Under the pieces are notes generated by a model. The model searched no databases. It was not told the origin of the DNA and worked only from the letters and a program-made list of their open reading frames with translations. Shown piece after piece: positions 1 through 64,000 of a DNA stretch of 64,000 nucleotides; the first letter of the stretch is position 1, and every line of letters starts with the position of its first letter. The position numbers and the translations under genes are program-made. The stretch comes from Devosia sp. 66-14 (GTDB taxonomy: Bacteria > Pseudomonadota > Alphaproteobacteria > Rhizobiales > Devosiaceae): assembly GCA_001899085.1 (NCBI GenBank), contig MKVB01000002.1:202440-266439 (forward strand), written 5' to 3'.

Positions 1-712
1 CGCCGCCCGACATGGCGACGGCGTCATACTGGCTCGCCAGTTCGTCGGCGGTGATGTCCTTGCCGACATTGACGCCGGTGTGGAGCGTCACACCCTCGGC
101 CACCATCTGCTCGACGCGGCGATCGATCTGCGTCTTGTCGAGCTTGAAGTTGGGGATGCCGTAGCGCATCAGGCCGCCGATCTGCTGGGCCTTCTCGTAG
201 AGATGCACATCGTGGCCGGCGCGGGCCAGCTGCTGCGCAGCCGCCATGCCGGCGGGGCCCGAACCGATGACGGCAACCTTCTTGCCGGTCTTGTTCGGAT
301 TGATCTGCGGCGTGACCCAGCCTTCCTCAAAACCCTTGTCGATGATGGCGCACTCGATCGACTTGATGTTGACCGGGGTGTCCGGGATGTTCAGCGTGCA
401 GCTTGCTTCGCACGGAGCGGGGCAGATGCGGCCGGTGAACTCGGGGAAGTTGTTGGTGGAATGAAGGTTCTTCAGCGCCTTCAGCCACTCGCCCTTGTAG
501 ACGAGGTCGTTCCAGTCCGGGATCTGGTTATTCACCGGGCAGCCGTTATGGCAGTACGGAATGCCGCAATCCATGCAGCGCGCCGCCTGGTCGCGGGTGC
601 CCTTGTCGCCCAGCGGGATGGTGAACTCGTTATAGTTCTTCAGCCGGTCGGCAACGGGGAGGTAATCCCGGTCGACGCGATCGATTTCGAGAAAACCAGT
701 GATCTTGCCCAT
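1..712 (-). CDS. gltD: Glutamate synthase (NADPH) small subunit, 3' end cut by window edge
   Basis: The first 237 residues are visible. GltD carries electrons from NADPH through FAD and Fe-S clusters to GltB, where glutamine amide nitrogen is moved to 2-oxoglutarate. Two N-terminal cysteine groups (C46, C49, C54, C58; C97, C101, C105) fit the family's 4Fe-4S ligands, and [10 protein letters not shown] at about 146-155 is the FAD-binding Rossmann loop. The ATG at 710-712 lies two bases after the stop of the small upstream gene, so translation is probably coupled. The C-terminal NADPH half lies outside the window. Confidence 0.95.
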
Positions 713-714
713 TC

Positions 715-1013
715 TCAGCCTCCCAGTCCGACAGTCGGTACGCACTTCACGGCAATGATGGTCGCCGCGTAAGATTTGCCGCCGGGGCTAACAAGCGTCC
801 CCCGCGGTATGATCTTGCCTACCGGGTTGTTCTTCTTTGCCTTCTGGCACTGCGTGTAGTTGCCGCCAGGCAAAGTCGGCAGTTCAGCCACCTTGCCGTT
901 TTCCGACTTGACCGTGATCTTCAGAACGAAGTCATCGGCCTGAACGGTGGATGGCGACAGGGCGGAGAAGCAGGCGAACAACGCGCCTGCTCCCAGCATG
1001 GAATATCGCTTCA

Positions 1014-1017
<4 letters not shown>
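715..1017 (-). CDS. Small secreted protein inserted between gltB and gltD
   Basis: 100 aa. Residues 1-27 read as a signal peptide (basic start, [11 protein letters not shown] core, VQA-DD cleavage site). The mature part of about 73 residues is basic and has two cysteines (in TQCQK and VKCVP) that could form a disulfide. The start codon overlaps the gltB stop (ATGA) and the stop lies two bases before gltD, so it is a true member of the operon. I do not recognise the family. An exported protein between two cytoplasmic enzyme subunits is unusual; its role is unknown. Confidence 0.7.
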
Positions 1018-5750
<4,733 letters not shown>

Positions 5751-6331
5751 TTGCAAAGTCCTCTGTTTTGCAGTCGTCTTCGAGACCAGGGCGGGTGCCC
5801 CGGTGTTCAAGTTCCTTTCGACGCGCCTTCAGCCCCCAGTCGTACCTCAGTGTACGGCTCGAATCCGAGTGCGCAATCTTTTAGTGGGGAGCGGCTCTGC
5901 ATCCAAATGGCCGCTCGTACGGGCTCGATAAGGCCCCACCCCTCCGTTTCCGCTATCGACAAGCGGGCCAGCCGGATCGGCGTGTGAAACGCATCCGGGG
6001 AGACCGGCCGCTCACGAAATTGGACAGATGTGCTGTCCTATCGAGGCTACATTTGCATAATTCCAAACTGCGAGCAAGCGTCCGGGGACACTTTTTTGCC
6101 GTGTTATGATCGCGGCAGCGTAGGAGATCACAGGCAGGGAATAGGCAAACAGTAGGAATTGAGCGCCAAGCGCCGCCTGACAAAGCCGTGTTTCGGGCAT
6201 TTTGTGCCTGTCGTGGCTATAGGAGTTGCGGGAACCAAGAACCCGTCGGTACACCGCGGACCGAGCTCCCTATCGACATCCTGATGTCGCGATGTGCATG
6301 TTTCACCTCGCGAAATTACCGCGAGCCAGAG
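5751..6331. other. Intergenic region, divergent upstream of gltB and the cupin gene
   Basis: 581 bases separating the divergent gltB and cupin genes. It must hold both promoters, but I find no convincing -35/-10 pair, operator or structured leader. Short open frames here have no ribosome sites or recognisable content. Confidence 0.5.
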
Positions 6332-7351
6332 ATGTCAGCCAGACCCTCGTTCATCGTGAACATCCGCGACGGCCTCAGGCCGATCGATCATGGCGGCTTT
6401 GCCGACATGGGCGGGTTCGATCACCCAATCGGAGGGCGGCACGGCCTCACCCATATCGGGATCAAGTACGAAGTGGCGCCGCCCGGCAGTCGCACATCGT
6501 TCCCGCATGCCGAAAAACTTGAGGAGGAGTTCGTCTTCGTCTATGGCGGCAAGCCGGATGTGTGGATCGATGGCGCGCTTCACCCGCTCGAGGCAGGCGA
6601 TGCAGTGGCTTTCCCAGCGGGGACGGGAATCGCCCACAGCTTTCTCAACAACAGCCACGAGGACATGCACCTGATCATCGTCGGCGAGCACGAGGTCCCG
6701 GGCAACCAGCTCTACTACCCGCTCAACCCCGAGCGCATGACGCAGTTCAGGGCGTGGAACGGGGCCTGGCTCGAGGCGCCGAAGCGGCCGCTCGGCCCGC
6801 ATGACGGCAAGGCCCGCGCCGGCAGCCGCGACGACGGAGCAGCCCCGCCCCGTCGGCCCGGTTTCATCGCCCATTACAGCAAGGGCCTCACCCCGTTCGC
6901 CAACCCCAAGCACACCAACCATGGCGGGCAGAGCAGCCGGATGGGGGCGGCCCAGGGGATGACGCGCATCGGCATCAATTACGACATCGTCGCCCCCGGC
7001 AAGCGCACCTCGCGTCCGCATGCCGAGAGCGCAGAAGATGAGTTCGTGCTGGTGCTCAAGGGCCGGCCCGATGCCTGGATCGATGGGCATCTGCACCAGC
7101 TCGGGGAAGGCGATGCGGCCGTTTTTCCCGCCGGCACCGGCATCGCCCACTCGTTTCTCAACAACAGTGACGAGGATGTCCACCTGCTGGTCATCGGCGA
7201 GCATGCTCGCGCGGGCAATCGGCTGAACTACCCGCTCAACCCCGAGCGGATGGCAGAATTCGAGAAGCTCGGACGCGCCTGGCTCGATGCCCCCAAGCAC
7301 GAACTGGGACCGCATGACGGGATGGCGCGGGCGGGGACGCGGCGTGGGTAA
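6332..7351 (+). CDS. Two-domain cupin protein
   Basis: 339 aa with two homologous cupin barrels in tandem. Each repeat has a metal-site-like block (SFPHAEKLEEEF near 56-67; SRPHAESAEDEF in the second copy), then FPAGTGIAHSFLNNS, then a GN-L-YPLNPERM motif. The histidine/glutamate pattern suggests a bound divalent metal. Bicupins include oxalate decarboxylases, dioxygenases and sugar-binding proteins; nothing here picks one. The ATG at 6332 (MSARPSF) is chosen because the preceding open residues look non-coding; its ribosome site is weak. It stands alone, with no neighbours that suggest a pathway. Confidence 0.8.
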   Translation: MSARPSFIVNIRDGLRPIDHGGFADMGGFDHPIGGRHGLTHIGIKYEVAPPGSRTSFPHAEKLEEEFVFVYGGKPDVWIDGALHPLEAGDAVAFPAGTGIAHSFLNNSHEDMHLIIVGEHEVPGNQLYYPLNPERMTQFRAWNGAWLEAPKRPLGPHDGKARAGSRDDGAAPPRRPGFIAHYSKGLTPFANPKHTNHGGQSSRMGAAQGMTRIGINYDIVAPGKRTSRPHAESAEDEFVLVLKGRPDAWIDGHLHQLGEGDAAVFPAGTGIAHSFLNNSDEDVHLLVIGEHARAGNRLNYPLNPERMAEFEKLGRAWLDAPKHELGPHDGMARAGTRRG

Positions 7352-7439
7352 TGTCCGTCATGGCGCTTCGACATGGACGCCGGAACGACTTGGAAACGTC
7401 CGCCGCTTATCCTCGCCGTAGTTTTTTCGTGGGGCGCAG

Positions 7440-7733
7440 TTGGACACAATTCTGGGTTTCGCTCAGAGCCTGCTGCCTGCGACCCTCATATCCATCAGCA
7501 CCCGATGGCGTCATTACGCGTTCTTCTCGGTGCTCACCGTCCTGGTCTGGGCGGGTATCATATGGTCCGGGTTCAACTCCCAATGCACCGGCGGTTGCGC
7601 CGCCGAGGTAGCCGCGTTGCCAATGGTCATACTGGGTCTCGTCGCATCCGCTGGTGCGATGGCACTCAAACCACTCAGCCTCATGCGTGCGGATCGAGAA
7701 GCTCAGCAGACCGCTGAGGGCGAGGGCTCATAG
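7440..7733 (+). CDS. Small membrane protein, hypothetical
   Basis: 97 aa from a TTG start. Two hydrophobic stretches (about 26-45, HYAFFSVLTVLVWAGIIW, and about 58-77, AALPMVILGLVASAGAM) are separated by a short loop with two cysteines (SQCTGGCAA). This frame is preferred over the other two because only it encodes membrane-like segments. The start codon is uncertain, no strong ribosome site is visible, and the family is not recognised. Confidence 0.45.
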   Translation: MDTILGFAQSLLPATLISISTRWRHYAFFSVLTVLVWAGIIWSGFNSQCTGGCAAEVAALPMVILGLVASAGAMALKPLSLMRADREAQQTAEGEGS

Positions 7734-7799
7734 GCTTCGCCCCGCGCGCGACTGAAGGGCCCCCAGGGATGCACGGATGGGCCCGGCGGAGACGTACGC

Positions 7800-8273
7800 C
7801 TACTCCAGGTGGCTTTTCAGGAACCAGAGGTTCTTGTCGAGGCTGCGCGAGAACGCCGTGAAAATATCGGCGGTGTCGGCGTCGCCGGCTTCGTCGGCCG
7901 CATCGATCCCCTCGCGGGTGGATTTGCTCAGCGCGGCATAGCGCTCCACCAGGGCGGCGAGGTGGTCGGTGACTTTGCGGATGTCGGTGGGGTAGGGGGC
8001 GAGCTTGCTGGCCTTGCCCACGGTCTGCAGCGTGCCGAGCGCGATGCCGTCGAGCTGGGCGACGCGTTCGGCGATGATGTCGACATGCTCATCGACATCG
8101 TCGCGCAACTGGTCGAGCAGTTCGTGCACGGCGATGAAAGTCGGGCCCTTGAGGTTCCAGTGCGCCTGCTTGGTGATCAGCGCCAGGTCGATGGCGTCGG
8201 CGAGGCGGGCATTGAGCAGGTCGATCATCTCGGCCTTGGTGTTGGACTTGAGGCCGATCTCGGGGGATTTCAT
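7800..8273 (-). CDS. dps: Dps family DNA-binding ferritin-like protein
   Basis: 157 aa, typical Dps length. Dps forms a dodecamer that oxidises ferrous iron with peroxide, stores it and can coat DNA under stress. All five ferroxidase ligands align: H38 (AHWNLKGP), H50, D54, D65 and E69 (HVDIIAERVAQLDG). The ATG at 8273 fits the family N-terminus; the frame continues upstream into sequence of no Dps character. It lies downstream of hsp20 on the same strand, but a strong terminator separates them, so it is probably transcribed alone. Confidence 0.95.
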   Translation of the reverse strand: MKSPEIGLKSNTKAEMIDLLNARLADAIDLALITKQAHWNLKGPTFIAVHELLDQLRDDVDEHVDIIAERVAQLDGIALGTLQTVGKASKLAPYPTDIRKVTDHLAALVERYAALSKSTREGIDAADEAGDADTADIFTAFSRSLDKNLWFLKSHLE

Positions 8274-8364
8274 TTGCACGAACCTATGACGCGTTGAGGG
8301 GACGCGGTGAAACGGCCCGGACCGCGCGGAGGTTCCTCGCCGGAGCGGCGCACTGCAAACAACA

Positions 8365-8392
8365 AGGGCGCAGTCCTCGCGGACCACGCCCT
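8365..8392 (-). terminator. Rho-independent terminator after hsp20
   Basis: Stem AGGGCG and GTCC pairing with GGAC and CGCCCT around a TCGC loop. Read on the minus strand it is followed by the T-rich run TTGTTGTTTG. It lies 61 bases past the hsp20 stop. Confidence 0.75.
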
Positions 8393-8452
8393 CATTTCCG
8401 TTCACCTGACGATCAGACCGCCTGGTATTGTCGCCAGGTCGTTCGTGCCGGA

Positions 8453-8908
8453 TTAGTTTACGGTCTGGTCCTCGATGGTCTTGGTCGAGGCGCTGATCGG
8501 AATCTGGCGAGCCTTCTTGCTCTCCGGAATCTCGCGCTTGAGCTCGATGTGGAGCAGGCCGTTCTCGAGGTTGGCACCAGCCACTTCGACATAGTCGGCG
8601 AGCTGGAAGCGGAGCTCGAACGCGCGCTCGGCAATGCCGCGATGCAGGAACTCGCGAGACTTGTCCTCGCTCTCCTGGGCCTTGGCGCCCTTCACGACGA
8701 GGTTGTTCTCCTTGCTCTCAATCGCGATGTCGCCCTCGGCAAAGCCGGCGACGGCGATCGAGATGCGGTAGGCGTTCTCGCCGGTCTTTTCGATATTGTA
8801 GGGAGGATAGGATTTCGCCTCCTGGCCCACCAGGGCGTCGAGACGGTTGAAGACGCGGTCGAAACCGACGGTCGAACGATAGAAGGGGGAAAAATCGTAG
8901 CTAGCCAT
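8453..8908 (-). CDS. hsp20: Small heat-shock protein, Hsp20/IbpA family
   Basis: 151 aa, an ATP-independent holdase that binds unfolding proteins. It has the N-terminal SPFYRSTVGFDRVF block common in bacterial class A IbpA-like proteins, an alpha-crystallin domain (about 36-125, with NGLLHIEL near its end) and a C-terminal IPI motif (ARQIPIS) for oligomer contacts. ATG at 8908 is fixed by AGGAGA eight bases upstream. Regulation is visible: a sigma32-like promoter and a ROSE-type leader that can bury the ribosome site. Confidence 0.95.
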   Translation of the reverse strand: MASYDFSPFYRSTVGFDRVFNRLDALVGQEAKSYPPYNIEKTGENAYRISIAVAGFAEGDIAIESKENNLVVKGAKAQESEDKSREFLHRGIAERAFELRFQLADYVEVAGANLENGLLHIELKREIPESKKARQIPISASTKTIEDQTVN

Positions 8909-9019
8909 GATCACATTCTCCTTTGAGCAACGTGGCTTTGGTTCGGTGTCCCATGCGCGCTCCCCAATTGGGCAAGCGTGCATTCCCGGGTTCCCGGTCC
9001 CCGGGAGTTCCCGGCGGAC
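8909..9019 (-). promoter_or_regulatory. ROSE-like RNA thermometer in the hsp20 5' leader
   Basis: About 110 nt between the inferred transcription start and the hsp20 ATG. Immediately before the start codon the RNA reads UUGCU-CAA-AGGAG (8930-8918). This is the arrangement of the ROSE core, where U(U/C)GCU pairs with the Shine-Dalgarno and leaves one G-G opposition that makes the helix heat-labile. Farther upstream are a helix centred on CCCAATTGGG and another G/C-rich stem. Leader length, position and gene all match rhizobial ROSE elements; the fold is inferred by eye. Confidence 0.75.
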
Positions 9020-9026
9020 AGCAATG

Positions 9027-9054
9027 ATTTAGGGAGCATCGGCCAGGGTTCAAG
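9027..9054 (-). promoter_or_regulatory. Sigma32 (RpoH)-type promoter of hsp20
   Basis: On the minus strand CTTGAA (9054-9049), 14 bases, then CCCTAAAT (9034-9027). The heat-shock consensus is CTTGAA, 11-16 bases, CCCATNT. Transcription would start near 9020, giving the 110-nt leader. Confidence 0.7.
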
Positions 9055-9084
9055 ACCCCCGTTCAGGTCGATGAACCGAAGATG

Positions 9085-9240
9085 AATGTGGCGATCAAAG
9101 GCGGTTCAGACAGCCGCTCCTATAAGCGGGACTGTGCTTACTGTCTGCTGCAGGGCACACCGAATGAGCCGCCTTCACCCGCCCCCCGCAAGGCGGCCAT
9201 CACAAGGAAAGCCAGTGTCTCTAGCGAGGCGCTGGCTTTT
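9085..9240 (+). ncRNA. Candidate structured small RNA or leader ending in a terminator
   Basis: No plausible protein is encoded here, but the stretch folds. GGCGGTTCA (9101-9109) pairs with TGAGCCGCC some 60 bases later. Inside are a GACAG/CTGTC pairing and a CCGCT/AGCGG hairpin. It ends at a strong terminator. It could be an independent small RNA divergent from hsp20, or an attenuated leader for the hydrolase at 9436. I do not recognise a known RNA family. Confidence 0.4.
9211..9240 (+). terminator. Strong Rho-independent terminator with no upstream protein gene
   Basis: GCCAGTGTCTC pairs fully with GAGGCGCTGGC (11 bp including two G-T pairs) around a TAGC loop, followed by TTTT. Confidence 0.8.
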
Positions 9241-9264
9241 CGGTTTCGAGGACCGTGTTACGCT

Positions 9265-9393
9265 CCCGTCATTCCCGCGAAGCCGGGAATCCAGTATGCA
9301 CAGGACTAACGTGTCGGCCGGGTCAGCCATAGACATCGGGGTTTTCGCCTTCGCGAAGATCCCCTGAGGTTCCCGCCATCGCGGGAACGACGG
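9265..9393. repeat. REP/MITE-like inverted-repeat element
   Basis: The outer arms read CCCGTCATTCCCGC at the left and GCGGGAACGACGG at the right. Each arm also forms its own hairpin (ATTCCCGCGAAGCCGGGAAT; TTCCCGCCATCGCGGGAA). A central GGGGTTTTCGCCTTCGCG region forms another. This resembles the dispersed CGTCATTCCCGCGAA-type intergenic repeats of proteobacteria. It encodes nothing. Confidence 0.6.
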
Positions 9394-9435
9394 CAGTGTG
9401 TGTGGCTGGTCTGTCAAGCAAGCAAAAGGCAGCTT

Positions 9436-10410
9436 ATGAACGCCATCGTCGACCCCAATGGGCCAACCCTTGCCGTGGTGCCGTCCAACCCGGTGCCGGA
9501 GGGCGCGCGGGTCGGCTATTTCACCACACCGGACAAGGTGCAACTGCGCTACGCCACCTTTCCCAAGGGGCAGGGGGCGGCCAAGGGGACCGTCTGCCTG
9601 GTGCAGGGACGCACCGAGTTCATCGAGAAGTATTTCGAGACCATCGCCGACTTTCAGTCGCGCGGCTTTGCCGTCGCCACCTTCGACTGGCGCGGGCAGG
9701 GTGGCAGCCAGCGGCTGATCGGCAACAGGCGGCTCGGTTATGTGCGTCGCTTCGACGACTACTGGGAAGACCTCAGGGCGTTCCACGGCTCGATCCTGCT
9801 GCCCGACTGCCCGGCGCCATACTATCTGGTCGGCCACTCGATGGGGGGGATCGCCTCGCTTTATGCCGGCATTCGCGATCGCATGATGTTCGAGCGCATC
9901 TTCGTGTCGGCGCCGATGGTCGGGCTGGATCGCCAGCCGTTCAGCATGGCCGGCATGGCGCGGCTATGCGGCACGCTGGCCAATCTCGGGCTCGCCCGGG
10001 TGCCGATCGGGCGCCGGGGCGACAAGGCGCAAACCGAGCAGAGCTTTGCCGGCAATCCGTTGACCTCGGACCTCCAGCGCTTCAACCGGTCGGTCGAGGT
10101 ATTGAAGGCGCGGCCCGAACTCGAACTCGGCGCGCCGACGTTCCGTTGGGCCGCTTCGGCCTTTGCCGCGATGGCCGGCGCCGCGACCGACGAGTTTCCC
10201 GGCGCGGTGCGTATTCCGGTGCTGATGCTCGCGGCGGCGCGCGACGAGATCGTCTCGACCGCCGCGATCGAGACGCTGGGCCTAAGGATGCGCACCGGCC
10301 GTCACGTGGTGATCCCGGGCGCCCGGCACGAGATGTTCGTCGAGAACGACGCGATCCGCGGGCAGGTGTTTGCGGCGTTCGATGCGTTTATTACGGAACA
10401 GAGCGCCTAG
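9436..10410 (+). CDS. Alpha/beta hydrolase, lysophospholipase/monoglyceride lipase type
   Basis: 324 aa. It has the serine aminopeptidase S33/Hydrolase_4 fold of PldB-like enzymes: a nucleophile elbow GHSMGG (Ser near 135), an early FDWRGQGGSQR loop characteristic of the group, and near the C-terminus an Asp (LMLAAARDEIVS) and His (PGARHEMF) completing the triad. No signal peptide, so it is likely cytoplasmic and acts on lysophospholipids or related esters; the substrate is inferred. ATG at 9436 follows AAAGGCAG. It converges with hisN after a 9-base gap. Confidence 0.85.
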   Translation: MNAIVDPNGPTLAVVPSNPVPEGARVGYFTTPDKVQLRYATFPKGQGAAKGTVCLVQGRTEFIEKYFETIADFQSRGFAVATFDWRGQGGSQRLIGNRRLGYVRRFDDYWEDLRAFHGSILLPDCPAPYYLVGHSMGGIASLYAGIRDRMMFERIFVSAPMVGLDRQPFSMAGMARLCGTLANLGLARVPIGRRGDKAQTEQSFAGNPLTSDLQRFNRSVEVLKARPELELGAPTFRWAASAFAAMAGAATDEFPGAVRIPVLMLAAARDEIVSTAAIETLGLRMRTGRHVVIPGARHEMFVENDAIRGQVFAAFDAFITEQSA

Positions 10411-10419
10411 CCGGGCTGC

Positions 10420-11232
10420 CTACCCCTTCAGCAGTGCCATTGCCGCGGCATGCAGCTCGGGCGTCGCTGCGGCGACGCAGTTGCCGCCCTGTTCGGCCGG
10501 GCCGCCATCCCAGGTGGTGATGACGCCGCCGGCGTTCTCGATCAGCGGGATCAGCGGGCAGATATCGACATTCTTCAATCCCGCCTCGACCACCAGGTCG
10601 ATATGGCCGGCTGCCATCAGCGCATAGCCGTAGCAATCGAGCCCGTAGCGGGTGGTGAGCACCGCGCCGTTGATGGCGTTCCACGGTCGCGACAGGTCGC
10701 GGCCCGGACGCACGAACAGGTCCGGTGAGGTGGTGGTGAGCTTGGCCCTCGCCAGCTCGGTGACACGCGAGGTGTTGAGATCGGCCCGGTCGGTGCCGCG
10801 ATGATAGGTCGCCTCGCCCGGCAGCCCGAGATAGATCTCGCCGGTGAACGGCTGCGCCATCAGCCCGGCCGCGGCCTTGCCATCGATGGTCAGCCCGACC
10901 AGCGTCCCCCATACCGGCACACCGGTGATGAACGCCCGGGTACCGTCGATCGGGTCGATGATCCAGGCGAAGCGGCTGCTGCCGGGCTTATCGTCCCATT
11001 CCTCGCCGATGATGGCATGATCGGGGAAACGGTTGCCGATCAGTTCGCGGATGGCGAGCTCGGCCTGCCGGTCGGCCTCGGTGACCGGATCGAAGCCGAC
11101 ATCCCACTTGTTATCCACCGCGATATCCTTGCGGAAGCGGGGCAGCGTCACCGCCGCCGCGATCTCGGCGGCGTCGAGCAGGGTGCGGCGCACCAGGTCG
11201 GCGGTGAGACCGCCCAGAGATGTATCTTCCAT
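10420..11232 (-). CDS. hisN: Histidinol-phosphatase, inositol-monophosphatase family
   Basis: 270 aa. It has the metal-site motifs of the Mg-dependent IMPase superfamily: DPVTEAD near 48, GEEW (76-79), DPIDGTRAF (93-101) and a late metal-binding aspartate in NVDICPLIPLIENAGG. The length and the DPIDGTRAFITG variant match the HisN subgroup, which removes phosphate from L-histidinol phosphate in histidine synthesis where HisB-type phosphatases are missing. No other his gene is nearby, so a general inositol-1-monophosphatase is the alternative. Confidence 0.85.
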   Translation of the reverse strand: MEDTSLGGLTADLVRRTLLDAAEIAAAVTLPRFRKDIAVDNKWDVGFDPVTEADRQAELAIRELIGNRFPDHAIIGEEWDDKPGSSRFAWIIDPIDGTRAFITGVPVWGTLVGLTIDGKAAAGLMAQPFTGEIYLGLPGEATYHRGTDRADLNTSRVTELARAKLTTTSPDLFVRPGRDLSRPWNAINGAVLTTRYGLDCYGYALMAAGHIDLVVEAGLKNVDICPLIPLIENAGGVITTWDGGPAEQGGNCVAAATPELHAAAMALLKG

Positions 11233-11372
11233 GTCAGCCTTCCCGACGCGATTTTGCGAGTTGTTCCAGTGTTCTAGCAGTCGGCATCAGCCGAGATGTG
11301 CGAATAGTTTGTGACGATCGTGATTCATTTTTGCAACAACGGCGCAAGTTTGTCTGTTGAAGACTTCCGGCT

Positions 11373-11518
11373 GCCTTGTGAACAGAGGCAAATCAGTTCA
11401 CGCCAGTAATTGCATGATGGATGGGCGGCTCTTGAGCCTCTTGCCTCGACTTAGGCAACGCACTCTGGCCGCCATCGTTTCCTCCCTTGACTGGGCCGCT
11501 CCGGCGGCCCGCTTTTTT
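11373..11518 (+). ncRNA. Candidate trans-acting small RNA with exposed anti-Shine-Dalgarno motif
   Basis: In an otherwise empty gap. A 5' hairpin pairs TGTGAAC with GTTCACG. A closing stem joins GATGGGCGGC (11420-11429) to GCCGCCATC (11468-11476). It encloses hairpins GGCTC-TT-GAGCC and TTGCCT-CGACTT-AGGCAA. Unpaired UUUCCUCCC (11478-11486) follows, then a terminator. An unpaired CCUCCC before a terminator is typical of alphaproteobacterial small RNAs that block ribosome binding, such as AbcR/alpha-r15. Family membership is not shown and no promoter is assigned. Confidence 0.5.
11493..11518 (+). terminator. Rho-independent terminator of the candidate small RNA
   Basis: GGGCCGC (11493-11499) pairs with GCGGCCC (11504-11510) around TCCG, followed after GC by six T. 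Confidence 0.8.
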
Positions 11519-11576
11519 GTTTCAGGGACATGCGCCAGCCGTAGCACAGACTCGATCCAGCCGTGCTCCGCTTCCC

Positions 11577-12473
11577 TCACTCGGCCGCGTACTTCTCCGA
11601 TACCGGCGCCGGCGGCGACAGCATGGCGAAATCGAGCCCCGTCAGGGTGGCGACCAGCCGGTCGATCAACTGGCGCATGGCGCCGAAGCCGGCATTCTTC
11701 TCGAGCGTCACCTCGTTCATATAGAGGTGGCGGCTGAGTTCGATCTGCAGGGCGTGCACGCCATGCTGCGGCCGGCCATAGGTGCGGGTGCAGAAACCGC
11801 CCGCATAGGGACGGTTGCGCGCGACGCGCAGCCCGGCGCCGGCAAACACCATCTCGGCGAGATCGGCCAGAATCGGTGCGCAGGTGGTGCCGTAGCGATC
11901 GCCGAGCACCACGTCGGGGCCGAGCCGGTCGCCGCTGCGCGACAGCCGCGGCATGGAATGGCAATCGATCAGGACGGCCACGCCGAAGCTGCCATAGGCT
12001 TCGGTCAGCAAGCGCTGCATGGTGGCGTGGTAAGGCTGGTAGATGCCCTCGATGCGCATGCGCGCGTCGTCGAGCGTCAGCCGCTCCTTATAGATCGGCT
12101 TGTTCTCAGCCACCACGCGGGCAAGCGTGCCGAGCCCCGCAGCGACGCGCGGGCTGGTGGTGTTGAAGCGCTCCGACAGCGGCTCGACGAACATGGTGGG
12201 GTCGAGTTCCCACGGCTCACGGTTCACATCGAGATAGGCGCGGGGAAAATGCGCACGGATCAGCGGCGCGCCCAGATGCGGCGCCCGCTGGAACAGCTCG
12301 TCGACGAAGGCATCCTCGGATTGACGGATCGACAGGTGGTCGAGACGGGTCATGGCGAGGAAGCGCTCGGGGTAATCGCGGCCGGAATGTGCGGAATTGA
12401 ACACCAGAGGCGCCATCACCCGGCGGGGCCGGATGGTTTCGAATGCTGGCCTGTCCCAATAGTCGGACTGCAC
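11577..12473 (-). CDS. N-formylglutamate amidohydrolase
   Basis: 298 aa, the FGase family (HutG-like), which cleaves N-formyl-L-glutamate to glutamate and formate. Family blocks are visible: NSAHSGRDYP near 26-35, HFPRAYLDVNREPWELD, a CHSMP metal-site motif, and NRPYAGGFCTRTYG with GVHALQIELSRHLYMNE. The GTG start at 12473 is preferred because GGGAGA lies five bases upstream. No histidine-utilisation genes are adjacent. It is divergent from cpdR. Confidence 0.9.
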   Translation of the reverse strand: MQSDYWDRPAFETIRPRRVMAPLVFNSAHSGRDYPERFLAMTRLDHLSIRQSEDAFVDELFQRAPHLGAPLIRAHFPRAYLDVNREPWELDPTMFVEPLSERFNTTSPRVAAGLGTLARVVAENKPIYKERLTLDDARMRIEGIYQPYHATMQRLLTEAYGSFGVAVLIDCHSMPRLSRSGDRLGPDVVLGDRYGTTCAPILADLAEMVFAGAGLRVARNRPYAGGFCTRTYGRPQHGVHALQIELSRHLYMNEVTLEKNAGFGAMRQLIDRLVATLTGLDFAMLSPPAPVSEKYAAE

Positions 12474-12666
12474 CGGGTCTCCCTTCAGCGCCGAAGCGCT
12501 GTCTCACCCCCGCACTTTGCCGCGCGCCCGGCGGAAAGTCCATAAGTCCGAGAGGGGCATGTTCACACTTACCTGCCATGGGTTCTCGATCGAGAAAACT
12601 TGCATTAAACATCACCCATTAGAGTTCCGCGGCAGAACGCCGTCGATGGGGCGCCAAGGGGACATG

Positions 12667-13026
12667 ATGAAGCGCATTCTGCTCGCTGAAGACGATAACG
12701 ACATGCGCCAGTTCCTCACCCGCGCGCTGAAGACCGCCGGCTATGAGGTGGTCTCGTTCGACAATGGCAGGTCGGCCTACGAGCGGCTGCGCGAGGAGCC
12801 GTTCTCGCTGCTGCTCAGTGACATCGTGATGCCGGAGATGGACGGAATCGAACTGGCGCGCCGCGCCACCGAGCTCGATCCCGACCTCAAGGTGATGTTC
12901 ATCACCGGATTTGCCGCCGTGGCGCTGAACCCCGACTCCGAAGCCCCCAAGGATGCCTCGGTGCTGAGCAAACCCTTCCATCTCAAGGATCTGGTGCACG
13001 AGGTCGAACGCCTGCTGGCGGCCTGA
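12667..13026 (+). CDS. cpdR: CpdR-type single-domain response regulator
   Basis: 119 aa, one receiver domain. D9/D10, phospho-acceptor D52 (LLSDIVMPEMDG), the switch threonine in FITGFAAVALNP and K in SKPFHL are all present. FITGFAAVALNPDS and the C-terminal LLAA match alphaproteobacterial CpdR. In Caulobacter and Sinorhizobium unphosphorylated CpdR directs ClpXP to its substrates and the CckA-ChpT relay phosphorylates it; that function is inferred here. ATG 12667 is chosen over 12664 because AAGGGGA is better spaced for it. Confidence 0.93.
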   Translation: MKRILLAEDDNDMRQFLTRALKTAGYEVVSFDNGRSAYERLREEPFSLLLSDIVMPEMDGIELARRATELDPDLKVMFITGFAAVALNPDSEAPKDASVLSKPFHLKDLVHEVERLLAA

Positions 13027-13129
13027 TCCCGCGGGCGGCCCGTCCCTGGCGTGGTTCCGGCGGCGGCGCGCCGCAGGCTGGAGCCGGGTCTGACGGGGGC
13101 CTCCGACAGGCAGTTTTCCCAAGCCGGAA

Positions 13130-13158
13130 TTGACCCTTGACCGGCGAGCGGGTTTTAT
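13130..13158 (+). promoter_or_regulatory. Probable housekeeping promoter of the tRNA-Val pair
   Basis: TTGACC (13130-13135), 17 bases, TTTTAT (13153-13158). This puts transcription about 45 bases before the first tRNA. Confidence 0.4.
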
Positions 13159-13211
13159 GGTCTACCGCGCTCCCAACGACGGGCGCAGCCCGAAGTTGAC
13201 GGTGAAGTGAT

Positions 13212-13286
13212 GGGTGTATAGCTCAGCGGGAGAGCACTACCTTGACATGGTAGGGGTCACAGGTTCAATCCCTGTTACACCCACCA
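13212..13286 (+). tRNA. tRNA-Val (anticodon GAC)
   Basis: 75 nt including encoded CCA. Acceptor arms GGGTGTA/TACACCC close the cloverleaf, the D-arm is GCTCAGCGGGAGAGC, the anticodon loop TTGACAT reads GAC, and the T-arm contains GGTTCAATCC. It decodes GUC/GUU. Confidence 0.97.
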
Positions 13287-13381
13287 TCCCTCGCCGCAAG
13301 GACTCCCGAAGTCCTTGAATATGCCGATGAAATCGGCGCCGCAGTTTGGTCGCGACAGACGATGTCGTGACCCGAACGGAT

Positions 13382-13456
13382 GGGTGTGTAGCTCAGCGGG
13401 AGAGCATCGCCTTCACACGGCGGGGGTCACAGGTTCAATCCCTGTCACACCCACCA
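13382..13456 (+). tRNA. tRNA-Val (anticodon CAC)
   Basis: 75 nt including encoded CCA. It is almost identical to the upstream copy outside the anticodon arm and the acceptor end (GGGTGTG/CACACCC). The anticodon loop TTCACAC reads CAC, decoding GUG. Ninety-five bases separate the two, and they probably share one transcript ending at 13502. Confidence 0.97.
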
Positions 13457-13465
13457 TCCAACGAG

Positions 13466-13502
13466 CCCCTGGCGCCGACCGGCTGCCGGGGGTTTGCTTT
13501 TT
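13466..13502 (+). terminator. Rho-independent terminator of the tRNA operon
   Basis: CCCCTGGC plus GCCG pairs with CGGC plus GCCGGGGG in a long stem, followed by TTTGCTTTTT. Confidence 0.85.
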
Positions 13503-13844
13503 GCGGTGGGTGGTGCGAGTCCCTTGCCGCTGTCGGGTCTGCGCCTGAACGTTCTCGACGGCCAGATGTCCGGCCCCTTCTATCCGGGGTCGACCTGCCC
13601 GGGTGCGTCTCGGCCAGCTCAGTGTTCAGAGATCAGCGACGCTGCCCCGGCTCATGATGGGCAGGTGCATTTTCCATCAAAATTCCTTGATGGTGCCTTG
13701 AAATTGCCACCCCAAAACCAGGTGTGGCGCGAATGGCACGACTCTTTCCCGGAGGGGGCTCGCGTGAACAGTTTGTTAGCACGTGAGGTCGCTTTTCCAT
13801 CCGACACGGGCTACGTGAAGGCCCTCTCTCTAGGAGTCGACTAA
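13503..13844 (+). other. Leader region upstream of the first outer-membrane protein gene
   Basis: 342 bases. An open frame covers most of it but has no ribosome site and no protein-like character. It presumably holds the promoter of the 13845 gene; I see no clear -35/-10 pair. The last bases, TAGGAGTCGACTAA, are that gene's ribosome site. Confidence 0.4.
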
Positions 13845-14516
13845 ATGAATCGTTTTGCAATCGCTCTGCTGGCCGGTGTGGCTGGCGTCTCCGTGATGTC
13901 CTCGGCTTTCGCCGCTGACCTCATCATTTCCGAGCCCGCTCCGGCGGTCGGCGTTGTCTCCACTTCGGGCGGCAACTGGGACGGCCTGTTCCTCGGCGCC
14001 TTCGCCGGCTATGGCTGGGGCACCCTGACCGACGAAGACGGCTATTTCGATCCCGCCGGCACCGAATATGACCCGACCGGCTGGCAGGTCGGCGTTGCCG
14101 CCGGCGTGAACTTCACCGTCTCGGAAGCCATCGTTGCCGGCCTCGTGGCCGACATCGCCTGGTCGGATCTCGGCGGCGACTTCGTCGGTGGCGATCTCAC
14201 CTCCAAGACCGACTGGCAGGGTAGCATCCGTGGCCGCATCGGCTTCGACGGCGGTGCGTTCCTCCCGTACGTGACCGGCGGTCTGGCGTTCGCGAACAAC
14301 ACGCTCACCGACAACGTGACCCCGATCGAAGACACCCAGACCCATATCGGCTGGACCCTCGGCGCCGGTGTCGAGTTTGCCGTTGCCGACAACGTGTCGC
14401 TCGACCTGCAGTACCGCTACTCGGACTTCGGCAAGAAGACCTACGACCTGAACGTTCCGACCGACTACAGCCTGACCTCGCATGCGGTCACGGCCGGTAT
14501 CAACTTCCGCTTCTGA
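13845..14516 (+). CDS. Outer-membrane beta-barrel protein, Omp25/RopB-like, array copy 1
   Basis: 223 aa. Signal peptide 1-22 (NRFAIALLAGVAGVSVMSSAFA) is followed by the array's shared ADLIISEPAP start. The body is alternating beta-strand sequence with repeated GNWDGLFLGAFAGYGWG, LRGRIGFDGGAFLPYVTGGLA, THIGWTLGAGVEFAVADN and DLQYRYSD blocks, ending in the aromatic NFRF that Bam recognises. This fits an 8-stranded barrel of the Omp25/opacity family. Own ribosome site (TAGGAG) and terminator suggest a single-gene transcript. Function is probably envelope structure; no pore specificity can be read. Confidence 0.9.
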   Translation: MNRFAIALLAGVAGVSVMSSAFAADLIISEPAPAVGVVSTSGGNWDGLFLGAFAGYGWGTLTDEDGYFDPAGTEYDPTGWQVGVAAGVNFTVSEAIVAGLVADIAWSDLGGDFVGGDLTSKTDWQGSIRGRIGFDGGAFLPYVTGGLAFANNTLTDNVTPIEDTQTHIGWTLGAGVEFAVADNVSLDLQYRYSDFGKKTYDLNVPTDYSLTSHAVTAGINFRF

Positions 14517-14560
14517 TTTCCGCCCTCAGCCTTTTCGAGGCTGAACGGTCATCACATCGG

Positions 14561-14597
14561 CCCCGCCCGGCGCAAGCCGCGGCGGGGTTTGATTTTT
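14561..14597 (+). terminator. Terminator after array copy 1
   Basis: CCCCGCC...GGCGGGG stem with an inner GCG/CGC pairing, then TTTGATTTTT. Confidence 0.8.
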
Positions 14598-14826
14598 CCG
14601 GCGACTTCGACAATCCGGCCCCTGCAACGCGCAACATCGACCGACGTCGCCACGCTTGTGTCTGAAATGCGGCAAAATATAGATTTACAACGTCATTAAG
14701 AACCTAAGCCTTATGTGTGTCCTGAGGGTGACACTTCGTGGCTAAGCTGTGCGTTGCTGGCGTCAGCGGGTTCACTTTCGGGGAAACGAGCGTATCTTGC
14801 AGAGGTTATTTTCCGGAGGCCATCCA

Positions 14827-15501
14827 ATGAACCGTCTTGCCATCTCCCTGCTCACCGGCGTCGCCGCCCTGGGCTTCATCTCGTCGGTCCAGGCGGCCGA
14901 TCTCATCATTTCCGAGCCCGCGCCCGTGGTTGGCGTCGTCAATACCGGCGGCAACTGGGATGGCGTCTATGTGGGCGCCTTTGCCGGCTATGGCTGGGGC
15001 ACGCTGACGGAAGAAGACGGCGTCTTCGCTCCTCCGGGCACCGACTATGACATTTCGGGCTGGCAGCTGGGCGTTGCCGCCGGCGCGAACTTCACCATTT
15101 CCGAAGCGATCGTGGCTGGCCTCGTCGCCGACATCGCCTGGGCGGACATTGGCGGTTCTAACGACGACTTCGCCCCGCTCGAGTACAACATCAACTGGCT
15201 CGCCAGCGTTCGCGGCCGTCTCGGCTTTGACGGCGGGGCGTTCCTGCCCTACCTGACCGCCGGTCTGGCGGTTGCCAACAACACTGTCGGTATCGATGGT
15301 GGCGGGCCTGACGACACCCAGACCCATATCGGTTGGACGGTGGGTGCCGGCGTCGAGTTCGCCGTCGCCGACAATATCTCGCTCGACCTGCTGTACCGCT
15401 ACAGCGACTACGGCAGCAAGACCTACGCCTTCGATGGCGGCGTGTCGGACTTCAACCTGACCGCGCACACCATCTCGGCCGGCGTGAACTTCAAGTTCTG
15501 A
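14827..15501 (+). CDS. Outer-membrane beta-barrel protein, array copy 2
   Basis: 224 aa. Signal peptide ends VQA-ADLIISEPAPVVG. It is closest to copy 1, sharing GWGTLTEEDGVF, FTISEAIVAGLVADIAW, THIGWTVGAGVEFAVADNISLDLLYRYSD and the final NFKF. ATG 14827 is chosen over an upstream in-frame start because CGGAGG lies just before it and the signal peptide begins there. The 230 bases before it are AT-richer (CAAAATATAGATTTACAACG) and likely hold its promoter. Confidence 0.9.
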   Translation: MNRLAISLLTGVAALGFISSVQAADLIISEPAPVVGVVNTGGNWDGVYVGAFAGYGWGTLTEEDGVFAPPGTDYDISGWQLGVAAGANFTISEAIVAGLVADIAWADIGGSNDDFAPLEYNINWLASVRGRLGFDGGAFLPYLTAGLAVANNTVGIDGGGPDDTQTHIGWTVGAGVEFAVADNISLDLLYRYSDYGSKTYAFDGGVSDFNLTAHTISAGVNFKF

Positions 15502-15536
15502 TTGCCGCTCAGCCTCGGCTGATCCGTCGCGCTGTT

Positions 15537-15571
15537 AACCCCGCCGTGGCCCTTGGCTGCGGCGGGGTTTC
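15537..15571 (+). terminator. Terminator after array copy 2
   Basis: AACCCCGCCG pairs with CGGCGGGGTT around a 13-base loop, followed by TTCTT. Confidence 0.7.
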
Positions 15572-15713
15572 TTGCATCCCGAGCCGGCCTCCGGCCGACG
15601 CCGGCCGCTGTCGATCTCAGGCGAGCTGTCACCGTTCATTCACAGCTGTTGCGCAATTGCCCTTGCAAGATCGGCAAAACAGTCCCACCTTCGCTGTCAT
15701 GTTCAACCAGCAG

Positions 15714-15728
15714 AAGGAGGTGGTCCAA
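15714..15728 (+). promoter_or_regulatory. Extended Shine-Dalgarno, 15 bases complementary to the 16S rRNA 3' end
   Basis: AAGGAGGTGGTCCAA can pair with the 3' end of 16S rRNA (GGATCACCTCCTT) over its whole length if one G-U pair is allowed. It sits directly before a GTG codon. It is far longer than any other ribosome site in the window. Confidence 0.5.
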
Positions 15729-15800
15729 GTGTCTCATCAGAAATCGTCGATTTCGAAGGGTCTTGGAGTCTCCGTTAGTTCGGAGCAGCCTCTGGCCTGA
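15729..15800 (+). CDS. Possible 23-aa small ORF behind the extended ribosome site
   Basis: GTG start, stop TGA at 15798. The product begins MSHQKSSISKG and ends SSEQPLA; it has no membrane segment and I recognise no family. About 80 bases later a terminator closes the transcript. It may be a small protein, a leader peptide, or the relic of a gene whose strong leader survived a deletion. Confidence 0.3.
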   Translation: MSHQKSSISKGLGVSVSSEQPLA

Positions 15801-15879
15801 TCGAAGGCACCTCGTCCCGTCAGGCGACCTCTTGTCGCCCTCAGGACAATGACTGCTTCGAAAGCCACGAAATCGGAAA

Positions 15880-15912
15880 GGGTCGCCTCAGGGCGGCCCT
15901 TTCTTTTTGTCT
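15880..15912 (+). terminator. Terminator upstream of the truncated array copy
   Basis: AAAGGG-T-CGCC pairs with GGCG-G-CCCTTT around TCAG, followed by CTTTTT. It closely resembles the terminators of array copies 4 and 5, although no complete gene precedes it. Confidence 0.75.
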
Positions 15913-15957
15913 CGCTGGTGGAATGTGTCTGCGAGGCGGCCGTGGAACTCACCCAGA

Positions 15958-16235
15958 CCACTTCGCTGCGCGGCCGCCTCGGTCATAATGGCGGGGCGTT
16001 CATGCCTTACCTGACTGCCGGTCTGGCGTTTGACCAGGGCCATGCTCTGCCGCCCGATGTCATCAATATGCATGTCGGCTGGACTATCGGAGCCGGCGTC
16101 GAGTTTGCCGTCAGCGATGCGCTGTCGGTCGATCTGCTGTACCGCTACACCGATCTGGCGCCGCAGAACTACGCCGGTCCCGACCTCGGCTTCGAAACCC
16201 ATTCGGTTACTGCGGGCCTGAACTGGTCGTTCTGA
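15958..16235 (+). pseudogene. 5'-truncated outer-membrane barrel gene (array relic)
   Basis: About 92 codons matching only the C-terminal 40% of the array proteins: LRGRLGHNGGAFMPYLTAGLA, HVGWTIGAGVEFAVSDALSVDLLYRYTD, THSVTAGLNWSF. The signal peptide and first half of the barrel are missing. The frame runs upstream into the preceding terminator, and no ribosome site precedes the homology. The reading frame is intact and the 3' terminator survives, so the truncation is probably recent. Confidence 0.8.
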
Positions 16236-16256
16236 GACCACTTGTCCTGCTGAGAT

Positions 16257-16286
16257 GAGGCCGTCCGCTGGGCGGCCTTTTTCTTT
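16257..16286 (+). terminator. Terminator after the truncated copy
   Basis: AGGCCGTCC pairs with GGGCGGCCT around GCT, then TTTTCTTTT. Confidence 0.75.
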
Positions 16287-16429
16287 TGCCGCGCGCCAAT
16301 GCGCCGTGAAATTGTGTCGTCGGCGCAACAGTGGCGATATTTTGGCGAAACAGTGGTGAACCGAGACGGTTGTGATTTGTTTGGCAACACTCGGTGCCTG
16401 ATGGTGAAGCCATCGTATTGGAGGTTGAT

Positions 16430-17071
16430 ATGACTAGGTTTGCACTGCTGCTGGCCGCAGGTGTTTCGGCGGTCGCGATTTCTTCGGCGGCACATGCCGC
16501 TGATCTCATCATTGATGAGCCCGCTGCTGGCGTCGTCGACGTCTCCGGCAACTGGGACGGGCCCTACATCGGCGTATTTGCTGGTTACGGTGCAGGCACC
16601 TACGAGGAAGCTGCGGGTTTCGAGGCCGACACCTCGGGCTGGCTCGCAGGCGTCGCTCTGGGCGCGAATTTCACCGTCACCGACGGCATTGTGGCTGGCA
16701 TCGTCGGTGACATCGCCTGGTCGAATATTGGGTTCGAAGACGTCTTTGGTGACGCCAATATCGACTGGGTCGGCTCACTTCGCGGTCGTCTGGGTTTTGA
16801 TGGCGGCGCGTTCCTGCCGTACCTCACCGCTGGTCTGGCCGTCGCTGGCGCCACCGTCCACAACAACATTTCGGGTCTGTCGGATTCGGGTACCCATGTC
16901 GGCTGGACCGTCGGCGCCGGCGTCGAGTTTGCGGCGACCGAGAACCTGTCGATCGACCTGCTGTACCGTTATTCCGACTACGGCGATCAGACCTACAATG
17001 TCGGCTTTGCCGATTTCGATGCGGGGTTCAAAACCCATCAGATCACCGTCGGGCTCAACTGGTCGTTCTGA
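16430..17071 (+). CDS. Outer-membrane beta-barrel protein, array copy 4
   Basis: 213 aa. Signal peptide MTRFALLLAAGVSAVAISSA ends AHA-ADLIIDEPAAGVVD. The usual blocks follow (GNWDGPYIGVFAGYGAG, SLRGRLGFDGGAFLPYLTAGLA, HVGWTVGAGVEF, DLLYRYSDYG), ending NWSF like the relic and unlike copies 1, 2, 5 and 6. ATG 16430 follows TTGGAGGT. Confidence 0.9.
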   Translation: MTRFALLLAAGVSAVAISSAAHAADLIIDEPAAGVVDVSGNWDGPYIGVFAGYGAGTYEEAAGFEADTSGWLAGVALGANFTVTDGIVAGIVGDIAWSNIGFEDVFGDANIDWVGSLRGRLGFDGGAFLPYLTAGLAVAGATVHNNISGLSDSGTHVGWTVGAGVEFAATENLSIDLLYRYSDYGDQTYNVGFADFDAGFKTHQITVGLNWSF

Positions 17072-17096
17072 CGCCGGTTATTGCTGCTCGATCCGG

Positions 17097-17127
17097 AAGG
17101 GCCGCCCATTGGGCGGCCCTTGCTTTT
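17097..17127 (+). terminator. Terminator after array copy 4
   Basis: AAGGGCCGCCC pairs perfectly with GGGCGGCCCTT around ATT, then TGCTTTT. Confidence 0.85.
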
Positions 17128-17259
17128 GGCCGATCGACCTCCAAACCATTCGTTAACCAAGTCCTGACGGTTACCGCGGCGTAAAGGAATTGTTTGCAAC
17201 TTGGATTCGATTCATGCGGGCACGTAATCCGTTCCCTTCGTGTACCTTGGAGGCACATC

Positions 17260-17937
17260 ATGAACCGTTTCTCTCTTACTCTCCTGGCGGGCGTTGCCGT
17301 GCTGTCCATGGCTTCGGCGGCTTCGGCAGCTGATCTGCTGGTGCGTCAGCAGCCGTCCATGCCGGGCTTCGTCGACATGGGCAGCAGCGGTGGCTGGGAT
17401 GGCGCCTATATCGGCGGTTTCGTCGGCTATGGCTGGGGCACCGCCTCGGACGACAACACTCCGCTCGATCTGCTCTCGTCCAGCGAACTCGATCTCTCCG
17501 GCTGGACCGCCGGCGCGACCCTGGGCGCCAACTTCACCGTCGCTCCGGGCTTCGTGCTGGGCGCGGCCGGTGACCTGGCCTGGAACGGCATTGGCGGTTT
17601 TGACGGTGGCGTGGTCCCGGGCGTGGACGTCGACATCAACTGGAACGGCTCGCTGCGTGGCCGCGCCGGCTTCGACGGCGGCGCCTTCATGCCCTACCTG
17701 ACGGCTGGTCTCGCCTTCGCCGGCGCAACCGCCAGCAGCGGCGGCACCGACAGCACTCAGATGCATTTCGGCTGGACCGCCGGCGCCGGTGTGGAAGTTG
17801 CCGCTACCGACCAGATCTCGGTCGACCTGCAGTACCGCTACTCGGATTACGGCAAGGCCACCTACGACCTGAACGGCGGCTCGGAACTCGGCCTCACCAC
17901 ACATTCGCTCACCGCCGGCGTGAACTTCAAGTTCTAA
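17260..17937 (+). CDS. Outer-membrane beta-barrel protein, array copy 5
   Basis: 225 aa. Signal peptide MNRFSLTLLAGVAVLSMASA ends SAA-DLLVRQQPSMPGFVDMG, a mature N-terminus that departs from the ADLII-EPA pattern of the other copies. Barrel blocks are conserved (GWDGAYIGGFVGYGWG, SLRGRAGFDGGAFMPYLTAGLAFAG, HFGWTAGAGVEV, DLQYRYSDYG, NFKF). ATG 17260 is fixed by TTGGAGG. Confidence 0.9.
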   Translation: MNRFSLTLLAGVAVLSMASAASAADLLVRQQPSMPGFVDMGSSGGWDGAYIGGFVGYGWGTASDDNTPLDLLSSSELDLSGWTAGATLGANFTVAPGFVLGAAGDLAWNGIGGFDGGVVPGVDVDINWNGSLRGRAGFDGGAFMPYLTAGLAFAGATASSGGTDSTQMHFGWTAGAGVEVAATDQISVDLQYRYSDYGKATYDLNGGSELGLTTHSLTAGVNFKF

Positions 17938-17960
17938 GCCGAGCTTGGGCAAGTCTTTCG

Positions 17961-17991
17961 AAAGGGCCGCCTTGTGCGGCCCTTTCTCGTT
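17961..17991 (+). terminator. Terminator after array copy 5
   Basis: AAAGGGCCGC pairs with GCGGCCCTTT around CTTGT, then CTCGTT, a weak T tract. Confidence 0.65.
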
Positions 17992-18120
17992 GCAGGGGGC
18001 ACGCGGCCGCATGTGTGGCGAGCAGGTGACACCATGGCGACTTTTCGGTGGGACACCGGTAATTCCTATCGCTTCGATCGAGATTTGCGACTAAGCGACC
18101 CGGACTTCTAGGAGACTCAC

Positions 18121-18732
18121 ATGAATCGCTTTGTAATTGCTCTGCTTTCCGGCGTTGCCGGGCTCGCCCTCGTGTCGGGCGCCCAAGCGGCTGACCTGAT
18201 CATCGACCAGCCGGCTGCCGGCGTCGTCGAGGCGGCAAGCGGCAACTGGGACGGCCTGTATGTCGGCGCTTTCGTCGGCGGTCTGGGCGGCACCTTCGAG
18301 GACGAGTCCTCGGATGAGTACGATGTCAGCGGCTGGCTCGCCGGTGTGAACCTCGGCGCCAACTTCACCGTTGCCGATGGCATCGTGCTCGGCGTGGTGG
18401 GCGACGTTGCCTGGAGCAACGCCGAGAACCAGGACAACCTGCCGCTGTCCGTCGATTGGACCGCTTCGCTGCGTGGCCGCCTCGGCTTCGACGGCGGCTC
18501 GTTCCTGCCGTACCTGACCGCCGGTCTGGCGGTTGCCGGCGGCGAGATCGAGGGCATCAACGAGACCCATTTCGGCTGGACCGTCGGCGCCGGTGTCGAG
18601 TTCGCCGTTGCGGACAACATCTCGGTCGACCTGCTGTACCGCTACTCGGACTACGGCACTGCCACCTACAGCAACGAAGATTTCGGCCTGACCTCGCATG
18701 CCGTCACCGTCGGCCTGAACTTCAAGTTCTAA
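18121..18732 (+). CDS. Outer-membrane beta-barrel protein, array copy 6
   Basis: 203 aa, the shortest intact copy. Signal peptide MNRFVIALLSGVAGLALVSG ends AQA-ADLIIDQPAAGVVE. GNWDGLYVGAFVGGLGG is followed by a shorter first loop (FEDESSDEYDVSGW) and the shared C-terminal half ending NFKF. The ribosome site is CTAGGAG, and ATGAATCGCTTT copies the start of copy 1. Confidence 0.9.
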   Translation: MNRFVIALLSGVAGLALVSGAQAADLIIDQPAAGVVEAASGNWDGLYVGAFVGGLGGTFEDESSDEYDVSGWLAGVNLGANFTVADGIVLGVVGDVAWSNAENQDNLPLSVDWTASLRGRLGFDGGSFLPYLTAGLAVAGGEIEGINETHFGWTVGAGVEFAVADNISVDLLYRYSDYGTATYSNEDFGLTSHAVTVGLNFKF

Positions 18733-18756
18733 GCCTCGCTGATCGACTGAATCGAG

Positions 18757-18788
18757 CGGCCGCCCCTGAGGGGCGGCCGTTTTTGTTT
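18757..18788 (+). terminator. Terminator after array copy 6
   Basis: CGGCCGCCCC pairs perfectly with GGGGCGGCCG around TGA, then TTTTTGTTT. Confidence 0.9.
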
Positions 18789-19180
18789 GCCGAGGTTTCG
18801 ACCGTCGCGCGCTGAGATGGCCTGCATCCGCCATCTCCACTGACGGCGGGGGACGGTTGTCGCGGACCCCGTGGCGACATGGGATGAAATTGCTTCTCGA
18901 CGGCTGGCATCGTCTGCCGTCTCGCAGACGGCCCCCAGGACAGCGAAGTTGGCTGGAGTTTCAGCGACTTACCGCTGATCTCAACCGAAGTTCTGACTCG
19001 GCGGCGAGCGATTGACGAGCGGTTTGGTCGCTTTCGGCGAGCGTGGTTTTTTGTTCGCGCCGCGGCATATCTGTGGCGTCGCCGCAACTGCGCCAGAAAA
19101 ATGGCAGGCGGCGGCGCGTACTACTTATCCTGTGTGATGCGATGCTGTATTGAACGGAGATCGATTGATGGAGGCATCAC
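18789..19180 (+). other. Leader region upstream of array copy 7
   Basis: 392 bases without a credible gene, the longest spacer in the array. It contains an imperfect hairpin GCCGTCTCGCAGACGGC and a short T run near 19049. The promoter of copy 7 must lie here; I cannot place it. Confidence 0.4.
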
Positions 19181-19852
19181 GTGAATCGCGTTGCTCTAAT
19201 TCTTGCGGCCGGCATTTCGAGCCTGGTTGTCGCGCCTGCTGTTCAGGCTGCGGACCTTATTGTGGATGAACCAGCCGAGGTCGGTGTCGTCGATGTTTCG
19301 GGCAACTGGGCCGGGGCATATGTCGGCGTTTTTGCCGGCTACGGGTGGGGCACCTACGATGACAATGGCCCGGCAGGTCCCGATAACGGTCTGGGCGGCG
19401 GGCTGGTCGGCCTGACGGCTGGTTACAATTTCGCGGTGACCGACGGGATTGTCGCAGGTGTCGTGGCCGACGTGGCCTGGTCGGACATCAGCTACGGCTA
19501 TGACTTTCCCGGGGTCGAGTTCGACTTCAGGGCCGACTGGGTGGGTTCGCTGCGCGGCAAGCTGGGCTTTGACGGCGGGTTGTTCCTTCCCTATCTGACG
19601 GCCGGTCTCGCGGTCGCAGGGACCTCGGCCTTCTACGATGATGGTTTCTTTCTCGTAGACGAGTCCCAGACGCATGTCGGTTGGACCGTGGGTGCCGGTC
19701 TCGAGGTGGCTGTTGCCGACAACCTGTCGATCGACATGCTGTACCGCTACTCGGACTATGGTGACGTGACCTATGGTGGCGTCACGGCTCCGCCCTATGA
19801 TGCGAGCTTCACCACCCACCAGATCACCGCCGGTCTCAACTGGCGTTTCTGA
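19181..19852 (+). CDS. Outer-membrane beta-barrel protein, array copy 7
   Basis: 223 aa from a GTG start behind ATGGAGG. Signal peptide ends VQA-ADLIVDEPAEVGVVD. It is the most divergent intact copy: GNWAGAYVGVFAGYGWG, a glycine-rich first loop (GPDNGLGGGLVG) and an extra loop FYDDGFFLVDESQ, but the same THVGWTVGAGLEVAVADNLSIDMLYRYSDYG core and final NWRF. It is followed by its own terminator before prfC. Confidence 0.9.
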   Translation: MNRVALILAAGISSLVVAPAVQAADLIVDEPAEVGVVDVSGNWAGAYVGVFAGYGWGTYDDNGPAGPDNGLGGGLVGLTAGYNFAVTDGIVAGVVADVAWSDISYGYDFPGVEFDFRADWVGSLRGKLGFDGGLFLPYLTAGLAVAGTSAFYDDGFFLVDESQTHVGWTVGAGLEVAVADNLSIDMLYRYSDYGDVTYGGVTAPPYDASFTTHQITAGLNWRF

Positions 19853-19874
19853 TCCAACCGCACAGTCAAGTCAG

Positions 19875-19908
19875 ACGGCCGTCCCTCGGGGCGGCCGTTC
19901 TCTTTTTG
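19875..19908 (+). terminator. Terminator after array copy 7
   Basis: ACGGCCGTCCC pairs with GGGGCGGCCGT (one G-T), loop TC, then TCTCTTTTT. Confidence 0.85.
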
Positions 19909-19961
19909 CATTCGGCGCGCAACACGACTATGTAGCGGCCTTCCACATTTCGAGCCCGTCG

Positions 19962-21557
19962 ATGAACGCCCTGACTGCCACGGCGCCTGCCGCAAAACTG
20001 CTGCCCTACCAGTCGCGCCGGACCTTCGCGATCATCTCGCATCCGGATGCCGGCAAGACCACGCTGACCGAGAAGCTGCTGGCGTCATCGGGCGCGATCC
20101 AGCAGGCCGGGCAGGTGCGGCACCGCGCCAACCAGCGCGCCACCCGCTCGGACTGGATGGAAATCGAGCGGCAGCGCGGCATCTCGATCACCTCGTCGGT
20201 GATGACGTTCGAGCACCTGGGCCTGACCTTCAACCTGCTCGATACGCCCGGCCACTCGGATTTCTCCGAGGACACCTATCGCACGCTGACCGCCGTCGAT
20301 GCGGCCATCATGGTGATCGACGTCGCCAAGGGCATCGAAGCGCAGACGCTGAAGCTGTTCGAGGTCTGCCGGCTGCGCGACATCCCGATCATCACCTTCG
20401 CCAACAAGGTCGATCGCGAAGGCAAGGACCCGGTCGAGATTCTCGACGAGATCGCCTCCACCCTGGCGCTCGATGTGTCGCCGGTGGTCTGGCCGCTGGG
20501 CGGCGGTGTCGATTTCCGGGGCATTGTCGATCTCACCGCCGGGGTGGTGAAGCGGCCCGATGGCCAGGTCTGGAAGAGCTTCACCGATGTCGCCGATCTT
20601 GCCCGCGACAACGAGTTCGCCATGGATCCGGTGATCATGGCGAGCCTCGAGAATCTCGAACTGGCGCGCGCCGGCTTTCCCGAGTTCGACCACGAAATCT
20701 ACCTCGCCGGCCACCTGACGCCGGTGATCTTCGGTTCGGCGCTGAAATCGGTGTCCGTTCCGGAAATGCTGGCGGCGCTGGGCGCCTGGGCGCCCGAGCC
20801 TCGGCCGCAGCCGGCCGAGCCCAAGCCGATCGCGCCCGATGACCCCAAGGTTTCGGGCTTCGTGTTCAAGGTCCAGGCCAACATGGACCAGAACCATCGT
20901 GACCGGATTGCCTTCGTGCGACTCAGCTCGGGCACCTTCAAGCGCGGCATGCGTCTGAAGAACGTACGCACCGGCAAGGACATGGCGGTGAGTAACCCGA
21001 TGTTCTTCTTCGGCCATGATCGCGAGCTGGCCGAAGAAGCGGTGGCCGGCGACATTGTCGGCATCCCCAATCATGGCGCGCTCAGCGTCGGCGACACGCT
21101 GACCGAGGGTGCCAATATCAAGGTGACAGGCATTCCGAACTTCGCGCCGGAAATCATCCGTCGCGTCCGGCTCACCGATCCGATGAAAGCCAAACAGCTC
21201 GCCAAGGCGCTCAGTGACCTGGCCGAGGAAGGTGTGGCGCAGATCTTCCGCCGCATGGTGGGCGCCGACTATATCGTGGGCGTCGTCGGCCAGCTCCAGC
21301 TCGAAGTGCTGCAGTCGCGCATCCAGACCGAATACAACGTGCCGATCAGCTTCGAGTCGATCAATTTCGAGCTGGCGCGCTGGATCGTCTCCGAAGACAA
21401 GGCAGAGCTGGCGCGCTTCATTTCCACCAACAAGCTGGAAATGGCCGAGGACAAATATGGCGACCCGGTCTACCTGGCACAGTCGACCTGGTGGCTGGGC
21501 CGCGCCGAGCGCGATTACCCCAAGTTGCAGTTCCTGACGACGAAGGAACGACACTAG
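19962..21557 (+). CDS. prfC: Peptide chain release factor 3
   Basis: 531 aa, usual RF3 length. This translational GTPase removes RF1/RF2 from the ribosome after termination. G1 is SHPDAGKTTLTEKLL near 31-45, switch II is DTPGHSDFSEDTYRTL, and G4 is FANKVDREGKD. Domain II and the RF3 C-terminal domain (FRRMVGADYIVGVVGQLQLEVLQSR) follow. ATG 19962 (MNALTATA) is chosen because the family begins shortly before the G1 motif; the frame's upstream extension overlaps the preceding barrel gene. Confidence 0.97.
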   Translation: MNALTATAPAAKLLPYQSRRTFAIISHPDAGKTTLTEKLLASSGAIQQAGQVRHRANQRATRSDWMEIERQRGISITSSVMTFEHLGLTFNLLDTPGHSDFSEDTYRTLTAVDAAIMVIDVAKGIEAQTLKLFEVCRLRDIPIITFANKVDREGKDPVEILDEIASTLALDVSPVVWPLGGGVDFRGIVDLTAGVVKRPDGQVWKSFTDVADLARDNEFAMDPVIMASLENLELARAGFPEFDHEIYLAGHLTPVIFGSALKSVSVPEMLAALGAWAPEPRPQPAEPKPIAPDDPKVSGFVFKVQANMDQNHRDRIAFVRLSSGTFKRGMRLKNVRTGKDMAVSNPMFFFGHDRELAEEAVAGDIVGIPNHGALSVGDTLTEGANIKVTGIPNFAPEIIRRVRLTDPMKAKQLAKALSDLAEEGVAQIFRRMVGADYIVGVVGQLQLEVLQSRIQTEYNVPISFESINFELARWIVSEDKAELARFISTNKLEMAEDKYGDPVYLAQSTWWLGRAERDYPKLQFLTTKERH

Positions 21558-21647
21558 AACTGACGGCTACGCCCAGGTTGCGCTGAGGCTTTGCACCGAT
21601 CGAACTTCGAGATAGCGTCCTGCCAAGAAGGCTTGGGGGCTATTTTG

Positions 21648-22487
21648 TTGCAGTACAAATATCTCATCGTCGCGGTTTGCTTGATCTTGCCGTTACCGGT
21701 GGTAGCGCAAGAGACGGCGCCAGATCTTTACGAACAGATGGCGGCGCTGCCTTGGCAGAGCTATCCGGCCGTCGGCGAGATTGGCGGAACCTCGGAAATC
21801 AAGCTTGACGGCGACCTGCTGTTTCTTGGGCCGCAGCACAGCAAGAAATTCCTGAAACTCAACGGCAATCCCGAATGGGATGGTGCTCACACGATAATGC
21901 CGACGAGCGGGCTATGGTTCGCCATCCTCAGCTACGAGGATTCAGGGCATGTGAAGGACGACGACAAAATCGACGCCGCGAGCCTGCTGTCCACCCTCAA
22001 GGAGCAGAATCGGGCTGGCCAGGAAGAGCGCCGCAAGCTTGGCTACGACGCGCTGGTGCTCGATGACTGGGCGATCCCGCCGCACTATGACGAGACCAGC
22101 CATCGGCTGGAATGGGGCACCAGGATCCACGTCGAAGGCACCGACGAGCAGGTGGTGAACTATACCGCCCGGTTGCTGGGACGGACCGGGCTGACCTCTG
22201 CGGTACTGGTCACCGACGCCGAGTCGCTGACCCAGAGCGTGAACGAGTTCCATGCTGCGCTTGCTGGCTTCAGCTACAACTCAGGACAGACCTACGGTGA
22301 GTACAAGCAGGGCGACAAGCTGGCCGAGTACGGCCTTGTTGCCCTGATCGCCGGCGGCGCGGCCGCGGTCGCCACCAAGTCTGGCTTCCTCAAGACGTTC
22401 GGGATCGCCATCGTCGCCGGGCTCGCCGCTATCGGCGGCGCCGTGACGACTTTCTTCCGCAAGCTGTTTCGCAAGAAGAGCAGTTGA
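21648..22487 (+). CDS. DUF2167-type membrane-anchored protein
   Basis: About 279 aa. An N-terminal signal or anchor (YLIVAVCLILPLPVVA) precedes an exported domain with the DUF2167 pattern: LWFAILSYEDSGHVKDDD, YDALVLDDWAIPPHYDETSHRLEWGTR and FNSGQ-like SYNSGQTYGEYKQGDKLAEYGLVALIAGG. A C-terminal glycine/alanine-rich transmembrane segment and basic tail (FFRKLFRKKSS) end it. The family's function is unknown. The start is uncertain: TTG at 21648 sits at the signal peptide, and the frame is open to 21591. Its stop overlaps the next gene's start (TTGA). Confidence 0.75.
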   Translation: MQYKYLIVAVCLILPLPVVAQETAPDLYEQMAALPWQSYPAVGEIGGTSEIKLDGDLLFLGPQHSKKFLKLNGNPEWDGAHTIMPTSGLWFAILSYEDSGHVKDDDKIDAASLLSTLKEQNRAGQEERRKLGYDALVLDDWAIPPHYDETSHRLEWGTRIHVEGTDEQVVNYTARLLGRTGLTSAVLVTDAESLTQSVNEFHAALAGFSYNSGQTYGEYKQGDKLAEYGLVALIAGGAAAVATKSGFLKTFGIAIVAGLAAIGGAVTTFFRKLFRKKSS

Positions 22488-23209
22488 GCGCGTTGATCGG
22501 TGACTACAGCCTGTGGCTGCTATGCGCGGCCTTTTACGTCTTTGACTGTGTCACCCGGTTACGGCCGGACAGCATGGTCCTGCGACAGGACTGGCGGGGG
22601 ATCTGGCGCCCGGTGCTGCCCTGGCTCGGCGGACAGGCGCGATCGAGACGCTTCGGCATGTTGCCGTTGTTCGCACCAACCCGTCCGGCCGTGGCGCTGC
22701 GATGGTTTCGCGACGGGGCGGAGGCGCCGTCGAAACGGCGCGAGCTCAACGACTTCGTCCACAGCGCCGCGCCTCTCGGTTTCGTGGCACAGTTTGCGTT
22801 CCTGTCGCTGTTCTTCGTCGCCCCGCTGCTTACGGCGACGCGCGGCCTCTACTTTGCAGTCCTCGTCGCGCTCGGCTGCCACCTCGCAGCAATAGTCGCA
22901 CTCGCCATCCTGCTCTGGCTGCGCCGCAGGCGTTGGCAGATGAGCGCCCTGTCAGCGGCCGCGTTGTGGTTCGAGTGCCTGGTCTGTCCCAGCTACCTCG
23001 CCAATGCGCGCCGCCGCATGATGCTGGGGCGGCATTGGCTGGAATGCGACGCCGACCAGCTTCTGGCCCGATACCGGGCATGGCAAACGCCCTCGGACAG
23101 CCGGCGGCTCGAGGCCTATGCCGAGGAGCTGCGCGAAGATGGCGATCTGGATGACCGGCAGTTCGCCGATGTCCTGTCCCGTCTTATCCCCGCCAGTTCG
23201 CAGGTCTAG
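22484..23209 (+). CDS. Membrane protein coupled to the DUF2167 gene, hypothetical
   Basis: 241 aa from a TTG that overlaps the preceding stop by four bases, implying translational coupling. It has an N-terminal hydrophobic segment (WLLCAAFYVFDCV) and two central ones (about 97-119 and 125-145, ending LLWLRRRRWQ). The cytoplasmic-looking C-terminal part (RYRAWQTPSDSRRLEAYAEELREDGDLDDRQF) is charged and helical. I recognise no family. It may be a partner or membrane platform for the DUF2167 protein. Confidence 0.6.
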   Translation: MSALIGDYSLWLLCAAFYVFDCVTRLRPDSMVLRQDWRGIWRPVLPWLGGQARSRRFGMLPLFAPTRPAVALRWFRDGAEAPSKRRELNDFVHSAAPLGFVAQFAFLSLFFVAPLLTATRGLYFAVLVALGCHLAAIVALAILLWLRRRRWQMSALSAAALWFECLVCPSYLANARRRMMLGRHWLECDADQLLARYRAWQTPSDSRRLEAYAEELREDGDLDDRQFADVLSRLIPASSQV

Positions 23210-23299
23210 CGGGTGCGAGGCGCTGGCGCCAACCTCCTCACTCGCCTTGTGATCTCCACGTTCGGCCCCTATCTCCGCCGGGCGAGCGGGGAGGGGCTG

Positions 23300-25000
23300 A
23301 TGGCGAACGAGTGGGCACTGGTAGCGGCACCGGTTCGCGCCATTTACGGCCGGTTCTGGCGGGAATCGCGGCTGGCGCTGGGTGGCATCGCGCTGATGGT
23401 GCTCTTGGCGGCGCTCGGCCAGGTGGCGACGCCCTATCTGTTCTCGCGGCTGATCGACTCGCTGAACTCCAATCTGGTGCCCGCCGGCATCGTCATGGCG
23501 TTCGTCGTCTATGCGGTGCTGCGCGGCGCTTCGAGCGCCGTGTCGCAGGCGACCCAGTACATGGCCTGGGGCGTGGCGCAGGGGCTCAACTTCATCGTCG
23601 GCACCAGTTTCTTCGAGCGCATCCTCAACAAGCGGGTGTCGTTCTTCATCGAGCACAACCCGGTCGAGATCCAGAAGGCGCGCTCGGAGGGCGAGCGCTC
23701 GCTGTTCGTTTTCGTGCAGCTGGGAATCATCGTGTTCCTGCCGGCGCTACTCGGCATCGTGCTGGGTGTCGGCGTGCTTGGGGCAGTGATCAACCTTGAG
23801 ATCGTTGCCATCGTTCTCGTCTACGGCGCGGCCTTCATCACCTTCACCTATCTCGCCAACCGCTGGACCCGGCCGTTCCTCGACAAGGCCATCGAGGCCG
23901 ACCAGGAGAATGCGGCGTTTGTCGGCAACGCCATCACTGCCATGGAAACGTTGCGCTATTTCAACGGCGACAAGTGGATCGGCGACAATTTCGCGCGGAA
24001 GGCCGGTGAAGTGCGCGGCGCCTGGCGGCAGTGGACGGTTCGTCACCTGAGCTATGCGTTCGGCTTCGGCGCGGCGTTGGCGGTGCAACTGGCGGTGACC
24101 TTCCTGCTGCTGATTCCGCGCTATGAAGCCGGCCAGCTCAGCGTCGGCGACATCGTCCTGATCAACACGCTGATGATCCAGCTGAACCAGCCGTTCGAGA
24201 TGATCGGCTCGGCCATCGACGATATCGTGCGCGCCTATTCCGGCTTCCTGCCATTTGCCCGGATGTGGGCAGAGCCGGAGGATACCGATGCCGCCGGGCG
24301 TCTGCCGGCGGGGCCCGGCCGGCTGGAATTTGCCCATGTCGGCCAGCGCTATGGCGATACGCCGGTGGTCGAGGATGTGAGCTTTATCGCCGAGCGCGGC
24401 CGGCTGACCTTCATCACCGGCCCAACCGGCGCGGGCAAGTCGACGCTGTTCAAGCTGGCGTTGAAGGCGCTGGAGCCGGAACAGGGGAGTATCACGGTCG
24501 ACGGCACCGATCTCGCCACGGTCAGCCGGGCCAGCTGGTATGCAGCGATCGGCGTGGTGCCGCAGGAGGTGATGCTGCTCAACGACACGCTGGCTGCCAA
24601 TATCGTGCTGGGGCGCGAGCGCGATGCCGCAAAGCTCGAGCGCGCCACCCGGCTGGCTTCGATCCACAAGTTCATCACCGGGCTGCCAGAGGGGTTCGAG
24701 ACCACGGTCGGCGAACGCGGGCTGAAGCTCTCGGGGGGCGAGCGGCAGCGCATCGCCATCGCCCGGGCGCTCTACGACAAACCGGAGTTCCTGTTTCTCG
24801 ACGAAGCGAGCTCGGCGCTCGACGAAGCGACCGAGGCGACGATCATGGCAGAGCTGCGTGGCCTCAGTGCCGAGACCACCATCATCGCCATCACCCACCG
24901 CAAGTCGGTGATAGCGGAGACCGACACCGTCATTCGCCTAAAAGCGAGGAAGCCGAAAGGCGAAAGCACTTTGCAGGGCGAGGTTGGGGCGGCTATCTGA
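23300..25000 (+). CDS. ABC transporter half-molecule, fused permease and ATPase (ATM1/ABCB type)
   Basis: 566 aa. An N-terminal membrane domain of about six helices (first LALGGIALMVLLAALGQVATPYL) carries the ETLRYFNGD loop typical of ATM1/HMT1-like exporters. The ATPase domain has Walker A GPTGAGKST, signature LSGGERQR, Walker B FLFLDEASSALDE and a switch histidine (AITHRKS). It would act as a homodimer at the inner membrane. ETLRYFN suggests the glutathione-linked or metal-thiol group; substrate is inference. ATG 23300 follows GGGGAGGGG. Confidence 0.85.
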   Translation: MANEWALVAAPVRAIYGRFWRESRLALGGIALMVLLAALGQVATPYLFSRLIDSLNSNLVPAGIVMAFVVYAVLRGASSAVSQATQYMAWGVAQGLNFIVGTSFFERILNKRVSFFIEHNPVEIQKARSEGERSLFVFVQLGIIVFLPALLGIVLGVGVLGAVINLEIVAIVLVYGAAFITFTYLANRWTRPFLDKAIEADQENAAFVGNAITAMETLRYFNGDKWIGDNFARKAGEVRGAWRQWTVRHLSYAFGFGAALAVQLAVTFLLLIPRYEAGQLSVGDIVLINTLMIQLNQPFEMIGSAIDDIVRAYSGFLPFARMWAEPEDTDAAGRLPAGPGRLEFAHVGQRYGDTPVVEDVSFIAERGRLTFITGPTGAGKSTLFKLALKALEPEQGSITVDGTDLATVSRASWYAAIGVVPQEVMLLNDTLAANIVLGRERDAAKLERATRLASIHKFITGLPEGFETTVGERGLKLSGGERQRIAIARALYDKPEFLFLDEASSALDEATEATIMAELRGLSAETTIIAITHRKSVIAETDTVIRLKARKPKGESTLQGEVGAAI

Positions 25001-25025
25001 GGCACGTGAACAGGGAGTGGATCTG

Positions 25026-26006
25026 ATGGAACGACGCAAACTCGGCAAGACCGGCTACGAAGTCTCGGAGATCGGCCTGGGCACCTGGCAGTTGGGCGAA
25101 AGCTTCGGTCAGCTCAACGATGAGACAGCCGCCGAAATCCTCAAGACCGCCCGCAGCGCAGAGGTGAATTTCTGGGATACCGCCGACGTCTATGGTGGTG
25201 GCCAGTCCGAGCGGCGCATCGGTGAATTCAAGGACAAGAAGGGCGTGTTCGTTGCCACCAAGCTGGGGCGCAACGGCGAGATCTTCCCGAACAAGACCGG
25301 CTACAACAAGAAGAACATCAAGGAGAGCCTCGCGGGCTCCTTGAAGCGGTTGGGGGTCGAGACGCTGGACCTGGCGCAGCTCCACACCATCCCCACCGAA
25401 GTGCTGCGCGACGGCGAAGTCTTCACCATCATGGACGACCTGCGCGATGCGGGGATGATGCGGCACTGGGGCGCCAGCGTCGAGAATGTCGAGGAAGCGC
25501 TGCTGGCCATGCAATCGGATGGCTGCACGACGCTGCAGATCATCTTCAACCTGTTCCGGCAGGATTACATCACCGAGGTGTTCCCGACCGCCACCAAACG
25601 CAATGTCGGGATCATCGTGCGCCTGCCGCTGGCCTCGGGGCTACTGTCGGGCAAGTGGAACAAGGATACGAAGTTTGCCGCGACCGACCATCGCAACTTC
25701 AACGCCAATGGCGAGAAGTTCAATGTCGGCGAGACTTTCTCCGGGTTGCCGTTCGACAAGGGCGTCGGCTTTGCGGCGGAGCTGAAGCAGATGGTGCCCG
25801 CGAGCATTCCGCTCAGCCAGTTCGCGCTGCGCTGGATCCTCGACCAGCCGGCGGTGTCGACGATCATCGCCGGGGTGACGCGGCCGGACCAGTTGCGCGC
25901 CAATGTCGACGCGACGCGGCGTGACCCGGTGGAGCCGGCCTTGGCCGAGAAGCTCAGCGGCTGGTACGAGGAGAAGGTGCGGCCGGAGATCCGCGGGCGG
26001 ATTTGA
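25026..26006 (+). CDS. Aldo/keto reductase
   Basis: 326 aa, an NADPH-dependent TIM-barrel oxidoreductase. The catalytic tetrad is complete: D51 and Y56 (WDTADVYGGGQSE), K79 (VATKLGR) and H120 (LAQLHTIP). It is of the class that begins MERRKLGKTG-EVSEIGLGTWQLG, like YajO/Tas and general stress AKRs. The substrate cannot be read. The ribosome site AGGGAG fixes ATG 25026. It follows the ABC gene by 25 bases and may share its transcript. Confidence 0.88.
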   Translation: MERRKLGKTGYEVSEIGLGTWQLGESFGQLNDETAAEILKTARSAEVNFWDTADVYGGGQSERRIGEFKDKKGVFVATKLGRNGEIFPNKTGYNKKNIKESLAGSLKRLGVETLDLAQLHTIPTEVLRDGEVFTIMDDLRDAGMMRHWGASVENVEEALLAMQSDGCTTLQIIFNLFRQDYITEVFPTATKRNVGIIVRLPLASGLLSGKWNKDTKFAATDHRNFNANGEKFNVGETFSGLPFDKGVGFAAELKQMVPASIPLSQFALRWILDQPAVSTIIAGVTRPDQLRANVDATRRDPVEPALAEKLSGWYEEKVRPEIRGRI

Positions 26007-26325
26007 GGGTGGAGGACCGATAGAGACGGGCCCCTCCTTAGCCATTCGAGCGTAGCTCTCATGGCCTTCTCCCCTCAAATCGCTCCACTGGAGCGATTTG
26101 CCCTGCGGGACGGCTCGAAGTCCCCCATGAAGGGGAGGTGCCGCGTCGGTGCATCTGGCACGATCGAGCCACAAACTCGACTCTTCACCTCCCCCTCATG
26201 GGGGAGGCCGGGAGGGGGCCGTCTCTCTCAGCCGGCCAAGACCTCCCCATCCGCCTAGCCCCCCTTCCATCCACCGCCGCCGCTGCCTAAGTTAGCTTCA
26301 CCCTCCCACCACCTTGAGTACCTCT
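26007..26325. repeat. Intergenic repeat region with palindromes and a CCTCCCC inverted pair
   Basis: A perfect 11-bp palindromic stem, CAAATCGCTCC (26076-26086), pairs with GGAGCGATTTG (26090-26100) around ACT. Then CCCCCATGAAGGGGAGGTG (26122-26140) faces CACCTCCCCCTCATGGGGG (26186-26204), an inverted pair 45 bases apart. These look like dispersed REP-type elements of Hyphomicrobiales. No gene is visible. Confidence 0.6.
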
Positions 26326-29244
26326 ATGTCCGAGCATCCCGCCTTCGAACTCGTCCGCGAACAGCAGATCGGCGAGATCAGTTCGCTGGCGCGGTTGTAC
26401 CGGCACAAGCAGACCGGGGCCGAGGTGCTGAGCCTCATCAATGACGATGAGAACAAGGTGTTCGGCGTGACGCTGAAGACCCCGCCGGAGGATTCGACCG
26501 GGGTGGCGCATATCCTCGAACATTCGGTGCTGTGCGGCAGCCGCAAATATCCGGTCAAGAAGCCGTTCGTGGAGCTGTTGAAGGGCTCGCTCCATACCTT
26601 CCTCAACGCCATGACCTTCTCGGACAAGACCGCCTATCCGGTGGCGTCGCAGAACCTCAAGGACTTCTACAACCTGGTCGATGTCTATCTCGACGCGGTG
26701 TATTTCCCGCTGATTTCCGAGGACACCTTCCGCCAGGAAGGCTGGCACTACGAGCTCGATTCCACCCAGGGGCCGATGGTCTACAAGGGCGTGGTGTTCA
26801 ACGAGATGAAGGGCGCCTATTCCTCGGCCGCCGCGGTGCTGGGCAAGGTCAGCCAGCTGTCGCTCTATCCCGACACCACCTATGGGGTGAACTCGGGCGG
26901 CGATCCCAAGGCTATTCCTGATCTCACCTACGCGTATTTCAAGAACTTCCATTCGAAGTATTACCACCCGTCCAACTCGCGGGTGGTGTTCTACGGCGAT
27001 GACGACCCGGCACAGCGCCTCGCCATCCTCGAGGAGTATTTCAGCCAGTTCGAGCGCATCGACCCCAAGGCGGAGGTCGGCCTGCAGCCGCGCTGGAGCG
27101 CGCCGCGTTCGCTGCACGAAACCTACGCGGCGAGTGAAGCCGAGGCCGGCAAGAAGACCGCCATGGTGTCGGTCAACTGGATGCTCGACGAGGTGACCGA
27201 TCCCGAGCTCTCCCTGGCGCTGAACGTGCTGGAATCGGTGCTGGTCGGCACGCCCGCCGCGCCGCTGAGGAAGGCGATGATCGATTCCGGACTGGGCGAG
27301 GGGCTGACCGGCTCCGGCCTCGCCGACGGCATCCGCCAGCCCTATTTCACCTTCGGGCTCAAGGGCATTGAGGACGATGCCGGCGACAAGGTCGAGCAGT
27401 TGATCATTGCGACGCTGGAACGGCTCAGCGCAGAGGGGATCGACCCCAAGACCATCGAAGCGGCGATGAACAGTGCCGAGTTCGCATTGCGCGAGAACAA
27501 TACCGGCTCGTTCCCGCGCGGTATCGCGCTGATGTTCCGTTCGATGGGCAGCTGGCTCTATGGCGGCGATCCGCTCGAGCCGCTGAGCTTCGAGGCACCG
27601 CTCAGCGCCATCAAAGCCAAGCTCGCTGCCGGCGAGCGGGTGTTCGAGACGCTGATCAAGACCCACATCCTCGACAACAAGCACCGCTCGACCGTGCTGC
27701 TCACCGCCGACCCGAACAAGGCGGCGGAAGAGGCTGCCGAGGAACGGGCGCGGCTCGATGCTGCGCAGCAGGCGCTTGATCCTGCCGGTATCGCCCAGGT
27801 GGCCGAGCAGACCCGCCAGCTCAAGGAGCTGCAGAACGAGGTCGATCCGCCCGAGGCACTGGCAAAAATCCCGACGCTGACGCTCGAGGATCTGCCGCGG
27901 GCCAACAAGGCGATCCCGATCGCCCGCGAGGAACTCGAGGGGGTCCCGCTGTTCACTCACGACCTGCCGACCAGCGGCGTGGTCTATCTCGACCTCGGCT
28001 TCGACATGAAGGCGCTGCCGGGGCGGCTGCTGTCCTATCTGCCACTGTTCACCCGCGCGCTGACCCAGACCGGCACCGGCAGCGAGGATTTCGTCTCGCT
28101 GACCCAGCGCATCGGTCGCACCACCGGCGGGGTCGGCGCCAGCCGCTGGAACTCGACGCGGCGCGACGGCGCGGGCACGGCGGCCTGGATGTTCCTGCGC
28201 GGCAAGGCGACGCCGGATCACATCGGCGACATGCTCGCAATCATGCGCGACGTGCTGACCGACGCGCGGCTCGACAACCGCGAACGCATTCGCCAGATGG
28301 TGCTCGAGAGCAAGGCCGGGTTCGAGAGTTCGCTTGCCGGCATGGGCAACGGCATCGTCTCGATGCGGGTGCGCGCCGGGTTCAATGAGGCCGATTGGCT
28401 GAACGAGAAGCTTGGCGGCGTCAGCCACTATTTCTTCCTCAAGGACCTCGCTGCCCAGATCGACGGCAACTGGCCGGCGGTGCAGGCGGCGCTCGAGGAA
28501 ATCCGCACGCTCCTCGTCGGCCGCAAAGGGATGATCGTCAATGTGACCGCCGACAGTTTTGCCATCGCGGCGCTGAAGCCGGAGCTGGCGAACTTCATCG
28601 CGGCGTTGCCGGCGGGCGCGGGGCCCTCAGCCGAAGGCTGGGGGTTTGCACCTGGTCCGCAATCGGAGGGGCTGACGTTCCCCGGCCAGGTCAACTACGT
28701 GGCCAAGGGCGCCAACCTCAAGGCGCTCGGGTTCGAACCCACCGGCGGCACCGCCGTCGCCATCAAGCACCTCAACACCACGTATCTGTGGGACAAGGTG
28801 CGGGTCCAGGGCGGCGCCTATGGCGGCTCGTCGGGGCTCGATCCGTTCGCCGGCACGTTCGCCTTCACCTCGTATCGCGACCCCAACCTGGTCGATACCA
28901 TTGATGTCTATGACAAGGCCTCGACCTTCCTCAAAGACGGGGTGGGCGAGCAGGACCTGGTGCGTTCGGTGATCGGCGTCATCGGCTCGGTCGATACCTA
29001 TCGGCTGCCCGACGCCAAGGGCTTCACTTCCCTGGTGTGGGAGCTGAGCGGCGACAGCGAGGAGGCGCGCCAGAAGCGCCGCGACGAAATCCTCGGCGCC
29101 AGCAACCGCGACTTCAAGGCGCTGGCGGAAGCGCTGGATCAGGTCGCCCGGCAGGGCCAGGTGGTAGTGCTGGGCTCGGAGACCGCCATCAAGGCCGCCA
29201 ACGACGAGCGCGGTGGCTTCCTCAAGGTAACGAAGGTCCTGTAG
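26326..29244 (+). CDS. M16C zinc metallopeptidase, presequence-protease (PreP/Cym1) type
   Basis: 972 aa, the length of one-chain pitrilysin-fold peptidases that degrade peptides in a closed chamber. Inverted zinc motif HILEH at 62-66 (VAHILEHSVLCGS), then a downstream acid block (VVFNEMKGAYSS) for the third ligand. SRKYPVKKPFVELLKGSLHTFLNAMTFSDKT is diagnostic of the PreP subgroup. There is no signal peptide, so it is cytoplasmic, probably clearing peptide fragments. ATG 26326 is preferred to a TTG four codons earlier; the ribosome site is weak either way. Confidence 0.93.
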   Translation: MSEHPAFELVREQQIGEISSLARLYRHKQTGAEVLSLINDDENKVFGVTLKTPPEDSTGVAHILEHSVLCGSRKYPVKKPFVELLKGSLHTFLNAMTFSDKTAYPVASQNLKDFYNLVDVYLDAVYFPLISEDTFRQEGWHYELDSTQGPMVYKGVVFNEMKGAYSSAAAVLGKVSQLSLYPDTTYGVNSGGDPKAIPDLTYAYFKNFHSKYYHPSNSRVVFYGDDDPAQRLAILEEYFSQFERIDPKAEVGLQPRWSAPRSLHETYAASEAEAGKKTAMVSVNWMLDEVTDPELSLALNVLESVLVGTPAAPLRKAMIDSGLGEGLTGSGLADGIRQPYFTFGLKGIEDDAGDKVEQLIIATLERLSAEGIDPKTIEAAMNSAEFALRENNTGSFPRGIALMFRSMGSWLYGGDPLEPLSFEAPLSAIKAKLAAGERVFETLIKTHILDNKHRSTVLLTADPNKAAEEAAEERARLDAAQQALDPAGIAQVAEQTRQLKELQNEVDPPEALAKIPTLTLEDLPRANKAIPIAREELEGVPLFTHDLPTSGVVYLDLGFDMKALPGRLLSYLPLFTRALTQTGTGSEDFVSLTQRIGRTTGGVGASRWNSTRRDGAGTAAWMFLRGKATPDHIGDMLAIMRDVLTDARLDNRERIRQMVLESKAGFESSLAGMGNGIVSMRVRAGFNEADWLNEKLGGVSHYFFLKDLAAQIDGNWPAVQAALEEIRTLLVGRKGMIVNVTADSFAIAALKPELANFIAALPAGAGPSAEGWGFAPGPQSEGLTFPGQVNYVAKGANLKALGFEPTGGTAVAIKHLNTTYLWDKVRVQGGAYGGSSGLDPFAGTFAFTSYRDPNLVDTIDVYDKASTFLKDGVGEQDLVRSVIGVIGSVDTYRLPDAKGFTSLVWELSGDSEEARQKRRDEILGASNRDFKALAEALDQVARQGQVVVLGSETAIKAANDERGGFLKVTKVL

Positions 29245-29248
29245 CTGA

Positions 29249-29572
29249 ATGGCCTACGCGCTCCACATCGAAAGACCGCAGAACGCCCCCATTTCTCTGG
29301 AAGAATGGCTGGAACTCGCCAGATCCGACGCCAGCTTCAGCCCGGAAACCGGCGATCTCACGTCACCGAGCGGGGAGCGCGTTCACATACCAGTAGCTGG
29401 GCTGTTCCTGTGGCAGGGTCCAAAAGGGGTAGTGGCGTTGTTCGATTGGCGGCGAGGCAAGGTCTCTGTTGGCAATCCAAGCGAGGCTGCGATAGCCAAG
29501 ATGGTAGAGGTGGCCGGTCATCTGAAGGCTGCAGTATTTGGGGATGAGGGCGAGGCCTACGGGCCGGACTGA
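29249..29572 (+). CDS. Small conserved-looking protein, unknown function
   Basis: 107 aa, four bases after the protease stop and probably co-transcribed. The N-terminal half (PISLEEWLELARSDASFSPETGD) is amphipathic and acidic. The centre (VAGLFLWQGPKGVVALFDWRRGKVSVGNPSEAAIAKMVEVA) looks like a compact alpha/beta fold. No signal peptide or catalytic motif. Not identified. Confidence 0.7.
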   Translation: MAYALHIERPQNAPISLEEWLELARSDASFSPETGDLTSPSGERVHIPVAGLFLWQGPKGVVALFDWRRGKVSVGNPSEAAIAKMVEVAGHLKAAVFGDEGEAYGPD

Positions 29573-29625
29573 CCCGGCGCAGCGCCGCTCGGGCAACGGC
29601 GAGCCCCTCAGCCTCCGGCTCTCAG

Positions 29626-30135
29626 CTAGTCCTTGTACACGCCACCGGTGTCGTCGGTGCCGAACATGTCGTTGCGCGCGACGGTCGCATAGCGGCCGTC
29701 TTCCGCCTGCAGGTGCAGCGCCGAGAGAATCTTGCCGAGCATGTTCTGCTCGGTCTTGCCGGTGTGCTGCTTGCTCAGTTCCACCAGGTAGGCCGAGGTC
29801 GCATCGAGCCGGCTCGCCATCAGCCAGGCGAGACGGAAGGTCATCGCCTGGTCCTGCTCGAGATATTTGCGCGCATCCATGATGACGCGCACCGTCGCAT
29901 GGCCGTCGGCCCTGACCGTGGCGCTGTTGCGGGTGCCCAGCACCACCGACATTTCGCCGACGACCGAATTCGGTGACGAGATGCTGGCAATGGCCACGCC
30001 ATCGCGCTCGACGACGAGCTGCCCGCTTTCGAGCACGAACAGGTCACCGCCTTCGCGGCCCTGCGCGATCAGTACTTCGCCCGGCGCCAGCTTGCGCGTG
30101 GGTTGGGCTGCGGCCAGTTCGAGCAGGCTCTCCAT
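29626..30135 (-). CDS. Cyclic-nucleotide-binding domain protein without a DNA-binding domain
   Basis: 169 aa. A single CRP/cNMP-type domain covers about residues 15-115 (LAPGEVLIAQGREGGDLFVLESGQLVV; VVGEMSVVLGTRNSATVRA), including the GEMS-type phosphate-binding cassette. The C-terminal 50 residues lack the helix-turn-helix of CRP regulators. It may sense a cyclic nucleotide and act through protein contacts. ATG 30135 follows CGGAG. Divergent from the exonuclease gene across 111 bases. Confidence 0.8.
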   Translation of the reverse strand: MESLLELAAAQPTRKLAPGEVLIAQGREGGDLFVLESGQLVVERDGVAIASISSPNSVVGEMSVVLGTRNSATVRADGHATVRVIMDARKYLEQDQAMTFRLAWLMASRLDATSAYLVELSKQHTGKTEQNMLGKILSALHLQAEDGRYATVARNDMFGTDDTGGVYKD

Positions 30136-30246
30136 TATCGGCTCCGTTGATTGGTGCGCGCAGCCTATTCGGTCAAATGCAACCGGGATAGAGTTCCTTC
30201 GTTGGTTTTCATGGCTCATTTCTAGTGGAAGGAAGTAGTTCGGTTC

Positions 30247-31272
30247 ATGGCTTCTCCCTTCCTCGATCGCGATCTCTACGTTCGCCCCATCGATGCCTAT
30301 ATCGATCCGCCGGTGCCGCGGGCCCGGGCGATCATTACCCATGGTCATGCCGATCATGCCCGCTCAGGACACGGCGCGGTGCTGGCGACGCCCGACACCA
30401 TCGCCATCATGAAAGCCCGCTACGGCGAAGACTCGGCCCGGCAGTTCCAGCCACTCGAATTCGACACGCCGCTGCAGGTCGACGATGTCACCATCACGCT
30501 CAAGCCGGCAGGCCATATCCTCGGCTCGGCGCAGGTGCTGATGGAACACCGGGGGCAGCGGATCGTCGTCACCGGCGACTACAAGCGGTTGCCGGACCGG
30601 ACGGCGCAACCGTTCGAGCTGGCCGAGTGCGACCTGCTGGTCACCGAGGCGACGTTCGGCCTGCCGGTGTTCCAGCACCCCGATCCGCTCGACGAGATCG
30701 CCCGGTTGCTGCGTTCGGCGGCGGCGTTTGCCGATCGGGCGCATGTCGTCGGCTGCTACGCGCTGGGCAAGGCGCAGCGGGTGATCGCGTTGCTGCGCGA
30801 TGCCGGCTATGATGCGCCGATCTACCTGCATGGCGCGATGATCCGGCTGTGCGAACTCTACATCGCCCGCGGCATTCCGCTGGGTGAACTGAGGCCGACG
30901 CTCGGCACCGGCAAGCCCGAGCTTGCCGGGCAGATCGTCATCGCGCCGCCCTCCGCCATCAAGGATCGCTGGAGCCGGCGGCTGCCCGATCCGGTGCTCG
31001 CCGTGGCCTCAGGCTGGATGAGCGTCAAGCAGCGAGCCCGGCAATCCGGTGTCGAACTGCCGCTGGTCATCTCCGATCACGCCGACTGGAACGAGCTGCG
31101 CCAGACCATCGCCGAGACCAAAGCCGGCAAGGTCTGGGTGACGCATGGGCGCGAGGATGCGCTGGTCTACCATTGCCGGCAGCAGGGACTGGAAGCCGAA
31201 CCGCTGAACATCCAGGCCTTCGAGGAGGGCGAAGAAGGCGAACCCGAGGCGCAGGGGGAGCTGGAGGAGTGA
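30247..31272 (+). CDS. Ligase-associated DNA exonuclease, metallo-beta-lactamase/beta-CASP-like
   Basis: 341 aa. The MBL metal motif is HGHADHARSG (H32, H34, D36, H37); more ligands lie in KPAGHILGSAQV and TGDYKR, and LVISDHADWNEL near the C-terminus resembles the final beta-CASP histidine. This family, once called mRNA 3'-end processing factor, is encoded beside ATP-dependent ligases in bacterial DNA-damage operons. The acidic C-terminus (EEGEEGEPEAQGELEE) overlaps the ligase start (GTGA), so the two are co-translated. Confidence 0.88.
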   Translation: MASPFLDRDLYVRPIDAYIDPPVPRARAIITHGHADHARSGHGAVLATPDTIAIMKARYGEDSARQFQPLEFDTPLQVDDVTITLKPAGHILGSAQVLMEHRGQRIVVTGDYKRLPDRTAQPFELAECDLLVTEATFGLPVFQHPDPLDEIARLLRSAAAFADRAHVVGCYALGKAQRVIALLRDAGYDAPIYLHGAMIRLCELYIARGIPLGELRPTLGTGKPELAGQIVIAPPSAIKDRWSRRLPDPVLAVASGWMSVKQRARQSGVELPLVISDHADWNELRQTIAETKAGKVWVTHGREDALVYHCRQQGLEAEPLNIQAFEEGEEGEPEAQGELEE

Positions 31273-32846
31273 GGCGCTTCGCGCAGTTGATGGAGCTGCT
31301 GGCGCTCACCCCGTCGCGCAACCGCAAGCTCGAAGCGTTGACCCAATATTTCCGCGAGACGCCGGACCCGGACCGCGGCTTCGCGCTCGCCATCCTCACC
31401 GGCGCCCTGAGCTTCAAGAACGTCAAGCCGGCGATCCTGCGCGATGTCGTCCTCGCCGAGGTCGACCCGCATCTGTTCGCGCTGAGCTACGACTATGTCG
31501 GGGATCTTGGCGAGACCATTGCGCTGATCTGGCCGCATCATGGCGGCACCGAACCGCTGCCGTCGCTATCGGACCTGGTCGAGCTGTTCAACATGACCAG
31601 CAAGTCCGAACTGCCGCGCCTGATCGGCTCGCTGCTGACCCGGGCGTCGATCAACGAGCGCTGGGCGCTGGTGAAATTCGCCACCGGCGCGCTGCGCATC
31701 GGCGTCAATGCACGACTGGCCAAGACCGCCTTGGCCGAGATGAGCGGCAAGGACCTGCAGGAGATCGAGGAAGTGTGGAACGGTCTCACCGTTCCTTACG
31801 CAGACCTGTTCGCCTGGCTCAGCGGCAAGGCCGATCGACCGGACATCGACCATACGGCGCGCTTCCATCCGCTGATGCTGTCCAACCCGATCGACGAGAG
31901 CAAGGATCTCGAAAAGCTCGACCCAGCCGATTTCGTCGCCGAGTGGAAATGGGACGGCATAAGGGTGCAACTGATCGCCTCGCAGGGCAGGGTGTCGCTG
32001 TTCTCGCGGACCGGCGACGATATCGCTGCCGCTTTCCCCGATGTGACGGAGAGTGTCTTCGGCGACGCGGTGCTCGACGGCGAATTGCTGGTCGGAGCGG
32101 ATTTCGAACCGCTGCCGTTCAACGATCTGCAGCAGCGGCTCAACCGCAAGGTGGCGACGGCCAGGCATCTGGCCGACTATCCCGGGTTCGTCCGCGTCTA
32201 CGACATGCTGTTCGATGGCAACGAGGATATTCGCGCGCTGGCATGGAGCGAGCGGCGGCAGCGGCTGGAGGCGTGGTTCGCAACGCACCCGCAGACCCGC
32301 CTCGACCTGTCGCCGGTGCTTGCCTATCGCGATTGGGACGATCTCGCCGAGATCCGCCGCCGCGGCGCTGCCGAGCAGGGGCACGAAGGGGTGATGGTGA
32401 AGCTGAGGAGCGCGCCCTATGTGCCGGGACGGCCGAAGGGCCTGTGGTACAAATGGAAGCGCGATCCGAACGTCGTCGATGCCATCCTGATGTACGCGCA
32501 GCGCGGTCACGGCAAGCGCTCGTCGTTCTATTCCGACTATACGTTCGGGGTGTGGAAGGGCAACGAGATCGTGCCGATCGGCAAAGCCTATTTCGGCTTC
32601 ACCGACGAGGAATTGAAGCATCTCGACAAATGGGTGCGCAACAACACCGTCGCCAGCTTCGGCCCGGTGCGCGAGGTCACCAAGGAACTGGTGTTCGAGG
32701 TGGCGTTCGACAGCGCACAGCAATCGGGCCGGCACAAATCCGGCATCGCGCTTCGCTTCCCCCGCATCAACCGGATAAGGTGGGACAAGCCGGCCAGCGA
32801 GGCCGCAACGCTCGAAGAAATGCAGGTTTTCCTGACCGCCACATAG
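31269..32846 (+). CDS. ATP-dependent DNA ligase, cisplatin-damage-response type
   Basis: 525 aa. Ligase motif I, EWKWDGIRVQ, places the adenylated lysine near residue 227. Motifs IIIa/IV/V follow (VYDMLFDGNEDIRAL; HEGVMVKLRSAPYVPGR; LWYKWKR), then an OB domain. The N-terminal 200 residues are the ligase DNA-binding domain (ILTGALSFKNVKPAILRDV). The GTG at 31269 gives the family N-terminus RRFAQLMELL and a four-base overlap with the exonuclease. This is an accessory repair ligase beside the NAD-dependent LigA. Confidence 0.92.
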   Translation: MRRFAQLMELLALTPSRNRKLEALTQYFRETPDPDRGFALAILTGALSFKNVKPAILRDVVLAEVDPHLFALSYDYVGDLGETIALIWPHHGGTEPLPSLSDLVELFNMTSKSELPRLIGSLLTRASINERWALVKFATGALRIGVNARLAKTALAEMSGKDLQEIEEVWNGLTVPYADLFAWLSGKADRPDIDHTARFHPLMLSNPIDESKDLEKLDPADFVAEWKWDGIRVQLIASQGRVSLFSRTGDDIAAAFPDVTESVFGDAVLDGELLVGADFEPLPFNDLQQRLNRKVATARHLADYPGFVRVYDMLFDGNEDIRALAWSERRQRLEAWFATHPQTRLDLSPVLAYRDWDDLAEIRRRGAAEQGHEGVMVKLRSAPYVPGRPKGLWYKWKRDPNVVDAILMYAQRGHGKRSSFYSDYTFGVWKGNEIVPIGKAYFGFTDEELKHLDKWVRNNTVASFGPVREVTKELVFEVAFDSAQQSGRHKSGIALRFPRINRIRWDKPASEAATLEEMQVFLTAT

Positions 32847-32854
32847 GGGCCGCC

Positions 32855-33112
32855 ATGTCGCTCGCCGCCATCGAGAGGAAGATCATCGCGCTCGAAGGCG
32901 AAATGCTCGCTGCCGTGACCCGTGAGGATTTCGAGACGGCGGCGCGGCTGCGCGACGAGATCGCCGCGCTGAAGGGCGGCGCGGTTGTCCGCCAGCCGCC
33001 GCCGGGCGAGATGGGCCTCGGCACACAGGTCCCGGTGGTCGAGCCGCCCAAGGGCTGGAAGCGGCCGAAGAAGCCGGACCTGATGACGAATGTGAAGCCG
33101 CGGAAGCGGTAG
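32855..33112 (+). CDS. Small UVR-motif protein
   Basis: 85 aa, easily missed because a longer shadow frame covers it. Residues 5-40 (AIERKIIALEGEMLAAVTREDFETAARLRDEIAAL) match the UvrB/UvrC interaction motif, a two-helix hairpin also used by clamp and adaptor proteins. A proline-rich, basic tail follows (PPKGWKRPKKPDLMTNVKPRKR). Nine bases after the ligase stop, with AGGGG before the ATG, it is probably the third gene of the repair operon. Confidence 0.8.
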   Translation: MSLAAIERKIIALEGEMLAAVTREDFETAARLRDEIAALKGGAVVRQPPPGEMGLGTQVPVVEPPKGWKRPKKPDLMTNVKPRKR

Positions 33113-33118
33113 CTTCCT

Positions 33119-33236
33119 CACCTCTCCCTTTGGGGGAGAGGTCGGGCCGGAGGCTCGGGTGAGGGGGCCTTCCCCATGCTCGGTGTTTGCGGCACGGCCC
33201 CCTCACCCTGACCCTCTCCCCCAAGGGAGAGGGGAC
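33119..33236. repeat. Large imperfect inverted repeat between convergent genes
   Basis: The left arm (CCTCTCCCTTTGGGGGAGAG then GGGTGAGGGGGCC, 33121-33169) is complementary to the right arm (GGCCCCCTCACCC then CCCTCTCCCCCAAGGGAGAG, 33196-33232). Each arm also folds on itself. It matches a common intergenic repeat type of Hyphomicrobiales. It lies between two convergent genes and may end both transcripts. Confidence 0.65.
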
Positions 33237-33277
33237 GCCCTTGGGGGCTGGCTCTCGACTGCGAAGTCGGTGGTGTC

Positions 33278-33667
33278 CTAAGCCCCGACCCGTTCCCCCG
33301 CCAGTTTGCGGATTTCCCTGAGCTCGCCGATCGTCGTTTCGAGATCCGCCTTCTGCCGTTCCAGCAGATCCAGCCGCTCATCCACCTTGGCGACCAGAAG
33401 CTTGGTCTGGGCGGTCTGCGATTGCGCGTCGTAGAGGCTCAGATAGTCCGAGATATCGCGCAGCGAGAAGCCGAGCCGCTTGCCGCGCAGAATCAGGATC
33501 AGGCGGGCGCGATCGCGGCGGCGGAACACGCGGGTGCCGCCGACGCGCTCGGGGTTGAGCAGACCCTTGGCCTCGTAGAAGCGGATGGCGCGGGTCGAGA
33601 TACCGAACTCCTGGCTGAGGTCGGCGATGGCGAACAGGTCGCGGTTTTCGGTTTCAGGCCGGTTCAT
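33278..33667 (-). CDS. MerR-family regulator, probable regulator of the fad genes
   Basis: 129 aa. The MerR winged helix is clear: FAIADLSQEFGISTRAIRFYEAKGLLNPER (11-40) with wing RVFRRRDRARLILI, then an antiparallel coiled coil (AKVDERLDLLERQKADLETTIGELREI). No cysteine effector site, so it does not sense metals. MerR proteins of the LiuR type control branched-chain amino acid and fatty-acid breakdown in other proteobacteria. Its start lies inside the last 14 bases of fadD, so it is co-transcribed with its likely target. The TTGACG-N4-CGTCAA sites are its probable operators (inference). Confidence 0.88.
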   Translation of the reverse strand: MNRPETENRDLFAIADLSQEFGISTRAIRFYEAKGLLNPERVGGTRVFRRRDRARLILILRGKRLGFSLRDISDYLSLYDAQSQTAQTKLLVAKVDERLDLLERQKADLETTIGELREIRKLAGERVGA

Positions 33668-35369
33668 GCTTGTTCTTGCGCTGGGCGTATTCCTCGCGCA
33701 GCTCCTTCTTGCTCAGCTTGCCGATCAAGGTCTTGGGCAACTGGTCCTTGAAGATGATTTCCTTGGGCATCTCGATCTTGTTGAGCGTTTCGGCAAGGAA
33801 TTTCTTGAGTTCGGTTTCGGTGATCTGCTGATCGGGCTTCAGCTTGACGAACGCCACCGGCGCCTCGCCGCGATACTCGTCGGGCACACCGATGACGTTG
33901 GCCTCCTCGACGGCCGGATGGTGCAGCAGCGCTTCCTCGATAGTGCGCGGATAGACGTTGAAGCCCGAGCAGATGATCAGGTCCTTGATCCGGTCGACGA
34001 GAAAGACGTAGCCGTCCGGATCGAGGTAGCCGACGTCGCCGGTGCGCAACCAGCCGTCCATGAAGGCCTCCTTGGTCGCCTCCGGGTTGTCGTAATAGCC
34101 CAGCATCACCTGCGGGCCCTTGACCTGCAGCTCGCCGCGCTCGCCGAGCGGCACGGTTTCGCCGGTCTCGATGTTGACGAAGCGGATATCGGTGCCGGGC
34201 AGCGGCTGGCCGATCGACAAGGGTTTGCTCGGCACGCGCAAGGCCGCACAGCAGACCACCGGCGAGGCCTCGGTCAGCCCATAGCCTTCCGCCAGGAGGG
34301 CGCTCGAGACCTTGCTCCAGTTGTGGCGCACTTCGTCCGACAGCGGCGCGCCGCCCGAAACCGTCACCTCGACCGACACCAGATGCGGCTTGGCCTTGTC
34401 GCCGGCCTTGGACAGGGCCTGCACCAGCGTCGGCACCGCCGGCAGGATATTGGCGCCGGTACGGCTCATCAGATCAAGGAAAGCCTTGAGCTCGAAGCGT
34501 GGCAGCATCACCACCTGTCCGCCGGCCGCCAGCGGCACGTTGAGGCAGGCGGTCATCGAGAAGATGTGGAAGAACGGCAGCACCGCGACGGTGCGGGAAG
34601 GGGCGTTGAACAGGCCGAGCGCCCAGTAGTCGATCTGGCTGAGATTGGCGGCGATGTTAGCGTGGCTGAGCATGGCGCCCTTGGGTAGCCCCGTGGTGCC
34701 GCCGGTATATTGCTGCACGGCCACATCGGTCGCCGCATCGATCGATACCGGGGTCGGGGTCAGCTTGCGATCGATGAGCTTGTTGAAATGCACCACCTTG
34801 GCGGCGATCCGGCTCTGGTCGGGCTTGCTCATGTCCTTGGCTTTGGCGAGGCCGTAAAGCAGCTTCTTCACGGTCGGCAGGGCGTCGGGAAAATGGCAGA
34901 CGATCAGCTTCTTGACGTGTCCCGCATCGACCAGTTCCTCGGCCTTGTCGAACAGGAGCTTGAGGTCGAGCGTCACCATCAGCTCGGCGCCGGAATTGCC
35001 GACGATGTGGCTCAGTTCCTTGACCGTGTAGAGCGGGTTGCAGTTGACCACGATGCCGCCGATCCGCAGCACGGCGTAATAGGCGATGACGTAAAAGGGC
35101 GTGTTGGGCAGCAGCAGCGCGACGCGGGTGCCTTTGCGGACCCCGAGTTCGCTTTGCAGTGCGCCGGCAAAGGCGTTGATCAGGCGGGCGAGTTCGCCGA
35201 AGCGGGTCTTCTTGCCGAGGAAATCCAGCGCATCGGCATTCGGCGTGCGCGCGCAGGTGGCAAGAACCGTCTCATGCACCGGAGTGGTGTTGATCGGCAC
35301 GTCCCAGGAGATGCCCTCGGGATAGTGGTCGGTCCACGGGCGCATGGCGCCCGCCGCGGTGTTGGCCAT
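33654..35369 (-). CDS. fadD: Long-chain fatty-acid-CoA ligase
   Basis: 571 aa. It activates fatty acids to acyl-CoA through an acyl-adenylate. The P-loop-like motif is YTGGTTGLPKGA, with GYGLTEASPV, the hinge DGWLRTGDVGYLDPDGYVFLVDRIKDLI and the late catalytic lysine in PKTLIGKLSKKEL. ATG 35369 follows AGGAGGAAAGAAG, a very strong ribosome site. It shares a divergent promoter region with fadE; an inverted repeat covers its -35 box. It is the first enzyme of the pathway encoded by the locus. Confidence 0.95.
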   Translation of the reverse strand: MANTAAGAMRPWTDHYPEGISWDVPINTTPVHETVLATCARTPNADALDFLGKKTRFGELARLINAFAGALQSELGVRKGTRVALLLPNTPFYVIAYYAVLRIGGIVVNCNPLYTVKELSHIVGNSGAELMVTLDLKLLFDKAEELVDAGHVKKLIVCHFPDALPTVKKLLYGLAKAKDMSKPDQSRIAAKVVHFNKLIDRKLTPTPVSIDAATDVAVQQYTGGTTGLPKGAMLSHANIAANLSQIDYWALGLFNAPSRTVAVLPFFHIFSMTACLNVPLAAGGQVVMLPRFELKAFLDLMSRTGANILPAVPTLVQALSKAGDKAKPHLVSVEVTVSGGAPLSDEVRHNWSKVSSALLAEGYGLTEASPVVCCAALRVPSKPLSIGQPLPGTDIRFVNIETGETVPLGERGELQVKGPQVMLGYYDNPEATKEAFMDGWLRTGDVGYLDPDGYVFLVDRIKDLIICSGFNVYPRTIEEALLHHPAVEEANVIGVPDEYRGEAPVAFVKLKPDQQITETELKKFLAETLNKIEMPKEIIFKDQLPKTLIGKLSKKELREEYAQRKNKHEPA

Positions 35370-35398
35370 CTTCTTTCCTCCTCAGGCTTTTGGCGCCC

Positions 35399-35437
35399 GT
35401 TAGCGGGAAATATCCCATCAATTGACGTTAGCGTCAA
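35399..35437 (-). promoter_or_regulatory. fadD-merR promoter with MerR-type operator
   Basis: The inverted repeat TTGACG-TTAG-CGTCAA occupies 35422-35437. On the minus strand its left half is a -35 box TTGACG, followed after 17 bases by GATATT near 35409-35414. Repressor or activator bound here would control polymerase entry directly. Confidence 0.65.
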
Positions 35438-35522
35438 ACCAACGACGTAACTTGGCCAGCGTTCCCGCTGCCACAGGCACGGAAACGCGATTGCCGTTGC
35501 GACATGCAGTTAAGGTCCATTT

Positions 35523-35552
35523 GTTGACGTATACGTCAACCGCTGCTATTTT
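35523..35552 (+). promoter_or_regulatory. fadE-fadJ-fadI promoter with MerR-type operator
   Basis: The perfect 18-bp palindrome GTTGACGTATACGTCAAC (35523-35540) contains the -35 box TTGACG (35524-35529). After a 17-base spacer comes TATTTT (35547-35552). This is the same geometry as the divergent fadD promoter. About 200 bases of untranslated leader follow before fadE. Confidence 0.7.
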
Positions 35553-35760
35553 GTGGTGATGGCGCCGGCCCGGGCACTACAATCGGCAACAAGAATCGAA
35601 GCGGGCGCGTTGTTGAGCGAGGGCTCGTCTCGCTCATTCGACGGTGCGCCGCGACCTGGAGGGCTTGTCGAAGCGCTCCAGGTGTTTGACTTTTCACGCT
35701 TTCAAACCGGAAAAGTTGCACAGCTTTTCCTGAAGGCGCTCAGGTCGAGGAGAGATGTGC

Positions 35761-38247
35761 ATGGTCTGGGCGCTGCTGATCCTGTCGATTGTCGCTTTCG
35801 CCGTGCTGGCGATGCGCCGTGCCCCGCTCTGGCAATGGGCGGTGGCAGCGCTGCTGATCGGCGCTCTGACCCGGATCTCGACCGATAACGGGCTTTGGCT
35901 GATGACGGATGCGCTGGGCTGGATCCTGGCGCTTCTGCCGGCCGTCATTCTTGGTCTCCTGGCGCTCACTCCGGTTCGCAAGCTGGTGCTCACCGGTCCG
36001 GCCTATGGCGTCGTCAAATCCATCCTGCCGCGCGTCAGCCGCACCGAGCAGGAGGCGCTCGATGCCGGCACGGTCGGCTGGGATGCCGAGCTGTTCTCGG
36101 GGCGGCCCGACTGGAGCAAGCTGCTCGGGGTGCGCAAGCCGACGCTGTCCACCGAGGAGCAGGCGTTCCTCGACGGGCCGTGCGAAAAAGTCTGCGCCAT
36201 GATCGACGACTGGGACACGCGCAACAACCGCGCCGACATGCCGCCCGCGGTCTGGACCTATCTCAAGGAGCAGGGCTTTCTCGGCATGCTGATCGGCCGC
36301 GAGCACGGCGGGCTCGGCTTTTCGGCGCAGGCGCAGAGCCAGGTGGTGTCGAAGATCGCGTCGCGCTCGATCGCTGCCGGCATTACCGTGATGGTGCCCA
36401 ACTCGCTCGGCCCGGGCGAACTGCTCGAGAAATACGGCACAGAGGAGCAGAAGAAGAAGTATCTCACCCGCCTCGCCAAAGGCCAGGAAGTGCCGTGCTT
36501 CGCCCTCACCGGCCCGCATGCCGGCTCGGATGCGGCGGGTATGCGCGATGTGGGCGTCGTCTGCTACGACATGTATGAGGGCAAGAAGACGCTGGGGGTG
36601 AAGCTCAGTTGGGACAAGCGCTACATCACGCTGGCGCCGGTGGCGACGCTGCTGGGCCTTGCCTTCCACCTGCATGACCCGGAGCACCTGATCGGCGAGG
36701 TCGACAATATCGGCATCACGCTGGCGCTGGTCCCGGCCAAGCACAAGGGCGTCAAGATCGGTCGCCGGCACTATCCGGCCCGCTCGGCTTTCATGAACGG
36801 CCCGACGCAGGGGCGCAACGTCTTCATCCCGATGGATTTCCTGATCGGCGGCACGGCATATGCCGGGCAGGGCTGGCGCATGCTGATGGAGTGTCTGGCC
36901 ACCGGCCGCGCCATCTCGCTGCCGGCCATCGGCACGGTGTCGATCAAGCACGCGCTGCGGGTCACCTCGGCCTATGCCCGGATCCGCCGGCAGTTCGGCA
37001 TTCCCGTCGGATTGATGGAGGGGGTGGCCGAGCCGCTGAGCCGCATGGTGCGCTTTGCCTATACCTACGAAGCGTCGCGCGGCCTCACCGCCTCGATGGT
37101 CGATGAGGGGCAGCGCCCCTCGGTGCTGTCGGCGCTGCTCAAGTACCGCACCACCGAGGCGATGCGGCTCGCCTTCAACGACGCCATGGACATCCATGGC
37201 GGCCGCGCCGTGCAGGATGGCCCGACCAACTATCTGTTCTCGGGCTACATGACGACGCCGGTGGCGATCACCGTCGAGGGCGCCAATATCCTGACGCGCA
37301 CGCTGATCACCTTCGCGCAGGGGGCACTGCGCGCGCACCCCTATCTCTATGCCGAAATCTCGGCGGCGCAGAACCAGGACCGGAAAGCCGGCATCGCCGC
37401 GTTCGATACCGCGTTTTCCGGCCATGTCGGCTTCATGCTGCGCAACATGTTGGGCAGCTTCCTCCACGCGGTGAGCTTTGGCGCCTTCGCCTCGAGTCCG
37501 GTGACGCACGAGATGGCGCATTGGTACAAGCAGCTCAGCCGCTACAGCCAGAGCTTTGCGCTGTGCGGCGACTGGACGGTGGCGTTTCTCGGCGGCGACC
37601 TCAAACGCAAGCAGCGGCTTTCGGGCCGCATGGCCGATATCCTTTCCGACCTCTATCTCCTCTCCGCCGTGCTCCGGCGTTACGAGGATGACGGACGGCT
37701 GGCCGAGGATCGCCCGGTGGTCGAGGCGATCGCCCGCGACCTCTGCTACTCGCTGGAGCAGAGCTTTGCGGCGGTGTTCGCCAACTTCCCGAACTTTGCG
37801 CTCCGGAACCTCATGCGGGTTCTGGTGTTCCCCCTGGGTCGCCACGCCAAGCCCGCCTCGGACCGCGAAACCTATCGGCTGGCCCGTTCGGTGCTGCAGC
37901 CGGGCGCCTTCCGCGACCGGCTCACCAAGGGAACTTATGTCTCGATGGACCCCAAGGATCCGACCGGCGTCCTCGAAGACGCTCTGCTCAAGGTCACCGG
38001 CGCCGCCGAAATCGAGACCAAGTTCGTGCGCGCCATCAAGAAGGGCGTGGTGGAGCGGCGGCTCGATCGCGACGCGATCAGCGATGCGGTGGAAGCGGGC
38101 GTGCTGACCGAAGCCGAGGCGGCAACGCTGCGGCTCGCCGACCAGGCCACCGATCGGGTGATCAAGGTGGACGACTTCGACTTCGACGAGCTCGGCTCCA
38201 GGCAGTTGCGTCGCGAGCCGGCAGCCGTCGACGCCGCCGCCGAATAG
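35761..38247 (+). CDS. fadE: Acyl-CoA dehydrogenase, membrane-associated FadE type
   Basis: 828 aa, matching the long FadE class rather than 380-residue soluble ACADs. Hydrophobic N-terminal segments (MVWALLILSIVAFAVLAM; WAVAALLIGAL; LGWILALLPAVILGLLAL) anchor it. The ACAD core follows (CFALTGPHAGSDAAGM; GTVSIKHALRVTSAYARIRRQFG; MDIHGGRAVQDGPTNYL), then the FadE-specific C-terminal extension. It makes the first double bond in beta-oxidation. ATG 35761 is spaced better from GAGGAG than the ATG two codons earlier. It heads a likely fadE-fadJ-fadI operon. Confidence 0.93.
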   Translation: MVWALLILSIVAFAVLAMRRAPLWQWAVAALLIGALTRISTDNGLWLMTDALGWILALLPAVILGLLALTPVRKLVLTGPAYGVVKSILPRVSRTEQEALDAGTVGWDAELFSGRPDWSKLLGVRKPTLSTEEQAFLDGPCEKVCAMIDDWDTRNNRADMPPAVWTYLKEQGFLGMLIGREHGGLGFSAQAQSQVVSKIASRSIAAGITVMVPNSLGPGELLEKYGTEEQKKKYLTRLAKGQEVPCFALTGPHAGSDAAGMRDVGVVCYDMYEGKKTLGVKLSWDKRYITLAPVATLLGLAFHLHDPEHLIGEVDNIGITLALVPAKHKGVKIGRRHYPARSAFMNGPTQGRNVFIPMDFLIGGTAYAGQGWRMLMECLATGRAISLPAIGTVSIKHALRVTSAYARIRRQFGIPVGLMEGVAEPLSRMVRFAYTYEASRGLTASMVDEGQRPSVLSALLKYRTTEAMRLAFNDAMDIHGGRAVQDGPTNYLFSGYMTTPVAITVEGANILTRTLITFAQGALRAHPYLYAEISAAQNQDRKAGIAAFDTAFSGHVGFMLRNMLGSFLHAVSFGAFASSPVTHEMAHWYKQLSRYSQSFALCGDWTVAFLGGDLKRKQRLSGRMADILSDLYLLSAVLRRYEDDGRLAEDRPVVEAIARDLCYSLEQSFAAVFANFPNFALRNLMRVLVFPLGRHAKPASDRETYRLARSVLQPGAFRDRLTKGTYVSMDPKDPTGVLEDALLKVTGAAEIETKFVRAIKKGVVERRLDRDAISDAVEAGVLTEAEAATLRLADQATDRVIKVDDFDFDELGSRQLRREPAAVDAAAE

Positions 38248-38295
38248 ACACCCCGAGCGTTTTCCGCAAACGCTCTAGAGAACGAGGAGCCGGAA

Positions 38296-40266
38296 ATGGC
38301 CCAATCGCAGATGCCGTCAAGCCGCGCCTGGAGTTTCGACCTCGATTTCGAGGGGATCGGCTGGCTCACCATCGATGTGCCCGATGCTCCGGTGAACACG
38401 CTGAGCCGTGAGACGTTGTCGGAGCTGATGGGGATCGTTACGGGGCTCGAGCAACTGGCGGCGTCGGGCGAGCTCAAGGGCGTGGTGCTGCTGTCGGGCA
38501 AGGAAAGCGGCTTCATCGCCGGGGCTGACGTCACCGAGTTCGACGACATGGCCGACCCCGGCGTGCTGAAGGCGGCGCTCGACCGGGCGCATGCGCTGTT
38601 CGACCGGATCGAGGCGCTCAAGGTGCCGATGGTCGCCGGCATCCATGGCTTCTGCCTCGGCGGTGGGCTGGAGCTGGCGCTCAGCTGCCAATACCGGATC
38701 GCCGTCAACGACGACAAGACACGCATCGGTTTCCCCGAAGTCAATCTCGGCATTTTTCCGGGCTTTGGCGGCTCGGGCCGCTCGATCCGGCAAGCCGGCC
38801 CGGTCGATGCGATGCAGATCATGCTGACCGGGAAGCTCCTGCGCGCCGGGCAGGCTCGCCGCATGGGGCTGGTCGACAAGCTGGTGCGGCACCGCGACAC
38901 CCTGCGCTGGGAAGCGAGAAAAGCCGTGCTGCAGAACAGAAAGAGCAGCGAGGCGCCGCTCGCCAAGCGGGCCGCCGCTTTCGGCCCGGTCCGCGGCTAC
39001 ATAGCCAACAAGATGCGCGAAGAGGCGAAGAAGAAGGCCAACCCGGCGCATTTCCCGGCGCCTTATGCGCTGATCGACCTGTTCGAAGAACACGGCAATG
39101 ACTGGCGCGCCATGAAGGCGGGGGAGGCCGAGCGCTTCATCCCGCTGATGGAATCCCCCACCTCGAAAAACCTGCGCCGGGTGTTCTTTCTCTCCGAGGG
39201 CCTGAAGAAGCAGGGCGTGCGCGGCAAGGACAAGCCGGTGTTCCGGCGTGTCCATGTGGTCGGCGCCGGCGTCATGGGCGGCGACATCGCCGCCTGGTGC
39301 GCCCTGCGCGGCATGGGCGTGACGCTGCAGGATCTCGACATGGAGCGCATCAAGCCGGCGCTTGAGCGCGCCAGGAAACTGTTCAAGAAGCGCCTCCGCA
39401 CCAAGACCGAGATCGACAACGCCGTGGCCCGGCTGGAGGCCGATGTCAGCGGCAAGGGCATCGCCCGGGCCGATGTGATCATCGAGGCGGTGGTCGAAAA
39501 GCTCGAGATCAAGCACAAGGTGTTCATCGACGCCGAACTCCGGGCTCGGCCCGACGCGATCCTCGCGACCAACACCTCCTCGATCGAACTCGAGCGCATC
39601 GCCGAAGGGCTGACCAACCCGAACCGGTTGATCGGGCTGCATTTCTTCAACCCGGTGGCGCAGCTGCCGCTGGTCGAGGTGATCCGTTCGAGCTTCAACT
39701 CCGACGAGGATATTGCGCGCGGCGCCAGCTTTGCGCTCGCCATCGGCAAATCGCCGGTGGTGGTCAAGTCGGCGCGCGGTTTCCTCGTCAACCGGGTGCT
39801 GATGCCCTACATGCTCGCCGCCGTGCAGCGGGTCGAGGGCGGGGCCAGCAAGGAACAGATCGATGCCGCGGCCGTCGCCTTCGGCATGCCGATGGGGCCG
39901 ATCGAGCTGATGGATACGGTCGGGCTCGATGTCGGCAAGTTCGTCGCCGAGGAGTTGGGCAGCCCGGTATCGCCGGCCAGCGATTTCGCCCGGCTCGTCG
40001 CCGAGAACAAGCTGGGCCGCAAGAGCGGGCAGGGGTTCTATACCTGGACCGACGGCAAGGCGGTGAAGGGCGAGGTGCCGCCGCATCCGGATCTCGCCGG
40101 GTTGGGGCGGGAACTGGTGCAGCCGCTGGTCGACGCCACGGAAATCGCCGTGGCCGAAGGGGTTGTCGCCTCGGCCGATCTCGCCGATATCGGCGTCATC
40201 TACGGGACCGGCTTTGCGCCGTTCCTAGGGGGGCCGATGCAGGCCCGCAAGGACGGGAGAGCCTGA
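38296..40266 (+). CDS. fadJ: Fatty-acid oxidation multifunctional enzyme: enoyl-CoA hydratase / 3-hydroxyacyl-CoA dehydrogenase
   Basis: 656 aa, somewhat shorter than E. coli FadB/FadJ (about 715-730). The N-terminal crotonase domain has FIAGADVTEF and HGFCLGGGLELALSCQYRIA with the FPEVNLGIFPGFGG glutamate. The NAD domain begins VHVVGAGVMGGDIAAWCA, then NTSSIELERIAEGL, IGLHFFNPVAQLPLVEV (catalytic His) and RGFLVNRVLMPY. It carries out steps two and three of the cycle. The ribosome site is ACGAGGAG. A GAGCGTTT-CCGC-AAACGCTC-like hairpin lies just upstream, between it and fadE. Confidence 0.94.
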   Translation: MAQSQMPSSRAWSFDLDFEGIGWLTIDVPDAPVNTLSRETLSELMGIVTGLEQLAASGELKGVVLLSGKESGFIAGADVTEFDDMADPGVLKAALDRAHALFDRIEALKVPMVAGIHGFCLGGGLELALSCQYRIAVNDDKTRIGFPEVNLGIFPGFGGSGRSIRQAGPVDAMQIMLTGKLLRAGQARRMGLVDKLVRHRDTLRWEARKAVLQNRKSSEAPLAKRAAAFGPVRGYIANKMREEAKKKANPAHFPAPYALIDLFEEHGNDWRAMKAGEAERFIPLMESPTSKNLRRVFFLSEGLKKQGVRGKDKPVFRRVHVVGAGVMGGDIAAWCALRGMGVTLQDLDMERIKPALERARKLFKKRLRTKTEIDNAVARLEADVSGKGIARADVIIEAVVEKLEIKHKVFIDAELRARPDAILATNTSSIELERIAEGLTNPNRLIGLHFFNPVAQLPLVEVIRSSFNSDEDIARGASFALAIGKSPVVVKSARGFLVNRVLMPYMLAAVQRVEGGASKEQIDAAAVAFGMPMGPIELMDTVGLDVGKFVAEELGSPVSPASDFARLVAENKLGRKSGQGFYTWTDGKAVKGEVPPHPDLAGLGRELVQPLVDATEIAVAEGVVASADLADIGVIYGTGFAPFLGGPMQARKDGRA

Positions 40267-40267
40267 G

Positions 40268-41551
40268 ATGGCCGAGTTGCGCAAAGTCGCCATCGTGGGC
40301 TCGGCCCGCATCCCCTTTGCCCGCGCCTATACCGGCTATGCCGAAGAGGGAAACCTCTCGATGCTGGGTGCGGCGCTCGGTGGGCTCGTCGACAAGTACA
40401 ACCTCAAGGGCGAAGCGATCGGCGAGGTGATGGCCGGCGCCGTGCTGAGCCACAGCCGGGATTTCAACCTCGCTCGCGAAGCCAGCCTCGATGCCGGCCT
40501 GTCGCCGCGCACCCCCGGCACCAATGTGCAGATCGCCTGCGGCACCTCGCTGCAGGCGGCGCTGGCGCTCGGGGCCAAGATCGCTATCGGCGAGATCGAC
40601 AGCGGCATCGCCGCCGGCTCCGACACGGTGTCGGACAGCCCGGTGGTATTCGGCGACAAGTTCCAGCACCGGATGATCGAGCTCAGCCGCGCCCGCACAA
40701 CGGGCGAAAAGTTCAAGGTGTTCAAGGGCTTCAACCTGGGCGAACTCACCCCGATCGCGCCCTCGACGCAGGAGCCGCGCACGGGTCTGTCGATGGGCCA
40801 GCACTGCGAACTGATGGCCCGACAGTGGGAGATTTCCCGGGAGGAGCAGGATGCGCTGGCGCTGAAGAGCCACCAGAACGCCGCCCGCGCCTATGACGAG
40901 GGCTTCCACGACGACCTGATCGTGCCGTTCGCCGGGGTGCTCAAGGACAATAATGTCCGGGCCGATACCAGCCTCGAGAAGATGGCGACGATGAAACCGG
41001 CCTTCGACAAGAGTTCGGGCAAGGGTACCTTGACTGCCGCTAACTCCACCCCGCTCACCGACGGCGCCGCTTCGGTGCTGCTGGCCAGCGAAGAGTGGGC
41101 GAAGGCGCGCGGCCTGCCGGTGCTCGCCTACCTGACGCTCGGCCAGGTGGCGGCCAACGACTTCGCCCATGGCGAGGGGCTGCTGATGGCGCCGACCATC
41201 GCCGCGTCCGAGATGCTGCGCCGCTCCAACCTGACCTTCGACGATATCGACCTGTTCGAGATCCATGAGGCATTCGCGGCGCAGGTGCTGGCGACGCTCA
41301 AGGCTTGGCGCGATCCCGACTACAACCGCCACGTGCTCGGCCGCGAGACGCCGCTGGGGGAGATCGACCCCGACAAGATCAACACCAAGGGCTCGAGCCT
41401 CGCCTATGGCCACCCCTTCGCCGCGACCGGCGCCCGCATTCTCGGCCTCACCGCCAAGCTGCTCAACAGCACGGAAAAGCAGCGCGCCCTGATCTCCGTC
41501 TGCACTGCCGGCGGCATGGGGGTGACGGCGCTGGTCGAGCGCGCGGCATGA
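40268..41551 (+). CDS. fadI: Acetyl-CoA C-acyltransferase (thiolase), FadI type
   Basis: 427 aa. It cleaves 3-ketoacyl-CoA to acetyl-CoA. The acyl-accepting cysteine is in QIACGTSLQAA near residue 94; the other catalytic blocks are EIHEAFAAQVLA, GSSLAYGHPFAATGAR and CTAGGMGVTALVE. DNNVRADTSLEKMATMKPAFD and LTAANSTPLTDGAA favour FadI over FadA. It starts two bases after the fadJ stop. A third copy of the fad inverted repeat lies 58 bases after its stop. Confidence 0.94.
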   Translation: MAELRKVAIVGSARIPFARAYTGYAEEGNLSMLGAALGGLVDKYNLKGEAIGEVMAGAVLSHSRDFNLAREASLDAGLSPRTPGTNVQIACGTSLQAALALGAKIAIGEIDSGIAAGSDTVSDSPVVFGDKFQHRMIELSRARTTGEKFKVFKGFNLGELTPIAPSTQEPRTGLSMGQHCELMARQWEISREEQDALALKSHQNAARAYDEGFHDDLIVPFAGVLKDNNVRADTSLEKMATMKPAFDKSSGKGTLTAANSTPLTDGAASVLLASEEWAKARGLPVLAYLTLGQVAANDFAHGEGLLMAPTIAASEMLRRSNLTFDDIDLFEIHEAFAAQVLATLKAWRDPDYNRHVLGRETPLGEIDPDKINTKGSSLAYGHPFAATGARILGLTAKLLNSTEKQRALISVCTAGGMGVTALVERAA

Positions 41552-41608
41552 CGTCCGAGGGCTCGATAAACCTCCCGTGATGCTGGCGTTTCCACAGGGG
41601 CATGGCTC

Positions 41609-41624
41609 TTGACGCTTACGTCAA
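41609..41624 (+). promoter_or_regulatory. Third fad-type inverted repeat, between fadI and oppA
   Basis: TTGACG-CTTA-CGTCAA, the same arms and spacing as the sites at 35422 and 35524. Unlike those, neither strand shows a good -10 box 17 bases on. It is 140 bases before oppA, so it could regulate the peptide transporter, or be a relic. Confidence 0.55.
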
Positions 41625-41763
41625 GGTCCGGCTTGTCAGCGAAAACCTGATGCCATAGGGTCCGTACCCAATCGGGCGGTTCCGACCAGTCCGGCCAAAA
41701 TGAGGCATGGCGTACTAATTGCCGTGCCCGTCAGGAAATGTCTTTCATGGAGATGGGACAACA

Positions 41764-43380
41764 ATGAAAATAACACAGGTCCTCAAAGCGGTGACAACCG
41801 CCGGCGCGTTAGCGCTGATGATGTCGAGCGCGGCGTTGGCCGTGACGCTCAATCTGGGCAATGGCGGCGAGCCTGGTTCGCTCGACCCGCACAAGGTTTC
41901 GGGCGACTGGGAGAATCGCATCGTTTCCGAGTACCTCGAAGGCCTCGTGACCGAGGACGCGCAGGCCAAGGCGATTGCCGGCCAGGCGGAATCGTGGACC
42001 ATCTCCGACGACGGCCTCGTCTATACCTTCAAGATCCGCGGCGATGCCGTGTGGTCGGACAATGTGCCGGTGACGGCGCAGAACTGGGTCGACGCCTTCC
42101 AGCGCCTGTTCGACCCCAAGACCGCGTCCGAGTACGCGTATCTGCAGTATCCGATCAAGAACTCGTCCAAGATCGCGGCCGGTGAGATCACCGACTTCAG
42201 CCAGCTCGGCGTCAAGGCCGTGGACGACAAGACCCTCGAGATCACGCTCGAAGCGGCTACCCCGTATTTCCTCGATGCGCTCGCGCACTACACCGCCTTC
42301 CCGATCCGCAAGGACATCATCGAGAAGTTCGGCGACCAGTGGACCCAGCCGGCGAACATCGTCGGCAACGGCCCGTACAAGATCGTCGAGTGGGTGCCGG
42401 GTTCGTATCTGCGCGGCGTCAAGTCGGACACCTATTACGGCAAGGCCGACCTCAAGATCGACGAGATCCGCTGGGACAATACCGAGGACCTGACCGCGGC
42501 GCTCAACCGCTATCGCGCCGGTGAACTCGATATCCTCACCGACTTCCCCGCCGACCAGTACAAGTTCCTGCAGGACAACTACCCGGGCCAGGCCCATGTG
42601 GCGCCGTTCCTGGGCATCTACTACTACGTGCTGAACCAGTCCAAGCCGCCGCTGGACAACGTCAACATCCGCAAGGCCCTGTCGATCTCGGTGCTGCGTG
42701 ACGTCATCGGGCCGGACGTGCTGGGCACCGGCGAACTGCCGGCCTATGGCTGGGTCCCGCCGGGCACCGGCAATTATGAAGGCACTCCCTACGCTCCGGA
42801 TTGGGCCGAAATGCCCTATGATCAGCGCGTCGAGGAAGCCAAGAAGCTGATGACGGAAGCCGGCTACGGCCCGGACAAGCCGCTGAAGCTGCAGCTGCGC
42901 TACAACACCAACGAGAACCACAAGCGCATCGCGGTGGCCATCACCGACATGTGGAAGCAGATCGGCGTCGAAGTCGAACTGTTCAACGCCGAAACCGCGG
43001 TGCACTACGACGCGCTGCGCGCCGGTGACTTCAACGTCGGCCGCGCCGGCTGGCTGCTCGACTATGATGATGCCTCCAACACCCTCGACCTCCTGAAGAC
43101 CGGCACCAAGGGCACCGACGGCACCATCAACTGGGGCAACAACTACGGCCGCTATTCCGATCCGAAGTTCGACGAGCTGATGACCGCAGCCTCGAGCGAG
43201 CTGGACCTGGTCAAGCGCGCCGGCCAGATGCACGAAGCCGAGAAGATCGCCATGGACGCTTTCGCGGCCATCCCGATCTACTGGTACGTGTCCAAGAACG
43301 TCGTGTCGCCCAAGGTCACGGGCTTCGAAGACAACGCCAAGGACATTCACCGTGTCCGCTGGATGACTAAGTCGGAATAA
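41764..43380 (+). CDS. oppA: Oligopeptide ABC transporter, periplasmic binding protein
   Basis: 538 aa. Signal peptide MKITQVLKAVTTAGALALMM ends ALA-VTLNLGNG. The mature start (GGEPGSLDPHKVSGDWENRIVSEYLEGLV) and IVGNGPYKIVEWVPGS are typical of the SBP_bac_5 peptide-binding family. It has no lipobox cysteine, so it is soluble in the periplasm. ATG 41764 follows GGAGATGGGAC. First gene of a five-gene importer operon; substrate choice (peptides in general or a narrower set) cannot be read. Confidence 0.92.
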   Translation: MKITQVLKAVTTAGALALMMSSAALAVTLNLGNGGEPGSLDPHKVSGDWENRIVSEYLEGLVTEDAQAKAIAGQAESWTISDDGLVYTFKIRGDAVWSDNVPVTAQNWVDAFQRLFDPKTASEYAYLQYPIKNSSKIAAGEITDFSQLGVKAVDDKTLEITLEAATPYFLDALAHYTAFPIRKDIIEKFGDQWTQPANIVGNGPYKIVEWVPGSYLRGVKSDTYYGKADLKIDEIRWDNTEDLTAALNRYRAGELDILTDFPADQYKFLQDNYPGQAHVAPFLGIYYYVLNQSKPPLDNVNIRKALSISVLRDVIGPDVLGTGELPAYGWVPPGTGNYEGTPYAPDWAEMPYDQRVEEAKKLMTEAGYGPDKPLKLQLRYNTNENHKRIAVAITDMWKQIGVEVELFNAETAVHYDALRAGDFNVGRAGWLLDYDDASNTLDLLKTGTKGTDGTINWGNNYGRYSDPKFDELMTAASSELDLVKRAGQMHEAEKIAMDAFAAIPIYWYVSKNVVSPKVTGFEDNAKDIHRVRWMTKSE

Positions 43381-43392
43381 CCGGCTCCATGG

Positions 43393-43422
43393 GGTCGCCC
43401 GAGCGTCAGACGCCGGGCGACC
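43393..43422 (+). promoter_or_regulatory. Stem-loop between oppA and oppB
   Basis: GGTCGCCC pairs with GGGCGACC enclosing an inner GCGTC-AGA-CGC hairpin, followed by TCCTTGCTTTT. This is weaker than a full terminator. Such stems after binding-protein genes protect the upstream mRNA or reduce read-through, giving more binding protein than permease. Confidence 0.6.
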
Positions 43423-43503
43423 TCCTTGCTTTTCTAGCAAACTAGCATTTGCCGCCGGCTTACGGCGTTGCCCCGCGGGCTGGCGGGAAAGGTCACACAC
43501 AAG

Positions 43504-44427
43504 ATGCTCGGTTATGCGCTCAGGCGCGTGCTTACGGCTATTCCGATCGTGCTCCTCACGATTACGGTCTGCTTCTTCATTCTGCGGCTGGCGCCCGGCG
43601 GTCCCTTCGACGGTGAACGCGCGCTGCCGCCCGATCAGCTCAGAAACCTGCGCGCCTACTACCATCTGGACGAACCGCTGATCATGCAGTTCTTCGGCTA
43701 TATCGGCGGCGTGCTCAGGGGCGATTTCGGCCCCTCGATGGTGATGAAGGATTTCAACGTCTCGCGCCTCATCGGCATCGGGCTGCCCTTCACCCTGATG
43801 CTGGGCTTTTCCGCCTTCGTCGTCGGCACCATCGGCGGCATGCTCGCCGGCGCCGTCGCCGCGGTGAACCAGAACAAGTGGCCCGACTACCTGCTGGTCG
43901 CCATCGTGCTGGTCGGCATCATCATCCCGAACTTCCTGATGGCGAACCTGGTGCAGCTGCTGTTCGGCGTCTATCTCGGCTGGCTGCCGGTCGGCGGCTA
44001 TCAGCCCGGCTCGCTCATCCACCTGGTGCTGCCGGTGTTCATCCTGGCGCTGCCGCATGGCGGGCGTGTCGCCCGGCTGGTGCGCGGCTCGATGATCGAA
44101 GTGCTGGGCACCAATTATGTGCGCACCGCCAGATCCAAGGGTCTCGGCACCAGGCTGATCCTCGCCCGGCATGCGCTGAAACCGGCGCTGCTGCCGGTGG
44201 TCTCCTATCTCGGGCCGGGCCTCTCCTACCTCCTCACCGGGTCCCTGGTGGTGGAGCAGGTGTTCTCGCTGCCCGGCATCGGCAAATACTTCATCACCGC
44301 CGCACTGAACCGCGACTACGGCCTCGTGCTCGGCACCACCATTCTCTACGTTTTCATCATCCTGGCGCTGAACCTTCTGGTGGACATCCTCTACGCCTGG
44401 CTCGATCCCAAGGTGAGGTACCGCTGA
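43504..44427 (+). CDS. oppB: Oligopeptide ABC transporter permease OppB
   Basis: 307 aa, six predicted membrane helices; the first is YALRRVLTAIPIVLLTITVCFFI. The N-terminal LRLAPGGPFDGERALP block and the cytoplasmic EAA-type loop (RTARSKGLGTRLILARHALKPALLPV) that docks on the ATPase are both present. ATG 43504 (MLGYALRR) is the family start. Its stop TGA overlaps the oppC ATG by one base. Confidence 0.94.
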   Translation: MLGYALRRVLTAIPIVLLTITVCFFILRLAPGGPFDGERALPPDQLRNLRAYYHLDEPLIMQFFGYIGGVLRGDFGPSMVMKDFNVSRLIGIGLPFTLMLGFSAFVVGTIGGMLAGAVAAVNQNKWPDYLLVAIVLVGIIIPNFLMANLVQLLFGVYLGWLPVGGYQPGSLIHLVLPVFILALPHGGRVARLVRGSMIEVLGTNYVRTARSKGLGTRLILARHALKPALLPVVSYLGPGLSYLLTGSLVVEQVFSLPGIGKYFITAALNRDYGLVLGTTILYVFIILALNLLVDILYAWLDPKVRYR

Positions 44428-45344
44428 TGGCCGGCATTACTGGCAAGGACGCGGCACTGACCGCCTACGCCAACGCACTGGCGAACGAAGCGCCCAAGGG
44501 CCGCTCGCTGACCCAGGACGCATTGCGGCGCCTGTTCAACAACAAGGCCGCACTGGTCTCGATCTTCGTGCTCATCGCTATCGTGCTGTTCGCACTGGTC
44601 GGGCCGTATCTGTTGCCCTGGACCTACGACAAGGTCGATTGGTCGGCGATCCGCAAGCCACCCGACTGGGCCAAGGGCCACTATTTCGGCACCGACCAGA
44701 ACGGTCGCGACATGCTGGCCCGCACGCTGCAGGGCACGCAGATGTCGCTGCTGGTGGCGGCCGTGGCCACGGTCGTCTCGGTGGTGATCGGCATTCTGTA
44801 TGGCGCCATTGCCGGCTATTTCGGCGGCAAGATCGACGCGGTCATGATGCGCTTCGTCGATATCATGTACGCGCTGCCCTACATCCTGTTCGTGATCATC
44901 CTGGTGGTGATCTTTGGGCGCTCGCCGGTGCTGCTGTTCGTGGGCATTGGATGCCTCGAATGGCTGACCATGGCGCGCATCGTGCGCGGACAGACGCTGT
45001 CGATCAAGCAACGCGAGTTCATCGAGGCGGCCAAGGCCGGTGGGGCAGGGCCCTTCACCATCATCTTCCGCCATATCGTGCCGAACCTCACCGGTCCGGT
45101 GGTGATCTATGCGACGCTCACCGTGCCGGAGATCATCCTCACCGAGAGTTTCCTCTCCTATCTCGGGCTTGGTGTACAGGAGCCGCAGACCTCGCTCGGC
45201 ACGCTGATCTCGGATGGCGCACCGGTGGCCGAGGCGCTGCCGTGGCTGCTGTTCACGCCCGCCGCCATCCTCGTCGTCATGCTGCTGTGCCTGTCCTATC
45301 TGGGCGATGGCCTGCGTGACGCACTCGACCCCAAAGACCGATAG
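44427..45344 (+). CDS. oppC: Oligopeptide ABC transporter permease OppC
   Basis: 305 aa. A cytoplasmic N-terminal leader (NEAPKGRSLTQDALRRLFNNKAAL) precedes helix one. HYFGTDQNGRDMLARTLQGTQMSLLVA is the typical OppC/DppC segment, and EFIEAAKAGGAGPFTIIFRHIVPN is the EAA loop. It forms the channel with OppB. Confidence 0.94.
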   Translation: MAGITGKDAALTAYANALANEAPKGRSLTQDALRRLFNNKAALVSIFVLIAIVLFALVGPYLLPWTYDKVDWSAIRKPPDWAKGHYFGTDQNGRDMLARTLQGTQMSLLVAAVATVVSVVIGILYGAIAGYFGGKIDAVMMRFVDIMYALPYILFVIILVVIFGRSPVLLFVGIGCLEWLTMARIVRGQTLSIKQREFIEAAKAGGAGPFTIIFRHIVPNLTGPVVIYATLTVPEIILTESFLSYLGLGVQEPQTSLGTLISDGAPVAEALPWLLFTPAAILVVMLLCLSYLGDGLRDALDPKDR

Positions 45345-45360
45345 GCAAGGACCGACAGAT

Positions 45361-46344
45361 ATGGCCGATGTGCTTGTCGTCGACGATCTCGACGTAACGT
45401 TCGCCCTCCACGATTCCGAAGTGAAGGCGGTTTCCGACCTCGATTTCACCCTCGCCGAGGGTGAGACGCTCGCTGTGGTGGGGGAAAGCGGCTCGGGCAA
45501 GAGCCAGGCGTTTCTCTCCATCATGGGGCTGCTGGCGCGCAACGGCAAAGCCTCGGGCCGCGCCATGCTCGGCGATGTCAACCTGATCGGCATGGCGCCG
45601 GACCGGCTCGATACACATCGCGGCAAGGACATCGCGATGATCTTCCAGGATCCGATGACTTCGCTGAACCCGACGCTCAAGATCAAGACGCAGCTCGCCG
45701 AAGTGCTGGTCCGCCACCAGGGCTATGACAAGGACAAAGCCAACCGCGCCGTCATCGAGATGCTCGAGCGGGTCGGCATTCCCGAACCGGTAAAGCGTGC
45801 CAATGCCTATCCGCACGAATTGTCGGGCGGCATGCGGCAACGCGTGATGATCGCCATGGCGCTGCTCTGCAAGCCCAAGGTGCTGATCGCGGACGAGCCG
45901 ACCACGGCGCTCGACGTGACGGTGCAGGCGCAGATGCTCGACCTGTTCAAGAACCTCACCAATGATTTCGGCACCGCCCTGGTGCTGATCACCCACGACC
46001 TGGGGGTGGTGGCCGGCGTCGCCGACCGCATGATGGTGATGTATGGCGGCCGCTGCATCGAGAAGGGGCCCACCGACACGCTGTTCTACGATCCGCGCCA
46101 CCCCTATACGCTGGGGCTGCTGCATTCGACGCCGCATGTGGCCAAGCGCGCCAAGCGGCTCGATCCGATCCAGGGGCTGCCGCCCAGTCTCGAGCACCTG
46201 CCGCGCGGCTGCGCCTTCCATCCGCGCTGCGCCTTCCGGTTCGAACGCTGCTTCGAGGAACGACCGCCGCTGCTGCCGGTGGAGGACGTGCGCGAAAAGG
46301 CCTGCTGGTACCAGGGCGAACTCAAATACGAGGAGGTCGCATAA
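45361..46344 (+). CDS. oppD: Oligopeptide ABC transporter ATPase OppD
   Basis: 327 aa. Walker [11 protein letters not shown]-loop [10 protein letters not shown], signature LSGGMRQR, Walker [13 protein letters not shown], switch His in LITHDLGVV. The C-terminal peptide-ABC extension has the cysteines typical of a 4Fe-4S site ([22 protein letters not shown] ... KACW). It overlaps oppF at TAATG. Confidence 0.95.
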
Positions 46345-47351
46345 TGCTGGACCGCACCGAAGACCTGTTGAAGATCGAGAACCTCTCGAAGAACTTCTCC
46401 ATCTCGGCCGGCCTGTTCGCCAGGCCGTTCCAGCTGCGCGCCCTGCAGGACATCAACTTCACCGTAAAGCGCGGTGAAACGCTGGGGATCGTGGGCGAGA
46501 GCGGTTGCGGCAAGTCGACGCTCGGCCGCTGCATCCTGCAATTGCTGGCCCCCGATGAGGGGCGCGTGCTGTGGCTGGGGCAGGACATTACCAAGCTGCC
46601 GGCCGAGGAAATGCGCCAGAAGCGCCGCGACCTGCAGATCATCTTCCAGGACCCGCTGGCCTCGCTCAACCCGCGCATGACGGTGGGAGAGATCATTGCC
46701 GATCCGCTGCGCACCCTGATGCCCGAGGTCAACGCCAAGGAGCGGCGCGAGCGGGTGCTGCGCACCATGGAGGCGGTGGGCCTGTTGCCCGAGATGATCA
46801 ACCGCTACCCGCACGAGTTCTCGGGCGGGCAGGCGCAGCGCATCGGCATCGCCCGGGCGCTGATCAGCGAGCCCAAGCTGATCGTCTGCGACGAGCCGGT
46901 GTCGGCGCTGGACGTCTCGATCCAGGCGCAGATTCTCAACCTGCTGAGCGATCTCAAGGACGAGTTCGGGCTGACGCTGATCTTCATCTCGCACAACCTG
47001 AGCGTGGTGCGGCACGTCTCCGATCGCATCCTGGTGCTGTATCTGGGCCGGATCGTCGAGCTCGCCGATGGCGACGACCTCTACGACGACCCCAAGCATC
47101 CCTACACCAGGGCCCTGCTCACGGCGGTGCCGATCCCCGACCCCAAACGGGCGCGACAACGCACCATCGAGGGGTTGGTGGGCGAAATCCCGTCGCCGAT
47201 CAACCAGCCGTCAGGCTGCACGTTCCGGACGCGGTGCCGCTATGCCGAAGAGCGCTGCGCCCAGGTGAGGCCGCCGCTCGAAGTCATTGCCGGCGGTCGC
47301 AACGTGGCGTGCATTCGCTGGCAGGAACTGGATCTGAAGCCCGGCGCCTGA
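46344..47351 (+). CDS. oppF: Oligopeptide ABC transporter ATPase OppF
   Basis: 335 aa. Walker A GESGCGKST, Q-loop FQDPLASLNPRMTVG, signature FSGGQAQR, Walker B LIVCDEPVSALD, then the C-terminal extension with CTFRTRCRYAEERCAQ. It pairs with OppD. The ATG shares its A with the oppD stop. This ends the operon; no terminator is obvious before the convergent gene 20 bases on. Confidence 0.95.
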   Translation: MLDRTEDLLKIENLSKNFSISAGLFARPFQLRALQDINFTVKRGETLGIVGESGCGKSTLGRCILQLLAPDEGRVLWLGQDITKLPAEEMRQKRRDLQIIFQDPLASLNPRMTVGEIIADPLRTLMPEVNAKERRERVLRTMEAVGLLPEMINRYPHEFSGGQAQRIGIARALISEPKLIVCDEPVSALDVSIQAQILNLLSDLKDEFGLTLIFISHNLSVVRHVSDRILVLYLGRIVELADGDDLYDDPKHPYTRALLTAVPIPDPKRARQRTIEGLVGEIPSPINQPSGCTFRTRCRYAEERCAQVRPPLEVIAGGRNVACIRWQELDLKPGA

Positions 47352-47371
47352 GCCGCTCCGAGAGCGAAGGC

Positions 47372-47860
47372 TCAGCCTCTCGAGCGGCGCTCGCCGCCCT
47401 TGTAGTCGACGCGCTTGCGGCGACGATCCGGGCCGACGAAGGCCTTGGCTTCGATGAAGGTCCGGGGCGCCGTCATGATCGAGACCAGCCGGGTTTCGAC
47501 ATGCTGCGTGGCGAAGGGCTTGCGCAGGAACTCGGTGACGCCGGCGTCTCGCGCCCCGGCGATGCCGGCGGCATCGGGGTTGGCCGACATCATGATGACG
47601 GGGGTGTCGCGGTTGAGACCCTCCGATGCGGCGCGCAGCGCCTTGACCAGGGCCACGCCGTCCATCGGCGCGAGGGTATCGTTCAGCATGATGGCGCCGA
47701 AGCGGTGGCTCTGCAGCAGCACAGCCGCGGCATCTGAGCCCTGCACCTCATCGATGCGGCGGACCTTGAGGTGACGCAGCATCTGGCCGATCAGCGCTCC
47801 CATGTGCGGGGAGGGATCGACAACGAGGACGTCGAGCTTGGAAAAGCTGGGTTTCTGCAT
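47372..47860 (-). CDS. Receiver-domain protein with short basic tail
   Basis: 162 aa. One receiver domain (about 5-125): LDVLVVDPSPHMGALI gives the acidic pocket, MLNDTLAPMDG the phospho-acceptor aspartate, IMMSAN the switch position and FLRKPF the conserved lysine. The loop after the acceptor is one residue shorter than usual (D-T-L-A-P-M-D-G). The tail FVGPDRRRKRVDYKGGERR is a motif often seen behind alphaproteobacterial stand-alone receivers. Output partner unknown. ATG 47860 is chosen; the upstream frame looks non-coding. Confidence 0.82.
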   Translation of the reverse strand: MQKPSFSKLDVLVVDPSPHMGALIGQMLRHLKVRRIDEVQGSDAAAVLLQSHRFGAIMLNDTLAPMDGVALVKALRAASEGLNRDTPVIMMSANPDAAGIAGARDAGVTEFLRKPFATQHVETRLVSIMTAPRTFIEAKAFVGPDRRRKRVDYKGGERRSRG

Positions 47861-48118
47861 CCCGGCAGTGTCGCACCGGCCCCTTGCCGGCCGGTTAATC
47901 GGCCAAAGCGCGTCGCGAACTTCCAGAGTGCTCCATGCGCTCTGGCTCATTGTTTTCACGCCTGGCTTTGTCCCGAAAGCGGGACCCCTTCGGGGAGACA
48001 TGCCGTGGTCCAGGAAAACCGGCGGAAGGGCGTTGACAGAGGGGTGTTTTGCCCTTAATCACGGCCCCAATTCGAAGGGCGCGCGGCGCCTGTTTTTATT
48101 TCTGTTCCGAGGTTCGGC

Positions 48119-48244
48119 ATGAAAGTCACCAATTCGCTCAAGGCTCTGATGGGTCGCCATCGCGCCAACAAGCTCGTGCGCCGCCGCGGCCGCGTGTACA
48201 TCATCAACAAGGTGGACAAGCGCTACAAGGCCCGCCAGGGCTGA
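48119..48244 (+). CDS. rpmJ: 50S ribosomal protein bL36, zinc-free form
   Basis: 41 aa, [20 protein letters not shown] continuing [21 protein letters not shown]. This is the alphaproteobacterial L36 with no cysteines, so it lacks the zinc ribbon of the classical form. It is monocistronic, with a strong terminator 24 bases after its stop. Confidence 0.96.
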
Positions 48245-48268
48245 GCTGCTGCTCACGACCAGGTTTTG

Positions 48269-48296
48269 AAAGGCCCGCGCAAGCGGGCCTTTTTCG
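48269..48296 (+). terminator. Rho-independent terminator after rpmJ
   Basis: AAAGGCCCGC pairs with GCGGGCCTTT around GCAA, then TTC. Confidence 0.85.
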
Positions 48297-48390
48297 TTTG
48301 GTTAGCCTTACCCCGAAGATGTGAACTACGGGTGATTGCGTAGGGCGGTGATACCGTTAGCATGGAGATAGCGCCTCCAGAGTCGGCGAT

Positions 48391-48798
48391 ATGTCTTCTG
48401 AAGCCATCTCGATCGTGATCGAGCAGCCGTTTGACGAGGTCTACCGCTTCCTCGTCGATCCCCTGAACTTTCCGTCCTGGGGGCCGGCCCAGAGTTCCGA
48501 CATGCGCCACCTCGGCGCCGGCGACTGGCTGGTGGATTTCCAGAAGGGGCCGATGATCCTGCGGTTCACCGAGCCGAACCTGTATGGGGTGCTGGACTAC
48601 CGCATCTTCCGGCCAGGCGACGCCCCCGGACACCTGGTGTCGGTGCGGCTGCTGCCGGTCGGCGAGGCGTGCGAACTCACCATGATCTGGCGGCAACGGC
48701 TCGGCGTGGGCGACCAGCAGTTCGCCGCCGAGTGCATCGGCATTCGCGGCTACTTCGCCCGGCTGAAGACGCTGCTGGAGGCGGATGCCGGCGATTAG
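48391..48798 (+). CDS. SRPBCC/START-like fold protein
   Basis: 135 aa. The ligand-pocket fold is suggested by ISIVIEQPFDEVYRFLVDPLNFPSWGPA at the N-terminus and the C-terminal long helix (FAAECIGIRGYFARLKTLLEADAG). Members bind hydrophobic ligands or act as cyclases and hydratases; nothing here shows which. The ribosome site is poor. Its stop overlaps the stop of the convergent peptidase by three bases. Confidence 0.75.
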   Translation: MSSEAISIVIEQPFDEVYRFLVDPLNFPSWGPAQSSDMRHLGAGDWLVDFQKGPMILRFTEPNLYGVLDYRIFRPGDAPGHLVSVRLLPVGEACELTMIWRQRLGVGDQQFAAECIGIRGYFARLKTLLEADAGD

Positions 48799-50183
48799 CC
48801 GGCGAAAGCCGAGATGATCCTGAGCCAGGAGCGGATGCCCTTGTGGAAGCTCTTCAGATCATACTTCTCGTTGGGGGAGTGGATGCGATCGTCGTCCAGC
48901 GCGAAGCCGATCAGCAGCGTATCGAGCCCGAGGGTCTTCTTGAACTCGCCGGCCACCGGGATCGAGCCGCCCGAACCGATCAGCGCCGCTTCATTGCCCC
49001 ACTCATCCTTCAGCGCCGTGGCAGCCTTGGCGACAAACGGGCCATCGGTCGGCACCGACACGGCCGGGGCGCCGCCGTGCTCGTGGAAGGTTGCCGTCGC
49101 GTCGGGCGGCAGCCGGTCGGTAACGTGCTTGCGGAACGCCGCCCGGATCTTCTTCGGGTCCATGCCCGAGACCAGGCGGAACGAGATCTTGGCGCTGGCC
49201 TTGGCCGGGATCACCGTCTTGAAGCCATCGCCGGTATAGCCGCCGCTGATGCCGTTGATCTCGCAGGTCGGGCGCGCCCGGGTCTGCTCGAGCACCGAGC
49301 GCCCCTGTTCGCCGGCGGGCGTGGTCAGCCCGGCCCCGCGCATGAAGGCCGCCTCGTCATAGGGCAGGCGCTTCCACTGCGCCGCAATCTCGGCGGGGAG
49401 TTCGGCGACGTCGTCGTAAAAACCCTCCAGCGCCACGCTGCCATCGGGGTTGCGCAGCGAGGCGATGATATCGGCCAGCACCTGGATCGGGTTGCGCGCC
49501 GCATTGCCGTACATACCCGAGTGCAGGTCATGGCTGGCGCAGGTGATCACCACCTCTTCGCCGACCAGGCCGCGCAGCGAGGTGACGATAGCCGGGGTGT
49601 CGCGGTTCCACAGGTCGGTGTCGCAGACCAGCGCGATGTCGGCGGTGCCGAGCTCGGCCTTGTTGGCTTCGAGGAAGCCCGGCAGGCTCTTGCCACCCGA
49701 CTCTTCCTCGCCTTCGAAGAACAGTGTCACCTTGATCGGCAGCGGGCCGTTCACCGCCTTCCAGGCGCGGCAGGCCTCGACGAAGGTCAGGAGCTGCCCC
49801 TTGTCGTCGGACGTGCCACGCCCGACGATACGGGTCTCCCCATCGTCCCCCTTCACCAGCGTGGCGGTGAACGGGTCGGTGGCCCACAGGTTCAGCGGAT
49901 CGACCGGCTGCACGTCGTAATGGGCGTAGAACAGCACGTGCGGTCCATCAGCGGCCTGATCGTGCGCCACCACCATGGGGTGGCCCGGCGTCGGGCGCAC
50001 CGAAGCGTCGAAGCCGAGCGTCGCGAGATCGGCCGCCAGCCAGTCCGCCGCCTTCCTCACCTCGCCGGCGTAGGCCGGATCGGTCGAAATCGACTTGATC
50101 GCCACCAGCGTCTTGAGCCGCGCGACGCTGTCGTCGAGATGGGCATCGGCATGGGCGAGGGCGGCGTCGAGGGCGGTGGACAT
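48795..50183 (-). CDS. M20/M25/M40-family metallopeptidase (dipeptidase-like)
   Basis: 462 aa. Zinc ligands are visible as HYDVQPVDP, GRGTSDDKGQ, the catalytic EGEEESGG, and later CDTDLW and a late histidine (DDDRIHSPNEKYD). A dimerisation domain is inserted between them. The family includes carnosinase-like dipeptidases, DapE and ArgE; HYDVQPVDPLNLW and GRGTSDDKG favour a cytosolic nonspecific dipeptidase. With the Opp importer nearby it may process imported peptides (inference). ATG 50183 is chosen over a TTG three codons upstream. Confidence 0.9.
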   Translation of the reverse strand: MSTALDAALAHADAHLDDSVARLKTLVAIKSISTDPAYAGEVRKAADWLAADLATLGFDASVRPTPGHPMVVAHDQAADGPHVLFYAHYDVQPVDPLNLWATDPFTATLVKGDDGETRIVGRGTSDDKGQLLTFVEACRAWKAVNGPLPIKVTLFFEGEEESGGKSLPGFLEANKAELGTADIALVCDTDLWNRDTPAIVTSLRGLVGEEVVITCASHDLHSGMYGNAARNPIQVLADIIASLRNPDGSVALEGFYDDVAELPAEIAAQWKRLPYDEAAFMRGAGLTTPAGEQGRSVLEQTRARPTCEINGISGGYTGDGFKTVIPAKASAKISFRLVSGMDPKKIRAAFRKHVTDRLPPDATATFHEHGGAPAVSVPTDGPFVAKAATALKDEWGNEAALIGSGGSIPVAGEFKKTLGLDTLLIGFALDDDRIHSPNEKYDLKSFHKGIRSWLRIISAFAG

Positions 50184-50211
50184 CAGGGGCAATCCGTTAC
50201 TGAAAGCGAAA

Positions 50212-50259
50212 ATCCCTCCCCGTTGCGGGACGCTGTTGCGTCCCCTGGATGGGAGGGAT
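50212..50259 (-). terminator. Two-part hairpin, probable pyk terminator
   Basis: ATCCCTCCC pairs with GGGAGGGAT across an inner GGGACG-CTGTTG-CGTCCC hairpin. On the minus strand TTTTCGCTTT follows. It lies 29 bases past the pyk stop and looks repeat-derived. Confidence 0.55.
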
Positions 50260-50287
50260 CGAGAAGGTATAGCCTAGGCAGGCGGGA

Positions 50288-51724
50288 TCAAGAGGATCCG
50301 GCGCCATCCTGGCGGACGAAGGCGATGCGCAGCATGTTGGTGGCGCCGGGTGTCCCCAGCGGAATGCCCGCGGTGATGGCGATGCGATCGCCGGGACGGG
50401 CGAGGCCCTCGTTGTAGGCGATGACGCAGGCGCGATCGACCATGTCCTCGAGGTTCACCGCATCGGGCGATTCGACGCAATGAATGCCCCACACCACCGA
50501 GAGGCGGCGGACCGTCCTGAGGTTCGGCGACAGCGCCAGGATGGGCTTGGACGGCCGTTCACGCGCAGCGCGGATCGCGGTCGAGCCGGACGAGGTGTAG
50601 GTGACGATGGCCGCCAGGTCGAGCGTCTCGGCCACCTGACGGGTCGCCGCCGAGATGGCGTCGGCCGCCGTTGCCTCGGGCTCGGCCGCCTGGGCGCGGA
50701 TGATGCCGCGATAGTTCGGGTCGCCTTCGACCGCCACGGCCACCTTGTTCATCATCGCCACGGCTTCGACCGGATACTGGCCGGAAGCGCTTTCGGCCGA
50801 AAGCATCACCGCATCGGCGCCTTCGAACACGGCGATCGAGACGTCCGAGACCTCGGCGCGGGTCGGCACCGGCGAGGTGATCATCGATTCCAGCATCTGG
50901 GTCGCGACCACCACGGGCTTGCCGTAGCGGCGGGCGATGCGGATCATGCGCTTCTGCAGGCCGGGGACCTGCTCGAGCGGCATCTCGACACCCAGATCGC
51001 CGCGCGCCACCATGAAGGCGTCGCACAGCTTGATGATTTCCTCGAGCCGCTCGACCGCCTGCGGCTTCTCGATCTTGGCCATGACGCCGGCGCGGCCCTG
51101 GACGATCTTGCGGATATCGATGATGTCTTCGGGCCGCTGCACGAAGCTGACGGCAATCCAGTCGGCTTCCGCCTCGAGGCCCTTCAGCAGGTCGGCGTGA
51201 TCCTTCTCGGTCAGCGCCCCCATCGGCAGCAGCGTATCGGGCAAGCTCACGCCCTTCTTGTCGCTCAGCTTGCCGCCATAGATCACTTCGGTCTCGACCT
51301 GGCCGCCGCCGACCTTGGTGGCCTTGAGTTGCAGCTTGCCGTCATCGAGCAGCAGGCGATCGCCCACCGACACCGACTCGAGGATCTCCGGATGCGGCAG
51401 GTAGACGCGCTCGGCCGTCCCCGGGGCTTCCGAGCTGTCGAGGGTGAACCGGGCGCCGGCCACCAGCTGCACGGCGCCTTCGGCAAAGCGACCGACGCGG
51501 AGCTTGGGGCCCTGCAGGTCGACCAGGATGCCGATCGGATGGTGCAGCCGCGCCTCGACATTACGGATATAGCCGACGGTCTGCTTGAGCAGTTCGTGGC
51601 TGGCGTGGCTCATGTTGATGCGGAAGACGTCCGCACCAGCGCGCGCCAGCTTCTCGATCGTGGCTTCGTCGTTGGACGCAGGGCCCAGGGTCGCAACGAT
51701 CTTCACGCGTCTCAAGCGTCTCAT
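50288..51724 (-). CDS. pyk: Pyruvate kinase
   Basis: 478 aa. It converts phosphoenolpyruvate and ADP to pyruvate and ATP. Landmarks: VKIVATLGPAS at the start, FRINMSHAS, the active-site block GVMAKIEKPQAVERLEEI with catalytic lysine, MVARGDLGVEMPLEQVP, and ATQMLESMITSPVPTRAEVSDV. The allosteric domain is complete. The ATG overlaps the stop of the DUF1036 gene (ATGA), so the two are coupled. Confidence 0.97.
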   Translation of the reverse strand: MRRLRRVKIVATLGPASNDEATIEKLARAGADVFRINMSHASHELLKQTVGYIRNVEARLHHPIGILVDLQGPKLRVGRFAEGAVQLVAGARFTLDSSEAPGTAERVYLPHPEILESVSVGDRLLLDDGKLQLKATKVGGGQVETEVIYGGKLSDKKGVSLPDTLLPMGALTEKDHADLLKGLEAEADWIAVSFVQRPEDIIDIRKIVQGRAGVMAKIEKPQAVERLEEIIKLCDAFMVARGDLGVEMPLEQVPGLQKRMIRIARRYGKPVVVATQMLESMITSPVPTRAEVSDVSIAVFEGADAVMLSAESASGQYPVEAVAMMNKVAVAVEGDPNYRGIIRAQAAEPEATAADAISAATRQVAETLDLAAIVTYTSSGSTAIRAARERPSKPILALSPNLRTVRRLSVVWGIHCVESPDAVNLEDMVDRACVIAYNEGLARPGDRIAITAGIPLGTPGATNMLRIAFVRQDGAGSS

Positions 51725-52350
51725 TCGGAATCTGCACCTTCATCAGTAGGAGTGTCGTCGGCGGGCTGGTTGCCACCGTCGGTCGGCAGGTCGCCTTCGA
51801 GCGGGACGGCCTCGTCCGTCGGGCCGGTGTCGCCGCTGATGACTTCGCCATCGGTCAGCTGCAACGTCCAGTCGCTGCGATTATTGGTATCGACTTCGAA
51901 GAAGCCGGTTCGTTCGTAGCCGCGCGCCAGACAATCCTCAACACCGAAGATGGTGAAGGTCTCGTCGCGCGTGCACATGAAGACGCTGCCGTCCCAGGCG
52001 CCGCCGCTCACGTCGTCGGCGGCATAGACGTAATAGTAGCGGCGCGCCTCGAGATTGCCGCGATAGATGGTGACGCAGTTATCCGGTTCGGCGACCCACC
52101 AGCCTTCCGACTGCCAGCCCTTCTCGGCCCGGTAGCCGAAGGCGATGGAGACCTTGTTGGCGGTTTCGTTGCAGACGCGGAAGCTGCCTTCGCCGGTCTC
52201 GGCCGAGGCTGCGGGATCGGCGGGCGCCTGCGATTGCGCCTGCGCCGAGGCAGCGCTGAGCGGCGCGTCGGCGCGCGGCAGGAAAATCCAGATGGTGACG
52301 GCTATGAACGCGGCGGCGAGCACACCAGCGATGGCCAGGATGTAGCGCAA
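51721..52350 (-). CDS. DUF1036 membrane-anchored protein
   Basis: 209 aa. One N-terminal anchor (YILAIAGVLAAAFIAVTIWIFL), a low-complexity linker, then a DUF1036 domain of about 95 residues (FRVCNETANKVSIAFGY; GWWVAEPDNCVTIYRG; CTRDETFTIFGVEDC) with four cysteines suggesting disulfides, and an acidic tail. It is exposed to the periplasm. Placement upstream of pyk is, to my knowledge, common in Hyphomicrobiales; the function is unknown. Confidence 0.85.
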   Translation of the reverse strand: MRYILAIAGVLAAAFIAVTIWIFLPRADAPLSAASAQAQSQAPADPAASAETGEGSFRVCNETANKVSIAFGYRAEKGWQSEGWWVAEPDNCVTIYRGNLEARRYYYVYAADDVSGGAWDGSVFMCTRDETFTIFGVEDCLARGYERTGFFEVDTNNRSDWTLQLTDGEVISGDTGPTDEAVPLEGDLPTDGGNQPADDTPTDEGADSE

Positions 52351-52554
52351 TGGACCGCCCGGGTTCGATGCCTGAAATCGTTTGCAGCGCGCGACGTGTT
52401 GTGCGCAGCGCCCCGCCCGGTGTCAACCGGTAAACGCGGCTTTTGTCGGAATTACGAAACCCCTGCGGCACGCGATGTGGATTGATGTCGAATAGGCTTG
52501 AACAGGCGAGGCCGAACGGGTTGAACGGGGGCCGAAACGAAGAGGAATTCGACT

Positions 52555-52827
52555 ATGGCAACCGTCTCATCCGATAGCGTCGCCCAGGACCAGATCAAGG
52601 CCTTCATCGAGCGCATCGAACGGCTCGAGGAAGAAAAGGCGGCAATCGCCGGCGACATCAAGGAAGTGTATGCCGAAGCCAAGGGCAACGGCTTCGACAC
52701 CAAGGTGCTGCGCAAGATCGTCTCGATCCGCAAGCAGGACCATAATGAACGCATGGAGCAGGAAGCCCTGCTCGAGCTCTACCTGACCGCCCTGGGCATG
52801 GCGGCGGCGCCGAGCGAAGACGAGTAG
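52555..52827 (+). CDS. gapR: GapR-family (DUF2312) nucleoid-associated protein
   Basis: 90 aa. [46 protein letters not shown] is the DUF2312 signature. In Caulobacter GapR is a dimer-of-dimers that encircles overtwisted DNA ahead of polymerases and stimulates topoisomerases. The same role is inferred. Own promoter (divergent from DUF1036) and terminator. Confidence 0.93.
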
Positions 52828-52853
52828 GCGCGAGGCTTAGGCCGCAATGACAG

Positions 52854-52879
52854 GGCCGCCCCACCGGGCGGCCTTTTCT
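52854..52879 (+). terminator. Terminator after gapR
   Basis: GGCCGCCC pairs with GGGCGGCC around CACC, then TTTTCTT. Confidence 0.85.
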
Positions 52880-52891
52880 TATGCGCCCCGC

Positions 52892-55300
52892 TCAGCCGGC
52901 CTGGCGCTGCTGCAGCCCGGCAAAGGCTGCAATCGGCGCCGGGCGGCCGAACAGGAAGCCCTGCGCCGTCTCGCAGCCTTCGGCGCGCAGAAAGGCCAGT
53001 TCCTCCGGCCGCTCGACGCCCTCGGCGACCACCGGCGTGCCGAGATAGCGCCCGAGCTCGATGACGGCGTGGACGATCGCCGCCGATTGCAGGTTGCGGT
53101 CGAAGGTCCTGACGAAGGACTGGTCGAGCTTGATCCGCGAAAAGGGGAAAGCACCCAGGTGGGTGAGCGACGAGTGCCCGGTGCCGAAATCGTCGATGGC
53201 GACCCGCACTCCGAGCGCCCGGATCTGCCGGAGCGTCGTCACCGCCCGGGTCAGGTCGCGCACCAGGGCCGTCTCGGTCACCTCGATCTCGAGCCGCGCC
53301 GGCGACAGGCCCGTCTGCACCAGGACCTGATGGATCAGGCGGGAGAATGACGGATTGTGGATCTGCGCCGCCGACACATTGACCGAGAGGCTGAGCGGCA
53401 CCCGCCAGGAGGCCGCTTCCTCGCAGGCCGCCCGCAGCACCCATTCGCCGATCTGCAGGATCAGCCCATTCTCCTCGGCGATCGGAATGAAGATGCCTGG
53501 CGCGATCTCGCCGCGCTCGGGGTGGTGCCAGCGGATCAGTGCTTCGAGGCCGGTGACCGATCCCGAGGCGATGTCGACCTGCGGCTGGTAGGTGAGGCGC
53601 AACTGCCCCGCGTCGGCGGCGTCGGCCAGGTCGTTGGCGACCAGTCGCCGGTCGCGCAACTCGTCGTTCATCGTCGCCTCGAACATTCGATAGGCGCCCC
53701 GGCCATCCTGCTTGGCGCGATAGAGCGCCATGTCGGCGGCAGACATCAGCTGCTCGGCGCTCTGGGCATCGCCGGGGAAGGAGGCAATACCGATCGACGC
53801 CGAGATCGCGGAGTCCTCCTCCGTCTCGGGCACGTCGCGGGCAAAGGCCTGCAGCAAGCGCTGCGCCACCCGGTTGGCGGCGTCGAGGCTCGTGGTGGCA
53901 TTGAGCACCACGGCGAACTCGTCGCCGCTCAGCCGCGCCGGATAACCGATCTCGCCGATCTCGCGCTGCAGGATCAGCCCGACCCGGCGCAGCAGCGCGT
54001 CACCGGCTGCGTGGCCGTAGAGATCGTTGACCTGCTTGAAGCGATCGAGGTCGAGGCAGAGCACGCTGCAGCTCCGCCCGTCGCTGCGGGCGTCCTCGAT
54101 GGTCTGGTTGAGCCGGCGGCCGAAACTGACGCGATTGGGCAGTCCGGTCAGCGCATCGTGGTGGGCGAGGAAGCGGATATGTTCTTCGGCCTGCTTGCGG
54201 GTGGAGACGTCGCGGATGGCGATGGCCTGCTGCCGGACGCCCTGAAACTCGATCTCGTGCGCCACCGCCTCGACCGGGATGTCGCCGCCGGCGACCTCGA
54301 GCCGCCCCTCGATGGTGGCATTGGGAGTGCGTTCGAGCGCCTCGCATGCCGTCGCGTCGAGGAAATCGAGCAAGGGGCGCCCACCGGCGTCTGCCTCGGA
54401 GCCGACCAGCTGCCTGAAGCTGCGATTGGTGGCGCTGATGGTTCCGTGCCGGACGATGACGATGCCTTCGACCGCTGCGTCGGCCAGCTCGCGCATCCGC
54501 GCGCTTTCGGCGCCGTGGCGCCGATCCCTGAGGTCGAGCAGGGTGCCGCCCATGGCGAGGCCCAGAATGATGCTCGAGGCGAGCGACAGCACCAGCCAGA
54601 GCCAGGTCGGCGTCCCCTCGGCGACGATCGGGTAGCAATCGGCGAAGCCGGCCGCGCCCATGGCGGTGAAATGCATCGTGCAGATCGCCAGGGTGAGCAG
54701 AACGGGAGCGCCCACCCGACCGCGCAGCGTCGGGGCCCGGGCCAGCCAGAGTGCGGCGGCGCCCAGGGTAATGCCGGTGAGGATGGAGATGGCGACGAGG
54801 TTGAAATCCCAGACGATGGCGCCGCCGACGATCACCGCCGCCATGCCGGTATAGTGCATGACGGAGATGCCGAGTCCGACCACGGCCCCGGCGAGGATCG
54901 AGTCGCCGGCCGAGGTGCCGATGGTGGCGAACCAGAGCCCGCCGCCGACGACCACGATGGCCAGCGACAGCGACGCCAGCGTCGTCGGCAGGTCGTACCC
55001 CACGGCGACGCCGGGATGGAATGCCAGCATGGCGACGAAGTGGGTGGCCCAGATGCCGAACCCGACCGAGACGGCCGCCACCGCCAGCCACACCATCTGC
55101 ATCGCGCCGGCGGTGCGGCGCGCATGATGCAGTAGTGATATCCCGGCAAAAGACGAAAGTGCGCACAGCAACGCCGCCACGGCGACCAGCGACAGGTCGT
55201 GATTGTTCAGTAATGTGCTGACGACGACCGGCAACGAACGCCCCGGGATACTTGAGTTCCGGCGATAGTTGGCGTCACGGGTGAACAGACGATTACCCAC
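52892..55300 (-). CDS. Cyclic-di-GMP enzyme with MHYT-PAS-GGDEF-EAL domains
   Basis: 802 aa. The N-terminal MHYT sensor (about 30-250) has seven helices and the repeated motifs [16 protein letters not shown] and TMHFTAMGA, thought to bind copper and sense oxygen, CO or NO. A PAS domain follows, then GGDEF (DALTGLPNR ... [11 protein letters not shown] ... RLSGDEF), then EAL ([56 protein letters not shown]). All EAL catalytic motifs are present. SGDEF replaces GGDEF, a substitution tolerated by active cyclases. The GTG start at 55300 is uncertain. Confidence 0.9.
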
Positions 55301-55479
55301 TACTGCGAACGGCTGGCGGGTTGTCGGGTGGGTGAATCAGCCGTCTGGCAGACCACAGGTAGAACTGCGTAGCTGCGCGAAACCTCCGGTTTCGAGGCGG
55401 CCCAGGCGTCTGCTACGAGAGGCGTATGGAACGCTCGCGCGACTCCGCTAGTTCTGCTGCGGGGCTCGCAGGAGCAGTT

Positions 55480-55731
55480 ATGACTCAGCGCACGTTTGGG
55501 CCGGAGAAGCGCAACGGCAAATGGTACTTTTATGCCTATCTCGAGGGGCAGCAGGCCGAATGGGGCCCCTATTCGAGCGAGGAATTCGCAATGGGAGCCA
55601 AGGACGCGATCGAACGACGGCTGACCGCAGAGGAAAAGGCGGCGGCCCAGCAGCCGCCGGCGGCTGCGACCGAGGACGAGCTCGCTCAGCAGCAGGAAGA
55701 AAAAGGGCCGCCCGGCGGGGCGGCCCGTTGA
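55480..55731 (+). CDS. Small hypothetical protein
   Basis: 83 aa. The N-terminal half is aromatic and charged (TFGPEKRNGKWYFYAYLEGQQAEWGPYSSEEFAMGAKDAIERR), resembling a small beta-sheet domain. The tail is Ala/Gln/Glu-rich and disordered. AGGAG fixes the ATG. Its last 27 bases include the hairpin that, read on the other strand, terminates the operon at 55750. Function unknown. Confidence 0.7.
   Translation: MTQRTFGPEKRNGKWYFYAYLEGQQAEWGPYSSEEFAMGAKDAIERRLTAEEKAAAQQPPAAATEDELAQQQEEKGPPGGAAR
55701..55726 (-). terminator. Terminator of the monooxygenase/ABC operon, inside the 3' end of the convergent gene
   Basis: GGGCCGCCC and GGGCGGCCC form the stem. On the minus strand it is followed by TTTTTC, 45 bases after the AhpD-like gene's stop. 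Confidence 0.8.
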
Positions 55732-55749
55732 TCTTCGGTTTGCCGAGAC

Positions 55750-56355
55750 TCAGGCTGCGGCCGGGGTCGGCTCGCCCAGCGACAGCATCAGCCGGTTGGC
55801 CCAGTTGAAGAACGCCGCGCTCTGGATCAGGTCGGCGATCGCGAGATCGTCAAGCCCGGCCTCCCTGAGGTCGGCGATTTGCTCGGTGCCGAAGGCAGAC
55901 GGGGTTTCGGTCAGCGCGACCGAGGCGGCGACCAGGGTGTTCCAGCGGTCGCCCAGGTCAACCTCCACACCGTTATCGAGCAGCCGCTGCACATCTTGGC
56001 CGCGCTTCGAATAGGTCGAAGCAAAGCGGGCATGCACCGAGGCACAGAAGATGCAGCCATTGGAGCGTGACGTCGCCGCGGCCGACAGCTCGCGCTCGGC
56101 GCGGGGCAATCCGGCATCCGGGTTGTAGAAGATATCCTTGTCGGTGCGGGTGCGGGCGCCGAGGATGTCGGGGTCGCGGGCCAGCAGCATGAAATAGGGC
56201 GACTTGGCGCGCGACGCCTCGGTCAGCCCTTCCCAATGCCGCTCGGTCAGCTCGGACTCCTCGAGTGGCTCGAGCCAGGGGGCCCAGCCGATCTGTTCCT
56301 GGGTGAAGACGACCGGACGGTCGGCGAGGTCGTAGGTGATGGCTTTCTCGGTCAT
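55750..56355 (-). CDS. AhpD-like alkylhydroperoxidase-domain protein, Avi_7169 family
   Basis: 201 aa. The AhpD/CMD core contains CIFCASVHARF with C101, C104 and H108, the redox pair and proton relay of AhpD-type peroxidases. The N-terminal 50 residues (DRPVVFTQEQIGWAPWLEPLEE) are specific to this subfamily, which occurs beside luciferase-like monooxygenases and peptide-type ABC importers. It may dispose of a peroxide or reduce a sulfur intermediate (inference). Last gene of the operon, nine bases after the next CMD gene. Confidence 0.85.
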   Translation of the reverse strand: MTEKAITYDLADRPVVFTQEQIGWAPWLEPLEESELTERHWEGLTEASRAKSPYFMLLARDPDILGARTRTDKDIFYNPDAGLPRAERELSAAATSRSNGCIFCASVHARFASTYSKRGQDVQRLLDNGVEVDLGDRWNTLVAASVALTETPSAFGTEQIADLREAGLDDLAIADLIQSAAFFNWANRLMLSLGEPTPAAA

Positions 56356-56363
56356 GTCTGGCC

Positions 56364-57014
56364 TCAGGCTGCAGCGACGGGGCTGATCGGGGTGGAGGCG
56401 TGGGCGACGCTGGTGGCCTGCTGCGCCGCGGCGAGGGCCCTGAGCCCGATCACCACGCGGATCTGGAAGGCGAGGAATGCCACCAGCTGGCTCAGCGTCA
56501 CGATATCGGTGGTCGACCAGCCGGCATCGAGCAGCTGCTGCAGCTTGTCGGGGCTGGCGTCGCGCGGCCGGAAGACCAGGAAATGGGCGTGAGCCAGCGC
56601 CGCGCCGAGCCGGCCGAGCACCTGGCGATTTGCCGCGTCAGGCTGATACTCGAGGCCCGGCTTGCCTTCGGCACTGAGTGGGCCGGCGGGATAGTGGCCA
56701 TAGGGGCCTACCGTTGTGCCACGCCGGATCTCGGCACTGATGGCGCCGATCAGGCCGTTCCGGTCATGATGCCCCAGCTGTTCGCGGTAGAAGGCCGCGA
56801 TGGCTTCGTCCTGGTGGAGGGCGGCAACGAAGTAGGCGATGGCGAACCGCTCCTCGAGCAGCACCGTGCTGGCATCGAGTGGCGCGAACAACGCCTCGTA
56901 GCTTTTCTGCGCATTGTCGCGGGCGGTCGGCCGCCCATGACGCACCGTATCCAGCGCGCTGCCGGGGAGCACGCCGACCAGCTGGTCGATGACGTCTTTG
57001 CTCTTGTCGCTCAT
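56364..57014 (-). CDS. CMD-domain protein, Avi_7170 family
   Basis: 216 aa. Carboxymuconolactone-decarboxylase-like helical fold (LLEERFAIAYFVAALHQDEAIAAFYREQL; GWSTTDIVTLSQLVAFLAFQIRVVIGLRAL). It lacks the CxxC pair of its neighbour, so it is probably not a peroxidase by itself and may be a structural or substrate-binding partner. Position and length match the Avi_7170 group. Exact role unknown. Confidence 0.82.
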   Translation of the reverse strand: MSDKSKDVIDQLVGVLPGSALDTVRHGRPTARDNAQKSYEALFAPLDASTVLLEERFAIAYFVAALHQDEAIAAFYREQLGHHDRNGLIGAISAEIRRGTTVGPYGHYPAGPLSAEGKPGLEYQPDAANRQVLGRLGAALAHAHFLVFRPRDASPDKLQQLLDAGWSTTDIVTLSQLVAFLAFQIRVVIGLRALAAAQQATSVAHASTPISPVAAA

Positions 57015-57035
57015 CTCAGTTCCTTTCGGGGGTTT

Positions 57036-58082
57036 TCAGCGCACCACGCTCAGGCGTGGCGAATGCGGCTTGTCGGCCTTGGACCAGCCGAGGGAGGGCG
57101 CGACTTTTTCGGCGATCAACTCGATCGAGCGCAGCACCAGCTCGTGCGGCGGATCGACCGAGTGCACCTGGAAGACGATGTCGGTGACCCGTGGCAACGT
57201 GGTGTCGCGATGGAGGGTCTCGAGCACGTCGTCGACCGTCCCGACATGCGTATCGGTGGCGGCAATCAGATCATCGAGATCGTCGCTTTCGAAGCGGTGG
57301 CCGCCTTTGGCGAGACCGATGGCGGCCTTTTTCAGGCCAACTGCGGCGTAGCGGCGGGCTTCCTCGCGGTTGTCGGCGACGAACAGGGTGCGCGAAGCGA
57401 CGATGCGCGGCGCGATCTCGCGCGGCAGATGCTCGAAATAGCCGTCGATGATCGGGTGCTGCAGGTCGGGCAGGGTGGTCTTGGGTGCGTCGGCCGGGCG
57501 GGGCTGGGTGCGTGACAGCATCAGGCCATCGCCGGCCTTGCCGGCACGGATGCCGCCGGCGACCGAGAAAGTGGCCTGCCAGAAGCGCTCGAGCAGGTGC
57601 GGCGCCGCCGGATAGAGCTTGACGTCGCCGACGATGGGCGAGCCGGAGAGCGCGGTGCGGAAGGTTGCGAGATGGCGCTCGTAAATGGCGGCCTTGTCCT
57701 TCACGTCATAGCCGAAGGCCGTGAATGAATCCGGGGTGCCGCCCGAGCCGGTGCCGAGCTCCAGCCGCCCGCCCGACAACAGGTCGAGCACCGCCGCATC
57801 CTCGGCAGCGCGGATGGCGCTCTCGAGCGGCAGGGTGATGATGCCGGTCCCGAGCCGGATGCGGGTGGTGCGCGCCGCCACGTAGGAGAGGAACACCAAA
57901 GGCGAGGGCAGCCCGCCTTCATCGCGGTGGAAATGGTGCTGAGCAACCCAGGCGCTGTCGAAGCCATTGGCCTCGGCGTGGACGATCTGGGTGGCGGCAT
58001 TGTGGTAGCGCTCGCCGGCGCTGGTGTCGTCGAGCAGCCGGGTGAAGAAGCCGAGGCGCTTGGGGAGTATGGTATCAGACAT
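57036..58082 (-). CDS. FMN-dependent luciferase-like monooxygenase, KPN_01858 family
   Basis: 348 aa, bacterial luciferase/LLM TIM barrel. [51 protein letters not shown] gives the substrate/FMN face with the paired histidines; [41 protein letters not shown] holds the FMN-phosphate loop. It would use FMNH2 from a separate reductase, not encoded here. Relatives cleave sulfonates, chelators or sulfides. Its start overlaps the ATPase stop by eight bases, tying it to the importer. Confidence 0.88.
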
Positions 58083-59700
58083 GGGCGAGGCTCCGTTGGC
58101 CGGGAATGGCGTCGATCAGTTCGCGTGTGTAAGGGCTCTGCGGATTGCGGAAGACCTCGGCGACCGGCCCGGTTTCCACCTGTTTGCCGTTCTGCAGCAC
58201 CGACACGGTGTCGGAGATCTGCCGCACCACGGCGAGGTCGTGCGAGACGAACAGGTAGGTGAGGCCGCGCTCGCGCTGCAGCTCGTCGAGGAGCTTCAGG
58301 ATCTGCGCCTGCACGGTCACGTCGAGGGCCGATACCGCCTCGTCGAGCACCACCACCTCCGGGTCGAGCACCAGGGCGCGAGCAATGGCGACGCGCTGCC
58401 GCTGCCCGCCTGAGAGGGCGCGCGGCCGGCGCTGGCGTAGAGCTTCGGGCAGGCCGACTCGCTCCAGCAACGCGTTGACCTTCTTCGCGCGCCCTGCCGC
58501 ATCGAGCCGGCCGAAATTGCGCAGCGGCTCCTCGACAATCGAGAACACCGTCTGGCGCGGATCGAGCGAGGAGAAGGGGTTCTGGTAGACCAGCTGGATC
58601 TTCTGGCGGAACTGGCGCAGCGCCTCGCCGGTGAGCGTGGCAATATCGGTGCCGGCGATGCTGATCCGACCGGAAGTGGGGCGGCCGAAACCGACGACGT
58701 CGCGTACCGTGGTGGTCTTGCCCGAGCCGGACTCGCCGACAATGGCATGGGTGGTGCCGCGGCGGACCGCGAAGGAGATGTCGTCGACGGCGCGGAAGGT
58801 CTTCCGGCCATCGGCATGGAAGTCGTGGACGAGGTTTTCGACCAGGATTGCATCCTCACTCGCCGGGATGACAGCCAGCGGGTGGGGCGAGCGCTCCCCT
58901 CTGGTCCCAGCCGAGAGCGAGGGGGCGTCGGCGAGCAGTTGCCGGGCGTAGGCGCTTTGCGGCGCCGCCAGCAGCTCACGCGCCACACCGGCTTCCTGGA
59001 TGCGACCGCCCTGCAGCACGACGATACGGTCGGCCCGGTCGGCGGCAACGCCGAGATCGTGCGTCACCAGCAGCACCGCGGTGCCGGTGTCGCGGCGCAA
59101 CTCATCGATCAGGTCGAGGATGCGGCGCTGCACGGTGACGTCGAGCGCGCTGGTCGGCTCGTCGGCAATGATCAGTTGCGGCTTCAGCGCGATGGCGATG
59201 GCGATCAGCACGCGCTGTTTCATGCCGCCGGAGAGTTCGTGCGGGTATTGCCGGGCCCGGAGCTCGGGGTCGGACAGGCCGACGCGGGCCAGCAGTTCAA
59301 TCACCCGCGCCGCGATCACCTTGCCGTCGCGTTCGCCGTGGATGCGGAGGATTTCTCCGACCTGCGCGCCAACCGTCTTCACCGGGTTCAGCGAGCTGGT
59401 GGGATCCTGCGGGATCAGGCTGATCTGGCGGCCGCGAATGGCGTCGAAGCGCTTGCCGGTCCAGCGCGAGATATCCTCGCCGTTGAGCCGGATGGCGCCA
59501 TGGTCGATGCGGCCGTTGTCGGGCAGGAGGCCGATCACCGCCTGGGCGGTGGTGGTCTTGCCCGAACCGGACTCGCCGACCAGCGCCACCACCTCGCCGG
59601 GCTCGACGGTGAAGCTCACATCGTGGGTGACGCGGGCATAGCGGTCGGCTTCCTTATAGGCGACGGCGAGGTTTTCAACCGAGAGAAGCGGTGTGCTCAT
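58075..59700 (-). CDS. ABC importer ATPase, two nucleotide-binding domains fused (DppD-DppF type)
   Basis: 541 aa. The first ATPase has [29 protein letters not shown] and [11 protein letters not shown]. The second has [29 protein letters not shown] and [11 protein letters not shown]. Both are complete, so this one protein replaces the OppD/OppF pair encoded separately in the other importer. In the second Walker B region DEAVSALD replaces the more usual DEPVSALD. ATG 59700 follows GGGGAAGG. Confidence 0.93.
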
Positions 59701-60569
59701 CGTCCAACCTTCCCCAGCGCCTGGCTGATGCGGTTGGCCGACAGCACGACCAGCACGACGACGAGACCCGGGGCGGTGGTCAGCCACCAGGCGGTCGAGA
59801 TGTAGTTGCGGCCTTCAGCGATCAGGAGGCCCCATTCCGGTGTCGGCGGTGGTGCGCCATAGCCGAGAAAGCCAAGGGTGGAGATGGCGAGGATGGCGCC
59901 GCCGAACTGCAGGGCGGCGAGCGCCAGCACCGAGGTCAGCGAGTTGGGCAGCACATGCCGCCACAGCACGGACAGGAAGGTGCCGCCGCTGCCGAACGCT
60001 GCCTCGACATACTCGGAGCGCCGCACCCGCACCACTTCGGAGCGCGACAGGCGGGCGAAGCCGGCGACCGAGGTGATGCCCACGGCGATCGCCGCATTCA
60101 CCGTGCCGAAGCCCAGGAGGATGATGATCGACAGCATCAGCAGCAGGCCGGGGATCGACAGCAGCACGTCGACGAGGCGCATCACCGCCTCTTCGACCAG
60201 CCCACCGACGGCACCGGCGAACAGCCCCAGCGTGGTGCCGACGACGAGGCCGACCAGCACCGCGACAAAGGCACCGGTCAGCGAGTGCACCGCGCCATAG
60301 ACGATGCGGGCGAAGAGGTCGCGACCCAGCGCATCGGTGCCGAGGATGTGGAGCAGGCTCGGCGCCTTGAGCTTTTCGGCCGGCACGCCCTGCACCGGGC
60401 TGAAGCTGGTGAACAGCGAGGGCGCCAGCGCGAACAGCACCACCAGAGCGATGACGCCCCAGGCCAGCACCAGGCTGGGCGAGACGCCGCGCAAGCGCTG
60501 CAGCAGCGGGTTGCTCGAGGCGTTGCGCGGCTTACTGACGAGGATGTCGGTGGATCCGATGCTGGTCAT
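59697..60569 (-). CDS. Peptide-type ABC importer permease (OppC/DppC class)
   Basis: 290 aa. HILGTDALGRDLFARIVYGAVHSLTGAFVAVLVG is the class signature near 70-100, and EYVEAAFGSGGTFLSVLWRHVLPN is the EAA loop. Six hydrophobic segments. ATG 60569 (MTSIGSTDIL) is preferred because the upstream part of the frame overlaps the other permease and looks non-coding. Overlaps both neighbours by four bases (ATGA). Confidence 0.92.
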   Translation of the reverse strand: MTSIGSTDILVSKPRNASSNPLLQRLRGVSPSLVLAWGVIALVVLFALAPSLFTSFSPVQGVPAEKLKAPSLLHILGTDALGRDLFARIVYGAVHSLTGAFVAVLVGLVVGTTLGLFAGAVGGLVEEAVMRLVDVLLSIPGLLLMLSIIILLGFGTVNAAIAVGITSVAGFARLSRSEVVRVRRSEYVEAAFGSGGTFLSVLWRHVLPNSLTSVLALAALQFGGAILAISTLGFLGYGAPPPTPEWGLLIAEGRNYISTAWWLTTAPGLVVVLVVLSANRISQALGKVGR

Positions 60570-61510
60570 GCTGGGGCACCCTTCAGGCGGCGAAGACGGG
60601 GGTCGAAAACGGGGTAGAGCAGGTCGACGATGAGGTTCACCGCAACGAACGAGAGGGCGGAGAACACGACGATCGCCTGGATCACCGAGGTGTCCTGGAA
60701 GCGCACCGAGCGTTCCGTCAGCCCGCCAATGCCGTTGAGGCCGAACACCGTTTCGGTAATCACCGCGCCGGCCAGCAATTCGCCGAACAGGATGCCGGCA
60801 ATGGTGAGCGTCGGCAGCAGGGCGTTCTTCACCACATGCCGCCACAGCACCCAGCTGGGCGAGGCGCCCTTGGCGCGGGCGACGGCGACGAAGGGCTGGG
60901 TGGAGACTTCGTCGATATTGCGGATCAGGATCTGCGCGAGCGGCGCCGAGATCGGGATGGCGAGGGTGATCACCGGCAGGATCAGCCCCTCGAACTCGCC
61001 GGGGTTGATCACCGAAATCCATCTGAGTCGGAACGAGAAGATCTGGATCAGCATGATGCCGAGCCAGAACACCGGCAGCGACACGAACAGCGACGGGATC
61101 GACTGGATGGCGGTGCGGAGCCAGGCGAAGGGGGCGAGCGTTGCCAGGAAAGCAAGGCCGAGCGCGATGAGCACTGCGAGAGTGAAGCCGAGGCTCGCGA
61201 GCCGCGCCGTCGCCGGCAGGTTGGCCAACAGCTCATGGGCAACCGGTACGCTACCGACGACCGAGTAGCCGAAATTGCCGGTGAGGAAATTGCCCAGAGC
61301 CTGCAGGTATTGCTGCCACAGCGGACTGTCGACGCCATAGGCGTCGCGGAGCGCGGCGATCTGTTCCGGGCCGAGGCCCAGTTCAGGGTTCTGGAACTTG
61401 ATCAGGATCGCGTCACCGGGCAGCGCCTGCAGCAACAGGAACGAGGCGGTGAAGGCGATCCAGAGGACGAGCAGGGCCTGCCCGATCCGGCCGATGATGT
61501 AGCGCGACAT
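60566..61510 (-). CDS. Peptide-type ABC importer permease (OppB/DppB class)
   Basis: 314 aa. It begins MSRYIIGRIGQALLVLWIAF, the usual OppB/DppB first helix, then LQALPGDAI, a long loop, and the EAA loop AVARAKGASPSWVLWRHVVKNALLP. It forms the channel with the following gene. Confidence 0.92.
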   Translation of the reverse strand: MSRYIIGRIGQALLVLWIAFTASFLLLQALPGDAILIKFQNPELGLGPEQIAALRDAYGVDSPLWQQYLQALGNFLTGNFGYSVVGSVPVAHELLANLPATARLASLGFTLAVLIALGLAFLATLAPFAWLRTAIQSIPSLFVSLPVFWLGIMLIQIFSFRLRWISVINPGEFEGLILPVITLAIPISAPLAQILIRNIDEVSTQPFVAVARAKGASPSWVLWRHVVKNALLPTLTIAGILFGELLAGAVITETVFGLNGIGGLTERSVRFQDTSVIQAIVVFSALSFVAVNLIVDLLYPVFDPRLRRLKGAPA

Positions 61511-61537
61511 GACGGCGCTCCAGAATGAGGGGAAAGT

Positions 61538-61557
61538 CCCGGGCGTTGCCGCCCGGG
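61538..61557 (-). promoter_or_regulatory. Stem-loop between binding-protein and permease genes
   Basis: CCCGGGCG pairs perfectly with CGCCCGGG around four bases. On the minus strand ACTTTCC follows, not a T tract. It occupies the same place as the stem at 43393 in the opp operon, and may stabilise the binding-protein mRNA. Confidence 0.55.
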
Positions 61558-61566
61558 AAGCAAGGG

Positions 61567-63198
61567 TCAGCGGGTGAGCCAGACGTTGTAGAAGCTCGGG
61601 CGGCCCACCGCCTCGAAGCCCAGCCCGTGCACGTAGGGCGCGGTGGCGAAGGCCTGCGGCTCCTCGAAGAACGGGATGATGTAGGCCTGGTCGAGCACGT
61701 AGCCCTGGATCTCGCCGGCAATGGCGAGGCGCTTGGCGCGGTCGGTCTCGGAGGCAAGGCCCTCCAGCAGGCCGTTCAGCTTGTCGTCGACGAAGCCCTG
61801 GACCTTGTCGCTCGAGCCACCCTTCTGCAGTAGCCAGTCGCGGTTCTTGGGATAGAAACCGGACTTGATCACGTCGGGGTCGGCGCGACCGACCATGGCT
61901 ACGGTGACCGGGGTTTTCAGCGGATCGAGCTGGTCGAGGGTGCGGCTGCCGGCGTCGCCGGCGAGCACGTTGAGCTTCACCCCGACCTGCGCCCATTGCT
62001 GGGCCACCAGCTGCAGCACGCCTTCATTCTGCGGCTGCGGCAGCGAGACATAGACGGTGAGGTCGAGCTTCTTGCCGTCCTTTTCGAGGATGCCGTCGGC
62101 GCCGGGCGTCCAGCCGGCTTCGGCAAACAGCGCTTTGGCCTTGTCCTGGTCGAACACCAGTTTGCTGGACTCATCGACATAGCCGGCGGCGTGCTGCGAG
62201 ATCACCGAGGTGGCGACCGGGTAGTTGGCCGAGAACAGCGTATCGACGATCTCCTGGCGGTTGGTGGCCAGGGTCAGCGCCTGGCGCACCTTGAGGTCGG
62301 CGACCAGCGGGTTGTCGGGACGGAAGGCGATCGAGTTGTTCACGCCGCGGGTGTTGGGCGCGAAGATCTCGAAGCCGGCATCGTTGACCTGCGGCTCGTC
62401 ATAGGCCTGGATCTGCCGGATGATGTCGGCCTGGCCGGAGAGCAGGCCGCCGATGCGGACGCTGTCTTCCGGGGTGATGAGGTACTTGATGCCGTCGAGG
62501 TAAGCGCGGCCCTGGTGCTCGAACTTTGCCGGACCCCAGTTGTAGTCGGCGCGAACCGTCAAGTTCAGTTCCTTGCCGAGCGTCTCGCTTGCCACCACGA
62601 AGGGGCCGGAGCCGATGATCTTGGTGGCGTCGCCGAGTTCATCATAGGGCAGCGCCAGAGTGGCCGGCGAAACGATACCCGAGCCGATCACCGCGGTGCC
62701 CTGGAGGAACCCCGGCGAGGGATGCTTGAAGTGGAACCTGACGGTGAGATCGTCGACCACTTCGGCGTGGTCGTAGTTGTTGATGACTTCCGAGACCGGG
62801 TATTTCAGCTCTTTGTTGCCGAGCCCGAAGGTGTCGTAGTTTACCGCGACCGCCTTGGCGTCGAGCGGCGTGCCGTCCGAGAAGGTGATCCCCGGTTTCA
62901 GCTTGAAGGTGTACTCGGTGGCGGTGTCGTTGACCTGCCACGACTCGGCCAGCCACGGCTCGATCTCGAGCGTTTCCGGGTTCTGGTAGGTCAGCTTGTC
63001 AGTGATCTGGTTGAGCACGCCGCCGTTCGGATAGAAGCCGCCGGCCGGGGGGTAGAGGTTGGTGTGCGCCTGCTGCTCGAGGTAGATCAGGGTGCCGCCC
63101 TGGACCGGTGCGTCCTGGGCAAAGCCGGGGCTGATGATGGTGCCGGCGAGCAGCAGGGCGGCAAGCGCTCCGAGCGTGCGGCGTCTGATTGGGGTCAC
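61567..63198 (-). CDS. ABC importer periplasmic binding protein, KPN_01854 family
   Basis: 543 aa from a GTG behind AAAGGATC. Signal peptide TPIRRRTLGALAALLLAGTI ends GFA-QDAPVQGG. SBP_bac_5 fold: GGTLIYLEQQAHTNLYPPAGGFYPNGGVLNQITDKL and KIIGSGPFVVASETLGKEL. The first gene of the operon, it sets the substrate of the linked importer. The family co-occurs with the luciferase-like monooxygenase and CMD proteins; its ligand is unknown. Confidence 0.9.
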   Translation of the reverse strand: MTPIRRRTLGALAALLLAGTIISPGFAQDAPVQGGTLIYLEQQAHTNLYPPAGGFYPNGGVLNQITDKLTYQNPETLEIEPWLAESWQVNDTATEYTFKLKPGITFSDGTPLDAKAVAVNYDTFGLGNKELKYPVSEVINNYDHAEVVDDLTVRFHFKHPSPGFLQGTAVIGSGIVSPATLALPYDELGDATKIIGSGPFVVASETLGKELNLTVRADYNWGPAKFEHQGRAYLDGIKYLITPEDSVRIGGLLSGQADIIRQIQAYDEPQVNDAGFEIFAPNTRGVNNSIAFRPDNPLVADLKVRQALTLATNRQEIVDTLFSANYPVATSVISQHAAGYVDESSKLVFDQDKAKALFAEAGWTPGADGILEKDGKKLDLTVYVSLPQPQNEGVLQLVAQQWAQVGVKLNVLAGDAGSRTLDQLDPLKTPVTVAMVGRADPDVIKSGFYPKNRDWLLQKGGSSDKVQGFVDDKLNGLLEGLASETDRAKRLAIAGEIQGYVLDQAYIIPFFEEPQAFATAPYVHGLGFEAVGRPSFYNVWLTR

Positions 63199-63287
63199 GG
63201 GTCCGATCCTTTCGGGTGAAATCTGGGGTTCCGAGGCAGGCCCGGAAGGTGCCCAGATCGTAGCCCGATCGGCCGTTCACTCAATAA

Positions 63288-63298
63288 TCCCTATGGGA
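63288..63298. promoter_or_regulatory. Possible operator upstream of the KPN_01854-type operon
   Basis: TCCC-TAT-GGGA inverted repeat in an AT-rich stretch about 90 bases before the binding-protein start, next to two ATAGAC copies (63302-63307, 63311-63316). On the minus strand TATCAT just before it could be a -10 box. Regulator unknown. Confidence 0.35.
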
Positions 63299-63487
63299 AT
63301 GATAGACTAAATAGACGAAAGTCGATGAGATTTGAATCACACGGTTTCGTCGCGGCGGAGAAAAAGGCCGAGGACCTTACCCGGCACAGGGCTGGCACAG
63401 GGCTGCCACCACCCGCCGGCAGCGCAGGCGAAGCGATCGCGGTGGATCAGCTCGACGCTCGCACGCCATCAGCCCCCTGGTCGGCAG

Positions 63488-64000
63488 TCACTCGGCGGCG
63501 GTCCGATCGGCGTAATCGGGCGCATCCGGGCTGCCCGGGGCGGTTTCGGCGCCGAGGTCCGGGAAGGCGACGATGCGCTGGTTGCGCAGATCCATGCGCA
63601 CCACCAGGAGGCCTCGTTCCTCGAAATAGGTGAGCAGGCGCCTGGCCCGGCCGGTCGAATGGGTGCCGTATGCCCGGGCGAGGGTGGCGTCCGAGGGGCA
63701 GGGCAGGGCTTCGACAGCGGCGCGGGCCAGCACCAGGAACACGCCTTGCACGTCGTCGGACAGCTGGGTCGAGAGCGCCAGCGCCGTCTGCCAGGACTCG
63801 GACTGGGCTGTCTCTTCGGCCACGCCGGCACGAACCACGGCGAGCTTCCTCCGGAAGGCGGGCAGCGCCAGCGCCTCGCCGGGGACGCGCCGGATGCGGC
63901 AGCGAACGAGGAAATCCTGGTACAGCACGGCGACCGAGCGATAGGCCGCGTCGCGATCTTCGAGCAGTTCGCGGACCACATCATCGACGGCGCGGTCGCG
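63488..64000 (-). CDS. Unidentified protein, 5' end cut by window edge
   Basis: The frame is open to the right edge (170 codons visible), so the true start lies outside. The last 60 residues (LPCPSDATLARAYGTHSTGRARRLLTYFEERGLLVVRMDLRNQRIVAFPDLG) look like a winged helix, with a possible recognition helix and a beta wing. The upstream part is helical. A DNA-binding regulator is a reasonable guess, and it precedes the ABC/monooxygenase operon on the same strand. I do not recognise the family. Confidence 0.6.
   Translation of the reverse strand, partial: RDRAVDDVVRELLEDRDAAYRSVAVLYQDFLVRCRIRRVPGEALALPAFRRKLAVVRAGVAEETAQSESWQTALALSTQLSDDVQGVFLVLARAAVEALPCPSDATLARAYGTHSTGRARRLLTYFEERGLLVVRMDLRNQRIVAFPDLGAETAPGSPDAPDYADRTAAE

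Follow-up and report, generated by a model that had tools for sequence, protein, structure and literature searches.

The MerR-family protein encoded together with fadD in Devosia sp. 66-14 is likely an autoregulated, LiuR-like repressor of fatty-acid degradation, which would bind as a dimer to the palindrome TTGACGYWWRCGTCAA and be released by an acyl-CoA. As judged from comparative sequence analysis, a MerR-controlled fatty-acid regulon is well supported, because TTGACGYWWRCGTCAA occurred 74 times, in 34 of the 61 genomes compared, versus no match for the reversed control (the genomes are related, and the site counts are therefore not independent), merR overlaps fadD, a merR homologue was detected in 35 of the 37 Devosiaceae genomes, and a relaxed form of the motif precedes merR in sphingomonads. 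Such a regulon had been proposed in the original prediction; the sites did mark the fad genes and merR occurred with them, while the link between the MerR protein and the palindrome remains one that we infer. For Devosia and its family, this makes the fatty-acid regulon concrete enough to test, as a candidate regulator is named and the operators are defined to the base.

The locus and its MerR protein

The whole stretch of DNA that was analyzed, here called the window, was 64 kb in length. Exact copies of TTGACG-N4-CGTCAA had been claimed at 35422, 35524 and 41609, and all three were found there (Table 1). With up to two mismatches, the palindrome matched the window 10 times, versus a mean of 2.48 and a maximum of 6 in 100 shuffles. 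For the first two sites only, an architecture of -35 box, 17-bp spacer and -10 box had also been claimed, and it could be read at both, as TTGACG-17 bp-GATATT for fadD-merR and TTGACG-17 bp-TATTTT for fadE-fadJ-fadI. Operator 3 had no -10-like hexamer at 16–18 bp, where the best candidate had two of six matches.

Table 1. Genes, operators and predicted promoter elements of the locus, in window coordinates.
Feature	Position	Strand	Remarks
merR	33278..33667	-	129-aa MerR-family regulator, proposed repressor; 14-base overlap with the 3' end of fadD
fadD, long-chain acyl-CoA ligase-like	33654..35369	-	Pfam AMP-binding above gathering score
-10 GATATT, predicted fadD-merR promoter	35409..35414	-	17 bp from TTGACG; extended TGn in front
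Operator 1, fadD side	35422..35437	.	TTGACGTTAGCGTCAA; minus-strand reading TTGACGCTAACGTCAA gives the -35 of the predicted fadD-merR promoter
Operator 2, fadE side	35524..35539	.	TTGACGTATACGTCAA; gives the -35 of the predicted fadE promoter
-10 TATTTT, predicted fadE promoter	35547..35552	+	17 bp from TTGACG
fadE, E. coli-type long acyl-CoA dehydrogenase	35755..38247	+	NF007000 and NF009586 above cut-off; Pfam match
fadJ-like, fatty-acid oxidation complex alpha subunit	38296..40266	+	Hydratase and 3-hydroxyacyl-CoA dehydrogenase domains
fadI-like thiolase	40268..41551	+	Above cut-off for NF006740 and TIGR01930, below it for FadI models; Pfam match
Operator 3	41609..41624	.	TTGACGCTTACGTCAA; in the gap from fadI to the opp-type operon; conserved CTTGTCA 7 nt further 3'
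TTGTCA, candidate -35 element for opp	41633..41638	+	17 bp before TAGGGT (41656-41661); putative assignment
oppA-like, family-5 substrate-binding protein	41764..43380	+	SBP_bac_5; OppA model best, below cut-off

The fadD gene also matched NCBIfam models for long-chain-fatty-acid--CoA ligases, but below their cut-offs, and the FadJ models, which scored best in NCBIfam for the fadJ-like gene, were likewise below cut-off. The oppA-like gene opens an ABC transporter operon, with a permease-like ORF at 43468-44427 and further genes after it.

The MerR protein had been described as lacking metal-binding cysteines and as co-encoded with fadD; it indeed contained no cysteine and its ORF overlapped fadD. 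The MerR proteins of 30 Devosiaceae relatives were also devoid of cysteine. The scores of the window's protein against models of metal sensors were far below the cut-offs, with 54.9 bits versus 143 for the Zn-responsive PRK09514 and 48.2 versus 147.4 for CueR. The N-terminal winged helix-turn-helix of MerR proteins was present (PF13411, 2e-14; PF00376, 1.1e-9), as was the MerR-DNA-bind or dimerization segment (PF09278, 4.4e-14). Because the MerR_1 match (residues 13–77) and the MerR-DNA-bind match (residues 53–118) together fill residues 13–118 of 129, there would be little space left for a distinct ligand domain. At this locus it should be easy to test how a MerR protein of this small size might sense fatty-acid or acyl-CoA status.

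Recurrence of the palindrome and its association with merR

In the 5.72-Mb genome, TTGACG-N4-CGTCAA occurred as six exact palindromes, versus one for the reversed control. One of them (C1:339670), inside a reading frame that by eye resembles metH, was dismissed as a chance match, and another had the off-type centre CAAC. With one mismatch the loose pattern matched 32 places versus 27 for the control, mostly background, and the tight form TTGACGYWWRCGTCAA was therefore used. It gave four sites versus none for the control: the three of the window, at fadD, fadE and opp, and a fourth before maoC that the original prediction did not contain. A one-mismatch site at C1:1071779 was left uncounted, since it sits between reading frames with no clear target. 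The motif scan of this genome and its relatives, proposed earlier as a check, thus returned recurrent sites at fadD-merR, fadE, maoC and opp.

The locus at C10:5666-5681 (L024:4667-4682) carried TTGACGCAACCGTCAA in a promoter-like conserved stretch that separates a metC/metZ-like gene from an operon resembling those of amino-acid ABC transporters (both named by eye). In an alignment of 18 genus loci its TTGACG was kept and its right arm was variable, with an exact palindrome in 12, and it was excluded from the regulon for this drift. The sequence TTGAC is the -35 consensus. TTGACG is a good -35, and this transporter palindrome, which keeps it as the right arm drifts, shows what would be expected if the repeats were strong -35 boxes that happened to be palindromic. 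We give that explanation next to no credence, because the counts over the 61 genomes leave the reversed control empty, and because all of the palindrome, including the YWWR centre, recurs not only at fadD/fadE but also at maoC and opp, where TTGACG would not be used as a -35.

The genomes compared were our own and 60 relatives, comprising 37 Devosiaceae and 24 others of the order. All 74 tight sites could be placed: the fadD/fadE region accounted for 40, maoC for 15, opp for 12 and other places for seven. The fad-region sites were mostly flanked by both fadD and fadE (34); five had fadE only, and one had only a distant FadD (35% identity) in its stretch. The pairing of sites between fadD and fadE that had been seen in the window was recovered in part: two exact sites were present in 10 of the 30 mapped regions and one in the other 20. 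At the 12 opp sites, the substrate-binding protein was 37–100% identical to that of the window.

Among the seven other sites, one at a contig end had maoC-type neighbours, with the one that maoC has in our own genome recognized by eye. Two preceded a threonine-aldolase gene and one a gene for a lysine/arginine-type substrate-binding protein, and there was one each before genes for a zinc-type quinone-oxidoreductase-like protein, a PF00487 membrane protein and a thioesterase-like protein; two of the seven precede lipid-type genes. The threonine-aldolase-type sites (L065:1501-1516 and L067:1501-1516) came from two genomes of the same genus. The PF00487 site (L101:2028-2043) was seen in one relative, 64 nt 5' of the ATG of a protein that is AlkB-like by eye, and it would widen the regulon to alkane oxidation. 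Across the class, TTKACGYWWRCGTMAA was present in 24 of 77 genomes, versus 4 of 77 for the control.

A merR homologue (E <= 1e-15) was found in 54 of the 61 genomes, which outside the Devosiaceae means 19 of the 24 order-level relatives. Among the 35 merR-bearing Devosiaceae, 29 had an exact tight site, and the remaining six had relaxed-motif matches at 14–16 of 16 positions, in stretches of 4–6.5 kb that were scanned with no control alongside. The two Devosiaceae genomes with no merR match were both incomplete (82% and 60%), and one of them, G013 (82%), has sites. Among the order-level relatives the tight motif was present in only four of 24, although merR was found in 19, and the five with no merR match also had no tight site.

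Upstream regions of the merR operon (450 bp, one cut by a contig end) were examined in 80 named loci, the best-matching ones among at least 590 relatives. Within this set, the relaxed motif matched at 15 or 16 of 16 positions in 44, versus none of 80 for the reversed motif; the site was found in 11 of 12 Devosia-type loci, 4 of 5 further loci of the fadD-merR type, 19 of the 23 where an acyl-CoA dehydrogenase was hit (for the most part sphingomonads), 3 of 4 Thalassospira-type loci, 2 of 3 loci labelled IVD and 1 of 3 unlabelled loci, and it was rare at fadD-merR-fadAB (1 of 16) and merR-fadAB (3 of 14) loci.

These distributions bear on whether merR is the regulator or merely a target of another transcription factor acting on the palindrome, such as a fatty-acid regulator of the TetR or GntR type. 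Within the Devosiaceae merR is second in the fadD operon, so that the linkage alone could reflect fadD, and G013 has palindrome sites with no merR match. In the sphingomonad-rich group, however, 19 of 23 loci carry a relaxed site immediately in front of merR, and no fadD precedes the gene there, from which it follows that the motif accompanies merR even where fadD is absent, and the five order-level genomes that had neither merR match nor tight site also speak against another factor. We therefore regard control by another factor as unlikely and MerR as the better candidate. The low counts at fadAB loci and in the order-level genomes imply that the motif or the regulon drifts outside the Devosiaceae; by sequence, the motif follows merR, though not in every lineage.

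Some loci had doubled operators, in which two relaxed palindromes overlap at a 6-bp offset. In L196 these were found in front of merR and also of a gene for an acyl-CoA dehydrogenase that is IVD-like by eye (4960-4981 and 6285-6306), and doubled relaxed operators were also seen in five class-level genomes (G079, G089, G092, G117 and G128). Three Thalassospira records and one Rhodospirillales record (L163, L165, L178 and L184) formed a merR branch of their own (98, starred) with no hits to the fad references; in L163, L165 and L184 a big convergent neighbour gene was ADP-forming acyl-CoA synthetase-like (by eye).

Three operator positions

Spacers of 10–26 bp were scored against TATAAT at each fad site, with the proximal gene assigned by a script rule. 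At fadD-proximal sites, a -10 with at least four of six matches lay at 17 bp in 13 of 16 cases, and at every other spacer in 0–3 of 16. At fadE-proximal sites the peak was also at 17 bp (11 of 24), with three more at 16 bp, four at 18 bp and 0–2 elsewhere. A -10 with four matches was missing from 3 of 16 fadD-proximal sites (at 17 bp) and 6 of 24 fadE-proximal sites (at 16–18 bp). An extended TGn preceded the -10 position of fadD in 15 of the 16 fadD-proximal sites.

In classical MerR promoters the operator lies between boxes that are 19–20 bp apart, and bound activator untwists this long spacer. The MerR fold of the Devosia protein, and the fact that CueR and MerR proteins were its best sequence matches among solved structures, would suit such an activator. 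Its geometry was not found at the fad sites, where the operator covers the predicted -35 instead of lying between the boxes and the spacers peak at 17 bp (18 of 24 fadE sites at 16–18 bp), whereas a 19-bp spacer was read in 0 of 16 fadD and 2 of 24 fadE sites, and a 20-bp spacer in 1 of 16 and 0 of 24. Classical activation thus appears very unlikely.

Occupation of the -35 or the -10 by the dimer is, from the sequences, the simplest reading of the repressor proposed here. A MerR dimer would sit on TTGACGYWWRCGTCAA. At fadD-merR and fadE-fadJ-fadI, the palindrome would comprise the -35 box and the first 10 bp of a 16–18-bp spacer, so that the bound protein would exclude RNA polymerase. The plain repression that had been suggested from an operator over the -35 with a normal spacer fits the predicted promoters of fadD and fadE, with their 17-bp peak; it need not hold at opp, where another -35-like element follows downstream of the site.

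In our genome the maoC site precedes a pair of MaoC-type hydratase genes, and the ATG of the first begins 7 nt past the last base of the operator. Among the 15 maoC sites, 13 end 3–7 nt before the A of the ATG. In 12 of these 13 close sites a TTG starts 17 or 18 nt 5' of the operator. The centre was TATA in 11 of the 13 and TAAA in two; TATACG or TAAACG can therefore serve as a -10 with a 17–18-bp spacer. Transcription would then start at about the start codon, and the message is probably leaderless. Here too plain repression is probable, as the operator covers the predicted -10 beside the start codon: at maoC1-maoC2 the TATA-CG at the centre of the palindrome would be the -10 box, 17–18 bp after a TTG-type -35, and a bound dimer would block it.

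At all 12 opp sites the operator was followed by CTTGTC, with 1–7 nt between. If TTGTCA-17-TAGGGT is the promoter, the operator in the window would be centred near -52, and by its sequence this geometry is not one of simple occlusion. Bound just 5' of the TTGTCA element, MerR could modulate in either direction. The regulator could accordingly be dual, a repressor at fad and maoC and an activator or upstream modulator at opp, for which the candidate -35 CTTGTC just past the palindrome in every opp site would argue. We give this limited credence, since the opp promoter is itself a prediction and the operator could also repress, serve another promoter or be neutral. To our knowledge, no MerR protein activates by upstream contact. 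In the most novel form of this reading, a single small MerR with no separate sensor domain might work from three fixed geometries (over the -35, on a leaderless -10 and upstream of a -35), repressing fad and maoC and acting differently, possibly as an activator, at the peptide importer, although we rather doubt it. Either way, the locus allows three operator positions to be compared for one MerR-type repressor. Further 3' of the opp operator, a stretch in the window at 41653-41673, CCATAGGGTCCGTACCCAATC, was shared unchanged by 8 of the 12 opp sites, some of them in genomes with differing flanks, and is possibly the site of a second regulator.

The repressor as proposed would be released by something that fatty-acid activation produces. 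An acyl-CoA is the most likely, and it is the natural guess for the ligand because fadD is co-encoded with merR.

Relation to LiuR and other regulators

Published descriptions present LiuR as a repressor of the MerR family (PMC3223726) and as a repressor of transcription, with mention of a putative LiuR-antagonizing protein (PMC8871633). Its regulons are listed for 103 genomes in 15 groups, under branched-chain amino-acid utilization (PMC5343134), and in Rhodospirillum rubrum LiuR and its box are linked to butyrate assimilation (PMC7238569). In other proteobacteria, fatty-acid degradation is regulated by FadR, PsrA and FadP (PMC5343134). These belong to other protein families, FadR to GntR and PsrA and FadP to TetR. 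The Devosia MerR shares its DNA-binding fold, by sequence, with the metal- and redox-responsive activators CueR, MerR and SoxR, and differs from them in having no cysteines, an operator over the -35 and a 17-bp spacer. The binding motifs of FadR, PsrA and FadP also differ from the Devosia palindrome.

By description, the Devosia protein, as a proposed repressor, resembles LiuR, a small MerR protein with a repressor role (PMC3223726), and also LiuR of Pseudomonas aeruginosa (liuRABCDE), a repressor encoded in an operon under its control (PMC8871633). P. aeruginosa LiuR, unlike the proposed Devosia regulator, controls leucine catabolism. In Devosia, unlike LiuR systems, merR and fadD make up one operon, FadE, FadJ and FadI of the E. 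coli type are the enzymes, maoC and opp are added, and none of the four tight TTGACGYWWRCGTCAA sites of the genome is at liu/ivd genes. Fatty-acid targets in alphaproteobacteria are reportedly a shared trait: Kazakov et al., writing in J Bacteriol in 2009, are reported to have predicted fatty-acid degradation for LiuR orthologues in 22 alphaproteobacterial species. LiuR binds a 16-bp palindrome of the same type. Two LiuR-like traits were found here, an acyl-CoA degradation regulon (for fatty acids) and a 16-bp palindrome shared near the regulator operon (44 versus 0 in the 80 best-matching loci among at least 590 relatives), which we take to be LiuR's motif.

A quick LG+G4 tree was made from 118 chosen rows and 144 columns, with context labels assigned by script from tblastn hits and by eye. 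Its rows were fad-linked, acyl-CoA-dehydrogenase-linked and (by eye) IVD-linked MerR homologues, which fell in one tree. As 42 of its 113 inner branches were open and a long-branch warning was given, the sole grouping relied on was that of the 26 Devosia-type rows, which formed one side of a starred branch (98). Three of the four rows labelled IVD, by resemblance, were in another group than the Devosia type, and the fourth, L213, was nearer to other fadD-linked rows; L196 and L219 had no IVD model above cut-off.

Within the limited literature searched, no paper on Devosia or on MerR operators of fatty-acid genes was found. Because of the LiuR literature, the assignment attributed to Kazakov et al. 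and the tree, the regulon is ranked with the known LiuR-type switches, and by this analysis it looks like a further case of a switch already described in related bacteria. The detail that it adds to the known LiuR-type regulons lies in its members maoC and opp and in the three positions taken by the operator.
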